A stretch of 64,000 nt of DNA from Amphibalanus amphitrite (Eukaryota; Arthropoda; Thecostraca; Balanomorpha; Balanidae). A program made the position numbers and the translations under genes. The stretch is taken from the NCBI RefSeq assembly GCF_019059575.1, contig NW_024881566.1, forward strand, positions 248,001 to 312,000. The letters run 5' to 3'. The notes beneath the pieces were generated by a model. It was given only the letters and a program-made list of their open reading frames with translations. It was not told the origin of the DNA and ran no database searches. Positions 1 through 64,000 of this stretch are shown here, piece by piece (the first letter of the stretch is position 1; each line of letters begins with the position of its first letter).

Positions 1-2931
1 GGCTGAGGTATGCGGCCGCCCACGACAGTGGGACAGCTGACACGGTCGGTGCCCTGTCAGCGGTCTCTGGGACATTTCCTGTGTCACATACCAAACGAAC
101 AAACCAGACAATGCAACGCAGAGTTAGAATATGCAGAATGAGTCGGTAACACATCACAGAAAAACACAAAACTCGACACTGCGCGCAACGCGCAACTGTC
201 ATCAGGACACGACCCGCTCTGCCCTGTTCCGTGCCTGCCTTCCTGAAGCGCCGAAGCCAACATGAAATCGCCAGATTTATTTGGCAGATGGTTTGGACAA
301 GCATGATCACTTGTACAGTGCTCCCGGAACAACTATCGTACAGCAAAACTGTGGCATGACCAGACATGGTGACAGCCATGCAGCGGACGGCGGCGGCCGA
401 TCGGTCGGTAAGGGTGAACGGCAGCTGGACACGGTAAACACATCACAGAGACTGAGGGAGTAGGCGGCTCAGCTAGTGGTGAAGCGAATACACCATGTGA
501 GCAGGTGCGCTCGGAAAGTGTTTTCCCTTCCACGGTGGGCGATACGCGACCAGTGATCTCAAGCTTACTATTACAATTGTGAGGGTTAGAAGAGTTTGAC
601 ATAGTTGCGAGGGCCCGCCAAAGGAGTTCACCATCGCAATGACCGCGTCAACGTAACGTAAATGCTTTCGGCTATCTCAGTTCACCGCCCTAAGCGTTCG
701 GGCACAGCCGCGGCGGCCGGAACCGGCTTAGAGAGCACGGAAGAACCAGAACCGGTCTGGCACCCCCCCCCCCCTCCCCACCCACAGAGCGGGGGAGGTA
801 GCTTACAGGAGTGGAGTCTAGAGGGCGTGCACCTCCGTCAGTAGCTGCGAGTCGCCCCAGACGGTGGAGAAAGCGTTTGAATGTCCGCACAGAACAGCTG
901 GCACGCAACAATGGACGAACACGCGCTGTGGGTTTGAACGACTGGGAATGGGCGTGGCGCAGTCACAGACGGCGGAAGCCAGCAGCTGCCAACCAGGCCA
1001 GCGGGAGACAAATCTGTCCATGGGAGGCGGTCTGAATTCTGATCCCGCAGTCGCAAGTGGCATTGTTGGCAGGGCAGCGCACACGCTACCATTTGACGTA
1101 TGGATGAGAAGCATATGTGAGTGACTAGACAGGTCTACACCCACGATAGTCTTGATCAGGTTGAGTCAACCACACCCAAGCACTAGAAGCACGCTACCCT
1201 TTTCCGCACACAAAGCGCGATCTATTACACGAGTCGCAAGGTACCAGCCAGTGCACTTTAGATGCGCGGACAGAAGCTTCTCATATTTAGCACCGGTTAT
1301 GTGGTCCATTTCCGATAAATTGTAGAAATTCAAAAAGCAGATAAAAACATATTAACATTACATAACAGGTGGCCGGATCCCGGACAGATAATAACCCCAG
1401 CCCGGGAAGGATAAATATCCGCCGAGGTCACTGAACCCGCATGAACCAAACTCGTCAATGATGTCATGCAGGCACGCTCGCGGGCATTGTTTGGCTGGGA
1501 ACACCGGTCGGACGGGTCCATAAAACCGGCAGCTACGGCCCGGTTACACGAGTGAAGCAGGCGAGGCATTCAGTCCGAGCTGCAAGCGCGGAGAGCGCAC
1601 CTGTCGAGCTGAGGCCTGCGCTCAATGCAGCCCAGCACGCACGGCACCAGCAGTTTGTCCCTCAGCTGGACTGTCAGCTACTCTCTCAGCTGTCCACCTA
1701 CCACCATTGCTACTGAGCACCTCCTACCGTTATCCAATGAGCGTTGTTACCGAGAGCCTGCCCGGCTTGGGGCGGCCGGCCGCCGCTCCAGACACGGTGG
1801 TCCGCCGCCCCCGCCCGGCGTCCAGATAAATATAACTGCGCGCGCCTACCGCAGCACGGCTGCCCTCCGACCACCTGGTGAGCAGATACAGTTCGGAGGA
1901 GAGCCCCGACTCCGACACTCCTGGCAGGCCGACGGATACAGTAGCGGACGGTAATATCCACTCAACTGGCAGCCACTCTGGCAGGTACTCGATTCAATGA
2001 TCACGATGGAGAGGGTTGTTGGCTTATCACCGGACAAGTTGATTGATGAGCCCGCAATCAGTGAAGGGTTGTCAAGTGTAGCGGGGGTATCTCAGCCGGC
2101 AATTACGGAGAGATATGTTTTAACAGTCAACGAGCGAGCGCATACGACCACTATTGTGAGTCGTTGGTCCCCCGACGAGCCCCCTCTGTCGGTCGTACAG
2201 AGCCATCATCGCTCTGGGGCGGCGGCGCCTGTCGGGCCGCTCGTTTCCGAGTCATTTCACTGAGGAGCAGCACTGGCGCCGCTTCAGACCCCTCTCAGTT
2301 ACTGTACGGACGAACGATCCGGCGCGCGCACCCCTCTCACAACAGACCGATGGCCGGGATGATGACACAAATCAAGACCAATCGTGGGTAAAGGCAGCCT
2401 GTTTAGCGGGCCGCGCCGGGGGCCGGTTACGCCCCCGGGCCGTATCGACTCTAATGAGCCGTGCAGCCCGCGGGCCGGCCTGTCGCGGCCTTTATGTCAT
2501 TAGCGGCGCTCGACAGTGGCGGCCGTGCAATCTCACTAATGAGGGGCGAGGGTTCAGACAGAACGGCTTCAGGCCCTCCCGGCGACTGTCGCCCCTCTGA
2601 GCCTGTGAGCTGACGGCTGTCGCAGCAGGTCAGCAGCTGAGAGAGCAGCTGCCGGAACGACACAGTATTCCTATCCCTAACACTACGAGTCCTATCGAGC
2701 ATTCCCATCACAGTCGGAAAGGAAAGGTAAAAACATTTAATCACTACATACTAAAAACGGGATAAGCACTTCATTCGGATAGCGACTGGCAGGCAAATGA
2801 AACTTTGAATGTTTTTAGTCCAGCTGCTCTTCAGCCGCTGTGCAGTCGCTCCATTGAAGCAGCCATTCTAGCTGCAGCTGCTCTCTGAGGTCGCGCTTGC
2901 CATTTAACCCGCGCCCCAGTGGCGGTCTCAG
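1..2931. other. GC/CpG-rich intergenic DNA, no gene recognised
   Basis: No reading frame here has recognisable domains, convincing splice signals or coding-like composition. The open frames on both strands follow from high GC. A TATA-like string with flanking GC boxes lies near 1826-1835, and a block near 2480-2550 mixes short TAAT/TTTAT cores with GC-rich sequence, which could be regulatory. Nothing firmer can be said. Confidence 0.5.
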
Positions 2932-4086
2932 CCAACTTCGCCCTAGTGAGGGGGGGCATATGTTACCACCCACCTTTAACTCAAAAACTACGAGGGCTAG
3001 AAAGACGCGGTAAAAAGTAGTCGATAGCTCTCAATGCGTACGTTTGAAAGTATTTCGGTCATTTTTCACCTTAGAGCAATATTGGGGTCACCAGAGGTCA
3101 TCAAAGGTCAAAATTTGCCAATTGTCATGATATTTTTCAGAAAACATGCCGCTATCTCAGGAACTATGATAGCTAGGAAAACGCATGGAACAACAATCGG
3201 TAGCTTTTGAACTCTTCTTTTGAAAAGGTCATTATCAATATTGACCTCAGGTCAACGGTTTAGCCTCCAGAGGGCAACAACTCCAAAAATAGCCGTTTTT
3301 ACGAAAAGTGTTTTTCGACAATAACTTTCGACTACAAAAAGCCACGACATTTCTATTGCCAGAATCGTGTTCCCCTCGCCGAGACGCGTCGAATGAACTA
3401 TAATTTGACCTTGGAAGGTCAACTTGAAAATTTTGACCTCAGGTCAAGGTCATGACTTGACCGGAAAAGGTCATGTTGCATATCAGTCGATGCGTCTCAA
3501 CAAGACAAACACAATGAAACCATCCCCAGCGTTCTATCTCTTTCCAATCGCGAGTTATTGGCAAAAAACTGTTTGTAGCCTCAAATGACCTCGGATGACC
3601 TTTCTAGAGGCTATCAGCAAAAAAGACCCCTTGGTCGTCACGAGTGGACTAAATCATTGTGATTCTGAAATATTTGGACTGTTCCTATGCGTACACACGG
3701 ATCTAGAGGCATTTTCATTTTTCTCCATTGACTTGTAATGGAAAGGTCACGCCACTGACCTGACCTTAGGTCACGGATATAAAAAATCCGAGATATACAA
3801 ATTGTAGGTGCCCATAACAGCATGCAATCCACCAAGTTTAAAACCTTTCTGACAAACATTGCAGGCTGGACATGATTGCAAACTTTTTTTTAGGCTTGGT
3901 CAGTTAACTTGACCTGGTGACCTGACCTGACATGACCTGGGGTCAAAAATTTCACACATTGTCCAAAATTGATGTACCAAAAGCTACCCCAAGCGGCGCG
4001 GCGCTACGCGCCGCGGTTTTTTATTCATACGCAAAAAACGCGACAGGGTGGTAACATATGCCCCCCCCCACTGGGGCGAAGGTTAA
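2932..4086 (-). mobile_element. Non-autonomous TTAA-flanked element, AGGTCA-rich
   Basis: The ends are inverted copies: about 35 bp starting CTTCGCCCTAGTG at 2936 matches the reverse complement of the segment ending at 4082 (CACTGGGGCGAAGG). The right flank is TTAA (4083-4086); the left flank is a decayed CCAA (2932-2935). Each end has a G/C run followed by a GGTAACATATG-type motif. The interior is crowded with AGGTCA/TGACCT hexamers. Its middle (about 3370-3500) is the reverse complement of part of the 42,017-43,178 element, so they are relatives in opposite orientation. There is no transposase. The TTAA target suggests a piggyBac- or Kolobok-like mobiliser (inference). Confidence 0.7.
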
Positions 4087-4602
4087 GCTCCTTACTGCAA
4101 GTTTGCACAGAGGCTGAAACTAATGAGCTTACGGATCAAAACACCGGAGGCTTGCGGACAGCAAGAGCATCGCTGAATGCTACGCAAAAACCCAACGCTG
4201 GTTTATAGTCAGCCGAGAACAGGACAGGGATCCGACCCGTCGACAAAGTATCTCGACAGAACAATTTTTATCGGCATTAGGCAATAAAAAATTGCTTCAA
4301 AATCGTCACCCTGGGTAGCTAAAGAATCTAAAGAAGCATTTCTCTCAATTTTGAGCTAGAATTGAAATTATGTGGTTAAGAATCCATCTCACCATTATTT
4401 CGACACCAACGGGCCATATCATTCTCCGCTGAGGTGGCGCTTATAGAGAAGCCTAGAGTAGCAGCAAACAATCCCCAGCCGTAACAAATTCACCTCAGTA
4501 TCCGGGATTATCCCCACGTCACACGCTCGTTCTGTCACCACTGCTGTTAATCCGATAGTGGTGCCTGCCGCGACTTTACGCCGTCGTCCAGTGGCCGCGG
4601 CC

Positions 4603-4621
4603 GGGGCGGGGGCGGGGGCGG
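4603..4621 (+). repeat. GC-box run / G-quadruplex-capable tract
   Basis: Four G4-5 runs separated by single C residues (GGGGCGGGGGCGGGGGCGG) satisfy the usual G-quadruplex pattern and also read as overlapping Sp1/KLF GC boxes. It lies just upstream of a CCTAATGA core and an ATGCAAA octamer-like core (about 4650-4680). This may mark a regulatory element rather than a gene. Confidence 0.5.
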
Positions 4622-7179
4622 CTCCCCGTGCGCCGCCGGCGGCGTCATCTCCCTAATGACGCCCATTCACATGCAAACGTTGACACAGCGGATCGGGCAT
4701 TGAGCGCCGGTCGAGCGCGACTCGTCCACTTGAGCGGCGTGCGCGCGGCGGGGCGGTGGCCAGTGACGCGTGCGCCGCTGACGGGCCGACAGCGCGCCGG
4801 TGACGGGCCCCGACAGCCGAGGGCGGCGCCCCGATCACTGAGAGCAGCGCCCGCGGAGGAAGGCGCGGCAGGAAATGCCCAGAGCTCCGATCAGTGCCCG
4901 TCCCGCCATCGTATTCATGACTGAGGAAAACATTATCGCTCTGGAGCATCCGATGGGTGGAAAGTGAAATCGCACCGCTGAATACTCAAGAACAGTCCAC
5001 TGACAGACCTGAGTTTCTGACTGCAAGACAATAGCATTCCTTGGGATGACTCGACCGGGAGTAAGATCTGCGGAGAGTGGCGGACCGGGCCGGGACGTCG
5101 GCAGAGCTGTCAGGCCGGCCCTGCAGGGTCGGCTGTTACCGGGCGCCAGACGAGGGCTCCGTCTGCACCGTCACACAGACGGACTCACAAGTTACCAGGA
5201 ACGCTCATCTGACGAAGACCTTCCCTCTAAAGGAGACTGTTCCTCTGACCGTCCCTCTGACGGAGACTGTCCCTCTGACGGTGGCCGCCGTCTCGGCCAG
5301 AGCCTTGGAACGCACAGTCAGATACACCTAACGATGAAAACTCGGACTAAGAATCTGACTTCGCAGCCCTGTCATTACAATATGACAGCTGTGCATTACA
5401 TTACAGTTGTATCACTGTGCAAATGCACAGTGATCAAGGTTCTATGAACTGAACTATATCGTTCAACATCCCCAGACCTCCCTCTATATGCCAGATATGG
5501 GTGTTTACATCAACTGCCATGATCTCCAAGCTCCATATCGGCCGCTAAATATCATGAGGGCTGCCGAAATCCCAAAAATTGACAGACATGCTCTGTCCTC
5601 TGTCGTTAAGTTTACTGAATGCTCAGCCGCGATTGTCCCGTCCGAAGCAAAAGCAAAATCAGCCAATCGGTAAATACATCATTCGGGGACTTTTATCAGA
5701 AAGCTCCCAGCAATACAGACATAATTAAAAAGTGAATTACATGCATACCTGAATAAAAATATACATGCATGTGTATGTCGGACTTATTGTTCTCCGTTTT
5801 TGCTTCCTCGCTTTTACTCTACTTTCGGGATGTCAGATTGATTTCAATCTTTGGCACTAAAAAGTACCATCTGCGCAGTCAGTGTCAATTTTCCACTGGT
5901 CTGTATGTCTCGTATATTATTATATGCATTATCACTTTTTCCAAGAGACATATTTTCGTGGGAAAAAAGTACAAAAAGTGAAAACCATGAGCGATGAAAC
6001 AGAGTACACAGCAACGGTGATGAGATATGCGGGCAAAAGCTACTAGGCAAACGTCATAGTATAACCACGTTCAGGACCTGGATAATCTGATAAATTTTAA
6101 ATTAAAAAAAAAACCGCAAAGTGCCGCTAGACCCGAGGTGATCACCAGAGCCTAGCCGATACTCTATCGGTATTCAAAAGATGAGCGATATCGGGCTGAA
6201 GCGTTGGTTCTGGCCGCGTTGGCCGGGCAGGGCCGCCAAAGCCGACCGGGGCTCAGTGCTGGCTGCAGCTGGCCGGCTGAGGCTGAACACTGAACACTGA
6301 ACCGTGAACGCTAAACAGCGACGGACAGCTACGCACCAGCTGTAATCGGTCGGCTGAGATAAGCGGCATCAACAGGGATTGGTCAGCACGAATCACTGGC
6401 AGCAGCTGGATCGGTCATTAAGGATCGGTCACTTGGGATCGGTCACCACGGATTGGTCAGCCGGGATCAGCGGCACCAGCCGGGATCGGTCGCCGGCATC
6501 AGCGGCAGCAGGCCAATTAGATAGTCATGCTCGGCCGAATCGGCCCCGAGCGGCTGTCCAGGACCTACCTCTAGACAGCCAGACTGATTCCGAGCGACGG
6601 CATTTGGAAATACTAGACGCCACCATACACCGCCACGACCAAATCGGCCCCGGGCGGCGGCATTCAGAATAGTGGACGGCGCCATGCCCTTAGACGGGAA
6701 AGCCGGCCTCAAGCGGAGGAACTGACAACTGGACGGCTCAACCCGAAGGCGACTGGATCGGCACGGATGGCCGCTTCAGCTCGACCAAAAAGCATAAGAT
6801 AGATTTACACACCTCCGCAACATCAGCAGGACGTCAGTCCGCACACCAGTCGGAACTGGTTGACATCAAATTGGCAAATAGGCTATGAAACACCAGTAGA
6901 CATCAGTGGGGCTAAACCTGCCAACTGAGCTCAACATGCAAAACGACGGAAGCTGTGTCACGGGGAGGCGCAGTCGGCCGGGCCGGGGCCGTGTTAGCTG
7001 CTGATGCAAGCGTGTCGCCGGCAACAAAGTCCGCTACCAGAGTTCGATAACATCCCGGGCCATCCGCTACCAGAACTCAGTGACATCCCGGGTATGCCGA
7101 GCGCCAATCGGCGGCCCGAGCCGTGGCGGGCCGGTTGGGCCAGGAAGAAGCCAGCGCCCACTCAGATCCCACAGAGAGG

Positions 7180-7425
7180 GCACAGCAACCAGCGCTTAAC
7201 TGGCATCAGAGACTGGGGAGCAACAATCAATGCTTACTCAGCCCCGAGCACAGCAACTGCCGCCCACCTGGCCCCCAGAGCCCGGAGAGGCGCAGAAACC
7301 AGTGCTCACCTGGCATCAAAGCCCGGGGCACAATAACTAGCGCTCTACCCGGCACCAAAGCACTGGGTACAGCAACCAGTGCTTACCTGGCGCCCACAGC
7401 CTGGGGCGCAGAAACAGCATCCAGA
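7180..7425. repeat. Degenerate ~40-bp minisatellite
   Basis: Six to seven imperfect tandem units of about 37-42 bp follow the pattern CAGAAACCAGTGCTTACCTGG, then CACCAAAGCCTGGGG. The units diverge by substitutions and small indels, so the array is old. Open frames across it are by-products of the repeat. Confidence 0.7.
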
Positions 7426-8848
7426 TCCGCTTAGCCCGTAAGCTGATTGCCACAATCCAGGACATTGGAGGGCATTAGAGCGAGCCGCATCCGAGGCAGA
7501 ATTAAACAAATTGACTGCCGCCAGATTTGTTGAGTAGAATGGCAAACAAATGGCCGCTGGCTTTTGCCGGGAACTAATCACAAACTTATCCTGATCATCT
7601 CCGGCACATGAAAGGCCATCCAGTCGCATTGCACGATTGCACCAGCCACAAACTTGGAATGATGCATCCTTTTTTATGTAATACATATGACGGTATTTAT
7701 TAATTCCATATTGTCTATTAACTATATGTTACTTTTTATTTATACTTTTTCAAAGAACAGTCGAATCGCCAAATAAATTTTGCCATAGGGAATTGATTTT
7801 CTGCAACCAAACGAATTCGTAAAAATAACAGCATATGTAAAGGGTTTGTTTCTTACTGACCATTACGGCAGAACCGCAGTTGATCGGTCCCAAAAAGGCG
7901 TGTTTCTCATTCAGGGTAAGCGTGCCTGTCTGTTCACCTGTCCTGAAGTATCCATAATGCATAGAAGCGTTCGCGTGTTATCCGCACATGTGATCCAAAC
8001 ACGGATGTCCGGCCCCAGCCCAGCTGCAGGCGCCGTCCCAAACCACGAGCTATTGTCCCTTCAGGGCAGAGCGCGATGCTCATGCAGCCAACCTCTCCTG
8101 ACAGACTGTAATCAACGCAAACGGCTCGCCTAAAAGGAAGTAAACTGTGAAACATTGGGGAGCTTGGAATATTTCACCTTGCCAGTGGCCAGCATGTGAT
8201 GATACGTTGACCATCTAAGATCAAATAGATAAGCACAATGTTCTGCAACTTTGTAGATGTAGGTACGCAGATTTCACAATGTGCAAGCGAATATATCTCG
8301 TCTGCATATAGGTATGATATGGATGAAGCCAGGGACCTCCTAGTTCCTTTGCTGCAACGCCTGCCTTTCAACAGCTCTGCCGAAATTTCAACTAGTACTT
8401 ACCGATTGTGCTCTGGTAGACCGGACTGTGGCGGAGCGGCGCACCGGCTGGGGTCGGCTCAGGTCACGCCGGGTCACCGGGTCACAGCCTGGCCCCATCT
8501 CCGGTGGCAGGCGGACAGTGCCCGAGGCGGCGACAGCGACCCAGCGAGCGGCGGCGCGCCCCGCAGAAAGGACCCCCGGCTCAGAGAGCCGCCGCCGGCC
8601 GGCTCGGCGCACTCGTCTGCAGCCAATCAAAGCTCGCATCGAGACACCCGAAAACATGGGCCCGCCACCCGCCGGCAAGAAGGGCCTACGTTTTCGGGCG
8701 GGCCGGCCGCCGTCGGCCTGCGGCGGACTGGGTCGGCCCCGACGGCCGGGACAGCTCCGGGCAGCTCTGCTCCGGGCAGATCCGGGTAGCACACGGGAGA
8801 CCCCGCGGGTACAGACGAATGTCCGGTCTGGAGTACGGACTCAGTGAC

Positions 8849-9110
8849 TAGTGATGTCAATTATGGAAAATCGTGATACCGATACCAAACCAAATACCAA
8901 CAATATCCATGGAAAAATACCGATACCGAACCGACTTGGGAATTCGAGGAAAATACCAACTTTTTACCAAATTATCAACCTCTTTTACATTAGTGAAGAT
9001 TCATAATACCAACAATACACCAAATGTACTCTCCTTGAAATACCAAATACCAAGTTGGTATCGGTTTGGTATCGGTATACCAAAAAGTTGGTATCCGATT
9101 GACACATCTA
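8849..9110. mobile_element. hAT-like MITE with 8-bp target duplication
   Basis: The element begins TAGTGATGTCAAT and ends ATTGACACATCTA (imperfect terminal inverted repeats). It is flanked by the direct duplication TCAGTGAC at 8841-8848 and 9111-9118. An 8-bp duplication with such ends is typical of hAT transposons. The interior is made almost entirely of ATACCAA / GGTATCGGT repeats in both orientations and has no coding capacity. Confidence 0.75.
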
Positions 9111-9118
9111 TCAGTGAC

Positions 9119-12100
9119 AGCACTGAGCACGCTCACCAAGGCATTTCAGTACCGAATGGTGATAAGCGAGCCGATGTAATAGACATTGTTTAAGTTTGGA
9201 AGATGCAAATGAGTAGCGTAATCCTTCTAAAATATCATGGGCCTATAATCTACATATATTTAGGCAGGTTAGCACGCGTTCCGTAATTAGCTGACCTTAT
9301 CGACGTAGAGGGTAGACAATAGAAATTACTTAAATGGTATATCCAGATATCTGGTTTGAGAATGAGCAAAAATATTCGAAATGGTATAACAGCGTACTTG
9401 GACCAAACAACGGTAAATGTTCCTAAGTCGTTGCATGGCTAAATTTAAAAGAAAAATTAAATATGCTCAGCAAATAAAAACAAATTTACTTCAGAATGAT
9501 ACAATTCGAAAGCCAACCGCCCAAATCACTCGAATCATGCCTATACCTACAGGCATGAAAGACTACGAAAAAAACAAGTTTGCTGGTTTGCGAGAAAATG
9601 CAAACTGTGTAGGCGAAAAAAATAGTATTCAGCCCCTGCATGTTTCAGGAAATATCCAAAACGGAGACACATATACAGATTTGTCATCTGAGTATTCTTC
9701 GAAAAGCGCCACGCCCGGGCGCTACGAATCTCTGCCGCCCGCCAATAGATGGCAGCAGCAGTACCGCCTGAAGGTAGGCTGTGCCGCAGGACCCAGCCAG
9801 GACAAACGCGTCCCCGAGAACCAGCCGAGGCAAACTGATCGGCGCCACGCTGGCTTCTGATTGTAACATAAGCCCACAGCATCTCGGAGACAATGACTAA
9901 CGACAGAACAACCCAATGAACAAAACGTCAGACATGTCAGCCACCATCAATGAGATACGCCAGATGGGACCGAGGCACTCACAAATCATCCGACTGTCAC
10001 GGGACAAATGACAGTCTGTCAGTCGGCAGTGCCGGCGCCCAAAGTTAGGTCCCTCCTCCCCCCCCCCCCCCCCGCCGCCGGAGGAGTCATCAGCCACCAA
10101 CTGCCTGCCGGCGGCTCCCCCGGCGGCCCGCGCGGCGATCATCGGATTAGAACTCCGACACGGCACAGCGCGCCGCGCCGCTCCCCAATTGGATTACACA
10201 AACATTTGATATCCATCGCTGATTTGATTTAGCGGCGGCGACTCCCTCGACAGCTCGCAAAGCGGCGTAGCGCGCCAGTAAACGCCGCCGCCGATAGCAT
10301 TGTTCCCCGGGGCCAATCTCGGGCAAATTACGGCGCGGCGAGACAGGGCTCCGCCGGGGAGGTTGCGGAATGGGAACAGTGCCCCGGCAGAGCGGCGACG
10401 CACTCGCCGACAAATGAAGACAAACGTGCGTCAGAGCGCTGACCGAGCGGCAAGCAGTGACCGATGGCAGCCAGCCCGGTCAGCCAGGGCACACTCCCGA
10501 CAAAACGGCCACAGCACGGGAGCCCAGATGAAACGCTCCTTTATCCAAGCTTTCACTCGAGTAAAGCGAAAATCCGCGGGCATTTAGCCCTAGTCAAGAT
10601 CAAAAGTCGGCAGACGTCAAAGTCCGACCAAAACTCGCGCTCAGCCTCGCGGAAAGAAGCAAAAAAAAGCCTCGCATCAAATAAACCAGCCCTTGTCGGT
10701 GACGAAGCGAATAGCTAAGAATCAGCGATCCAGTCAGAAAACTGAGCTCATACCGCATCCATCCGTCCGCAGACGTGTATTCCAAATCCAGACCCCGCTC
10801 GGTCTCGGACCGCCTGCGTGGCTCGGCCAGGGCGGCGTTTAGTGCGCCCGTCCGGGGGACGCCGCCGCTCTCCGTCGTCCTCCCTGCAGCGGCACCCCAA
10901 CTAATGGAACGGAACCACAGCGCTGCTTCCGCGCGCGCCGGATGCGAACGCGACCGGAAGTCGGCAAGAATCCCGGAGCGGGAGCGTGCAGGGGGAGGGA
11001 GGGAGACGCGGTCGGGTCGAGCAGGGATGATACCAGGGCGGCTTTCCAGCGGGGCGCCGGCCGCCGCTCCGACTCCGGCCGGCGCCACTCTATTGATTGC
11101 GGCGTCCCATCTGCAGCTGATGGCGGCCACTGTGAGCGGCGGCGGCCGCCCGGCCCGACGGCGCCGGCGGCTGTCCACTGGCTGTCTGGTGGAGTACCGA
11201 CCCCGGCGGCCGGCAGACAGCCGTCGGCACAGCTGCCGAGCTGCAGCCGACCCTGTGCACAGCTGGTCAGACAGAGCAGCCGCCTGGCCGACCCGCCCGC
11301 GCCGCGCGCCCCTCCCACGTACCGGCCGAGGTGCTGCCAGCACCGCCGCCGCCGCGACCTTGCCCCTCCAAACACGGCCGGCTCACCAGCGCCGCCCCGC
11401 GGCAGATCCCGCAACTGGCGCCGGTCGGCGTCCCCGCCCTCCAAACACTCCGGCTGCAGCGAGCGACGCCCGAGCGGCCCGAGGCTCGTCGTGCTAGGAG
11501 AGAAACTGACGACAGACCAATCCCCAGAATCGGCCACGGATCGGCTGCAGAGTTCGGCCACGACACACCCAACTCCAAATAACGATCTCTGCAGATGTTA
11601 GCGGACTAGTTTGAATCGCAATCCTGAAAATCCGACTGATCGCCTGCAAAATGCACCAAACAGTGGATGCTTGCACGACAGGGGTTCTCGTCTCACGCCG
11701 AGATGCTCCACGGCGGCACGGCCACCGGAGATGGTGGGAAGACTGAAAGAAACATTCAAATCGCTGGTTTCAACCACTGACTAAGAACAAAGTATTTCGA
11801 ATGCCTACTGCCGAGGCCTAGCAATTTCTTTTCCGAATGTTGCAGATGATCAACAATGCAGCAAAAAGAAACGGCCGATGATCATAAAAAAGAAGCAATA
11901 CTTCTACGACTGGAAGATAGGCAGCGATAATCAGACGACCAAAACGCACTCAGTCGACTGAGCCCGCGGCGCCGCCGGCCGGTCGTCGACCGCCGTTGAA
12001 GACGAGCAGTCGTCGTTGTCGACGAGCGAGGCCGCTCTGGAAACAGGCGCGATTATGACTCAGGCCGTCGGCGCGGACGCGTCATCGTTGTTTTATGCGC

Positions 12101-15100
12101 GGCAATAAACTGGCAAATCATCTCAAACGGTGTGCGGGGGGCGGAGAGAGAGTCCGGGGAGGGGAGGGGGAGAGGAGCCGACGAGGCTGCCAATCTCGCC
12201 GAGAGGTTCGGGCCATATATCATCGCGGGGCGGCGTGCATTATCCGTAGAGCACACAGCGGCGGCGAGCCGGAGGAGGAGCGGACAGCGCGGCTTCTCCC
12301 CTCCGCGGAGAGAGACGGGTGCGGAGACAGCCGGCCGTCGGTCGGAGAACGACTGTCGTCATCAGCTAATGACGAACGCCGTCATCAGCCGATTGTTGGC
12401 GGTCAGGCAGGCGCTGACGCCATTCGTCGGGTAGACCTGTCAGCTCACGGATTAACCACAATCTCATCACCGGTAGCCACAAACCGGAAAAAGACTAACT
12501 TTATACCGGCAGCTCAGTGTAACCGGTCTCCGACCCACTCCACGGACTCTGAGGTTTGTGCCCCTCAGATCACTCAGGTCGGTCGCATTCGGTCGGCAAC
12601 AGCAGCAGGTGTGGCGGCAGCGGCGGGGGCGGGGGCGGGGGCGGCTGGTGCGCCATGTCCGCCGCCCCCGCCCGAGCCGGTCCGACTCCGCCCCGAGACA
12701 GCGGCGGCCCTGCACCTGTTCACTGTTCGCTGTCCACTGAGACAGTGTCTCTGGCCTGGCGCCTGTCCTCAGTCCAGTGAGGCAGTGGCTCCCACCCGGC
12801 GATCATTCTCTGTCCAGTGATGCAGTGGGACTGTATCCCACTCCAGATTGCCACCTCTGCAGTGAGGCAGTCGTGACTGGATGTCAATCGAAAACAGACT
12901 TTTTGGCATAACGATACCAAAAGCAGTGCAGTGATGCAGTGAGGCAGTCGTTACGGTGCAGGTCACCACAGTTACGGACAGTTGACTGTCCGTTGTCACC
13001 CTGTCAGCGGCGGTTTTGTTTGGGACGAGTTCAGCTTCCGCTCTGAAGACAGACAGAACTGGCATGCCAAAAGTTGACCTGACCTGGAGCCAAAGAGCGG
13101 CTGATCTTCAAACGCAGTCACTTGACTGGGACCTGTGATTCGTGGCAGTTGACTGTCAATTCGAACTAGCTTGATCGCGAGCTGATAAGGCGGAGAAAGC
13201 TGTTCAACGTGCTTCACCTGCACCGAGTGCTGTGTCAAACATGATTTACGATCACAAATCGGCTGAACACGTGATGTGTGTGATCATTCAGAATCGTACA
13301 GCCCGAGCCGAGCCGAGCCGCGTCGGGGCCACGCTCTCCATACACATGAGCCCAGCAGACCACGTGACGCTCCTGCAAAGGCCAGCCCGAAGCACCTCAG
13401 CGCCGACCGCCTCGGTCCCACGGCGCTAACCGCAGGTGTGACCGCGGTTCTCAGCCTTGACCACAGCACACAACGGGTCCAGATCACACCACGCCGCATG
13501 GAGCTGTGTGAAGCAGCCCTATTCCTGCGCCGATCGTAGGTGTAGTGGAAACTCGACGCTGAATCTCATTAAGGCTCGATCAGCATCAATCACCTGTTTA
13601 GCATATTTACAACACTAAAGGAAACCATCAGACCCGACAGACGAAAGTTGACGCCCCTCGCCCGGTATGGAGAGGGCGTACGCTTTTCCGATATCGCGGC
13701 GGCACTCCCGATATACAGAGATAGATATGTATAGATAGATCCCGATATGTACAGAGAGCGTTAAGTGCCAGTGGAGCACACCCAATAAAAGCCGGCTCAG
13801 GTGCGCGATCTCCCCAGCTCCGGTCTGTCCTGTGACCTTCCCTCCGTTGTCCATCTGTCTCGCTATGTCTCGTTCTGACCACGGTACGGTCGCTACTCCT
13901 GACCAGCCGCCACCTGGCAGCAGTCGACAGGGTCTCTGATAACGGGCGGCACGCCGGTACGGACCGACCACGTGAGTACTGAGTACACACTGGCCGACGC
14001 CCCGCGTACACACGCGTCGAGTCCCTATCGGGGCAGAGGGATCAGTGGAGCACCGCACCGGGCGTGTGACACCCGACCACGCCTTACGGAAGAGCGCTAA
14101 CCTATACGCTCACCCCGTAGTCGGCATAATGCCAATGGGCAATGGGCATTCGTTGAGCATAAGAGGCAAACACGAATACAGCTACCGGACAAGGCGAAAG
14201 GTTTTTTTTTGCGGACTGACGAAGGACGATGTGATGTCTAACTGCCCGATAAATATGGCTCCTACTAATAAGCAGAATATGAACGGCTGCGCCTCAATCA
14301 TTAAAAATGAATAATGAACTTTAGGTATTTAAGCACGGAAGAAAATAATTCCTTTCAACCTACCTACACCAACAGCAGTTCTAGGGACACTTCTATCCAA
14401 CAAAGCACTGGTCTGTACTTTTATGCCATTGACAGGTTCAACAGACGAGTCATCCAGTCTGTTTTTTTTTTTTTAATCGCCTGTCGTAGTCTACCAAATA
14501 ACCTTACGGCGTTAGTAGGTTTAGGCTCAGTGGACTGAGCAGGTTGCACCAGTTTCTCCGCCACTGGGTGGCGCCAGTGCACGCCTCGCCGCCGGCACGG
14601 TCGGCTCCACAGACGTCCGAGAAGATACCGAGCGAACCCGCTGGACGATATCCGGTAAACCCACCGCGGTCACGGCCTGAGGAGATGGGAGAACCGTCCG
14701 ATTTCGACGAGACGCCTTACTCGAACTGTAAACATTTCAGCAGCAACTTCTTCCTCATTCCCCGACAGGCTGCGATAGTGAATGGAGTATGATAGGACGG
14801 CGAACCGTTGCAAGGGATCCGAAACTTTGGCAAGGCCCTCGCAGGCGGCGACAGTGGTCGGTGGCGATGACAGCGGCAAGTAGGCGGTCAAACAGAGTAG
14901 TGCACCAGTTAGGGCCTAAACTGACGTTCATCTGTAATGTGGTCCACGGCTTGATGGTTGCGAGCCAGTGCCCCTTCGCAACAGCATCAACGTTTCACAA
15001 GTGATCACGACGAGTCACAGTTACCGTCTCTGTGAGCGAATCAGCATCCGACCCATCCCCCGGACACACTGAGTCACCTTTTCCCAGTTCAACCCCGCTG

Positions 15101-16629
15101 CGAGTCACTCATCGCTGCGAGTCACGCGGCAAGCTGAGTCATCCGTGACGCCAGTTCTCGGAGACGTCACTTGGCAGTTTTCAGCGCCCTGTCAGCAGCA
15201 GTTCCCCCATCCAAACTGCTGACAGCAGCCGGCGCGCTGGCCACAGACCAGGCTTCCCAGACCTATATCACAAACACACACGTATGTATCCGTTCAGACC
15301 ACAAACCCCAGCGGCCCACACCGCACGGTGAAACCCGCACCATCACCCGCACACACAACACCGGTGGTCGGATCCGGTGACGACACCACTCTGACGTCAT
15401 CGTCGACAGTTCCGGCGCAGCGCCGGAAGGGCGACCCGGAGATGTGACGTCACAGCCGGAGGCAGCTCCGTCCGTTCTGTGGTCTGAAGCAGCTCCTCTA
15501 GTCATCCTCCCGTCTGAGACAGGGCAGCTGAAGGCTCTCCAGGCTCGGTACTAGGTTTAGAGCAGGGTCTGTTTACCAAGCCGTGTGTATCAGCACCAGC
15601 CTCACCCGGTGGTCTAACGGAACGTCGCGTTCATGGCGGTACACGCCTCCCGCCTAACGTAAAAGCTTCCTTGGCTCCTCGGCGCACTGTTTGACCGGGT
15701 CGGCTTTAATCCCGTGTTGACTCGGCCGCTCACGTACTGGGTGCCGGCGGCCGAGGGCCCGCTGGACAAGCCGCGATGTTGTAAGAGCCGCGTGTTTTCC
15801 TTGGCCGTCGAGCCGGGCGGCGGCGTCGGGCGCAAAGTCGAGCCCTGACGCCCGAGACGAGCAGTTTCCGACAGACGTTCATTTGACGGGGTTTGATCGT
15901 CAGCGAGGGTACACGCCGAGCGCGGGCAGATGACCTGATGATGAATTGGGGTTTTTGGGCGCCCGGACTACAGTGGTCATCGGCGCCCAACATCGGCGTC
16001 CAGCAGATGACCTATCGAGGCTGGACGCGAGGGCGGCGGAGTCACTGACGCCTTGTGCCGGTGGTGAAATACAGGGCATCGTGAATCCAAAACCGTCCAG
16101 CATAACAATAAATGTTTCGTCAGCCCAATGATCGAAAAATCAAGAGCGATGCCATCCTCCGATTGTTGGACATTACTCGGACCAAAAACCCATCGGGACT
16201 CACCTTTGTTGTGGAGCTCAGATGCAGTTCGTTGTTCGGGTGGGTCGTTCGGGAATAAAAGGCACAGCACGGGCAGTTCTCCGACTCTGTAACACAAACC
16301 ATGAGTCAGTAACGGAACGGGCTGCCAGCCTAATAAAACGTAGGCTGCAAGAGGTCATGGCAGAATAGAGCAACTAGAGGAGCATCAAGGCATCAAGAGG
16401 AGCTTCTTGACGACGGTGTTTACTCCGACGAATGCATCCTATATCAACACCATCCGTGGGCCAGCCACCCATCACGCAACACATGGAAACGACTAACGAC
16501 TGTGTGGATGCTCCATTCGGCATCTTCACAGCTTTGCAATAGGTAGCTTTGTTTCTCAATGTAGGCAGCTTTTAGGCAGCTAGCCCCAAGGCACAAAGAG
16601 CATGCCCCGGCTTCTCCATTCCCCCACCA
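9119..16629. other. Intergenic DNA, GC-rich with AT-richer islands
   Basis: No gene was identified. The AT-richer part (about 9180-9700) has an open frame of 147 codons with no recognisable features. Segments 10,020-10,420 and 12,040-12,240 are GC-rich with short Hox/homeodomain-like AT cores. 12,600-12,680 holds a GGGGGC tract, 12,760-12,950 an irregular CAGTGAGGCAGT repeat, and 15,447-15,454 a palindromic TGACGTCA. Large overlapping frames on both strands at 10,600-11,600 reflect base composition. Confidence 0.45.
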
Positions 16630-16785
16630 GTAGGGTGGTCCACATTTACATGGTAAAAAATAAAGTTCGTCAGATTCTTCGGGCCGGGTCGGAATTCTTG
16701 TCGATACTATAGCACAAGCTTCTGTGCAAAATTTCAAAGATTGGATGATTTTATCCCGTCCCGCAAAGCGGTCAAAGTTTCCATT
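16630..16785 (-). repeat. Left arm of a degenerate inverted repeat pair
   Basis: This segment is the reverse complement, with substitutions and small gaps, of 18,528-18,682. Shared landmarks are TAGGGTGGTCCA, CGGGCCGGGTCGGAATTCTTGTCGATA (27 bp, described rather than typed in full elsewhere) and CCCGTCCCGCAAAGCG. On the coding strand both arms can be read as a decayed IDKNSDPAR-type peptide. They could be two opposed copies of one transposon or the ends of a composite element around the pseudogene between them. Confidence 0.6.
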
Positions 16786-17184
16786 ATATGTACCAGCCTT
16801 CAGTATAGGGCGAATACTTGTCTTTCAACATTGCCCAGTCGCGCCAGCGGCTATCTACCAAAGAGCTTGCATGCTCAACACACCAACCCTCTCTAGCCTT
16901 CTCAATGATAGATCTAGTCTTCCTATCAGCCACAGGCAGGAACGATAATCCACAGTTCCTGTTGCAGTTCCTGTTCTCAGTGCCAGGAGCAAGGGCCTGT
17001 ATGCCAGGAGGTGTGAATGCATTACGCTAGTTAGGAATTTGCCTGCGTCTGGGATGGCCGCTGAAGCTGCAAAAGGCACACGCTCAATCACCGAAATGTG
17101 GCTTGTTTTGGCAGCCAGAAGCAAATCCTTGCTGGGTGAAACAGCCTCTTACGAAATGCATGACGCATCTTTTCACTTTTCACA

Positions 17185-18090
17185 CCATCCGCCTTCCGGC
17201 CCGGGACTCCCGAGATCCCGTCCTTCAAGCGGTTTGTAAAGTGGTGGCAGCTCACGGACCGAGTGTCGTTCAAACCGCTCAATGACTTCATTGACTTCGC
17301 CGACAAGATGATCGTCACCTGACGCGCGTTGCTGATGAAGCAGCGGCCCCATGATTACTACCGCAATGTGGTGTACTTCACCACCGCCGTGATGGACGGT
17401 GACTTGGAAGCGAGCATCCTGAAACCGGTTGCCCTACAACGTGCTCGTTGGATGGCAAAGTTGATCAACACGTAAGATCTCTCAAGTCAAGAACACTCTC
17501 AAGAACACTCTTCTGTCAGCCTCAGCTTGCGCTCACCGAGCACGAGAAGAGGACGATGGTCCGGTTCACCGCCTTCATCGTCACAAGGTAATTAGCACCG
17601 TGGCTGTCTGCCCACTGATCGACCTCAGCATCGTGAACTGACATCGCCCTCCGCCAAGGCTCCTACCGCTTACCACACAGATATCGGACGGTAACCGGGC
17701 AAGGTGATGGGCAAGGCCATCGGTCTCTCCTTCTTCAACGACGGGACGACGGTCGAGGAAAAGAGGCGATCGCCACCTCCATGCAGCAGCGGCTGAGAGA
17801 GAAGAACCCTGCCGCGCCAAAGTCGCCCTCGACGCAGTGGGGCAGCGCTCGCTGGCGTCGTTTGCATCTGTCGGTCGGTACGTCCCTCGGGGCCAGCCAC
17901 GATTTCCTCAAAGTCGACTCCGCCGAGTGGTCAGACAATGACGACTTGACCACTGCTCATCGGCGACCGGCACATATACGGGTGGTGAACGACTTTGCGA
18001 GAGCTGGGTATTGCACTGTTGCCCTCACCAGTGGGAAATTTTTAGCGCCATCGCGCACGGCAAGGAATAGTGAAAGCACTTCCTTCAGGT
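17185..18090 (+). pseudogene. Frameshifted relic of an uncharacterised invertebrate TE-like protein family
   Basis: Coding-like peptides are spread over two frames with stops between them. They include FKRFVKWWQLTDRVSF (from 17,224), HDYYRNVVYFTTAVMDGD and ALQRARWMAKLI (17,350-17,470), LALTEHEKRTMVRFTAFIV (about 17,526), GKAIGLSFFNDGTTVEEKR (about 17,710) and DFLKVDSAEW followed by RVVNDFARAG (17,900-18,010). The order of an ARWMAK motif, then an LTxxEK-FxxFIV stretch, then a RVVNDxA motif matches my memory of a family found widely in crustaceans, aphids and Hydra and usually left as 'uncharacterized protein'. Its function is unknown to me. At least one in-frame stop and three frame changes make this copy non-functional. 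It lies between two inverted repeat arms, so it may have been the coding part of a transposon. Confidence 0.5.
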
Positions 18091-18141
18091 CGAGGAGCAC
18101 CACTGCACCGGGCGTTGCATCCGAGAGGGATATTATTGGTG

Positions 18142-18333
18142 CTATTGGTCTCAAGATAGGGGCCCAGGCGACCTGTAGTTCGGATGCGGTGAATACCCTC
18201 ACCCTCGCCACAATTCGAGTGGGGGTTGCGCTGGGTGGGAGGAGGGATGCACTCGGCCGACCTGTGGGGAGGGTAAGGGTATTCACCGCATTAAAACTAC
18301 AGGTCGCCTGGGCCCTTATATTGAGACCAATAG
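18142..18333. mobile_element. Foldback hairpin element
   Basis: The left half (starting CTATTGGTCTCAAGATAGGG) is repeated in reverse complement in the right half (ending ATTGAGACCAATAG). The arms are about 65 bp with few mismatches and the spacer about 60 bp, so a single strand would form a long hairpin. No clear target duplication is visible. There is no coding capacity. Confidence 0.65.
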
Positions 18334-18527
18334 TACATGATGGCATGCACGGTGGATTTAGTTCTTTTATCTATACCAGATATGCTATTTTCACGGATGC
18401 CCATTCCACTCTGATGTGTTTCTCTCCTTTGCTGTTCTTTTTAATGACTGCCAGTGCTTATTGAGCGAAAAATGTGGACTGAGTGCGAAAATTCGTATTA
18501 TCGCTCATCCCGTTATTGATAACATAG

Positions 18528-18682
18528 GGAAAACTTTGGTCGCTTTGCGGGACGGGATAAATTTATCCGATCGCAATAAAATTTTGCACACAACCTTGTA
18601 TCATGGTATCGACAAGAATTCCGACCCGGCCCGAAAGATCCTAGAAACTTTTGCAAAATGGACCACCCTACCCACCAGCACC
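18528..18682 (+). repeat. Right arm of the degenerate inverted repeat pair
   Basis: This is the inverted partner of 16,630-16,785. In the forward frame it reads as a peptide containing IDKNSDPARKILETFAKW, which looks like former coding sequence. The left arm has the same peptide interrupted by stops. Confidence 0.55.
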
Positions 18683-19873
18683 TCGAGCGTCCGACTATGC
18701 CAAACGGCCCAGAGATAAGCTGGCGACGATCGTATAAACAACACCACTGCAGCGATTCACCGCACGTTTTGACGTGGCTACGGGGCACACGGTGCGACGG
18801 CATTTCGCAACGAAGGCTCTCCTAGGCCGGTCGTCCATAACCGCCTGCTCCACACGCCAGGACACAAAGCTCCCCACCCGACGGCAGCCGTCCGCAGCAC
18901 GCCGGCCGATGATACAAAGTTACCGGCGTCGCTCGGCGCGTTTGCGTAAGATAGGCGATATTGGGTTACCCACGACCGTTATTGGGTAGTGAGTGTCAGC
19001 GAAATTGCAGCGAAGTTTGCAGTGGGCTCTGCTGGCGCCGACCGGCCACCTGGACTCGCTCGGGCAGGCGAGTACCAGTCTCGACGACTGATAGACGACA
19101 GCGTTTGCTGGCGAGCTGGGTTCGAGTAGCTCAGAGGGAGGGTCAAGGATCGCTCAAGGACCGCGTCCGCCGGAGATGACGAGTCAATAACCAGCAATGA
19201 GACTAACAGGCGGCGCACAGAGTGAGTAAGGCCCAGAGGCCTACTAAAGGTGACGAAACCAGAGCAGTGTCAGTAGTTCATGCATGAGCTTCATGAGTTC
19301 ATGCATGAGCATGGGGAGGTACGAATTTCCAGCAATCTTCCACCACATCTCATGTCCCATCTCGAAAAAAAATCATCAAATGTCCCCACATCCACCGCCC
19401 GCTGTCCACTGACCGCGCACGCCTACACCGGCCGACACCGCCGCCCGTCTAATGACCGAGCCTCTGCGGCCGTCCGGACCATCAGCGCGGCCGGTCGCCG
19501 TACTATGAGGTCAGCGCGGCCGACGTCACAGGTCCTCGTCCAGCAGCGCGGCGGGCGGAGAGCGGCGCGGCGGCCGGCGCCATATATGGTTATCGACACC
19601 CTGCCGCCGAGCCCCGAGCACGGCCGGCCAGGTCAGCAGCCCAAGGCCGGCCGGCCGGCCGGCATCTGCCGCTCCTGGCCTGAACTGAGGGGAGGAGCAC
19701 GACTCCAATATACAGGGAGAGTCAGCCGGAGGCCAGAGACGGCTCTATGGAGTCGGTCAGAGTCAGGTGACGGCTCTATAATGAATATCAGAGACAAAGA
19801 TGGGGAGAAAGCGATGTAGATAGAAGAGCTGAAGGAAAACGATGAACATTAACAAGGATAAGAAATCTCCAAA

Positions 19874-20080
<207 letters not shown>

Positions 20081-21267
20081 CCCCCGACTTCTCTCCCATC
20101 CTGTCGTCCACAGGTGCGAGGAAGTTTGTCGCGAAGTAAGCCATTATTTGATATTTCCACAGCTGATGAGTGTAATAACGAGTCGTAGTAAATGGTACTG
20201 AGAGGCGGAAGACACCCGTAAATATTAGATCCCATCAGGCCCGAACAAAAAAAGAAAGAACTTTTTCCTGTTGATGGCGTTAGAAATGACGATGGCAGAT
20301 CATATAATCCAAATCGGACAACCACGATTATCTAGGCATACCATCACAGCCCCGGTGTTGCCTCTTCAGCGGCTGCTGGTTCGGCTCGACTGCCTCAGAT
20401 CGGACAGAGGTCACGTGACCGGGCTGTCCGTCCCCGACCCCCGGTCAACGCTGATGGCCTGCGACACGTGCCACCGAGCCCGATGTCCTGTCACCCCCGA
20501 TCCGGCACTGGCCGCAGAGGCGCTCCGACAGCGCGTTCCAGGCCGGCTCGGGTGTAGCTTTGTGCCCGGTGGCGTGACAGCGCTCCACATGGAGCGACTC
20601 TAATCGCGCCTGACATCAGCGTCGGCCATTGGGACAAGTTGTGCCAATCGTCCGAGGAACGACCCAGACGGCGCAGTGTCACGACCCGCTGACTGCTGAC
20701 TCACTGCCGGTCTCAGTTCTGCTAGAGATCCCTCGGGAGATTAAATACAGCAAGTTCACCAGTTCACAAACAATATCCCCCAAACCACTGCGGAGCGCAC
20801 ACAAATCGCCAGCAGCCGCCGCCTGCCCTTGGAGCACCTGTCACACATCTCCCCCTTCCCAGCACCCAGCGACGAGGCCGTATAGTGCGCGTTGGACAGC
20901 GTGCTGTCTCCCACCGCCGTACCGAACAGCGCCAGATGCTGGTTCGGTCAGGGTGAAGGAGACGGGAGGGTAGGGGAGCCAGCGAGAGACAGAGACATCC
21001 GAAACCCGTCCCGTCCCACAGATGTGGGCCATTCTCCGAGCCACGTGTGGGAGGCGCGCCGTATGCTCACACAAGACGAGCAGGGTGGCGTAAACTGGGT
21101 TCTGATGTCGCAATAAAAAAAAAAACTGGAAAGGAAAACAGTTAACATTGGCGGACAGGTGCACAGCATCATATCACATGATGGCAGTACATTCGGTTCT
21201 GAATCGTGTTGCATGTTTCTGTACAATGGGCAATGCACACTGGCTTATAAGTAGTAAAAATGCGTGG

Positions 21268-21345
21268 TCTGGCTTAGATATCCACTATACAAAATATCCG
21301 GATTTCGGTCTGGCTCAAGTCCGCTATACGAAAAATCCAGATTTC
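21268..21345 (+). repeat. Short tandem duplication (~40 bp x2)
   Basis: Two imperfect direct copies share TGGCT, then CACTATAC or CGCTATAC, then AAAATATCCGGATTT or AAAAATCCAGATTTC. No other function is seen. Confidence 0.6.
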
Positions 21346-21590
21346 ATCTCCTAGCCAGCAGCACGATATTCTGGGCACTACACCGCTCCAAACGGGTCAA
21401 CTGTCGGGGAGAGCCCACAGCTGAGCGTTCGTTCCCAGCAGCTCCGAGGTCAGCACTGGCGGCCGACCCGGGGAGCTCCACTGCTGGGGCCAAGGTCAGC
21501 ACGAGCGTGAAGAACCCCGCGACCCGACCTCTCGCCTCGCCCCGGTGCCGACAAAGCTACGACGCTGACAGAGGGGCAGAGAGAGGCAGG

Positions 21591-21691
<101 letters not shown>

Positions 21692-24502
21692 GCAAAGACG
21701 CGAGTGGGGGCGGGCGGCCGATAGCGGATCGAACCAGGTCACCAGCAACAAAAAGGCGCCGCCTGTCGCGCCGTCGCTGCCGAGGGTCGAGGAGCCCGCT
21801 GGGCTTTACAGCGGGTTCTGCCAGCTCACACACCGCTGCTAACGAGCCAACGGCCCTCTCTGGCGACAAGACACAGGTCATCAGCGCCGACAGCGGCGCG
21901 GCGGACGGCCGAAGGCGGTGGCGCCGACGAAAATCTGGCAGGGCGGCAAGCCCTACGTCAGGGTTCCGGTGAAACCTGGCCGGCCGCGCCAGCTCGTGAC
22001 CGACCACCGATATTTGTGATAGCAGCCAGAGAACCGGATCACGCCGATCGGCCCGCATGGGAAGCTGTGAACCGCGGCTCCGCCAATCTAGACCTTCAAT
22101 TGAGCCGAGCGGGAACGTCTCCGGGCCGAGTGGGACCGTCCCGTCTCCAGGCCAGCAGAGCGGCCCGATAGCGTCCAGGGCCGGACAGTGACATCCTGTA
22201 AGTTCTGCCCTATCAACAGCATGTTGCCCCGCCGGCTGCTGAGCCCACTGCAGAAAACTGGGAAAGGTCGTTGCCAGGATGTCTGTAGGCAGTTGGCAGC
22301 AGCCTCTCGCTGACATCACGCAGGGAACCTGGGCACGGCCGCCGCCGGCGGTACGGACCCGCTGGCACGGCCGTCCCGTGTGACTCAGAGCTCGACCCGG
22401 CCGTGCCCCGAGTCCCGACGGTGGGTCGAGGGACGGGCCGACTCCCAGCCGGGGCCAGAGCCGCTCCCCGGGCTCCCCCGTTCGCCAGACGGGACGAGAC
22501 GGGGCGAGACGCCAGCCGGCGCGGTCCCCGGCGGGGTAAAAATAGTCGCCGCTGCCACCGACAGCGGCACCGACATCGACAGGACGTCCGCAGCCGGCCT
22601 GGAGCGGCCCGGGACCGACGAGGGACGCGCCGCCGCGGCACAACCCGCCGGGGATGGCTGAGACTAGCAACTGGACGGGGAGAGGGTGCAGGGCAGCGCG
22701 GGAAGACGATGGGTCACAAATCACGAGATGTGTCAACTGCACAAAGAAAAGACAGCGACAAAACCAAACTATCATACCTATCCTTAATGCAAAAACAATC
22801 TACCGATATCGCCAAACCAGTTTCTATTTCCAGTTTCCCGCTAAGCAGATACCCAGACGGTTTGCCCTAGCTTTGTGTTCACCGCTCACCCAACACCCTG
22901 GCGGAGCAACCCATCTCCCCTCCCCCTCCCCCACCAGCCCGTGCCCGGCGGCGGAGTGCCCGACGGACAGGGGCGCTTCTATTCGACCTGCGCCGCGACG
23001 GCGAAGCCGGAGCCACCCCGGACAGGTGAGACTGGCCGGCCGGCTCGTCCCGCCTCGGCTGCGCCCATAAACACAGAGCCGCGGCCAACCTAAACAGGCG
23101 CGGCGGCGGCGGCGGCGGCGGCCGGCCGTGCACCGGGGCGGGGGCGGCAGATGCGACCGTGCCGAGCGCAGCGCGCCCCGCGGCAATGAAACCAGTCCGC
23201 GGCCGCTGCAGCGGCGGCACCCAGCTGCACCAGCCTCAAAACACCGCCCTAAACGTCTTACCGCGGCGGCAGACGAGCACGCTGCACCAATGACCGACCA
23301 CATAGTGATTAAGTCGCCCTTTCTGCCAGGGACGCCAGCCAGTAACGGTTGCGCTGGGCGCGTTTGAACGCCGGCCTGGTGGAACACAGAGGCCCTGTGT
23401 GACCTCGCCCAGCCACTGTCAGTGTGCACCGGAGCGGCGTGAAACAACAAACGTCGCGAGACGGACAGGCGCTCGGTGTTCTCGCCCGGCCACTGGATAC
23501 GCCAGTCTGCAGCCGCACGGTCGGCGCAGCCAGGCAGAGTTTGAGTGTAGCCCGAGTAGAATCCGAGCGGCGCTAGAATAGAGCCCGAGCGACGCTAGAC
23601 AGTCCGAGTAGAGCAAGAGCGGCGCCCAATTAGAGCAAGAAACTATTATGTCTTGGACAGCGACACTGCTCAATCGTTGCTGCGACAACAAGAAGTGTCA
23701 GTTTGTTTGGTGGTTTGTTTTAGTTTCAGCCAAGTCAATGACATCACACTGTGTTTATTGAAAGGACGACATGTACCAGACGGAAGCTATGAATAGCCTT
23801 CGAAGGGTGTTACTCTGCCACTTGTTCGCGATCACCAAGTGGGCGCCGCAGAGTGGCACCTGGCGATGGGGCAGACGACTGACTGACGAGCTGGCAGTTG
23901 GCCTCTGAAGACAGACAGACGTCCAGCCGAGAGTGGCAGGAGGCGACTGGAGCGGCGCCTAGCAAAACAGGCGGTAGGCGGTTTAACGCAGCCAACCACC
24001 CAGCACCCACTCAACCAGCTAGCCGCGCATCCAGTCAGCCAGCGAGAGGCTTCTAGTTCTAGTCCCTGCAGAGGCTGCCGTTCTCCCACTATCCCGCCAC
24101 GTCGCCACCAGTCAGACGCTGAACTTCCGTCCACAGCTCGCCGGCACAATACCGCCAGTACTCGACCGCCCCCCGCACCTGCCCGCACCGCCACCGCCGA
24201 GCGTGCACGGGGGCGTGTCCGTGAGCACGCCGTGCACCGGAGCACGCCGCCGCAGAAAGGCCCGATAGTGGAGCACGCCGCCAAAGCACGGTCAAGAGCC
24301 GGAACACGTCGCCACGATGGAGCGGCACGCCCGATCGGCCTGATATGCTCGCGGACGCAGCTGAGGGGAATCACTGACTGGGAATACGTGAGCAGAGTAA
24401 GTGCGTATTATAAACACATTACATTGCTGAGCGAATAGGAAAATCCGTTCCTGATATGCATTTCCTTGCTCATGTGTCTCAAGTAACTGACGGGTGAGGC
24501 GA

Positions 24503-24600
24503 GCTAGCTCAGTGGGCGTTCAGCAGCCCGGCCGACCAGTCACCCTGGCCGGTCGGCCGTCAGGCAGTCCAGCGGGTGCGTGGGACCGAATCCCATGCCG
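24503..24600 (+). ncRNA. tRNA-like (SINE-head-like) sequence
   Basis: An almost canonical polymerase III A box (TAGCTCAGTGGGC, about 24,509-24,521) is followed about 75 nt later by a B-box-like T arm. There GTGGG-ACCGAAT-CCCAT forms a 5-bp stem with a 7-nt loop. The region between does not fold into an obvious tRNA anticodon arm, so this looks like a SINE head or decayed tRNA rather than a working tRNA gene. Confidence 0.3.
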
Positions 24601-24704
24601 TCCCGACATCCGAGCCGCCCCCACCGCCGCTGACGCCCAGATGTGCACATTCCTACGCGCCTGGAAACGGTGCCGGCCGCCCGCGGAACTGGTGCAGCCT
24701 CTGC

Positions 24705-24732
24705 CGGGCGGGGGCGGGGGCGGGGGCGGGGC
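24705..24732 (+). repeat. G-quadruplex-capable GC-box run
   Basis: Five G-runs are separated by single C residues, the same pattern as at 4603-4621 and about 12,623-12,645. Confidence 0.55.
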
Positions 24733-25259
24733 GGCAGCGCCGCTTTGTCTGCCGCCCGCCGCGACCACGGCTCTCCGCCTGCTCCAGTGGTGCCCAGGTG
24801 ACGCACAAATTCCGCCGTCGGCCGGCCACTCCCCGACGCCATGAGTCAGCGCTCAATCCCGACGCTGAATGTCGTGCCCTTCGAACGAAAATAGCAACGC
24901 CTACAGGCTACAACCGAGTGCAGCGACAGAGAACACGCAGCGCAACAACCATTGTATCAAACCAGCTGCGGCAACAGCAGTGCCAGCCGGTCAGGGACTG
25001 TTCCAGTTAGAGCGTCAGGAGCAGGCGGCGACATCGTGTCGCGGCTCAGACTACGGCAGCTGGGGAGATCAGTCCCCGTCCCGGTCACTGGCGGCGTCTG
25101 CGTCACCCGGTGGTACTGGGCGTCATCTGCCGTTCAGGTACTGGACGCCAGCGGGGCCAGCGCCGCCCACCTCCGTTTATCTCTCGCCTCTCTCGGCGGA
25201 GGGCGTGGAGAGCAGCAGTGGCGGGCGTCCGATGCCAGCCAGCGGCCAAAATAGGCCAG

Positions 25260-25320
25260 CCCAGCCGCCGCGTGACGTCACCGGTATGACGTCATCGGCG
25301 CGTGCGCACCTCGTACCGCG
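25260..25320. promoter_or_regulatory. Paired CRE palindromes next to an NRF1-like site
   Basis: Two palindromic CREB/ATF sites, GTGACGTCAC (about 25,273) and ATGACGTCAT (about 25,287), are spaced one and a half helical turns apart. GCGCGTGCGC, close to the NRF1 consensus, follows directly. This is a typical arrangement for a CpG-type promoter, but no downstream exon was recognised on either strand. Confidence 0.35.
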
Positions 25321-25364
25321 GACTCAGCGGGTACCCGGGTGCGTCAGCCAGCCTTCTCTGACCA

Positions 25365-25480
25365 TTAGCGCATGTCATTATTCACCATGAGTATTTCTGA
25401 CAGGTTTTCTATAAGTTCCACAAAGAACAGAGGCGCCACCACCGCACCTTGCGGCACGCCTTGGTGGGCGGTTTGACAGG
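25365..25480 (-). pseudogene. Reverse-transcriptase fragment (LINE-type relic)
   Basis: The minus strand encodes HQGVPQGAVVAPLFFVELIENL, which is 22 residues; its core GVPQGAVVAPLFF is the conserved RT block (GVPQGxxLxPLLFxxxINDL) of non-LTR retrotransposons. The frame ends in TAA at 25,365-25,367, before the position of the catalytic YADD motif. No other RT blocks are seen upstream, so this is a small dead fragment. Confidence 0.5.
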
Positions 25481-25489
25481 CCTGGCTAC

Positions 25490-26880
25490 CGACAGCAGCT
25501 GCAGCCAGCAGAGCGCAGGGCGGGATATCTGTCCGGGTCACCACAACTGCAGCCTGCGCGCATCCGGCTGCCACCAGCGAGCCGAACAAACAACACAAAA
25601 CTGTCCGCGACTTGTCGACAACACGCGGAAAGTCGGCGAAACTCGGCGATCGCCAGACCACGGCCAAAGCTGGCGCCACCTGCAGCCGAAATCCGAACCA
25701 CACAGAAAACGATACGCTTCAAAAGGTCACAATCAATATTTTTGAAAGCCCAAAACTTAAATATTTCAAACAGCACTTTGCATCTTGGGCAAACAGACCA
25801 CGATATCCCGTTTTGGACTGCACAACCCTCGCATGTCCCATGCGTCTGATGGCAGGCCGATGCTTGCTGCAGACATTCAACAGGTGGCTGCGCTCACCAC
25901 TCGCCGTGAGAGCGTCGGTCACCACTCACCGCTGGGATCCTCCGCTGCTGCAATCGTCGATCCTAGGTCAGTCGTGTCTCCGAGACGCAGTTCGTACTCA
26001 CTCCGGATTCAACCGCTCACCCACAACTCTCCAGCAGTCTCCCAGGTTCGCACAGCCACCTCAGCCCACCGCAGCCTCTCGCGATCCGCTCTGCACACTC
26101 GTCACCGTATCTGCACGCCTACCTCCCTGTCGGCTCTGCGGCCCTCTGCGTTCCTCGCTCAGCTCTGTGCACAGCTGGTCACTGTGGCTCGGCGCGGCGG
26201 CGGCCGACCGGACGGCGGCACGACGGACACTGGCGCCGCGGGGCCGCCGGCACGGCACCTGACGTCGCTGCCGCCGTCACAGAATGACGTCACCACACGG
26301 CCGGCCAGCGGCACCACAACACGGCGAGAGCCGGCCGGCACAGGTCAGACCGCAGCCAGTCCTGGACAGGGCAGTCATTATAGACGCAGGATTGAGTTAG
26401 GCAGATTTTGATATGCGAAGGGGTTGGTGTCAAGTGAGTCACGGCAGCTCACCTGAATAAAACTGAAAATGCAGCTGAGTCACGTTTAGTGTGACGAATG
26501 ACGATAACTACTGGTTGAGTTCATCATCCCGAAGCGTTTAGCGGCTGGCGCTATTGAATCTCAGCTGTCATGATAATCGGGGCTAAAACTGTACATTTAG
26601 TAACAATCAGACATGAGCAAAGGTCCATGACATGTGGTAATGGACACTTGCACTTAATACACCATAACATGGGAACTGCAATAACAAGAGTTGTGGGCCG
26701 CGTACTTATGAAAAAGGTCAAGGACACCCAAGGGCTAGACAACTGCCAGATGCATTGTATGACGTCAGATCACAACACAACAGAAGTCGCTGGTGGTGCC
26801 GCCCTGAAGTCTGAACAAAGTCAGCCTACCAGAGTTGACAACCAATGTATACAGTATACCTTACTTTTTCTATATAGGTT
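25490..26880. other. Intergenic DNA, no gene recognised
   Basis: GC-rich to about 26,400, then AT-richer. A further TGACGTCA-type site lies near 26,284. Frames of about 210 codons at 25,612-26,411 overlap each other in different frames and have no domain content. Confidence 0.4.
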
Positions 26881-26884
26881 GATA

Positions 26885-28241
26885 GGGTAGGGTGGGGTAA
26901 TTTGAACATATTTTTACGTCTTCTCCGTCGTACCAAATTCCAGCTCAACCCTGGATGAAGAAAAACTGTTTCAGTTGCGCAAATGTCACTTCCTTTCACC
27001 ATGCAAACCTCATTTTTGGACGAGCCGAGCGTACCTTGGATAGCATAGCCTCACTTCTCCACCAAGTCACGGTGTGTTCAAATTGCCCCACCGTGGGGTA
27101 ATTTGAACATACTGCCTTTACGTGCCATAAAAACGATAATCCCGCCAGCACCGATTTTGTTTGATGCGTAAACAAATTGATAGAGCAATCCTAAACATAC
27201 CTTCATTTGAAAAATCAACAAAACAACAAGCATAACACTTGAAGAGTATCAATATATGCATGCTGCACACCGGTCAGTTGACAGAAGTCGCCTCTCTTCA
27301 GTTAACAGAACGTCTATTATTTTCGTTCAATAAAAACTCGCCCAACCTTACTTCATCTGTTATAGTGGCGCCAATCGGAACCTGGACATTTGGAGTTCTG
27401 ATTTTGTCCAATGTCCAATTCGGAATTGGTTGGACAAAGGTAGCAGACTGGACAACATTGGACGATGGCTTACTACACTTCAGCATTTTTATGAAGTAAT
27501 CGTGCAGGCATTGATTGGCGAATGGACAGCTTAGTTAAGCTCTCAATATATTGAACACTTTTCAGCTGGTAAAACTACAATATAAATAATAATGACAGCT
27601 TTGGATGCTGATCAATGCGTAATTTTCGGACATATTTGGACACATGGCTGATTAAAAAAAAAAAAAATGGACGGAAATTCAACGAAAATCCCGGACATTG
27701 GACGGAAATTAGGCACAAATTTTCTAAAACTGGCATCACATAGCTGCTACTGCTTTGTGTCGATAATATTGGCAAAAAAAGCTAGGAACGTTGTTTTTTT
27801 CGGAGTTATACCTGCCTTTATTAAAATCCTCACACTATGTTCAAATTACCCCACGCTAAAAGTTATTTTGTCATATTTTAACACAGGTTTCAAAAGCCAA
27901 TTTCTTGGGTTGAAGGCACTTTATAGTTCATTGTACAACAAAAGCCGTTGCGTGTTAAGTGCTAGCAATGTAATGTTTTGCGCTGCAATGAAGTTGCAAT
28001 GACGTGTTGTTGGGCGTTTTTACTTGCGAAATTGACTTTTTACATTGTGCGTCCACATCTTAATTCCCTGAAACTTTAAACCCCGTTCATATGATAGCCC
28101 GTTTAGTTACGATAATTTCCCTAATTGGTCTTATTGTCGTGCCACTTATGGATTTTCCATAATTTTGTGTTATTCATACTATGTTCAAATTGCCCCACAT
28201 GTTCAAATTGCCCCACATGTTCAAATTACCCCACCCTACCC
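26885..28241. mobile_element. TA-flanked non-autonomous DNA transposon
   Basis: The terminal inverted repeats begin GGGTAGGGTGGGGTAATTTG and end with its reverse complement. Both ends abut TA (26,883-26,884 and 28,242-28,243), the expected target duplication of IS630-Tc1-mariner-like elements. The TIR core GGGGTAATTTGAACAT recurs inside: head-to-head as a palindrome at 27,075-27,110, singly near 27,837, and as three tandem copies at the right end (about 28,185-28,235). No transposase frame is visible. Confidence 0.8.
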
Positions 28242-28243
28242 TA

Positions 28244-30012
28244 AACACTAAACATGTTTGGTGGGGAGCAACGGCAGTGGTATCAAAGGTCACTGAACTA
28301 ATGAGTAACTAGCTCCGACAAACACTTCATTAATGTGTAACAAATGTAACAATACACGGATGCTAGGCACAATTTTGATAATATTTACCAATCAGAATTA
28401 CTAATTTGACTGATCCGGACATTTGGTCACTCAACCGATGGCAATACGGTGACTGCTGGGTACGAGACGCCGGCACCGTCACATTACGGGATGGGACGCC
28501 GGCGCTGTTTGCTGTTGGGGACCGGATAGTGATGCTATCTGTTACGGACGGGACGGGATGCTGTAGGGGATGTACTCCAGCACTGCTTCATGAGCACGAC
28601 TTCCCACTGAGGACGGACGCCGACGCTGTCCGATGGGTACGGATGCCGACGCCGATGCAATGCGTTGTGGACGGGATGGACGCCGATTCTCACAGGCTCC
28701 GAGAAACATCGATCGTGCCGCTGTCATCCGTAACGTCCAATGCTCATCATCATACCGACGCCGGCATACGGGCCGGCTGCCGTCATACGGCCAGGTCGAT
28801 ACGGCCGCGCGATAGGCGTCCAGCCACACACCGGTACCACGCCCGGCTTACTGACCAGCGACAATTCGCCTTGATACAGGCATACAACGGCGTCTCCATT
28901 GAAACTCACTCACTGAGACCAACAAAGGACACATCCTCAGTATGAAGCTGGTGTCACCATTCATAAGAGAACAGAAAAGCAGGGGAAGAAAACCCCTGCA
29001 TAACCAAGCTACTTTGCACAAAAGCCATGACAGTGGCTCCGGAGCAATGGATATTGGTATATTTAAGAAATCTGGGGCTATTTTTACATACCTACCTGGC
29101 CAAGGGTTTTCAGATCAGAAGTGCCAAAGCAGACCCAGATTCACGATCCCAGCCAGGAAAAAAATGATAAGTGATAGATGCACCTAAAACCGATCATTTC
29201 GCATATTATTTATCTAATGGTATGTAGTAATTAATACTATATTTTATAATAATAAAAAATGATTTTTGGAAAGGCCTGTTTTCTGACATCTCTATATGTA
29301 TTTCCCCTATACAAAGGTGGTTTTCCATATTCATATACACTGTGGTTTTCCAGAGGAAGTTCATAGCCAGGCATTTAACTCACAAGTTGATGCATGAGAA
29401 CCATTAATTTTGTAGCACCTCAATACAACACAATAGTGCATCATCAAAATGGAAGAGCACAAAAGGGTCTAGGCTGTAGTCTTCTAAAATCAAGATAAAA
29501 TTATAATTAGGTACTCATAAAAACAAACAGTCAACAGCCATAATGCAGTTTGACAGAATCCCCTGACCTGAGGATTCAATTTCATCAAATGTTGTTAATG
29601 GGATTAAGCAGAAGCTGGGTGAGGATCAAAACCTGTGAAAAAAAAAACATTAAGAACAAAATGGTTTTGCACTTTTTCATCCACTCAAAATTCACACTCA
29701 AAAAGATCAATTTTATAGCTTGAATACATCTTTGCAAATATAAGCATTCAGCTGCACCATGGTGGATGCATGTTAGTTGTTACCATGCGGGGTGGATGGA
29801 GCATTACATTTTTAGAATGGGGCTCATGGGTAAAATGTCAGCACATAAAAAGCTGACATATTGTTAATATTTACAAACAAGTCTAAAGTTTATTTCTATC
29901 TAAAAGCCTGTACCTTGCAGTCAACAAGAAGCAAGATTGAGATGAGGGCAAAATTGCAAGGCAAAGAAGTATTTTTGTTCAACAGCAATTAAGTGAAAGT
30001 GATGCAAGATAA
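28244..30012. other. Intergenic DNA, no gene recognised
   Basis: Segment 28,430-28,860 is GC-rich with irregular GGACGCCGACG repeats, which create a 179-codon frame without coding signature. The rest is AT-rich with no structure I can name beyond a short AGCAGGGG/CCCCTGCA hairpin near 28,978. Confidence 0.45.
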
Positions 30013-30016
30013 ATAA

Positions 30017-30470
30017 GACCTGTTCCAGCACCTCCAGAAACCTCCAAAAACCTCTAGAATTCTCCAGTCAGCATTCCAGCACCTCCAGTAAGCTCCAAAA
30101 GTCTCTAGAATTCTCCAGTCAGCATTCCAGCATCTCCAGCAAGCTCCAGAAAGCTCTCGCCAAGGCTCCTGAAACCTCCAGTAGCCTCCAGTCAGTTGTG
30201 AGGTCCACATTTGACTGGAGATTCACTGGAGGCTCTGGTCTACAATTATGGTGCACATGTGACAAGCATGAGTGTAAACAAAGGACTAAGACAGGTAAGT
30301 TTACAATCCAATTGTACAGAAAATTACAGTATTATAATTCTTAAATCTTTCTTAATTAAGCTAAAAACAAATTTGTTTTTTTCAAGGGTGAGCCATCATC
30401 ATTCTTTTGGTATCCATGACACCAATCTCCAGGAATCTCCAGATTCCATTCCTATGTCTCCAGTGAAACT
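30017..30470. repeat. First copy of a CTCCAG-rich repeat unit
   Basis: Begins CCTGTTCCAGCACCTCCAG and continues with many CTCCAG words, a TCTACAATTATGG landmark, an AT-rich centre and CCAGATTCCATTCCT near its end. It is a direct duplicate of the following unit and lacks the 154-bp insertion seen there. Confidence 0.65.
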
Positions 30471-30472
30471 TA

Positions 30473-31151
30473 GGGCCTGTTCCAGCACCTCCAGAAACCT
30501 CCAGAAAGCTCTAGAATCCTCCAGTGAGCATTCCAGCACCTCCAGTAAGCTCCAGAAAGCTCTTGCCAAAGATCCAGAAGCCTCCAGTAGGTAGCCTCCA
30601 GTAAGTTGCAAAAGTCTGCATTTCGCTGGAGGTTCACTGGAGGCCTTGGTCTACAATTATGGCGCACATGTGATAATTAAGAATGTAAACAAAGTACCTT
30701 TGACGGTTAATTTTATAATTCGAACGTAAAGTAAATTACAATACATTATAATAATTTTTTTAAATTTTCTAACTAAAATTAATAACACATTTTGTTTTCC
30801 AAGTGTGAACCATTATCATTCTTTTGGTATCCCTGACACCAACCTCCAGAAGTATCCAGATTGGACGACGGTGAAAACAGGGCGCCTGGGGCGATTTGAT
30901 CAAGGTTGGTGAAATTTACATGTGATGTTTGGTATTTAGAAGGCTAACATAAGGGGAGAAACTCCAAATGTCACGTGACTAATATGCCCTCCGGCGCCCT
31001 GTTTTCACCGGCGTCCTCCAGATTGCATTCCTGTGCCTCCATTAATACTTCTAGTAGAGCCTCCAGTCAAGAATTTCTGCTGGAGGTGCTAAAATAGGCC
31101 CTTACTGAGCCTCCAGTCATGAATTTCTACTGGAGACACTGGAACAGGCCC
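30473..31151. mobile_element. PIF/Harbinger-like non-autonomous element
   Basis: Left end GGGCCTGTTCCAG and right end CTGGAACAGGCCC are inverted. Both are bordered by TTA (30,470-30,472 and 31,152-31,154), the 3-bp target typical of PIF/Harbinger. The interior repeats CTCCAG words and is colinear with the unit at 30,017-30,470. A smaller element sits inside at 30,863-31,016. No coding capacity. Confidence 0.7.
30863..31016. mobile_element. 154-bp MITE with 8-bp target duplication
   Basis: The inverted ends are GGACGACGGTGAAAACAGGG and its near complement ending CACCGGCGTCC. The flanks carry the direct repeat TCCAGATT (30,855-30,862 and 31,017-31,024). The neighbouring duplicate unit has the uninterrupted site (TCCAGATTCCATTCC near 30,438), so the insertion is precise and younger than the duplication. 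An 8-bp duplication suggests hAT. Confidence 0.8.
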
Positions 31152-31345
31152 TTAGACAGACATTAAAATCAGCTAAGTACTCACACCACATTTTAGCTTT
31201 CTATGAAAATTCCTCTGTTATCATTATGGATCATGATTATCAACTTGAACTGATACTTGATAGTCACCGTGGAACTGATAAGTTGAAGTAATGATGTGAT
31301 AGAGTGGAAGAGAAGCCAAAAGTCATACTAATGCTGATGTTGATA

Positions 31346-32073
31346 TCAGTTGGGGAAACTACGAGGCGAATGTCAAAAAATGGATTGGTCAATAAATGGA
31401 CTTTTGATGACCATATATGGGCATAAATGCAGCCCCCGCTACTAAGGGTGAAAAACGGTATAACGAGCCGGTACTTGTGGTATCGCGTCCACTTATTGGA
31501 GAGAAAAGGCTTCCATTTTTCACTAGGAATTAGTGTGATTTGATTAAATTCGGCGAATTGACTCGAAAATGCGATAGGAAAACGGCTTTTCTGCAGGTTC
31601 TGGGCGTCACAATCAGCTGGCCATTCAATAAATGGATTGGTTTTTATGAAAGAAAATTGTTAAAAGATTTAATTTAATTACAATAAACAAAAATATTTAA
31701 TTCTAAAATAATAACTCAACTACAATTAGAAAAACCATAATCAAAATAATAAAAATAATGACATTTTTAAACCACGGTACTGCTTACATTTTTTGGCGCG
31801 TCTGTTTCAATCCGCCATATTTGCCAATCACGGTTTGACCTTGCGTTGTAACTTTGCGATTTAGAGCCGCCAGTTAATTATGCACCGGGTGAGTGTAGGT
31901 CTTGTGTGGTTAAAAAACATTCTTATGCCTTATTTTTTCATTTGAATGCTAAAATTCATTGAAAAGATGAAGTTGTCTGATTTTATGACCATATATGGTC
32001 ATCGCCCCGCCCACTCCAGCCGCTGATTGGCTAATCCATTTTTTGTTTGGCTCCTCGTAGTTTCCCCAACTGA
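31346..32073. mobile_element. TA-flanked MITE
   Basis: Terminal inverted repeats start TCAGTTGGGGAAACTACGAG and extend imperfectly through an AAAAAATGGATT motif to about 50 bp. TA dinucleotides border both ends (31,344-31,345; 32,074-32,075). The interior is very AT-rich, with CCATATATGG motifs near both ends. No coding capacity. Confidence 0.75.
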
Positions 32074-33313
32074 TATAGCTTGTTGATGGGTGAATCATGA
32101 ATCACTTATCATACAATATTCAATTACATCCCTGAGGATATGTATATCCTCACCCAACTTATTACGATAAATGAGAAAACTGTATCATACGAGAACAAGA
32201 ATGAAGAATCAAAACAGTGCACATCTGCCAACAACGTCGTCCATTATTCATTGAGCAAAGTAAGGTTCCATGGCGTCCTAGCGCAACAAGCAAGATTTTT
32301 TCCGGTCACATGCATGCTGAAGCAAAACCATAGGTCAAAACAGTAAAAACAGTTCGAAAATGCGTTTGCAACTCACATGTATCGGTTCCCCCAGTCACGC
32401 CCTCCTCCGCCTCCATCGCTGTGTACTTTTAGAAACAACGTAGTGGTGGACAGTTTTACGGCAATAGAGGTGGGTCAGCAAGGATGACGCTATTGAAAAC
32501 TAAACTGCTGCTAAAAAGTTTATGCGGGGCCGTGGAGTTTGAGCACCCCAACAAATTGGCCTTCCATGCGATTTTTAAATGTATTTATTCTCCACGTACT
32601 GGGAAACTCTCAGACACAGGTCACTCAAGGTCAGTTGACCAGGTCATGTGAATGTCAGGTAACCTAAATTAAAAAACGTTTCCACGCTCGTCACAGCTAC
32701 CTACCTACACTGAATGGTTTGAAACTTGGTTGGTTTGAAACTTAGGTACCGCGATGCATGAGAGTGACAGCCGACAGGATATGCAAAACGACAATTTTGA
32801 ATTTTCGATAGGTATCGGTCACCCGAGGTCAGGTCAATTTTGCAATCGCTCGATTATAAGACAATACGAGAAACTCTGAGTGTCTGAGAAAATATGAGAC
32901 TGCGACGAAAGTATTTGGACAAAAGCCATTTTAACCCTCGCCCGCACATGCCATTTTCCCATCCTAGAACGCACATGGGGGGGGTGGTTGCCACCCCCCC
33001 CCCCGCGCCATTTCGTTCCTGTTGGAGATAGAGCTTAGCGGTAAAGACTAAAAAGATTCTTTGGGAAGAGACGAATCCAATGATACCCAGTTTTACCTTC
33101 TCAGGTCAGTCATTGACCTTCCAGGTCAGGTCAAACTAAAAAATGTTGCTATTTTGGGTCACCGTTGGATATCAAGTGCGCTGCTTATCAAATACCGATG
33201 ACGATGCTGTTTTCTGGTGCCAAGCCAGCTAGAACCTCTTTGTCACACTACCCGACCAGAATTTTGCTGCTGAGGTCATTTCAGGTCAAGTTAGGTCAAG
33301 GTCAATTATATGT

Positions 33314-33447
33314 TGTAGTGGTTTGCGCCCTCCTGGCTAGACTCGTGGTTTCCACGCGAGTTGTTTATTATTCTCCCGCCAAAAGACAACGACAATCTCG
33401 GCGCACTTGGCGACCTAAAATGCTGCAATATGCTGCAATACAGTACA
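33314..33447 (-). repeat. 3' LTR of the Gypsy element
   Basis: 134 bp, TG...CA ends, identical to 37,621-37,754. It contains an exact 10-bp tandem repeat (TGCTGCAATA twice). It is unusually short for a Gypsy LTR. Confidence 0.95.
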
Positions 33448-33533
33448 CTTTCCCCCTCGGAACATAAGACGTACTGCAACTTCAACTTCACAAAGAGCTT
33501 CGCCAGACACTCACATGAGCTATGCTTACTACT

Positions 33534-36500
33534 TTAGCCAAAGGCCAGCGCGCTGATTTCAATCAGGCGCTGAGGCGCACGCTTAGGTCTACTTGACCTG
33601 CGCAGCGCCGGTGTAGGCGACAGTGACAACGAAGATGGCCGCGCAGGCTCCACCCGACTGCTACTCTCTGCCTCGTTGTCGTCAGTCGTCCGTCCTTCAT
33701 CCAGCGTAGCTGACTCATCAGGATAGACCCGGTCTGAGTCCCGTGTCGTCACCGACCGGTCCGGTTCAGCCGCAGACTCCCTGCGTTCCAGTACCGGAGG
33801 CGGAGACGGTCGGCCCACTGTCTCCTCGTGAGCCTCCTCCCGGCGAGAAGGATCGTGCCGAAGGTGGTTGACGTGGACGAACCGGACTCGACCGTGAACC
33901 CTGCACAGGTACGTATGCGGTCCCTTACGGCACAGGACGATGCCCGGTACCCACGTCACACGCTGGTCGCTGCGACAATTCCGCACGAACACAGGCTGCC
34001 GCGCTGTGAATTCGCGCAGCTTCATGTCCTTTCCATCATGACTTGCTTTCTGTTGCTCCTGCATCTTCTCCACTTGAGCCTTCAAATTGGGCTTGAGTAG
34101 GGACAGACGCGTCCTCGGCGCTCGGCGAAGAAACAGTTCCGCCGGCGTTTTTCCAGTGACTGTGTGTGGCGTGTTTCGGTACGCGAACAGGAAACTGTCC
34201 ACTTGGTGTCGAAGCGTTCTCTTCTCCCCCGACACTTCGTTTTTCAGCAGGTTTTCCTTCAGCGTACGGACGCAACGCTCCACCTGACCATTCGACGCGC
34301 TGTGATATGGCGGCGTCCTCTTGTGCTTCACTCCATTCCTTTTCAGGAAGTCGCTGAACTCCGACGACGTGAACGACGGTCCATTATCAGTGACAACAAC
34401 CTCCGGAACCCCGAAACGTGCGAAGAGGCTGCGGAGTGCTTCGACCGTTCGCGCTGTCTTGATGTCCGCCATCAGGAAGACTTCTAGCCATTTTGAATGA
34501 CCGTCTACTACCAAGAGGAATTGCTGACCTCCTTTCTCAGCAAAATCCAGATGCACTCTTTCCCACACACGTTCTGGCCATTCCCAGGGTATCAGCGGTG
34601 CTGCGGTCGGGTCTTGTCGGACGGCCTGACATGCGCAGCAGCTCTTCACTTCCGCATCGATGTCAGCATCAAGCCCCGGCCACCAGAGGTAGCTTCTCGC
34701 AAGGGCTTTCATACGACCGATACCCGGATGCTCCTGATGCAGGTCCTGGAGAAGCCGCTGTCTGAACTTCGGCGGGATTATCACTCGTCTTCCCCACAGG
34801 AGGCATCCATCTTCTACAGACAGTTCCTCTCTTCTTGTGAAGAACGGCTGGATGTCGTCCGTGATGTCGTCATGCCAGCCCGACATGACGTACTCGCTCA
34901 CCTTACCAAGCGTCAGATCCCGTCTGGTTTCTTCTTTGATTTCTTGTGCTGTCAGCGGGAGCTCCTCGACAACGGAGAACACCGGCTCTTCTTCCATTTG
35001 ATCCGGGTCTTCAATGTTGTCCCTGTTTGTCACCAGCCGAGACAGCGCATCAGCGTTGCCGTGTAGATCCGATCGTCGATATTCGATCTTGTAGCTGTAC
35101 GCCGCCAGCATGAGTGCCCAACGTTGCATTCTTGCCGCGGCGAGGGGCGGCACTGCCGTATGCGGCCCCAGGAGACTGGTCAGCGCCTGGTGATCTGTGA
35201 CCAGGGTGAACAGCCGTCCATACAGGTACTGATGGAACTTCTTTAGTCCGAACATGATACTCAGTCCCTCTCGTTCCACTTGTGCATAGTTGCGTTCGGT
35301 GGGAGTCATAGTCCTTGACGCGAAGGCGATTGGTCGTTCCGATCCGTCGCTCATGACGTGAGATATGACCGCTCCCAGTCCGTATGATGAGGCGTCACAA
35401 CTGAGCTTGATGGGCTTCTCTTCGTCATAGTGCACCAGCACGTCATCTTCACCCAGTGCTGACTTCAGCTGTTGGAACACCTTCTCGCAGGCTGGAGTCC
35501 AGTTCCAGCGTGCCTCTTTCTGCAGCAGCTGGTTCAGCGGCTGCAGCTGCGTCGAGAGGTTTGGCAAAAACCTCCTGTAGAAGTTGATGATGCCCAACAT
35601 GCTCTGCAGCTCCTTGACGTCGTCCGGCCTCTTCATGTTCCTGATGGCCTGGATCTTTTCTTCTGTGGGATGGATTCCATCCGCCGTGATCCTGTGTCCC
35701 AGATAGTCGAGCTCCGTCTTGAACATCTCACACTTTGCACCATTTAGGTGGATGTTGTACTTCTCCAGGCGCTCCATCACTTGGCTGAGGTCTCTGCGGT
35801 GCTCCTCCACTGATGAACTGGCCACCAGAATATCGTCGAGATACACCAGTACCCCATCCAGTCCTTGAAGGGCCTGGTCCATCACCTTCTGGAACAACTC
35901 TGGTGCCTGGGCTACACCATATGGCAGGCGTTGAGGCTGTAGGAGACCTCTCGGTGTGTTGATCACCAGCAGGCGCTTCGATGCTTCTGAGAGCTCACAC
36001 TGCAGGTAAGCCTGAGACAAGTCCAACTTAGAGAACACTTTGCCCTTGATTTTTGCAAAGAGGTCCTGGACCGTGGGCAACGGGTAAGTGCCCACCTCAG
36101 CCCACCGGTTTACGGTGACCTTGTAGTCTCCACATAGCCTGACTGTTCCATCCTGTTTCATCACTGTGACGATGGGTGATGCCCACTCACTGCTGGTGAC
36201 TGGAACCAAGATTCCCTCATTCACCAGCCTGTCCAGCTCCTCAGTGACCTTGGTTCTGAGAGCGTAGGGCACACTGCGGGGCTTGAAGAAGCCTGGTGTT
36301 GCTCCCTCTTTCAGCTTAACCTCTACTTTGAAGGATTTGATGGGCCCCTTACCTTTCAGAAACACTTCTGGGTACTGCTTCTGTATATCACCCTTTTCCA
36401 CCATATTCATGGTGGCAAACGACTTCCAGTCCAGTCTGAAGACCTTGAGCCAGTCTCGACCCATCAGGTTGGGACGTCGGCTGTCCACATCCACCACCAG

Positions 36501-37562
36501 CAGACTCACGGTGTGTTCCTGCTCCTGGTACTTTGCTGTCACAGTCATTTTCCCCACCACAGGGATAGGGGAACCCGCAAAGCCTGTCAGGGTCACATCT
36601 GTGGGCTCCAGGGTGGCCCCTCGGAACACCTCATCAAAGACATGCTTGGTCATGACAGTTTGGGCAGCCCCTGTGTCCACCTGCAAGCTGACAGGTTTGT
36701 CATTCAGCCACATCTTAACTTCATAGGGATTTGCACCCACATCATCCATGCTGTACAGTTCGTACATCCCATTGTTCGGTTTGGATGGTCCTTTTGGTTG
36801 CTTTTTTGGGGTAGCAGACTCGGATGCTCCCTGTTTGGTTCTGCACTTTTTTGCCACATGCCCCTTTAGGTTGCACTTGTAGCACACTGCATTTCGGAAT
36901 TTACATTGTGCTGCCTGGTGTGTGGTACCACCACAGCGATAGCAAGGGCCTGCACTTTGGTTCTCCCTCTTACTCGAATGGGCTTGTCCCCCAGTTCTTA
37001 CCATGTGCACTTCTGGTCCTGGGCCATGCAGATCTCTGGCTTGCTGGGCAGCTGACTCCATCCCCAGGGCGATCTCTCCTGCTCTTGAGAATGACAGCTC
37101 ATTGGGTTCTGCCAGCAACTTCTTTTGGATGGATGGATCCTTTAGCCCACAGACCAGCCTATCTCGTAGTGCCTGATCCAAGAAGTTGCCAAAATCACAG
37201 CTGCTTGACAGCTTTCGCAGTGCCAGCATGAAAGCCGCAATGTCCTCTCCATCACCCTGAGCTCTACTATGGAATCTGAATCTCTCCGCAATTACCAGTG
37301 GTTGCGGGCTCAGGTGCTTCTGCAGCACTGTTATCAACTCATCTAGTGTTTTCTCACTTGGTTTGGAGGGTGACACCAGATCTCTTACAATTCCATAAGT
37401 TTTCGGACCGATCACAGCCAGAAAGGCCTCTTTTTGCAAGTTTTCTTCCACTTTAGCCACTCTGAACGATAGCCGCAGGCGCTCCACATATGTCTCAAAA
37501 CTTTCTTGGGCCTCATTGAAGTGCCTCACTGCAGTTAAAAGAGCTCCTAGGTCTCCTGACAT
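33534..37562 (-). CDS. gag-pol: Gag-Pol polyprotein of the Gypsy element (K02A2.6-like)
   Basis: One frame of 1,342 codons encodes the full replication set of an LTR retrotransposon. The start is the ATG at 37,562: a TTG three codons earlier is open but follows an in-frame TAG. Domains in order are a gag region (residues 1-200), two CX2CX4HX4C zinc knuckles (about 207-240), an aspartic protease with DTGA (about 296), reverse transcriptase with YLDDILVAS, RNase H (SCDASSYGLGA, the VEREG glutamate, TDHQAL), an H2C2 integrase finger starting at HPG and ending SCCACQ, and an integrase DDE core (HLDFAE, VTDNGPSF, SASNGQVER). The C-terminus is Ser/Arg-rich without a chromodomain. No gag/pol frameshift is needed. 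The integrase and RT wording resembles the widespread 'K02A2.6-like' arthropod Gypsy proteins (family-level memory). All catalytic motifs look intact, so the copy may be active. Confidence 0.95.
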   Translation of the reverse strand: MSGDLGALLTAVRHFNEAQESFETYVERLRLSFRVAKVEENLQKEAFLAVIGPKTYGIVRDLVSPSKPSEKTLDELITVLQKHLSPQPLVIAERFRFHSRAQGDGEDIAAFMLALRKLSSSCDFGNFLDQALRDRLVCGLKDPSIQKKLLAEPNELSFSRAGEIALGMESAAQQARDLHGPGPEVHMVRTGGQAHSSKRENQSAGPCYRCGGTTHQAAQCKFRNAVCYKCNLKGHVAKKCRTKQGASESATPKKQPKGPSKPNNGMYELYSMDDVGANPYEVKMWLNDKPVSLQVDTGAAQTVMTKHVFDEVFRGATLEPTDVTLTGFAGSPIPVVGKMTVTAKYQEQEHTVSLLVVDVDSRRPNLMGRDWLKVFRLDWKSFATMNMVEKGDIQKQYPEVFLKGKGPIKSFKVEVKLKEGATPGFFKPRSVPYALRTKVTEELDRLVNEGILVPVTSSEWASPIVTVMKQDGTVRLCGDYKVTVNRWAEVGTYPLPTVQDLFAKIKGKVFSKLDLSQAYLQCELSEASKRLLVINTPRGLLQPQRLPYGVAQAPELFQKVMDQALQGLDGVLVYLDDILVASSSVEEHRRDLSQVMERLEKYNIHLNGAKCEMFKTELDYLGHRITADGIHPTEEKIQAIRNMKRPDDVKELQSMLGIINFYRRFLPNLSTQLQPLNQLLQKEARWNWTPACEKVFQQLKSALGEDDVLVHYDEEKPIKLSCDASSYGLGAVISHVMSDGSERPIAFASRTMTPTERNYAQVEREGLSIMFGLKKFHQYLYGRLFTLVTDHQALTSLLGPHTAVPPLAAARMQRWALMLAAYSYKIEYRRSDLHGNADALSRLVTNRDNIEDPDQMEEEPVFSVVEELPLTAQEIKEETRRDLTLGKVSEYVMSGWHDDITDDIQPFFTRREELSVEDGCLLWGRRVIIPPKFRQRLLQDLHQEHPGIGRMKALARSYLWWPGLDADIDAEVKSCCACQAVRQDPTAAPLIPWEWPERVWERVHLDFAEKGGQQFLLVVDGHSKWLEVFLMADIKTARTVEALRSLFARFGVPEVVVTDNGPSFTSSEFSDFLKRNGVKHKRTPPYHSASNGQVERCVRTLKENLLKNEVSGEKRTLRHQVDSFLFAYRNTPHTVTGKTPAELFLRRAPRTRLSLLKPNLKAQVEKMQEQQKASHDGKDMKLREFTARQPVFVRNCRSDQRVTWVPGIVLCRKGPHTYLCRVHGRVRFVHVNHLRHDPSRREEAHEETVGRPSPPPVLERRESAAEPDRSVTTRDSDRVYPDESATLDEGRTTDDNEAESSSRVEPARPSSLSLSPTPALRRSSRPKRAPQRLIEISALAFG

Positions 37563-37620
37563 CTTTTCCAAATTTGATGTCTACTGCAAATTCACAATTT
37601 ATCTCATTCTTCGTCGCCAG

Positions 37621-37754
37621 TGTAGTGGTTTGCGCCCTCCTGGCTAGACTCGTGGTTTCCACGCGAGTTGTTTATTATTCTCCCGCCAAAAGACAACGAC
37701 AATCTCGGCGCACTTGGCGACCTAAAATGCTGCAATATGCTGCAATACAGTACA
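37621..37754 (-). repeat. 5' LTR of the Gypsy element
   Basis: 134 bp, identical to the copy at 33,314-33,447. It lies upstream of the coding region on the minus strand. No clear TATA box is seen in it. Confidence 0.95.
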
Positions 37755-38607
37755 TATGTGTTTGTATGTCTGTGTGTGTCTGTGTGTACTGATGTGTGCA
37801 CCGATTGTTTTTGGGTCCATATTACCTGAAATCATGATCTGAGAAGCTTTTACCAAAAATGCAGTCAAAAATCTTCACAAAAAGTAAATTCAGCTTGCCT
37901 AAAACGCAATTATCTTAGATGACCTAGGTTGACCTTGACCCTGACCTTGACCCCTGTACATCGTCGAACAACATGTTCCATGATAGGTGGGAAGTAAGAC
38001 TGGCAAAAAAGGCCGAAATCAGGGTGTCAAAAGCTCACAAGGCCCATGGCAAACGCAAGATGTTGAGAATTGGCCATTTGGGTCATGACATGACCTAAAA
38101 AACAAGGTCATATCTCCGAAACAAAAAATCACAGAAACTTGAAATTTTCAGTGGACATCAAGAAAGGATAGAGGAGCAGCTATACGAAAAATCAGCCTTC
38201 TAGCTATAAAAATGTTGAGTGCAGAGCAGAAAGACTACCTGGGGGGGGGGTGGCAACCCCCCCCCCCCATGTGCGGGCGAGGGTTAAACACTATAAAACA
38301 TTTTTAGTAGGCTAGGTACCTATCATATACCTAACCTTTCCTGAGTAATGTATGAATTACCAAAAAGTTGGCTCCTGGCATGAGTTGGCATCCCCCCCCC
38401 CCCAAAAAAAAAACGCAGATCTGGATCCGTCAGTGTGCCTATTGAAACCTTATTAAGTGTTCAGCTCGACGATACGGATCGACTTGTACGCAAAGTGACC
38501 TTTTCGGTCAGCTCGTGATCTCGACCATGATGTCAAATTTTCAAATGAACTTTTCTGGGTAACATTATAGTTCATTTGACTTGGCTCGACTAGACAAACA
38601 CGATTAG

Positions 38608-39567
38608 TTAACCCGCGCCATGCTGGGGGAGACGCTTTCGCGCCCCCCCCCCCCCGCCCCCCCCCCTCAGGTTTTTCACGAATATCTTAAAAAACGGCGG
38701 CGCTGCAGGCCGCTGTTTTTGGCACACCTGTTTATACATCTTTTCCGCACATGTAAAAATTTCAGACCCAGGTCATTCAAGGCCAGGTCATCAGGGACCT
38801 CATAGAAAGTTTCAATAGGTATACCATAGCTACACCGACTGACACGGGTGGAGAATGTTTGAAAAAGTTACCCCGGCCGGCGACCGAAAGTCAGAAAGAC
38901 GATGATGGTCAAATATTTGTCAACGGTTATCAACAAACCCCTATTCTGTGGCATAGAATAATGGATGTCTGCCGTTTGTACGTTTTTAGGGAAAACTGCT
39001 GCACGCAGGTGCGGAAGATTTCGTAATTGTAACTACAATTTTGCAACACTCCTTAAAATTTCGGACGCATGTCACCTAGTGATAGGTCAGGTCATCAGGT
39101 CAAATTTGCTGGATGGTCGTGCTAAAAATGCCATCATGCCCTTTGCAAAGCTTATTCCGTGGAAGTTGCAACCTTCCCATACAAAACAAAATGTCAAATA
39201 TGACCGTTTTGACCCTCTTATTGATTTGAGCTCGCACCTGAAATATTATTCGCGACCGAGCCTTAAACGAGTAATCGAATGTTTTGATTGCAGTGTTTAA
39301 GCTCCGTTATGTTCATGAAGTGTGAGAAAAGTTGTCGGAGAACGCTAAAATCAGAAAAATTTGTCTTTTGATGTTCTATGGTGATTTTATAATTGAGCTT
39401 GCCTAAAACATGACCAGATTTCTCTGATCACGTTTGTCGCTCTTTCAAACGTCGTTCCGCTTCTCGCCTCGTAGCCCAGTAGCCGAGTTAAAAGAAGCGT
39501 GAAAAGCCCACCTCTCGAGTCTCGACTCAACGTGTTACGATAAGGCCATCACCCTGGCGCGGGTTAA
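38608..39567. mobile_element. TTAA-flanked AGGTCA-rich element (CCCGCGCC ends)
   Basis: Starts TTAACCCGCGCC (38,608) and ends GGCGCGGGTTAA (39,567), about 960 bp. The interior matches the 42,017-43,178 element (GGCACACCTGTTTATACATC near the left end; the CGTAGCCCAGTAGCCGAGT-like block near the right). Its right TTAA (39,564-39,567) is also the left TTAA of the next element, so one inserted exactly into the other's target duplication. Confidence 0.75.
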
Positions 39568-40484
39568 CCCTCGCCCGCACATGCCATTTTCCCATCCTAG
39601 AACGCACATGGGGGGGGTGGTTGCCACCCCCCCCCCGCGCCATTTCGTTCCTGTTGGAGATAGAGCTTAGCGGTAAAGACCAAAAAGATTCTTTGGGAAG
39701 AGACGAATCCAATGATACCCAGTTTTACCTTCTCAGGTCAGTCATTGACCTTCCAGGTCAGGTCAAACTAAAAAATGTTGCTGTTTTGGGTCACCGTTGG
39801 ATATCAAGTGCGCTGCTTATCAAATACCGATGACGATGCTGTTTTCTGGTGCCAAGCCAGCTAGAACCTCATTGTCACACTACCCGACCAGAATTTTGCT
39901 GCTGAGGTCATTTCAGGTCAAGTTAGGTCAAGGTCAATTATATGTGTTTGTATGTCTGTGTGTGTCTGTGTGTATACTGATGTGTGCACCGATTGTTTTT
40001 GGGTCCATATTACATGAAATCATGATCTGAGAAGCTTTTACCAAAAATGCAGTCAAAAAACATCACAAAAAGTAAATTCAGCTTGCCTAAAACGCAATTA
40101 TCTTAGATGACCTAGGTTGACCTTGACCCTGACCTTGACCCCTGTACATCGTCGAACAACATGTTCCATGATAGGTGGGAGGTAAGACTGGCAAAAAAGG
40201 CCGAAATCAGGGTGTCAAAAGCTCACAAGGCCCATGGCAGGCGCAAGATGTTGAGAATTGGCCATTTGGGTCATGACATGACCTGAAAAACAAGGTCATA
40301 TCTCCGAAACCAAAAATCACAGAAACTTGAAATTTTCAGTGGACCTCAAGAAAGGATAGAGGAGCAGCTATACGAAAAATCAGCCTTCTAGCTCTAAAAA
40401 TGTTGAGTGCAGAGCAGAAAGACTACCTGGGGGGGGGGGGGGGGTGGCAACCACCCCCCCCCCCCATGTGCGGGCGAGGGTTAA
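39564..40484. mobile_element. TTAA-flanked MITE, copy 2 (empty-site copy)
   Basis: 921 bp between TTAA (39,564) and TTAA (40,484), with the same TTAACCCTCGCCCGCACATG ends as copy 1. It is nearly identical to 32,931-33,313 plus 37,755-38,287 and differs mainly in G/C-run lengths and a few substitutions. It preserves the uninterrupted Gypsy target site: TATGT once, at 39,941-39,945. Confidence 0.85.
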
Positions 40485-40794
40485 GTTGGGGGAGCCTTGA
40501 GCCCCAGCAGCTCGCCCTTCTATCTCACTGATATTACCCTCGTCCTCGTCCTGTCTTGTGATGTTATTACAGTGCCATCTTACGATAACGGCCCTTAAAT
40601 ATGATTTACTTCTGTTTGATGAAACATGTCGGGCTCCGCGATGAAAAGACTTAAAAACATAGAAGCTCCAAAATGAAAATAAAGTACATTTTCAAGAACT
40701 TTTCAAGGTAGATAAGAATAATGAGAGACGCTTTTATAGATGGCAGTTTTTTTCGTATGGAGACAGCTTTTAGGATTTACAAAAGTGGCAAAAG

Positions 40795-41808
40795 TTACCC
40801 CGGCCGCGCCGGGGTCGGCTGAAAGTTACCCCGGCCACGGCCGGGGTGGCCGGGGCAGGTTCTCCACCCATGCCGACTGACCGACCGCTTTGAAACTTTC
40901 AGTGCTTGATAAGAGCAACAGTATATGCAAAATTATTGTCTCGGAACTTTGATATCGATGACCTAAGGTCAGGTCAATTTTGCGACTTTCCCATTAGGTA
41001 CCTATATGTCAATGGGAGAAAATTGAAATGCGCCTGTCTTGGACGAACGTCATTCTAAACACTCATAAACATCGTTTTACATGTGAACATGAACCACTGA
41101 ATCGGAAAATTGCATCCGTGACCGTGACCACTCCTGTTGGTGTCCCTAAGGTCATCTCAAGTCACGGCAGGTCTCCAGCAGTTTTTTTTTTTTTACAATA
41201 ACCTTTGATAGAGACAATCTAGAGCAATGGAGACACCTCAGATGTGTTCATCTCGACGATACCGATCGACTGATATGCAACATGACCTTTTTGGTCACGT
41301 CATGACCTTGACCTGAGGTCAAATTTTGAAAAAAAGATCTTTAAGGTCAAATTACCTATAGTTCATTCGTCGCGTCTTAAGAGAGAAACACGATGCTCAC
41401 AAAATTAATGTCGAGACTATATCTTGAGTCAAAAATCATTGAAAAAAACGTTTTTCGTAAAAACGGCTATCTTTGAATTTTTTCCTCTGTAGGCTAAACC
41501 GTTGACCTAAGATCATGCGTTTTTCCGCGGGCTGTAGTTCTATTGGTTCCCGAGTTAGGTGTGCGTTGGGTGATTGGAGAAATGTTGGAATAGGCAATAT
41601 TTTACCTTTGATGACCTCTGGTGACCTGACCTTTGACCCGGCCTAAAAAATGTACAAAGTGCCCTGTTTTTTGGACGCTATTTCGATCGCAGCTTACTGC
41701 GTGTCGCTACGTGGCCAAGGAGCCGAGTTGGTGGTGTGGGGGGCGTGAAAACGCCCCCTCCCCCAGCACGACACGGAAAACTTAGGCCACCAGCACGGCG
41801 TGGGTTGA
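40795..41808 (+). mobile_element. Degenerate TTAA-family AGGTCA-rich element
   Basis: Colinear with the 42,017-43,178 element from the GAAACTTTCAG block to the right-end block CGTGTCGCTACGTGGCC (about 41,700) and the GGCGTGGGTTGA end, where TTGA probably derives from TTAA. The left end is rearranged into two GTTACCCCGGCC palindromic stretches (40,795-40,860). No coding capacity. Confidence 0.55.
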
Positions 41809-42016
41809 GCCCCCTCCCCCTCCCCTATCAATAGTCATCAGCTTGTCTTCATCGAAAATCGGCGCCGTCACGCCAAGCGTGGTTACAGTACTCCTATTCC
41901 AATAGCCAAGCCCCAATGACATTGCACTTCAGTCAGCTGCTAAGCTAATATGTCTTCTAAGAGATGGCGCTGTGAGCGGGCGCCTGCAGGTAGGCTGTAC
42001 CGCACGGCGTATCTCA

Positions 42017-43178
42017 CTAACCCGCGCTGGGCCTGGGGATGTGTTTGAATTGAACACCTTGCGGTTTTTTTACAGATATCTCAGAAGCGCGCCGCCGTTT
42101 TTAGCACACCTGTTCATGCATCTTTTCTGCATATGTTGTGAAAAATTCAGACCCAAGGCTCTCAAGGCCAGGTCACGTCAAGTGACCTCACCTCAGAAAA
42201 AGTTTGAATCCTATTCTCGTCATAGCTACGCCGACTGAATGATGACCTTGAAACTTTCAGCGATTGATGAGAGCAACAGTATGTACAAAATGTATACCTC
42301 GAAATTTTTATATCGGTGACCTAACGTTAGGTCAGTTTTGCGATTATACCTAAGTCAATGGGAGAAAATTGAAAAGAGCCGCTTTTGGGCGAACGTCATT
42401 CCAAACACTCGCCAACATCAAGTTAAAGGTAAACTTGGCAAGCTGAATCACAAAATAGCACCCGTGACCTCTCTTTGTGTCCCTGAGTTCATATCAGGTC
42501 ATGAAAGGTCCCCAGCAGTTTTTTGACAATAACTCTTGATAGAGACATGCTATAGAGCGATGAAAGCACCTCAGATGAGTTCCTCTCGACGACGATACGG
42601 ATCGACTGATATGCAACATGATCTTTTCCCGTCAGGTCATGACCTTGACCGAGGGTCAAATTTTCAAAATGACCTTTAAAGGTCAAATTACAGTTCATTC
42701 GTCGCGTATCGACGAGAGGAACACGATGCTGGCAAAATAAATGTCGTCAATGTATTGAGTCAAAAGTCATTGCAGAAAAACGTTTTTCATAAAATCTGCT
42801 ATTTTGGAAGTTTTTGCCCTCTGGCTGAAGGCTAAGCCGTTGACCTGAGGTCAAATCGGAGAACACTCAGAAAGGTCTGTAAAAGGGCTATCGAATGCGC
42901 TTTTCCGCGGCGCTGTAGCCAATTGATTCCCGAGTTAGCTGTCGGCAGTTTCCAAAACTGTTAAAATGGTCTAAATTTGAGCTTTGATGACCTCTGGGGT
43001 CGACCTTTGACCTGACTCAAAACACGACCGAAGTGTTCCCGTCATTATTTTTGACGCTCTTTCGAATGCCGCCTACCGCGTGTCGCTACGTGGCCCAGGA
43101 GCCGAGTAGACGAGGGCGTTCAGACCCCCCCCCCGGCCCGGCGCGGAAGTCACGGAGCACCGGCCCGGCGCGGGCTAA
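42017..43178 (+). mobile_element. AGGTCA-rich element with CTAA/CTAA borders
   Basis: Left end CTAACCCGCGCTGGGCC and right end GGCCCGGCGCGGGCTAA are inverted, giving 1,162 bp. Both borders read CTAA instead of TTAA. This is the most complete member of the family in the window. Several direct and inverted AGGTCA hexamers are spaced along it. No open frame of interest. Confidence 0.7.
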
Positions 43179-43920
43179 TGCTGGTGGTCGACGGACTCAA
43201 AGCGGCGGGCGAATATAAGGGCCTATGCAGCCGGACAGGCACGAATATGGATGAAATAGGGCGAGTCCTACCGTAACGCGAGGGATTTTTGTGCTTGACA
43301 GTTGAATCAATTGATCTCATGTCGATTGGATGTTTAATCACTGTTAATTCACCGAAATATTGAGCCCGTTGCACTTATGTATCGACCGTTCAGGACTCAG
43401 GTAGCATTACCTAATTCACGGCAAAGAAGCTCATTCCATGGATGACTTTGTTACATTTAGTAGAGGACCTATGATCTCAATTCTGGGAGGACCGATCCTA
43501 GCACTCAAAACGGCGCTATCAGTGCCCGAGAATGCCCAGCTCTGTTGAGTTGGGCAGCTCCCAAATCTGAGTTGAGAGACTCATTCCTGGATTGAAACTT
43601 TAAGAATACTTTCTAGATTGAGACAACCTGCGCAATGCGCATGACTGGGGAGGGGGGGGGGAGGGCTTTGCAAAGCCCTCCCGTTTTCTGCGATATCTTC
43701 AAAACCGCTAAACCTATCAACACAAAACTTGTATTACCATGGGGTACATTAATTTGACACGTTTGGTCCAAAGGAAAGGCTGTTACTTACTATAGGGTTC
43801 CCGGGTTTGATATAAGATTGCTGTGATGTTTGGACGATTTTGATGCAAAACATGGGCTTACGCGTTACGGCAATCGCTCTCAAAAACCCAGTTTTTCAGC
43901 AAGAAACATTTCTTTCAGGG
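43179..43920. other. Intergenic DNA, no gene recognised
   Basis: Ordinary-looking unique sequence apart from a GGGAGGGCTTTGCAAAGCCCTCCC hairpin (24 bp; centre near 43,672) with an adjoining G-run. Confidence 0.45.
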
Positions 43921-43924
43921 TTGT

Positions 43925-44935
43925 GCTTGACTCATGAGTCGAGTCAGAAATTGGACTCAACTCTGACTCAAATGAGTCAGATTTGAGTCGAGTCGGATAA
44001 AAGGTTGAGCTGTTGAGTTGAGTCAGAGTTGAGTCGGACAAAAATATTAAAGGGACCCTCCCACCTTAACATTAGTTTTGAGTTGAGATAGCCAAGTTTG
44101 CGGCCAGGCTCAGAAACCACCATTTATCCTGGTCGCAACCCCCGCAGCTTTATGGTGTTCAAGAAATTTCTTCCCTTTACTTGCAGGGTGGGACCAGCGT
44201 GGTCCCTATCTCTTAACCATTACGGGAATCTGATGACGTCATCAGGCTTTCGAACGTCCGTTAAATGTTTGACTAAAACGTTTTGTAGCACGCGGTGGTA
44301 TATGCTGCTTTGCGCGCAACAAATGCCGCACTTTCAAATAAAGTCGCTAGGAACAGCGGAGATCCCAAAAAGTAAACAAAAGTAAAAGTCTAATATCTTG
44401 AAAACCGGTGAATATTTTTCGATGAAATTTGGTAGATATTCGTTTTTGCTCTTTCTGAACCGAGCGACATCACTTTCATGCCAATTCATTAACTTTTTTG
44501 AAGGTGGGAGGGTCCCTTTAAGGTGTTGAGTTGAGTCAGAGTTGAGTCAGTAAAATAACTTTTGACATTGAGTTGAGTCAAGAACATTTAGGAACATGAG
44601 TCAGCTGACTCAACTTTTTAGAAACAATATATAGTATAAGTTTTTCATTCTCCCCCCGCTTAACAACTTACGCCTGGCCCTGCTGCCGGATTTTTTCAGC
44701 CCCCCCCCCCCCGCTCAACAACTTTTTTATCTGAGTCAATTTTGAGTCAACACACTTGACTCAACAAAAAATTTGAGTCAAGTTTGAGTCAACTCATATT
44801 TTCATTGAGCCGCTTGAGTCATGAGTCGAGTCAAGGGCAAAAATCAGCTCCTTGTTTGAGTCAGAGTTGAGTCAGGGCATTCTGAAGTTGAATGATGAGT
44901 CGAGTCGGCAAATTTTTTTGAGTCGAGCACAACTC
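43925..44935. repeat. GAGTC/GACTC-rich decayed satellite-like region
   Basis: Dozens of GAGTCRAGTT, GAGTTGAGTC and complementary GACTCAACT words in both orientations fill both sides of a 467-bp MITE. The words are irregularly spaced, so this is either an old satellite or the low-complexity ends of a transposon. Many words read as AP-1-like TGAGTCA. Confidence 0.6.
44051..44517. mobile_element. 467-bp TTAA-flanked MITE
   Basis: The ends AGGGACCCTCCCACCTT and AAGGTGGGAGGGTCCCT are inverted. TTAA borders both sides (44,047-44,050; 44,518-44,521). The element split the GAGTC-rich region. The 95-codon frame inside has no known domain. Confidence 0.8.
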
Positions 44936-45125
44936 TGATTTCTTTGCATGTGATATGACAAAATACACAGGGCTATCTTAAGCACTGGCTCTGGTTTTCA
45001 TTTTTATAATTTTATATATTATACATCTACAATCTCAATCTTTAGGTATATTTTTGCAATTATCTTAAAGTTTTTGACTTTTTCGTTTACCTTTCGTTCA
45101 GAGCTGCTGCAAGGAGCATGATAGA

Positions 45126-45420
45126 TGTAGGAAGTATCATTAGAATATATGACCTTCTCCTCGGAAAATGACAAAATGAATGAAAATGATTATTTATTGA
45201 TGAATTGATGATATTTCGGTCGCAGACCTTCGTCTAAATCGAATTCGATCTAAATCGAATATTTCGGTCGCAGACCTTCTTCAGAATTTGATCTAAATCG
45301 AATTCGATTTAGAAGAAGGTTTGCGACCGAAATATTATCAATTCATCAATAAATATTTATTTTCATTCATTTTGTTATTTTCCGAGGAGAAGGTCATATA
45401 TTCTAATGATACTTTCTACA
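45126..45420. repeat. Long hairpin / foldback element
   Basis: Arms of about 120 bp (45,126-45,246 and 45,297-45,420) are reverse complements with few mismatches. The loop contains a second copy of the ATATTTCGGTCGCAGACCTT word. TCTAAATCGAATTCGAT repeats lie around the loop. Confidence 0.75.
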
Positions 45421-45773
45421 TTTTTGACTTTTTGACAAAAAAGTTGGACGATATGCAATAGAACACATACCTACCATTGACCCACCGTAGAAAGTTTTTT
45501 ATTTCCTCAAAACTCTTCAAAAAATCCCGAGCTAGTTATCCGCTTTTACATTTTGTCGTCAATTGTTCAGTGTTCACCGTTATCAATAATTCAAATGCAG
45601 TTTCCAGTACATTTTCGACCTTGTTTACTAAAAAGAAATAGCGCCACCATGTTTCTAAGCCCAAACTGCATCTGATGGGCGCATTCCAGTTGAAAAGAAT
45701 TGAACTAAAAAAATGACCCTTTTGGCCAGGGTTTGGTGTTTCGCATAGTTGTTCATGAACACTTTGGGAACGC

Positions 45774-45931
45774 TTGTTTGTTTGTTTGTTGTGTGTTTGT
45801 TTGTTTGTTTGTTTGTTTGTTTGTTGTTTTTTTTGTTTGTTTGTTTGTTTGTTTGTTTGTTTGCTTGCTTGTTTGTTTGTTTGCTTGTTTGTTTGTTTGT
45901 TTGTTTGTTTGTTTGTTTGTTTGTTTGTTTG
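45774..45931. repeat. (GTTT)n microsatellite
   Basis: Tetranucleotide repeat with a few GCTT and GTTG interruptions. Confidence 0.95.
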
Positions 45932-46362
45932 ATATATTACAAATTCCTTCACTTAAGGTCACATGTTCACGAGCTGAATTCTCTGTTCACTAACAGTTCG
46001 TGAACGTCATGAACAAGTCATCATTTCTGATATCCTTTGCGTTATTTTTCTCATACAGCAAGCAAAAATTCGCGACCATTTTCGCGTTATATTTCAGTGA
46101 TCTTTTCATCACGGCTAAATTCACGCGGCATCAGCTCTCCCCAGTGCAACCGATGGCGTTAAAACCCGAATAGCTTAAGTGTTATTCACATCATCCAGTT
46201 ACATGAGCTTTATCCATGACGGAAGTTCATTTTACTTTTGTAGTGTTGGTTTTATTTCAGACAAACGGTTAGGTAGAGCTCGACGTATCGTACTTTTATT
46301 TCTGTTAATTTACAACGGTCCCATGAAGCAGTCACCCCTTCCAACCACATCGTGGCGTTTTA

Positions 46363-49300
46363 CTACGGTCCACCGCCGCCGGCCGGCGCACAGCGCCAGG
46401 GCTGGAAACTGAAACTGATGGCGAAGTCACTGCGATCGCAGTAGCAGGCGGCGAGGTGTGGCCGGAACGAGGCTCCTGTAGGACACAGCTCGTGGCACAT
46501 CTGACTCTCCGCGTGATAGGTGAAGCCGCGCCGACACGACGGTCGTCCGTCGATGACCTGAGGCTGAGTGGTGACCACCAGGACCCCGCCGCGGCTGCGG
46601 GAGCTCCCTGTGGTGGTGGTTGTTGACGTAGTGGGCGCTGGCGTGGTTGTTGAAGCTGACGCTGGGGGAGGAGTGGTAGTCGAAGGTACTGGCGAAGAAG
46701 TTGTGGTCTTAGGTGCCGTCGGGCTTGTGGTCGTTGGTGCTGGTGAAGAGTTTGTAGGCCAGTGTGGCGTCAGCCTTGTAGTCCAGGCTTTGGTTGTCCA
46801 CCAGCCTGGTTGTGGAGTTGTTTGTTCATCTTGCGTGCCATCCCATTCTGTCCAGACACGAGCTTTGGGTTGAACAGCCGGGAATCCAGGCAGTGGCCCG
46901 GAGCGGTGCGTGGCGTCCAACAGGCTTTTAATATCTGAGGAAGAAGTTAAACACGTTGTTAATAAGCGTACCCGCCTTCAACCACAATGATGTTGACGTT
47001 TACGTTGATCTTGCTATTCATGGGCGATGTAACAACTTACAGCTATCCACTTATATCATCATTTCAGACTTATGCTTTTGAGCTCGATATCGTAAGACGT
47101 TACAATAGCCAGCAAAGCTCATATCAATTATTCTCTCCCTCTATATTTACCTCTTCCAAATTTGTCCAGTTTCCTCCAGATCTCGCGCAGCGTCCTGCTC
47201 TCGCGGACACCTTCTGGTCGCTGCTCATCTGGCACCGACCCGTCATCTCGGCGGTTGGGGTTATTCCCGTTGACGTTTCTGTGCTCATTGTCTTCCAGCT
47301 CGCGATGTTTGTGCTCCCGCTGCCGGTGTTTATGACGTTTGTGTTCCCGTTGTTTCGGTCCATGGTGTTTGTGCTCAACGTGCTTTTGTCCCTTGTTCTT
47401 ATGGTCCTTCTTGTGTCCCATGTGTTTGCCTCCCTTGCGTTTCTGTCCCCTGTGTTTGCTTCCCTTATGTTTCTGTCCCTTATGTTTGCCTTCCTTATGC
47501 TTGCGTCTCTTGTGCTTACGCCCCTTGTGCTTACGCCCCTTATGCTTACGGCCCTTATACTTACGCCCCTTATGCTTACGCCCCTTGTGTTTGTGGCTGT
47601 GCCTTTTGTAGCGCCGGTGTTCTAATGGTGACCGTCTCCGGAACCGGAGTCTACTGAAGGCTTCCTCAAGGTTCTGATCAGAATTGCTGTGCAGCAAGCT
47701 CAACGGGAGCGGAATCAACCCTGCAGAGAAGTAGGAAACAATCAGTCGCATGGAAATTGTTCCTGAATTCAATCTCCTTTTTTTGGAAATGGTGGAATGA
47801 GCCATTTTTACGTTGGGAATAAAGACTGGCTATTATTTGTGTTAGCGAGCAAATAGGCATTTTGGATACCTTCGCAAAGACGGCCGGCGCTCGGAGCGCG
47901 GCGGTCGGTCCGCCGCGCCACGCCGCTCACATATGTGTCATCTGGCCCCTGTCCTGGTTCTCATGCCCACGTGTTGTGCGTACCACGAGGGCTGAGACGG
48001 GACGGGGGCCTGACAGTCTTCGACGGGACTCCACCGGTGCGCGACGGCCCGGTGCACGACGTGGCCGACGTGGCCTTACGTACGACGCGGCCGACGTGGC
48101 CCTACGAGAACGATTCAGTGAACCGCATTTGTGACCGCCGTATTTTGTGCATTTTAATCGTTTCCGTTTCATTCAAGAATAGACTTTTACTTATATGAAC
48201 AATAACTTTATGGTCCTCCGGGTGACGAAAGAGAACGAGTGAACGATCACGAGCACGCACAAAGATTTCCGTATCGAACGAGTGAACTTTACGATTCTCA
48301 CGAACATTCTGGTCCTCCGGGCCGGATATCAGTGAACTAGTGTGATGGATTTACAGTGACGACGCGGTGTTGTGAGCTGTGAGTACAATGTCTGACAAAC
48401 GGTCACGACACGACAGTGATGCAAAATCGCATCAAGGTCGCCGGAGCTCATATCACACGAGGAGTGAGGCGAGCTTCAGTACGGCGTCCTCTGGCCTCAG
48501 TGAAGCCCGCCGCCGAGCTGCGCTCAGCAAGCTCCAGGCGGAACAGGTCCAGCGCGCCGCCGCCGCCAAGGCTGAGCTGGCCCGGCGTCAGGCGGAGGCG
48601 CAGGCGGAGCAAGCCCGACAACAGGCAGAGCAGTCCCGGCGGCAGGCGGAGCAGGCGGAGGCGCAGGCAGCGCTGCAAGCTCAGGCGGCGATGGATGAAG
48701 CTGAATACCGTCAGCTGGAGCTGGAGCTGCTGGAGCAGGAGGAGCGGGGTTCGCAGCACCCTCGTTCTTCCGCTGCACCATCCGTCGCCAGACTACCGGT
48801 GGTTGCAACTGAGCCACCGGCACCGGTGGACGTGTCTCGACAGACGGACGAGTCAGTCACGCGCACCCGACAGTGGCTGGCTCAATCTCAGCTGCATGTG
48901 CCGCCAGTGGATACGGCTCCTGTCGGCACCCTGCCTCCACCTGCAATGCGTCTGCAGCGCCCGTCCAGTGACGACACGCGAGCGGTCCCACATCTGCCGC
49001 GCATCACGCTAGAGAAGTTCGGCGGCTCTGCCATCGAGTGGCCGCGGTGGATAGCCCTCTTCAAAGCGCTGGTGCACGACCGCGCTGATCTCACCGACGT
49101 GGAACGGCTAACCTACCTGCAGACTCACCTGACGGGGCCGGCAAAGGAGTCGGTGCGCGGCATGCTCTGCGACGCCAGTCTATATAGCACTGCCCTGGGT
49201 GAGCTGGAACGAGAGTTTGGTGACCCGTCCCGTGTGATACACGCCACGATGAAAAGACTGATCACAGCGCGGCCAGTGAAAGACGGTGACCTGTCAGCGC

Positions 49301-52300
49301 TCACAGAGCTGTCTCGTGAGCTCCACACCGCGGTGAGCGTCCTACAGTGTCTGTGTTGCAGGCACTTTAGAAAATCAGCCATTTTGTAAAATGCCTAGGC
49401 ATTTTACAAAAAGACGGCTGTTTGAAAAATGACTGAACGCAACCAGGCTTTTTTCAAAATGGCTAGCCATTTTACAAAATGACTAGGCATTTTGCAAAAT
49501 GCCTGACCAGCATGGAACGTAGATCCCACTACAGATACTATGGCCAACAGTTTTTGGACGTCTTCCTATACCCTATATAGGTACGTGTTCAGCCTGTAGC
49601 TGATCGATTTGAAGCTCTGTGATAACGACAATGCTGAGTAACGACCAGGTTGAATTGCAGACTCGGCTGTAGCATAAAGCATTGTTTAGTTAACGCTGTA
49701 AAAACTCCCAAGTACATCAACGCCGTTCATGTCCTGCCTGAAACTAGACCTAACAAAACCAGCCGGAGACCGGCCCTAGTCAATAGGCAGGCCCGGTTGA
49801 TGTACAATTACATGTAAACGAATGAGTGTAGTCTTTGTTTGATTGTGCCATTACGGACAAAACTGTATTATGTATTTGGACATTAAAAACACGTTCGAAT
49901 TTAATTAGGTATAATCTCCCACTCCTTCTCTCTCATCCTCACATTTTAACACGCGCAGTGGAGGGGGGGGGGGGGGCGGATTCCGCCCACCCCTCCTGTT
50001 TTTCGCCAATAACTCGCGCCGCAAGGTTTTCTTTAGGTTTTCTTCCTAACTTTTCTTTGGAATAAAAAAAACTCTCTGATCACAATGAATATTAAAGCAA
50101 TAATCAACAAAACACGATTAATTTTGCTCTGTGGCAACAGCTTTGAGTACCTACTTGCATGGTACCAGTTAAAAATATCAAGCTCCACCTCTGGAGAATC
50201 ATCAGGTCGCTTGGCGTAGGACGAGAGCGTTGGTTTCAGAAGACACTAACGCCTAAGTGTGTGGGATCGAATCCTCGCGACTTCTAATAGTTTTACAGAT
50301 ACAGGCCGGCATAGGGCCAGTCGTTTGTTGACGCTCCAGATCGATCATTTTAAATCCAGCAGCGTCGCTGACGTGGGGGTTGGAAATGTCGCGGGCCTGC
50401 ACTTCTCAAAATAGAGGTAGGTATGGACTTCCCACTGCTGGACTCCTCTGGTCATAATGCTGGACTCCTCGGTCCACCTACACGCTACCAAAACGTATAT
50501 AATTAGGTACTCGTATCTACAACACACTGCTCAGTCATTTTGTAAAATGGCTAGGTATTTTGTAAAGTGCCTAGGCATTTTGCAAAATGACTGGAGAGTC
50601 AGTCATTTTGTAAAATGCCTAGGCTTTTTGCAAAAAGCCTGGAAAATCAGTCATTTTGCAAAATGCCTAGGCATTTTACAAAATGACTGATTTTCTAAAG
50701 TGCCTGCAACATCTGCACTACGAGCACGACCTCGCTGCCGCCACGAACGTCACCACTGTGACTGGGAAGCTACCAGCCTCCCTCGCCTGGAGGTGGGGCG
50801 AGCACATGGTGGAAAACGGCATCACTCGTCCGACGCTCGTCGATCTCGACGAATGGCTTCGCCGGCATGTGTCAGCTGGTCGGTTGGCCTTGAACGTGAC
50901 CACCAAGCAGCTGCCGAAGGTCGAGGCTAATGACGCTGAGTACCGCCCGAGACGCGTGTTTACCACCGCGTCGGCGCGGCCCACGCCGGCGGCTGTAAAG
51001 CGGGAGAGGACAGCTGCCATAAAGTCATCAGCGGACGGACACAGTGACTGGTGTACCATGTGTCAGCAAACACACGAGCTCCAGCACTGTGACGAATTTC
51101 TCGCGCTGACTGTGAGTGAGAAGGCAGAGTTCGTCGGCAGAAACGGACTGTGCTTTAACTGCCTGGGTCGCGATCACATCAGCGCCACGTGTCCCAGTGA
51201 TGCACGATGTGACGCGGAGCACTGCGGCAGGCGTCATCACACGCTGTTACACAATGGAGGACGAGTGTTTCCGCTGCGCGATTCCGATGATGGTACGCCG
51301 TCATCTGCCAAACATGTCGGCACCGCATCGGCCGAGCCTCGCAGTGATGTTCTCCTGCAGGTGGTGCCCATCACCGTAAATGGGCCGGCAGGTAGCCGCA
51401 CCACGAACGCACTCTTCGACCTGGGCAGTCAGGTCACACTGATCACCGACGACCTGTGTGACCGGCTCGGCATCTCGGGGCCCACCGACAAATTGGTGCT
51501 GAGTACGCTGAGTGGGACCCAAACGACGACGTCACGACGCGTATCCTTCGCCGTCGAGGCTGTGGGCGGCGACGGCAGGGCACACCGTATACGTAACGCC
51601 CAAACGACGCCGACGTTAAACGTGTCAGTCAAGGCCATGGTCTGCACAGTAGCAAAGGAGAAATGGCCGCACCTTGCCGACCTGGATCTCCCCAGCGCCA
51701 CCCACGGCCCAGTGGAGGTGCTCCTGGGAACCGACGTCATCGAACTTATTGTGCCGCGGGAAGTGATCGAGGGACCGACGGGAACGCCGTGCGCCGTAAG
51801 AACGCTGTTGGGATGGACGGTGACCGGGCGGGCGTCGGAACGCTCGGTGCTCGATGGTGAACACGTTGTCAATCACGTTCGTGTCAGTGATAAAACGAGT
51901 GGTGCAGTCGCTGACCTTCACACCCAGGAATCATCAGAGACGACCCAGTGGTGTCACGCAGCCGAGCCGCCGGGCCCGGCCGACATCTTCAGCAGAGGCG
52001 GCCCGGGGACGGACCTCGCCCCCGGCGGACCGTGGATACGAGGTCCAGCTGCGCGGTCCGGCCCGGCCGCCCTCTCCGACGACGAGACGAGGGTCACAGC
52101 GTGCGTCACCGAGCGAGCGGAGCCGGTCGTAAACGGCAGTGACTTCTCGTCCTGCCTCATGGACTCCGGCGGCCTGCTCAGAGTCGGTGGCCGTCGCTGG
52201 AAGCGGAAGAACACGCAGCCGCAGGATCGCCCCTGGCGACGCCGGCGGCGAGAGTGTCTCCCCGCGCAAGCCGACCGCACACTGCATGTCGATCATGGAC

Positions 52301-54589
52301 ACGACCGAGGTCAAGGTTGGCGAACTAGTGCGACTGACCGACGGAGACGTACCGCGTGGGACACCGGCCGATGGGACGAGCGGAGTGTATGACGCCGGTG
52401 TAGGTGGTCGTATCCGCGCCGTGGATGCGACGACTGCCACTGGTCGTTACAGGCGGCCAGTCTCTCGTCTCTGCCGTCTCGAGTGCGACGGCGACGAACA
52501 GTAAACGGACTCGGAGAGATAATGTGCGGCACGGGGGACGGCTAAAGTGAGTCGTCTACGACCGCACTGTGCCGCCGGCGAGCAGTGTGGAGATCGGAGC
52601 GTTTATTAGTGTTTCCTGCGCCCACCATTCGCGATGCCAACGTGTGTGTGTGTGCGTGTGAGAGTGAGCCGCTCATTCTGTCCGCTGCGAATGGTCATTT
52701 GTGTTGAGTGCAGCCATTAGCTGTCAGCTGTGAGCCGTTTGACAGTTCTTGAACGCGCTAGTAGTTTACGACCTTAGAGTGTAACATAGCAGTGTTAGAT
52801 TAGTTTATGATACGCACCGTGTTAGCGCTATTGTACGTCCGCGTTTGTTCCCTTCGCCGCTTCGGTAACGTAATGTGATGTGTGTTGAACGTTGTGCGAT
52901 GGGCGTTAGTGTGTCGACAATGTGACGTCACTGTCACTGCCGCCAGTGCCTCTCGAGCGAGTGTTCGTAGTTAACGACATGCGTCAGTGCGTGACAGTGA
53001 CCGGCGGCCGGGACCGCGCCGTCGTATAGTTTTACGACTGGGCGCGGGATTGTTGTCAGGAATGACCTCCGCCCCGGCCAGACTCTGTGTAGTGCGTAAT
53101 GCGTATTGTATGTGAGTGTATGCATATTGCGCACGGTGTACGGATCGTTACGAGTGTGTGCGTGCGTACGAGACGCTTGAACGATTGCTCGCTAGTGGTT
53201 GGATTTTCCGCGGATGATCGCGAAAAACCGGGCCGGCTATGTTAGCGAGCAAATAGGCATTTTGGATACCTTCGCAAAGACGGCCGGCGCTCGGAGCGCG
53301 GCGGTCGGTCCGCCGCGCCACGCCGCTCACATATGTGTCATCTGGCCCCTGTCCTGGTTCTCATGCCCACGTGTTGTGCGTACCACGAGGGCTGAGACGG
53401 GACGGGGGCCTGACAGTCTTCGACGGGACTCCACCGGTGCGCGACGGCCCGGTGCACGACGTGGCCGACGTGGCCTTACGTACGACGCGGCCGACGTGGC
53501 CCTACGAGAACGATTCAGTGAACCGCATTTGTGACCGCCGTATTTTGTGCATTTTAATCGTTTCCGTTTCATTCAAGAATAGACTTTTACTTATATGAAC
53601 AATAACTTTATGGTCCTCCGGGTGACGAAAGAGAACGAGTGAACGATCACGAGCACGCACAAAGATTTCCGTATCGAACGAGTGAACTTTACGATTCTCA
53701 CGAACAATTTGCATTTTTTTAAGCCGAGGCGATTGTCCATTCCCAAGAATAGTTTTAACGATTTTTTCCAATTGAAATGGTACAGCCCACCGCTAAAGTA
53801 ATGTAGGGTTTTACCAATCTCAACGGTTGGCTTTGACTGGCGATTGTTTAATGCGGAGTGATCGAAAAGAAGATGTCAATAGCTAAAGTAGCAGCTGCAA
53901 GGGTGACGATACATATAAGCTACATTCAAAGTTTCATTGTAGTCTGGCTAATCGTTCCTAAGCTTCAGAAGCAGAACATACCCATGACTGAAACCCCACA
54001 TTACTTCTGCTGTGGACTGTACCTACCTACACGGTCTAATTGAACTTCTAAGTCCTACCAGAGATGGTATATTCTTTGCACCTTACCTTTCTTTCCCAGA
54101 TTCACTTTGTAGAAACTTCGAACCTGTTGGTTTCTGTCATTTTCCGAGGAGCCCTCATGGACGCAGTGCTCGGCTCCAGAGCTCGGCTGGGATGACGGGA
54201 TCAGTTCATTCTGAGCTGATCTCAAACGCAGTGGATCAGCTGAAAAACATAGCACAACTTTGGTCAAATGCAAAGTCAAACAGATGCTCTTACGGGTTAA
54301 CGTTCTGAGATTTCCTTCATTACGCGAGGAAGTAAAAACTGTTTTGGCATGACAACATGAACAATGAGAAGGCTGATCACTCAGAATGGGCATTTTGAAC
54401 TGAGAGCTGACAAAGTTGTGGCCAGGTCCTAACCGATTGCCAAGTTACTCGCAGTTTGCTGTAAAACTAAGCGAGCCGCCAGTTTTTCTCTGTTTCCATA
54501 TCACCAAGATATCCCTCATTTCCCCACAGCTCACCTTTGACGTTGACGAACGCCGACACCGCAGTTAGGATGGCCACTATACGGGTCAT
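46363..54589 (-). CDS. Secreted KHKG-repeat / mucin-like / six-Cys protein, three exons
   Basis: My reconstruction joins 54589-54535, 47720-47151 and 46934-46363 (55 + 570 + 572 = 1,197 nt; 398 residues; stop TAG). Exon 1 encodes signal peptide MTRIVAILTAVSAFVNVK and ends AAAG|GTGAGC. Exon 2 follows the pyrimidine-rich acceptor TTTCCTACTTCTCTGCAG and ends GAG|GTAAAT. Exon 3 follows ACTTCTTCCTCAG. Both junctions keep phase. Residues about 41-58 carry furin-like basic sites (RFRRR, RRYKR). Residues 60-150 are pentapeptide-like KHKGR repeats, and 160-205 are charged. About 245-320 is a Thr/Pro/Ser linker suited to O-glycosylation. The last 57 residues hold six cysteines spaced C-x12-C-x3-C-x12-C-x-C-x15-C. 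I recognise no family. A cationic, His-rich extracellular protein could bind metal, chitin or polyanions, or be antimicrobial (inference). Intron 1 contains the BEL element, antisense. AATAAA lies at about 46,295-46,300 on this strand. Confidence 0.65.
47840..48306 (+). repeat. 5' LTR of the BEL/Pao element
   Basis: 467 bp, TG...CA ends, identical to 53,240-53,706. A GACGTGGCC motif is repeated near the middle (about 48,058-48,100). The frames across it are not genes. Confidence 0.95.
48388..49353 (+). pseudogene. gag: BEL/Pao gag, 5' part (interrupted)
   Basis: The frame starts at ATG 48,388 (an upstream GTG is open but less likely). It opens with a Ser/Arg-rich stretch, then a long Ala/Gln/Glu coiled coil (about residues 45-120) and a DUF1759-type gag core starting LPRITLEKFGGSAIEWPRW and running through LTYLQTHLTGPAKESV. 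The frame is broken at 49,353 by a transposon. Reading into the insert stops at 49,387-49,389. Sequence matching the rest of the domain resumes at 50,712, in phase once the insert and one duplication copy are ignored. Confidence 0.85.
49354..50711. mobile_element. Non-autonomous DNA transposon with Ginger-like ends inside BEL gag
   Basis: Terminal inverted repeats of about 58 bp start TGTTGCAGGCACTTTAGAAA and include a TTTTGTAAAATGCCTAGGC-type palindrome. The 4-bp duplication TCTG flanks it (49,350-49,353; 50,712-50,715). Subterminal blocks repeat CATTTTACAAAATG palindromes (to 49,510 and from 50,530). The central part has a G14/C hairpin (about 49,962-49,995) and a tRNA-Leu-like relic. Termini of the form TGTNR with a 4-bp target match what I recall of Ginger elements; no transposase is present, so the class is an inference. 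Confidence 0.75.
50206..50281 (+). tRNA. tRNA-Leu-like relic (probable SINE head or pseudogene)
   Basis: A-box-like TGGCGTAGGACG, then GAGCGTTGGTTTCAGA resembling the tRNA-Leu(CAG/CAA) anticodon arm, and a B-box-like GGATCGAATCC. The ends GTCGC and GCGAC can pair as a partial acceptor stem. The anticodon stem does not close properly and the variable arm is irregular, so a functional tRNA is unlikely. Confidence 0.35.
50712..52504 (+). pseudogene. pol: BEL/Pao gag 3' part, protease and pol remnants
   Basis: The main frame (to 52,392) resumes gag, then a CTMCQQTHELQHC cysteine/histidine knuckle region with CFNCLGRDHISATC, and a DUF1758-type aspartic protease whose active site reads FDLGSQVTLI; family members usually have D-S/T-G, so DLG is unusual. 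At about 51,945 the protease linker joins directly to WCHAAEPPGPADIFSRG, normally downstream of RNase H, so RT and most of RNase H are deleted. GLLRVGGR follows, and then another deletion removes the integrase. The C-terminal DUF5641-like part (VKVGELVRLTDGDVPRG to RLCRLE) is in a different frame, ending at the TAA at 52,502-52,504. The element cannot encode its own replication enzymes. Confidence 0.85.
52505..53239 (+). other. BEL/Pao 3' untranslated region
   Basis: Non-coding part between the pol remnant and the 3' LTR. A TGTGTGTGTGCGTGTGAGAGTG stretch (22 bp; near 52,645) and scattered GTGT words are present. No strong polypurine tract is visible directly before 53,240, only GCGAAAAACCGGGCCGGC. 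Confidence 0.6.
53240..53706 (+). repeat. 3' LTR of the BEL/Pao element
   Basis: 467 bp, no difference from the 5' LTR found on line-by-line comparison, followed by ATTTG (53,707-53,711). Confidence 0.95.
53712..54532 (-). other. Remainder of intron 1 of the KHKG-repeat gene
   Basis: AT-richer sequence between the BEL insertion and the exon 1 donor (GT at 54,533-54,534). No other exon is convincing. Removing the BEL copy and one duplication would leave an intron of about 0.94 kb. Confidence 0.5.
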
Positions 54590-54796
54590 TGTTGGATTAG
54601 TTCGTACGACGTTATGGTCAAATTATAGCTTGGCACACTCTAAAGGAAGCGTCCAGTTTGAGCCGCTGAGACTCTCCGCAGCTGAGCCACTGAGTTTAAT
54701 TAACCACTGCGTCTGAATCTATGAGTTCCACAGAGTCCGCGAGCCGGTGGGCTCCTCAGGACCTCCGCGTCTGTCTCGTCGTCGCCGGTGCTGTCG

Positions 54797-54804
54797 ATTA
54801 TATA
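54797..54804 (-). promoter_or_regulatory. TATA box of the KHKG-repeat gene
   Basis: On the minus strand TATATAAT lies in a CG-rich context about 208 bp upstream of the exon 1 ATG, putting transcription start near 54,770 and giving a 5' leader of about 180 nt. Nothing else on this strand between here and the ATG looks like a promoter. Confidence 0.5.
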
Positions 54805-54819
54805 GAGTCGGCAGCTGGC

Positions 54820-55770
54820 CGGACGTCTGCGTGGGTGGCAGTGTCGCCGACAGCTCACTCCCCGCCTGGAGAAAGAGGAGCGGGGGAGGGGAGAGAGCAA
54901 CAGGAGGCGTGTGGCGCGCTGACCCGCCGCGCCAGCGGATGGAGTGATGATCTAACCATGATCTTACCACTGACCGCAGACTTTTTGTGGAGGAAGAGGA
55001 GAGCCTTGTCGTGGAGACGTGTCAGTGCGGTTTTGGAGATAAACTCGGGCGGTATTAAGTGTTTGACCTTGAACTGAAGCAGCTATATGCAAGTTGCTGA
55101 TCATGGGCAATAGCAGTTGTTAGTTGTTACTGACAGATCATGGGCTGAAGCAGTTGCAAGTAAACACTCTTTTCTTACCCACCTATTCCTTTACACTTTT
55201 CAGTACCTTTTAAAAAAATAATGCGCTTATATTGCGGGGGCGGCTTCTATTCTGCACCGACCGCTCTCGAGTGACTAATTGTGACGATCCCTGTCCGCAA
55301 AATACCGTCGCTATCTTGTCGCGTGGCAGACGAGAATGACACAGAGGCGGTCACATCCTGAACGCGGCCCGGGCCAGCTCAAAAATGTTTCACACTAGCC
55401 CCAGCATATGACACACCGTGCGGCACACTGGTGACGTGGGCGGACGACCGGAGGTCGGCGTGTGTACGCTGACCACCGCCTGGAGGGCATTGACTTCGCG
55501 TGACTCGATGCTTGTTATCGTCTTACATGAGACGACGACAGTCTGCTGTGTTTTTCAAATATGACTTTTATGTAAAGGCGAGCAGAGCTTTTGTGGCACC
55601 GTGCCTTTAATGCTCTTATTGGTCGGTGATCAGTCAGGATGGTTAGAACTAAATTTGCATTTTCATGCGTAGCGTTTTGTGTTAACGTGTCCTGATTCGC
55701 TCCAGTTACACACCGTGTTCCTCTGTTCTGGCCGGCGCATCTGGGCTCCGCCATCCCGGTCTCCCTGCAG
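54820..55770. other. Intergenic DNA upstream of the KHKG-repeat gene
   Basis: No gene was recognised. The part next to the TATA box is GC-rich and the rest is unremarkable unique sequence. Confidence 0.4.
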
Positions 55771-55775
55771 CGAAC

Positions 55776-55845
<70 letters not shown>

Positions 55846-55878
55846 TCTCTCTCTCTCTCTTTCTGTCTCTGTCTCTCT

Positions 55879-55919
<41 letters not shown>

Positions 55920-56103
55920 CTCTCTCTCTTTCTTGTCTCTCTCTCGCTCTCTCCTCTCTCTCTCTCTCCCTCTCTCTCTCTCTCTTTCTCTCTTTCTCTC
56001 TTTCTCTCTCTCTCTCTCTTTCTTGTCTCTGTCTCTCTCTCTTTCTCTCTCTCTCTGTTTCTCTCTCTCTCTTTCTTGTCTCTCTCTCGCTCTCTCCTCT
56101 CTC

Positions 56104-56190
<87 letters not shown>
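55776..56190. repeat. (CT)n microsatellite, long imperfect
   Basis: About 415 bp of CT repeat with TTCTC, TGTCTCTG and GTTTCTC interruptions. A block of roughly 130 bp (with TTTCTTGTCTCTCTCTCG) occurs twice, showing internal duplication. Confidence 0.95.
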
Positions 56191-56195
<5 letters not shown>

Positions 56196-56841
56196 CTCCC
56201 TGAGGTCTCACTGTGCTGGAGCCAGTGTCACCGGCTCAGGGACCTTATCTCGCCGGAATAAGGTGTACACTAGTTGAATGATTATCTGTAGCATTGATCA
56301 TTCAAGTACAAATGGTATTAGGAATCGTGTGAGTTTTCTTCATCAACGGCTATTAAGCATTCCAGTTATAAGTGTTTAACTCAAACTTTTTTCCACACTT
56401 CCAATGCAGTGATTAAATATGTATTTGATAAATATCAGCGTATTGTACTTTGTGGAACGAAATGGGCCACAGATCACAAGTGATAGAGACGAACTGTTGA
56501 GAGCATAGTTCACTGTTCAGGAGAGATACATCTGTCGAAGACCAGCACGATAAAATAAAATAAGGCGGTTACGCTTAGCAAGGCGAGCACCCTGAGCAAC
56601 GAGTTATAGCAGTTTGGCGAGTATAGACGGAGTATAGCGAGCTGGGTCCGGCTGTGCCGCCGCCCAGTAGCCGCTCGGAGCAGACACCGCTCCTTCTCGT
56701 GGTCGGGGCAGCACGCCGGCCGCCGCCGCGGGGAATACAACCTCCACACTGTGGAGTGTGGAGGCTACTCGGCACAATGACAGCCGTATCGGCGCTGCCT
56801 TCACAGGCTGGAGACAGCGGGCCAGGCGAAATGGGATCTGG
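56191..56841. other. Sequence between the CT repeat and the Gly-rich gene
   Basis: Includes the 3' flank of the Gly-rich gene. A CCTCCACACT/AGTGTGGAGG hairpin lies at 56,741-56,764. No confident polyadenylation signal or further exon was found. Confidence 0.4.
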
Positions 56842-57297
56842 TTAGTGATATCCGCCGTAGCCTCCGCCGTAGCCGCCGCCGTAGCCTCCCTTGTGTCCTC
56901 CGCCGTAGCCGCCGCCGTAGCCTCCCTTGTGCCCCCCGCCGTAGCCGCCGCCGTAGCCTCCCTTGTGCCCTCCGCCGTAGCCGCCGTATCCTCCCTTGTG
57001 TCCTCCGCCGTAGCCGCCGTAGCCTCCCTTGTGTCCTCCGCCGTAGCCGCCGCCGTAGCCTCCCTTGTGTCCTCCGCCGTAGCCGCCGTAGCCTCCCTTG
57101 TGTCCTCCGCCGTAGCCGCCGCCGTAGCCTCCCTTGTGTCCTCCGCCGTAGCCGCCGCCGTAGCCTCCCTTGTGTCCTCCGCCGTAGCCGCCGTAGCCGC
57201 CCTTGTGCCCTCCGCCGTAGCTGCCGTAGCCTCCCGGGCTGGCCAGAGCGAGTGCGCAGAGCGCGGAGAGCACCATCAGAGCCGACAGGACCTTCAT
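56842..57297 (-). CDS. Secreted glycine-rich HKGGYGG repeat protein
   Basis: 151 residues. I start at ATG 57,297, not at the longer open frame, because it gives signal peptide MKVLSALMVLSALCALALA followed by SPGGYG and lies about 58 bp downstream of a TATA box. The mature part is ten units of GGGHKGGYGGY (11 residues) or GGGHKGGYGGGY (12), ending GGYGGYH and TAA at 56,842. No cysteine and no acidic residue, so it is basic and His/Tyr-rich. Gly-Tyr repeats of this kind occur in arthropod cuticle and other extracellular matrix proteins and in glycine-rich antimicrobial peptides (family knowledge); the sequence cannot separate these. It shows no visible intron. The unit-length variation (33 vs 36 bp) points to slippage or unequal exchange. 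It lies 2.3 kb upstream of the KHKG gene on the same strand. Confidence 0.85.
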   Translation of the reverse strand: MKVLSALMVLSALCALALASPGGYGSYGGGHKGGYGGYGGGHKGGYGGGYGGGHKGGYGGGYGGGHKGGYGGYGGGHKGGYGGGYGGGHKGGYGGYGGGHKGGYGGYGGGHKGGYGGGYGGGHKGGYGGGYGGGHKGGYGGGYGGGYGGYH

Positions 57298-57354
57298 GCT
57301 GAGCGCTGGATGGTAGAGCAGGCTGTGACCTGGCTCTGGCTGGTCGGTGTCGGG

Positions 57355-57361
57355 TTTTATA
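57355..57361 (-). promoter_or_regulatory. TATA box of the Gly-rich repeat gene
   Basis: TATAAAA on the minus strand, 58 bp before the ATG, predicts a leader of about 30 nt. Such a short distance is common in highly expressed cuticle-type genes. Confidence 0.7.
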
Positions 57362-57385
57362 GGGGCCAGCCGCGGCGGGTGTGAC

Positions 57386-57530
57386 TCGGTCACCGGCGGC
57401 ACACGGCCAGGTCACGCCCGGTCACCGTCCGTGACGATACAGTGACACGCGGCGTTACGGCAAGCTCGGGCCTACCCAGAGTGCGCATGACGCGTGAAAC
57501 GTCAGGTCACACCGCGGCTCACGTCAGGAA
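57386..57530 (-). promoter_or_regulatory. Cluster of AGGTCA-like half-sites upstream of the Gly-rich gene
   Basis: AGGTCA (57,409-57,414) and CGGTCA (57,419-57,424) form a direct repeat with 4-nt spacing. Further GGTCAC near 57,388 and CAGGTCACACC near 57,505 are present. These resemble nuclear-receptor response elements; ecdysteroid control would suit a cuticle gene but is inference only. Confidence 0.4.
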
Positions 57531-57534
57531 ACTC

Positions 57535-58015
57535 ACGAACAGCCCGCTCAAGGGTGGCGCGTGACTTCGAGTCATTTTGTGCACCGGCGCGTGCTTAAAC
57601 TGCGTGCCCAGACCCAGTAAAGCGGCAAATCGATTGTTCAAGCGTTTAGGCGCAATGCTTTGCAATGCGAGCACTCTATTAGACATTCAGCAAGATGGCA
57701 ATGAGACAGCTCAGTGGCACGCAATGCAACAAGTAAAAATGGATGTCGAGTGATAGCTTAGTCATTCGTGTTCAGTTGCTTGCTGGTGACGCAAGTGATG
57801 ATTGTGATGTTCGGCTTTCGGACTTATTCTGGTGCCAGGTTTCTTCCTGTTTTATATTATGATACACATAAAAATAGCAATGTAATTTAGAGTTGATATA
57901 GAAGTTTATCGTACCATAAGACTATAAGTGGGTATTGGTAAATGTAGACGACAATAATATATCCGTCAACGTGACATTGACGTACCTACACACATATGGA
58001 GGTAGGCAAGTACCA
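57535..58015. other. Intergenic DNA, no gene recognised
   Basis: Unique sequence shifting from GC-rich to AT-rich. Nothing structural is seen. Confidence 0.4.
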
Positions 58016-58137
58016 TGCTTCATTATTTGTTTGTTGACTGAAAGTGTCCTTGGTGTGCCCGAGACCGAACATCTTGTGGAGGCCAGCCTTTTCGAAACAG
58101 GCCCTCTGGTCCTCCTCCTCTCTGGCCATCTCCTGAT
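58016..58137 (-). CDS. Possible terminal or internal exon, unidentified
   Basis: On the minus strand, after an AG acceptor (GTGCAG), one frame reads QEMAREEEDQRACFEK and AGLHKMFGLGHTKD, with strong third-position GC and no stop for about 40 codons. It then turns AT-rich before a TAG. The composition looks coding, unlike the surroundings, but the pyrimidine tract is weak, no partner exon was located and the peptide is not recognised. It could also be a fragment of a mobile-element protein. Confidence 0.25.
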
Positions 58138-58144
58138 CTGCACT

Positions 58145-59105
58145 TGATATTCTTTTTAAGACCTACCTAATTCTTTTCCATTTTATTTGCCAAGTAATTC
58201 ATTGTTCCTACCACCTGCTTCATACTGCACTTCTATTCAACCATCGAAGTCCCATCTTCATACAACCCGCTTCTATTATATGCATTGCACATGCAATATG
58301 CAATGTGTAGCCAGTATCGTTGCAGTTTTTAGCTTTAATTACAATTTTTTGTTTGCAGGAAACAGGTCACCAAGCTAAGCTATAAGCGTTATTGCACACA
58401 AGTACACTATACCTACTTGCAAAACAACTGGTGCTTTTTATGGCATGCATATCATGAGACGGGTGGGGGCGAGCTAGATATGCATACGTCACGGGACTTG
58501 TCGTTAAACATTTAACGTGTATGACAGCCATCGACAACTAAATTGACGCATTAGCAATGTAGCACAAATGAAAGGCAATAACCCCACGGTAGCTGGGTTA
58601 TTTCGCCACCCAACCACTTGTCTTGCTGGGGAAGGGGCGTTAATTAAACTTCCCTAGGTGTTAGCTCGGGAACGAATAGTCGCAGCCAAACGCACAAGGC
58701 GAAAGACTACAGTTCGTGACGACACGGCGGCGTATTTTGATGTCATGTGCCACGTGACATCGTATAAATAACTACATTGGATTAACATAAAAAGTGCCAG
58801 GTTTAGGAAAGTTCCAGTGAAGTAAAATATGAATATATTCACGGTCAGGTCATTAAGACAAGAGCATTTTACAAAACGTATAAATCATGTGCAGTATTTT
58901 GGTCGCATAGCACAAATTAGGTAATTTGTGGCGTGAAATTTCGCATGGTTACGAGTGAGCGCAAAGCCGATCGTGGAGCTTCTGAGACTATGAGCATGAG
59001 CAGCCGGCCAGTCGACCGGCCGGCAGGTGCGACTTTGAGCGGCTCTTATCTCAAACGCCCGCAAAACGTCTACGGGCTTACCTAGTTGCATCTCTTGCTC
59101 ATATC
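58145..59105. other. Intergenic DNA, no gene recognised
   Basis: AT-rich unique sequence. A plus-strand acceptor-like TTTTTTGTTTGCAG lies near 58,345-58,359, but no exon follows it. Confidence 0.4.
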
Positions 59106-59110
59106 TCTTA

Positions 59111-59374
59111 AGGTCTGGCTACACTATGCGTTTTCTTCGTGCGTTTTGTTGCGTGTTTGCGTGTTTTGCGTGATATCGTTCTAGAAAAAAGAACGATATT
59201 ACGTTTTTGTGATGTTTTTCACCTTAAATTTTAGTTACATAAGAGTTATATTAGCTTTTGTATATAACCAAAGTAAAAGTTATATTGTTTATAACTTTTT
59301 TCCTAGAACGATATTACGCAAAACACGCAAACCTGCAAAAACGCACGCAGAAAACGCATAGTGTAGCCAGGCCT
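59111..59374. mobile_element. 264-bp MITE with TTA borders
   Basis: The ends AGGTCTGGCTACACTATGCG and CGCATAGTGTAGCCAGGCCT are inverted, with TTA on both sides (59,108-59,110; 59,375-59,377). A second inverted pair (TCGTTCTAGAAAAAAG-like and TAGAACGATATTACG) lies inside. The 3-bp TTA target fits PIF/Harbinger. Confidence 0.75.
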
Positions 59375-59460
59375 TTATAGCTCAGCAACCGTTGGCCGAT
59401 TGACTTGTGGTCTTTCGTTTTAAGGGAAGTTTCCTTCTTCTAACAAGCATCGGGCTACTA

Positions 59461-61288
59461 GGGGAAGTTGGGGCAATGCCGGAGTTGGGGCAAAGTCGAA
59501 ATTCGAGATATTTCGAAAACCGTAAGACATGGATGCCACCTGTCAGTGATGCTCTGAAGCTTAAGTGACTACAATTATCGCATGTTTGTTACGAGTCGTC
59601 ATTCGGAATACTTCGGCTGTGAGGGCGCCAAGAGTGTTTTCAAGGTACGTTTCCATTGTACTACATGCGCCTTTGAAGCTGCATTTCTTACTCATTATGC
59701 TACCGTTTGTCTGGCCAATGCGGTCAAGTAATCTTCAGCATGTCTTTGCATATAGGGTAACTGTGGGGAAAACGCACCCCTGGGTTAAACGCCTCCCCTA
59801 AAAAAATCGTAGATCTTATCGGCGGATAGGTGTTTTATCCTGTCTTTCAGAACAGTCAGCTGCTTGTTTACGTAGTTCTCTATTTCCGGTTCTGCGTCTT
59901 GGGGAGCAGCGTGGGTAGGTGCTGATGTTGGTTTTGGGTGTTGTTTTTGTTGTTTTTACAGAAGATTCCTAAGCTTTTGATGCCCTCTGTATTTCACAAA
60001 ACTTGCTATTGTGCACATCACTCAAAACTGCGTTTTATTGTCATTCTGTTGAATTTATTATGCTGTGGCGTTAGTGGCGCGTTTTTTGTCAATATTTTGT
60101 TGACCGGAAATGGAGTGGATGGGGAAAGACGCCTACTCGATGCATGGGGCAAGACGCCCCGAGTTTTCTGAAAGGGGGGCGTTTTGCACGGTGGTGAGAG
60201 TGCAGGGTAGCGCCCTGTAGGTCGGGGCCGAAAAGGCCTCTCCCTGTCCTTTTTTGCTGATACATCCTAAACGACTGCAGATATCGTCACCAAACTTTCA
60301 GGACTCCTCCGGGCATCCATTTTACACATTGCAACAACATTTTATTCCAAAGGCTATGATAGGTTGACCACAAATGACGTCAGAATGACGTCAAGTTCTG
60401 CCATGTTCATCATTTTCTCTGTTGATGGATGGGGTGGGGGCGCTTTGCACATGGGTGTGGGCGTATTACCCAGGGTGTGGGGCAAAACGCCCTTTTGTAA
60501 GGGTATGCGGAAACCTTTTTTGGGGGTTAAATACCACACGCAAGTGTCTTTTCTTGGTCTCAAAGCGTAGTAAAAAGAATGAGCTACATGATGGTGCCCA
60601 AAGGTTTGAGTAATCTGGGTTGGGTTGAGTGTCAGAAGGTTTCGCGCTTACTGGGGGCGTTTTTGACCTATTCACCCTAAGTGTGCTGCCTATTTGAAAT
60701 GTATACAGCACGTTGAAAAGTTATGGGCCTGCAAATGAAAGTATGGCTGGCTGGGGTAATGCCGAAAACGTGCAATTACGCACGTTAAAGCACGCTACGT
60801 GGACTTTACTGCTGTAGAATAGCAACGTGTATTTTTAGTCACATAAATTAGGTACACTTTCAACCGACACAACGGCCTGTTACCTATAAGGAATGATTTA
60901 CCTGGCATTTTCTTATTATATCACACAATTATAACTTCCAGTGTGCACCAAGCGTCCTCAAGCTCTTAAAACGCGTGTCAGCTTTGATGAATACCTACTG
61001 GATAAAGTTTGAGATAACATGGCAAAACATCAATGTCGGCATTCCCCGTAGATCAACGTATTCAACGAACGTATTCCCCGCAATCCGGGGCAACGCCGAA
61101 AAAGTCACTTTTTTGATATTTTTAGTTTGTGCGCTTAACGGTATGCGAATTCATCAAATGCGCCTGGTATGTTTGAACTTGGCAAAAGACTGGCCTCTCG
61201 AATGACGCCAACAAGAATAGCTTATGTTGTCTACCTTGCGTGCTACGGGCGTCAGAAAAAAAGTATTCGGCGTTCCCCCAACTTCCCC
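59461..61288. mobile_element. TA-flanked non-autonomous DNA transposon
   Basis: Left end GGGGAAGTTGGGGCAATGCC and right end GGCGTTCCCCCAACTTCCCC are inverted. TA borders lie at 59,459-59,460 and 61,289-61,290. GGGGCAACGCCG-like words recur near 60,754 and 61,086. It holds a second element at 59,755-60,677. No transposase. Confidence 0.75.
59755..60677. mobile_element. Nested TA-flanked MITE
   Basis: Starts GGGTAACTGTGGGGAAAACG and ends CGTTTTTGACCTATTCACCC, imperfect inverted repeats with TA on both sides (59,753-59,754; 60,678-60,679). GGGGCAAAACGCCC-type words recur inside (about 60,145, 60,175, 60,478). It interrupts the larger TA-flanked element. Confidence 0.6.
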
Positions 61289-61290
61289 TA

Positions 61291-61640
61291 TTGATGTATT
61301 GAGTAACCACTATGACACGGCGAAGTGTAAAAAGAAGAGATGTCAATTATCAACTTTAATCATATTACATTAAGTTATCAATATTCAATTCCTATGTACC
61401 GGGCCGATTGGGCGGAAGCCTGGCGAAAGTATCGGTAAGCATTCACCGGGCTATGCCCATATATGGCGTGTTAAGCCGCTTTAAGCAGCAACTTAAATAT
61501 TTGTAAGTAAGTACCTACTCTTCATACTATTCAACTGAAGTCAGCTATTTTGGAAACCTATAGTTCGTTCGCGTCTTCTAAAAGCCCATTCCTCAAGTGG
61601 TCTGTGGGCACCATGTCGTGGTACGTGTCATCCGTCGCTT
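61291..61640. other. Intergenic DNA, no gene recognised
   Basis: AT-rich, no structure seen. Confidence 0.4.
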
Positions 61641-62215
61641 CCTTCTCCCTTGAATCATGTCATATCACGGGCTCTTAGACTGCCATTCCCCGATCACCAA
61701 TGTATCATCAACAAGAAACTGGCGGCGCCAAGCAGCAGCCGCATGTCGCAGCCCACCGGAGCTGCGCCGTACAATTTCGTCGCGACCCGGCCATATCTCG
61801 CTCCGCTGTGTAAAGCTCTCGGCGGCGCGAAATATCAGGTCATCAGCCGCGGCCGCGCCGGCAGGCCCCTGGAAATAGGCGCCGCGGCCCAGAACGGCGG
61901 CCGCTATTGTCGGCCGGCGCGGCGATGATGTATGTGTCGTTAGGGTGGCGTCTCGGGCCCGGCAGCGCCTCCATTACCGCGGGGGGCCGGCGGCCGCTGA
62001 CGCAGCCCGGCCGCGGCCCCTGATTGGTCGGTCGGACGGGAAGACGGCCCCCGGCGCCAGCCCGGCGCCCACCACACCAAACTCAATAATCCCAGATCGC
62101 CGGCTGACGCGTGCAAGAAGGTCCTACAGCCGGCCCCAAGAAAATGTCCGCCTATGGGGCGTCGGACTCTGAGAAGAAATGTACCCGCAGGCCTGCGTCG
62201 TTTCCCATCGGCCAT
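61641..62215. other. CpG-rich block, possible promoter or enhancer
   Basis: A sharply bounded GC/CpG-rich island between AT-rich flanks. Short AT cores such as CCATATCTCG and GAAATATCAGGTCATCAGC sit in it. Open frames exist on both strands without coding signature. Confidence 0.35.
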
Positions 62216-62990
62216 TCGTAAAATATATTTTTACTGATGCCTAATTTAGCTATTCTCAACAAAATGTATGGTTATAGATTTTGCCGTACCTATTTTCTTT
62301 TTTTAACACGCGAATTAATGATACACGGAGTTTTCCGTCTGGAAACTGACATCGTTAGAAGTCCGAAACCAGTACCTTCAAATAGTGGTTAATACACAAA
62401 TGTCATGGTGGGTTAACTAATAATATGACCTCGCCAACTCACACGAATCCGGGCTGCTCCAGTCTCAAGCAGCTTCGAAAGAATCTATGCATGCACATAG
62501 CAGAGTTAGAAAGGAAGGTGGGATTTGAAGCTGCCGAAGGCATATTATTCAAAACGTTTATCCAAATACAAATCAACCATGCTCGGATTTTGCTACCAGT
62601 CTTTGCTACAAATTTCAGTTGGATGTGGTTTGGTCGATTCTAAATTCTGAAGGTTGTCTGCCTCTGCGAAACTAGGCAACTTTTCATTTTTTCCAAAGTG
62701 ACATTTGCCGCTAATGCCCTTTTGCAGCAGCCAGTGCCAACCGCATCAAAACACGTCTGAATCGATGTTGAACGAACAACTTCCTTACAAGACAACCGTT
62801 TTCACGACGGGGCATCTGGTGAACGCACCAAACTTGACCAAATCTAGCCAATTCTCTTTATTTTTTTTTACAAAAAATTATCTTAATATCATGAGTTTAT
62901 TTCAATGTTTTAATAGAAAATATGGTCTGATAATTTGATAGGTCAGGATCTAGATAAGAATCATGTTATCTACGATAAGGTACGATATCT
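62216..62990. other. Intergenic DNA, no gene recognised
   Basis: AT-rich unique sequence ending in short CGATAAG/ACGATATC repeats that were the target of the next element. Confidence 0.4.
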
Positions 62991-62998
62991 ACGATAAG

Positions 62999-63569
62999 CA
63001 GTGGCGCGGGAGCCGGGGGAGGGGGGGGGGGCTAGCGGGGGGCTGAGCCCCTCAAACTTTTCGGCTGGGGGGGGGCTCGTCATGTATACGAGCCCCCCCC
63101 CCCAGCTGAAGGAATCGAAATCGGAAATCTACCAACATAATTCCATAGATTCATAGGCGCGGGAACCGGGGGAGGGGGCAGTGGGGGAAGCTTGACTCAC
63201 AACTCGGCGGCCGCGGGGGCGGTGCCCCACAACTTTTCATGAGGCCAGGAACCGTTGGGCAGCTTGTCCTCCCCAAATTAGGGGTTGTGGGTCACAAAGG
63301 AAGAAAGCATGTAAGTGAAAAATCAACCTCTTTCACTGGCTCGGCAACTCATTTGGCAGATTAGAACCTTTATTCGTTGCTAAAACGTTAGTTTCTTCGA
63401 ATACCTCACTTTTTTGCAAATATTTTCTTTTTTTCGCTGAAAAGGCCAAGGTCTGAAAAAATAAGTGGCCTAAAACCGGTGAGAAACCTAGATTTGGGGG
63501 TACCCTAGGTTGATCTCTATTTTGGTTCAACCCCCCCCCCCCAGTCTGGAAGAAGTTCCCGCGCCACTG
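62999..63569. mobile_element. hAT-like non-autonomous element with 8-bp duplication
   Basis: Starts CAGTGGCGCGGGA and ends TTCCCGCGCCACTG. ACGATAAG flanks both sides (62,991-62,998; 63,570-63,577). An internal copy of the left end (AGGCGCGGGAACCGGGGGAG, about 63,155) and a long G/C hairpin around CTCGTCATGTATACGAG (63,064-63,104) suggest internal duplication. No coding capacity. Confidence 0.85.
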
Positions 63570-63577
63570 ACGATAAG

Positions 63578-64000
63578 TAACTAGTGCAGCCTAAGCTGAT
63601 AACTACTAAAAATCAACCATGGACCTAATTTGACCAAATCGAACCAAATATGGCAATGTGCCATCATGAAAACGGTTGAAGTTACCTTGCAAGAAACTGA
63701 AGCATACCTTCAACAGAAAAGGTGAGATACGTTTGGCACCCGATGAATTTTATCCGCTGTTATAGCATTTGCTGCTTATGTAGCTGATTAAGTTATTAAA
63801 TGATTAGACGTTATTTTCGATTTAAACATTGAAATAACTTCATGCTATGAAAATCTTTACTGTAAAAAAGATTTGGCTAGATTTGGTCATTCGTTCTCAT
63901 TTAGAATCATTCATTCATTCATTCGTTTTTATTTAGATTCATTTCATTCTTTTGGTCAGTTTACCAAATAAGCCACCGTGAAAACGAATATTGTCTGCTT
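63578..64000. other. Intergenic DNA, no gene recognised
   Basis: AT-rich; an irregular CATTCATTCATTCG repeat lies near 63,905-63,935. Confidence 0.4.

Follow-up and report, generated by a model that had tools for sequence, protein, structure and literature searches.

Secreted, Cys-containing proteins have been described from barnacles, among them PpRcys1 of Pollicipes and the crustin AaCrus1 of Amphibalanus amphitrite. In the parts of the two papers available here, PpRcys1 is given 12 Cys per 104 residues (PMC12195476) and AaCrus1 an 8-Cys WAP domain (PMC8877177), and the Cys pattern of the gene described below is unlike either. A whole-genome duplication has also been proposed for barnacles, according to a partial text of PMC11331182. 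The literature that we searched on histidine-rich and lysine-rich crustacean secreted proteins and on shell matrix yielded nothing relevant, and four strings of the protein encoded by the present gene did not occur in the literature searched.

Here we describe a gene in a 64,000-nucleotide stretch of A. amphitrite DNA (the window; contig C69, 248001-312000), together with a second copy, the C3 paralogue. The gene model is a four-exon one on the minus strand at 54589-46363; the paralogue supports it, and we consider it very probably right. We tentatively read the product, somewhat short of an even chance, as a modular secreted protein, 449 residues long, that binds surfaces through its cationic parts, of a defence or a cuticle/cement type. 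The surface or defence role, taken for itself, is put forward a little more hesitantly still.

Exon structure and the intronic retrotransposon

The features of the gene and its surroundings, in the direction of transcription, are as follows.

54799 to 54804, minus strand: TATA box (TATATA), found by pattern search 215 bases upstream of the ATG
54535 to 54589, minus strand: exon 1, 55 bases, with the predicted signal peptide MTRIVAILTAVSAFVNVK and the first base of the following codon; donor GTGAGC
54087 to 54239, minus strand: exon 2, 153 bases, phase 1/1, open, encoding ADPLRLRSAQ...VNLGKK; without a counterpart in the preliminary description
47840 to 53706, plus strand: LTR retrotransposon of BEL/Pao type, 5867 bases, sited between exons 2 and 3 and antisense to the gene
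47151 to 47720, minus strand: exon 3, 570 bases, H/K/R-rich with a KHKGR array; stops within the helix
46363 to 46934, minus strand: exon 4, 572 bases, with the remainder of the helix (46934-46912), the linker, the six-Cys end and the stop
46295 to 46300, minus strand: AATAAA, a likely polyadenylation signal; a second one lies at 46256

A preliminary description of this locus had proposed three minus-strand exons (54589-54535, 47720-47151 and 46934-46363). All of these borders hold: they are canonical, their phases agree, and the total of 1197 bases (398 residues and a stop) is a multiple of three. What that model left out is the 153-base exon at 54239-54087, with which the complete model has four exons and encodes 449 residues instead of 398.

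Exon 2 is found downstream of exon 1 and ahead of the retrotransposon; its borders are TTTTTCAG/GTAAGG, with TGCTATGTTTTTCAG before it and GTAAGG behind. Under a rule asking for a pyrimidine-rich [CT]AG acceptor, a GTRAG donor, a length of at least 100 bases that is a multiple of three, and an open phase-1 frame, it is the sole candidate that the 828 bases from exon 1 to the retrotransposon contain, and at least one candidate passed the same rule in 104 of 5000 Markov-simulated sequences. By the rule alone, an exon arising by chance would have a modest probability; the paralogue decides for a real one. We accepted exon 2 because the C3 paralogue has a matching exon with the same phases and borders, 28 of 52 residues being identical (E 5e-12 in a 12.3-kb search, E 2.7e-6 genome-wide). 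With E up to 1 allowed, a search of the genome with this exon found two places only, the window and C3. Exon 1 of the C3 paralogue is MTRQVILLAAVSAFVSAT, identical in length (55) and phase to that of the window, and the sequence TATATAATCGACAG around the TATA box, with its flanks, can be aligned with the same place in the paralogue.

With exon 2 present, the expected junctions are 54535/54239, 54087/47720 and 47151/46934, and the 54535/47720 junction of the preliminary description would be an exon-skipping form. The three-exon model was rejected as the main form, a fourth exon being retained in the C3 paralogue. Once exon 2 is included, signal cleavage is likely to fall between VKA and DP by the -3/-1 rule. 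Secretion of the encoded protein is predicted with high confidence.

Transcripts could instead start so that ATG 47751, intronic and a short way ahead of exon 3, is used, giving a shorter protein (or an extra isoform) that begins MRLIVSYFSAGLIPLPL and has a hydrophobic start of its own. An ATG and an open frame through the exon-3 acceptor are found in both copies, MRLIVSYFSAGLIPLPL in the window against MRLMVVYFVAELIPLPS in C3 (MRLIVSYFSAG and MRLMVVYFVAE). However, a normal 3' splice site, with a pyrimidine tract and CAG, coincides with this stretch and is sufficient for its conservation, and the paralogue has kept exons 1 and 2 as well as the TATA region. We regard a start at this ATG as very improbable.

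The statement that exon 1 lies beyond a 5.9-kb retrotransposon was borne out when the element was measured. Its LTRs (47840-48306 and 53240-53706) are 467 bases each, have TG...CA ends and are flanked by a 5-base target duplication, ATTTG, at 47835-47839 and 53707-53711. The frame on the gag side matches DUF1759 (E 1.5e-17), which we take to place the element in BEL/Pao, and a second frame matches an aspartyl protease (1.1e-5). The insertion is read as recent because the two LTRs are identical, and alignments of the window with C3 did not find the element in the corresponding C3 intron. The element carries no information on the protein.

Other repeats were seen in the window. Inside the BEL/Pao-type element, at 49354-50711, two 69-base inverted repeat arms separated by 1220 bases and accompanied by palindromic CATTTTGTAAAATG repeats look like a nested DNA element. 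On the minus strand, a stop-free, Gypsy-like retrotransposon frame of 1345 residues occupies 33534-37571. A 383-base direct repeat (32931-33313 and 39564-39945, 99% alike) may represent the LTRs of this frame or of a surrounding element.

The C3 paralogue and constraint

Genome searches covered 807,550,619 bases in 2644 contigs. The primers published for A. amphitrite cysteine protease 1 (PMC2713238) both match this genome exactly: the forward primer does so once, against no match for its reversed control, and the reverse primer is correctly oriented to give the published product of 91 bases, so that the assembly belongs to A. amphitrite or a very near relative. A search with exon 4 returned the window itself and one strong match, in C3 (E 1.2e-52, 70% over the aligned part). 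Seven further exon-4 matches were weak (E 0.1-0.65) and either fall in the low-complexity linker range or are broken by stops; these and one weak match from another search (E 0.06-0.65 overall), one of the eight having been inspected, were set aside as low-complexity or chance. The window gene and the C3 paralogue would thus make up a two-gene family in this assembly; the second gene, like the helix described below, had been overlooked in the preliminary description. The paralogue is placed as follows.

C3, 747179 to 754100: paralogue with four exons at 747179-747233, 749548-749697, 753007-753267 and 753445-754100

Its phases, AG acceptors and GT donors are all as in the window gene. The two copies share the signal peptide, the N-terminal exon, an R-x-x-R site (REKR in C3, RESR in the window copy) followed by a helix, and, towards the C-terminus, the Thr/Pro/Ser linker together with the six-Cys end. 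They differ in that the paralogue lacks the KHKGR array, its exon 3 having 261 bases as against 570 in the window gene, and in that its exon 4 starts with a Gly/Pro/Trp-rich insert that is absent from the window copy. The extra (seventh) Cys encoded by window exon 2 is absent from the paralogue.

The possibility that the two are alleles was rejected, both on dS (0.49) and because all seven alignments of the gene loci, in a comparison of the 64-kb window with 32 kb of C3, lie within 55776-46093. The only other alignment between them covers 105 bases near 4 kb of the window.

Over 325 aligned codons of the whole gene, dN is 0.248 and dS 0.492, giving a dN/dS of 0.50 (bootstrap 95% interval 0.36-0.68), and none of 1000 bootstrap replicates reached 1 or more. 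The gene as a whole is under constraint, although exon 2 taken alone does not show such constraint (dN/dS 0.80, interval 0.39-1.89; 322 of 1000 replicates reached 1 or more). For the end of exon 3 the ratio is 0.33 (bootstrap 0.13-0.77); point estimates, taken without bootstrap, put the helix region at 0.23, the linker at 0.55 and the six-Cys end at 0.48.

These values bear on whether the window gene could be a decaying duplicate that lost its expression after the retrotransposon entered the intron. The insertion is recent, with identical LTRs, and lengthened the intron by 5.9 kb, and a fragment of the C3 gene found elsewhere is an instance of decay within this family. However, the four exons are open, the splice borders are intact, dN/dS over the whole gene is below 1, and the element is antisense and inside an intron, so that decay seems highly unlikely to us. 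The fragment itself (C289 3059-3272; loci L014, L018 and L028) is 214 bases long and matches the C3 gene at 92% identity, from the end of exon 3 into the intron behind it. No further piece of the gene was found in C289 1-21000, and we take it as a stray fragment.

Array, helix and linker as candidate functional parts

Between exon 2 and the six-Cys end the window protein contains the following parts.

47635 to 47646, minus strand: RFRR, convertase-like site, window copy only
47602 to 47613, minus strand: RYKR, convertase-like site directly ahead of the array, window copy only
47413 to 47592, minus strand: KHKGR-type array, 12 units of 15 bases, missing from C3
47194 to 47205, minus strand: RESR, before the helix; the C3 paralogue has REKR here
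47151 to 47193, minus strand: first part of the amphipathic helix TLREIWRKLDKFGRDIKSLLDA, hydrophobic moment 0.757
46573 to 46866, minus strand: Thr/Pro/Ser linker, 58% T+S+P over 98 residues

The signal peptide, the KHKGR repeats and the Thr/Pro/Ser linker of the preliminary description can all be seen in the translated exons. The order of modules is a signal peptide, a short acidic-to-neutral N-terminal exon, an H/K/R-rich stretch, an R-x-x-R or R-x-K-R site, a basic, strongly amphipathic helix that spans the exon 3/4 junction, the linker and the six-Cys domain.

The array region has 46 K+R and 23 H per 101 residues. Lys at position 1 is invariant across the 12 units and its codon is variable; pN among the units is 0.165 against a pS of 0.79 that is inflated at two-fold sites. 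The array therefore looks as if it is read as protein. Because the C3 paralogue is entirely without it, we do not consider it the core of the family, and the emphasis given earlier to these repeats is not supported.

The helix TLREIWRKLDKFGRDIKSLLDA has a hydrophobic moment reached by 1 of 20000 shuffles and its C3 counterpart TLHKIWRGLDKFGRGIKNMLLP one reached by 6 of 20000, both helices having been picked by eye first and the counts carrying no correction for that choice. In both copies the 18-residue stretch with the highest moment of the whole protein falls at this helix. Its net charge is small (+2 to +4). Ahead of it, the C3 paralogue has an R-x-[KR]-R site, REKR, whereas RESR in the window copy is a minimal site.

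From these features we propose that the polybasic part and the helix, once secreted, would bind anionic surfaces such as bacterial envelopes, anionic glycans or mineral. The linker would be O-glycosylated and extended, and the Cys domain would serve as a compact, stable anchor or recognition module. A furin-type convertase cutting ahead of the helix may release parts of the chain, and the protein is perhaps a processed precursor. We rank a cationic surface-binding protein as the likeliest reading, with a peptide precursor and a structural or adhesive protein as near rivals.

In the first of these rivals the gene encodes a host-defence peptide precursor: furin-type cleavage at RESR or REKR would release the helix (TLREIWRKLDKFGRDIKSLL in the window, TLHKIWRGLDKFGRGIKNML in C3), the H/K array, specific to one copy, would act as a second weapon, a polycationic one, and the Cys domain would add a third module. 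An amphipathic helix behind R-x-x-R or R-x-K-R in both copies, the low dN/dS of the helix region, and R-F-R-R and R-Y-K-R ahead of the array are all consistent with this. However, the cecropin model PF00272 finds neither gene, the five weak frames that it picks out in the genome are not cecropin-like, the helix peptide is without a Pfam or NCBIfam match, and the RESR of the window copy is no more than the minimal site. Long Thr/Pro/Ser linkers are, moreover, unusual for host-defence peptide precursors, which counts against the precursor reading. On balance we think it doubtful. A more elaborate version, in which a barnacle-specific, multi-weapon host-defence polyprotein was assembled in cirripedes from a convertase-released cecropin-like helix, a newly grown KHKGR array gained by one copy and an undescribed six-Cys fold, is a good deal less probable again.

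The other rival is a structural or adhesive extracellular protein of the cuticle, shell-plate lining or cement, from which no peptide is released, with the Lys/His array serving ionic and oxidative cross-linking alongside a glycosylated linker and a disulfide domain. Composition speaks for it, the array region being rich in K, R and H and the linker in T, S and P, as does a neighbour encoded on that strand 2.3 kb further upstream, a second predicted secreted protein, with GHKGG repeat units. Barnacle cement proteins are composition-biased and often repetitive and duplicated, in the portion of PMC8561864 available. On the other side stand the absence of the array from the C3 paralogue and the composition clusters given in part of PMC8371367, which are Leu-, Gly- and Cys-rich, with none Lys/His-rich. 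A structural or adhesive role is, in our estimate, as unlikely as the peptide precursor.

The upstream gene, at 56842-57295 on the minus strand, is an intact one-exon frame of 151 residues (MKVLSALMVLSALCALALAS-PGGYGSYGGGHKGG...) with a signal-like start, a TATAAA upstream and about ten GGYGGGHKGG-type repeats. It has no Pfam match and is predicted to be a second secreted repeat protein.

If confirmed, these genes would form a small secreted-protein family, with two copies in the genome of a major fouling organism and no match to a family in the libraries searched. The two copies offer a natural comparison, one conserved frame occurring with a polybasic array and without it. The helix and the Cys domain, present in both, would be the parts of interest for antimicrobial or surface activity, and priorities are corrected accordingly, the eye-catching repeats being the dispensable part.

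The six-Cys domain and comparison with known systems

The C-terminal domain is the remaining feature.

46390 to 46536, minus strand: six-Cys domain, measured from its first Cys to its last; the paralogue has the same residue at 38 of 47 aligned positions

The Cys spacing given in the preliminary description (x12, x3, x12, x1, x15) was confirmed for the window copy, and the last spacing is x13 in C3. The six-Cys ends of the two copies are identical at 153 of 174 bases, including an identical run of 51. Nonsynonymous changes are fewer here than in the rest of the gene (Fisher p 0.00025). Gene conversion was considered because synonymous changes are also reduced (p 0.019), and it is possible that constraint and some conversion have both contributed to the identity.

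A genome search with the domain alone (E up to 10) found the two genes only. The profile search of the C-terminal piece that had been suggested was run with Pfam for both copies at E up to 10 and gave no family; names that came up elsewhere in the Pfam searches, mucin among them, were at chance level, and the window peptides have no match in NCBIfam. Searches of PDB sequences with the C-terminus, the helix, a two-sequence profile and the C3 protein gave none or chance-level matches, the profile finding nothing beyond E 1.7. The earlier remark that no family is known to have this order of domains is in line with the libraries, in which no credible match was found (NCBIfam for the window peptides only). 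Among the sequences of a viral collection searched for relatives there were five pattern matches, none of them confirmed. AlphaFold2, run on the last 66 residues as a single sequence, gave a model with a mean pLDDT of 49, which is too poor to use.

Three known six-Cys classes were tried and rejected. For CBM14 (peritrophin-A) the six-Cys spacing does not agree and there is no Pfam CBM14 match. For CS-alpha-beta defensins neither the six-Cys order nor the gamma-core G-x-C is present, and Pfam gives no match. EGF-like domains share a C-x-C joining the fourth and fifth of six Cys, but the PROSITE EGF_1 and EGF_2 signatures are absent from both copies and no Pfam EGF model matches.

Membership of the cecropins was likewise rejected, there being no PF00272 match at either locus. 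With hmmscan the helix peptides of both copies matched 0 families, PF00272 included, in a search whose HMMER filters can drop very weak matches. Across the genome the model gave five weak matches, none over the cut-off and none at either gene; translated, their frames are unlike cecropin genes and look like chance. The present proteins differ from cecropins further in that the PS00268 pattern is absent and in that the helix lies within a long protein. What they have in common with cecropins, judged by eye, is an aromatic residue, the order K/R-L/I-D/E-K-x-G-R/Q-x-I-R/K and a later Gly-Pro, and the cationic, amphipathic helix expected at a cecropin N-terminus is found here in moment and charge. 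With CS-alpha-beta peptides they share half of the pattern, a C-x3-C followed 12 residues on by a C-x-C. With PpRcys1 and AaCrus1, as far as the available parts of those papers go (PMC12195476, PMC8877177), they share a barnacle origin, predicted secretion and the possession of Cys.
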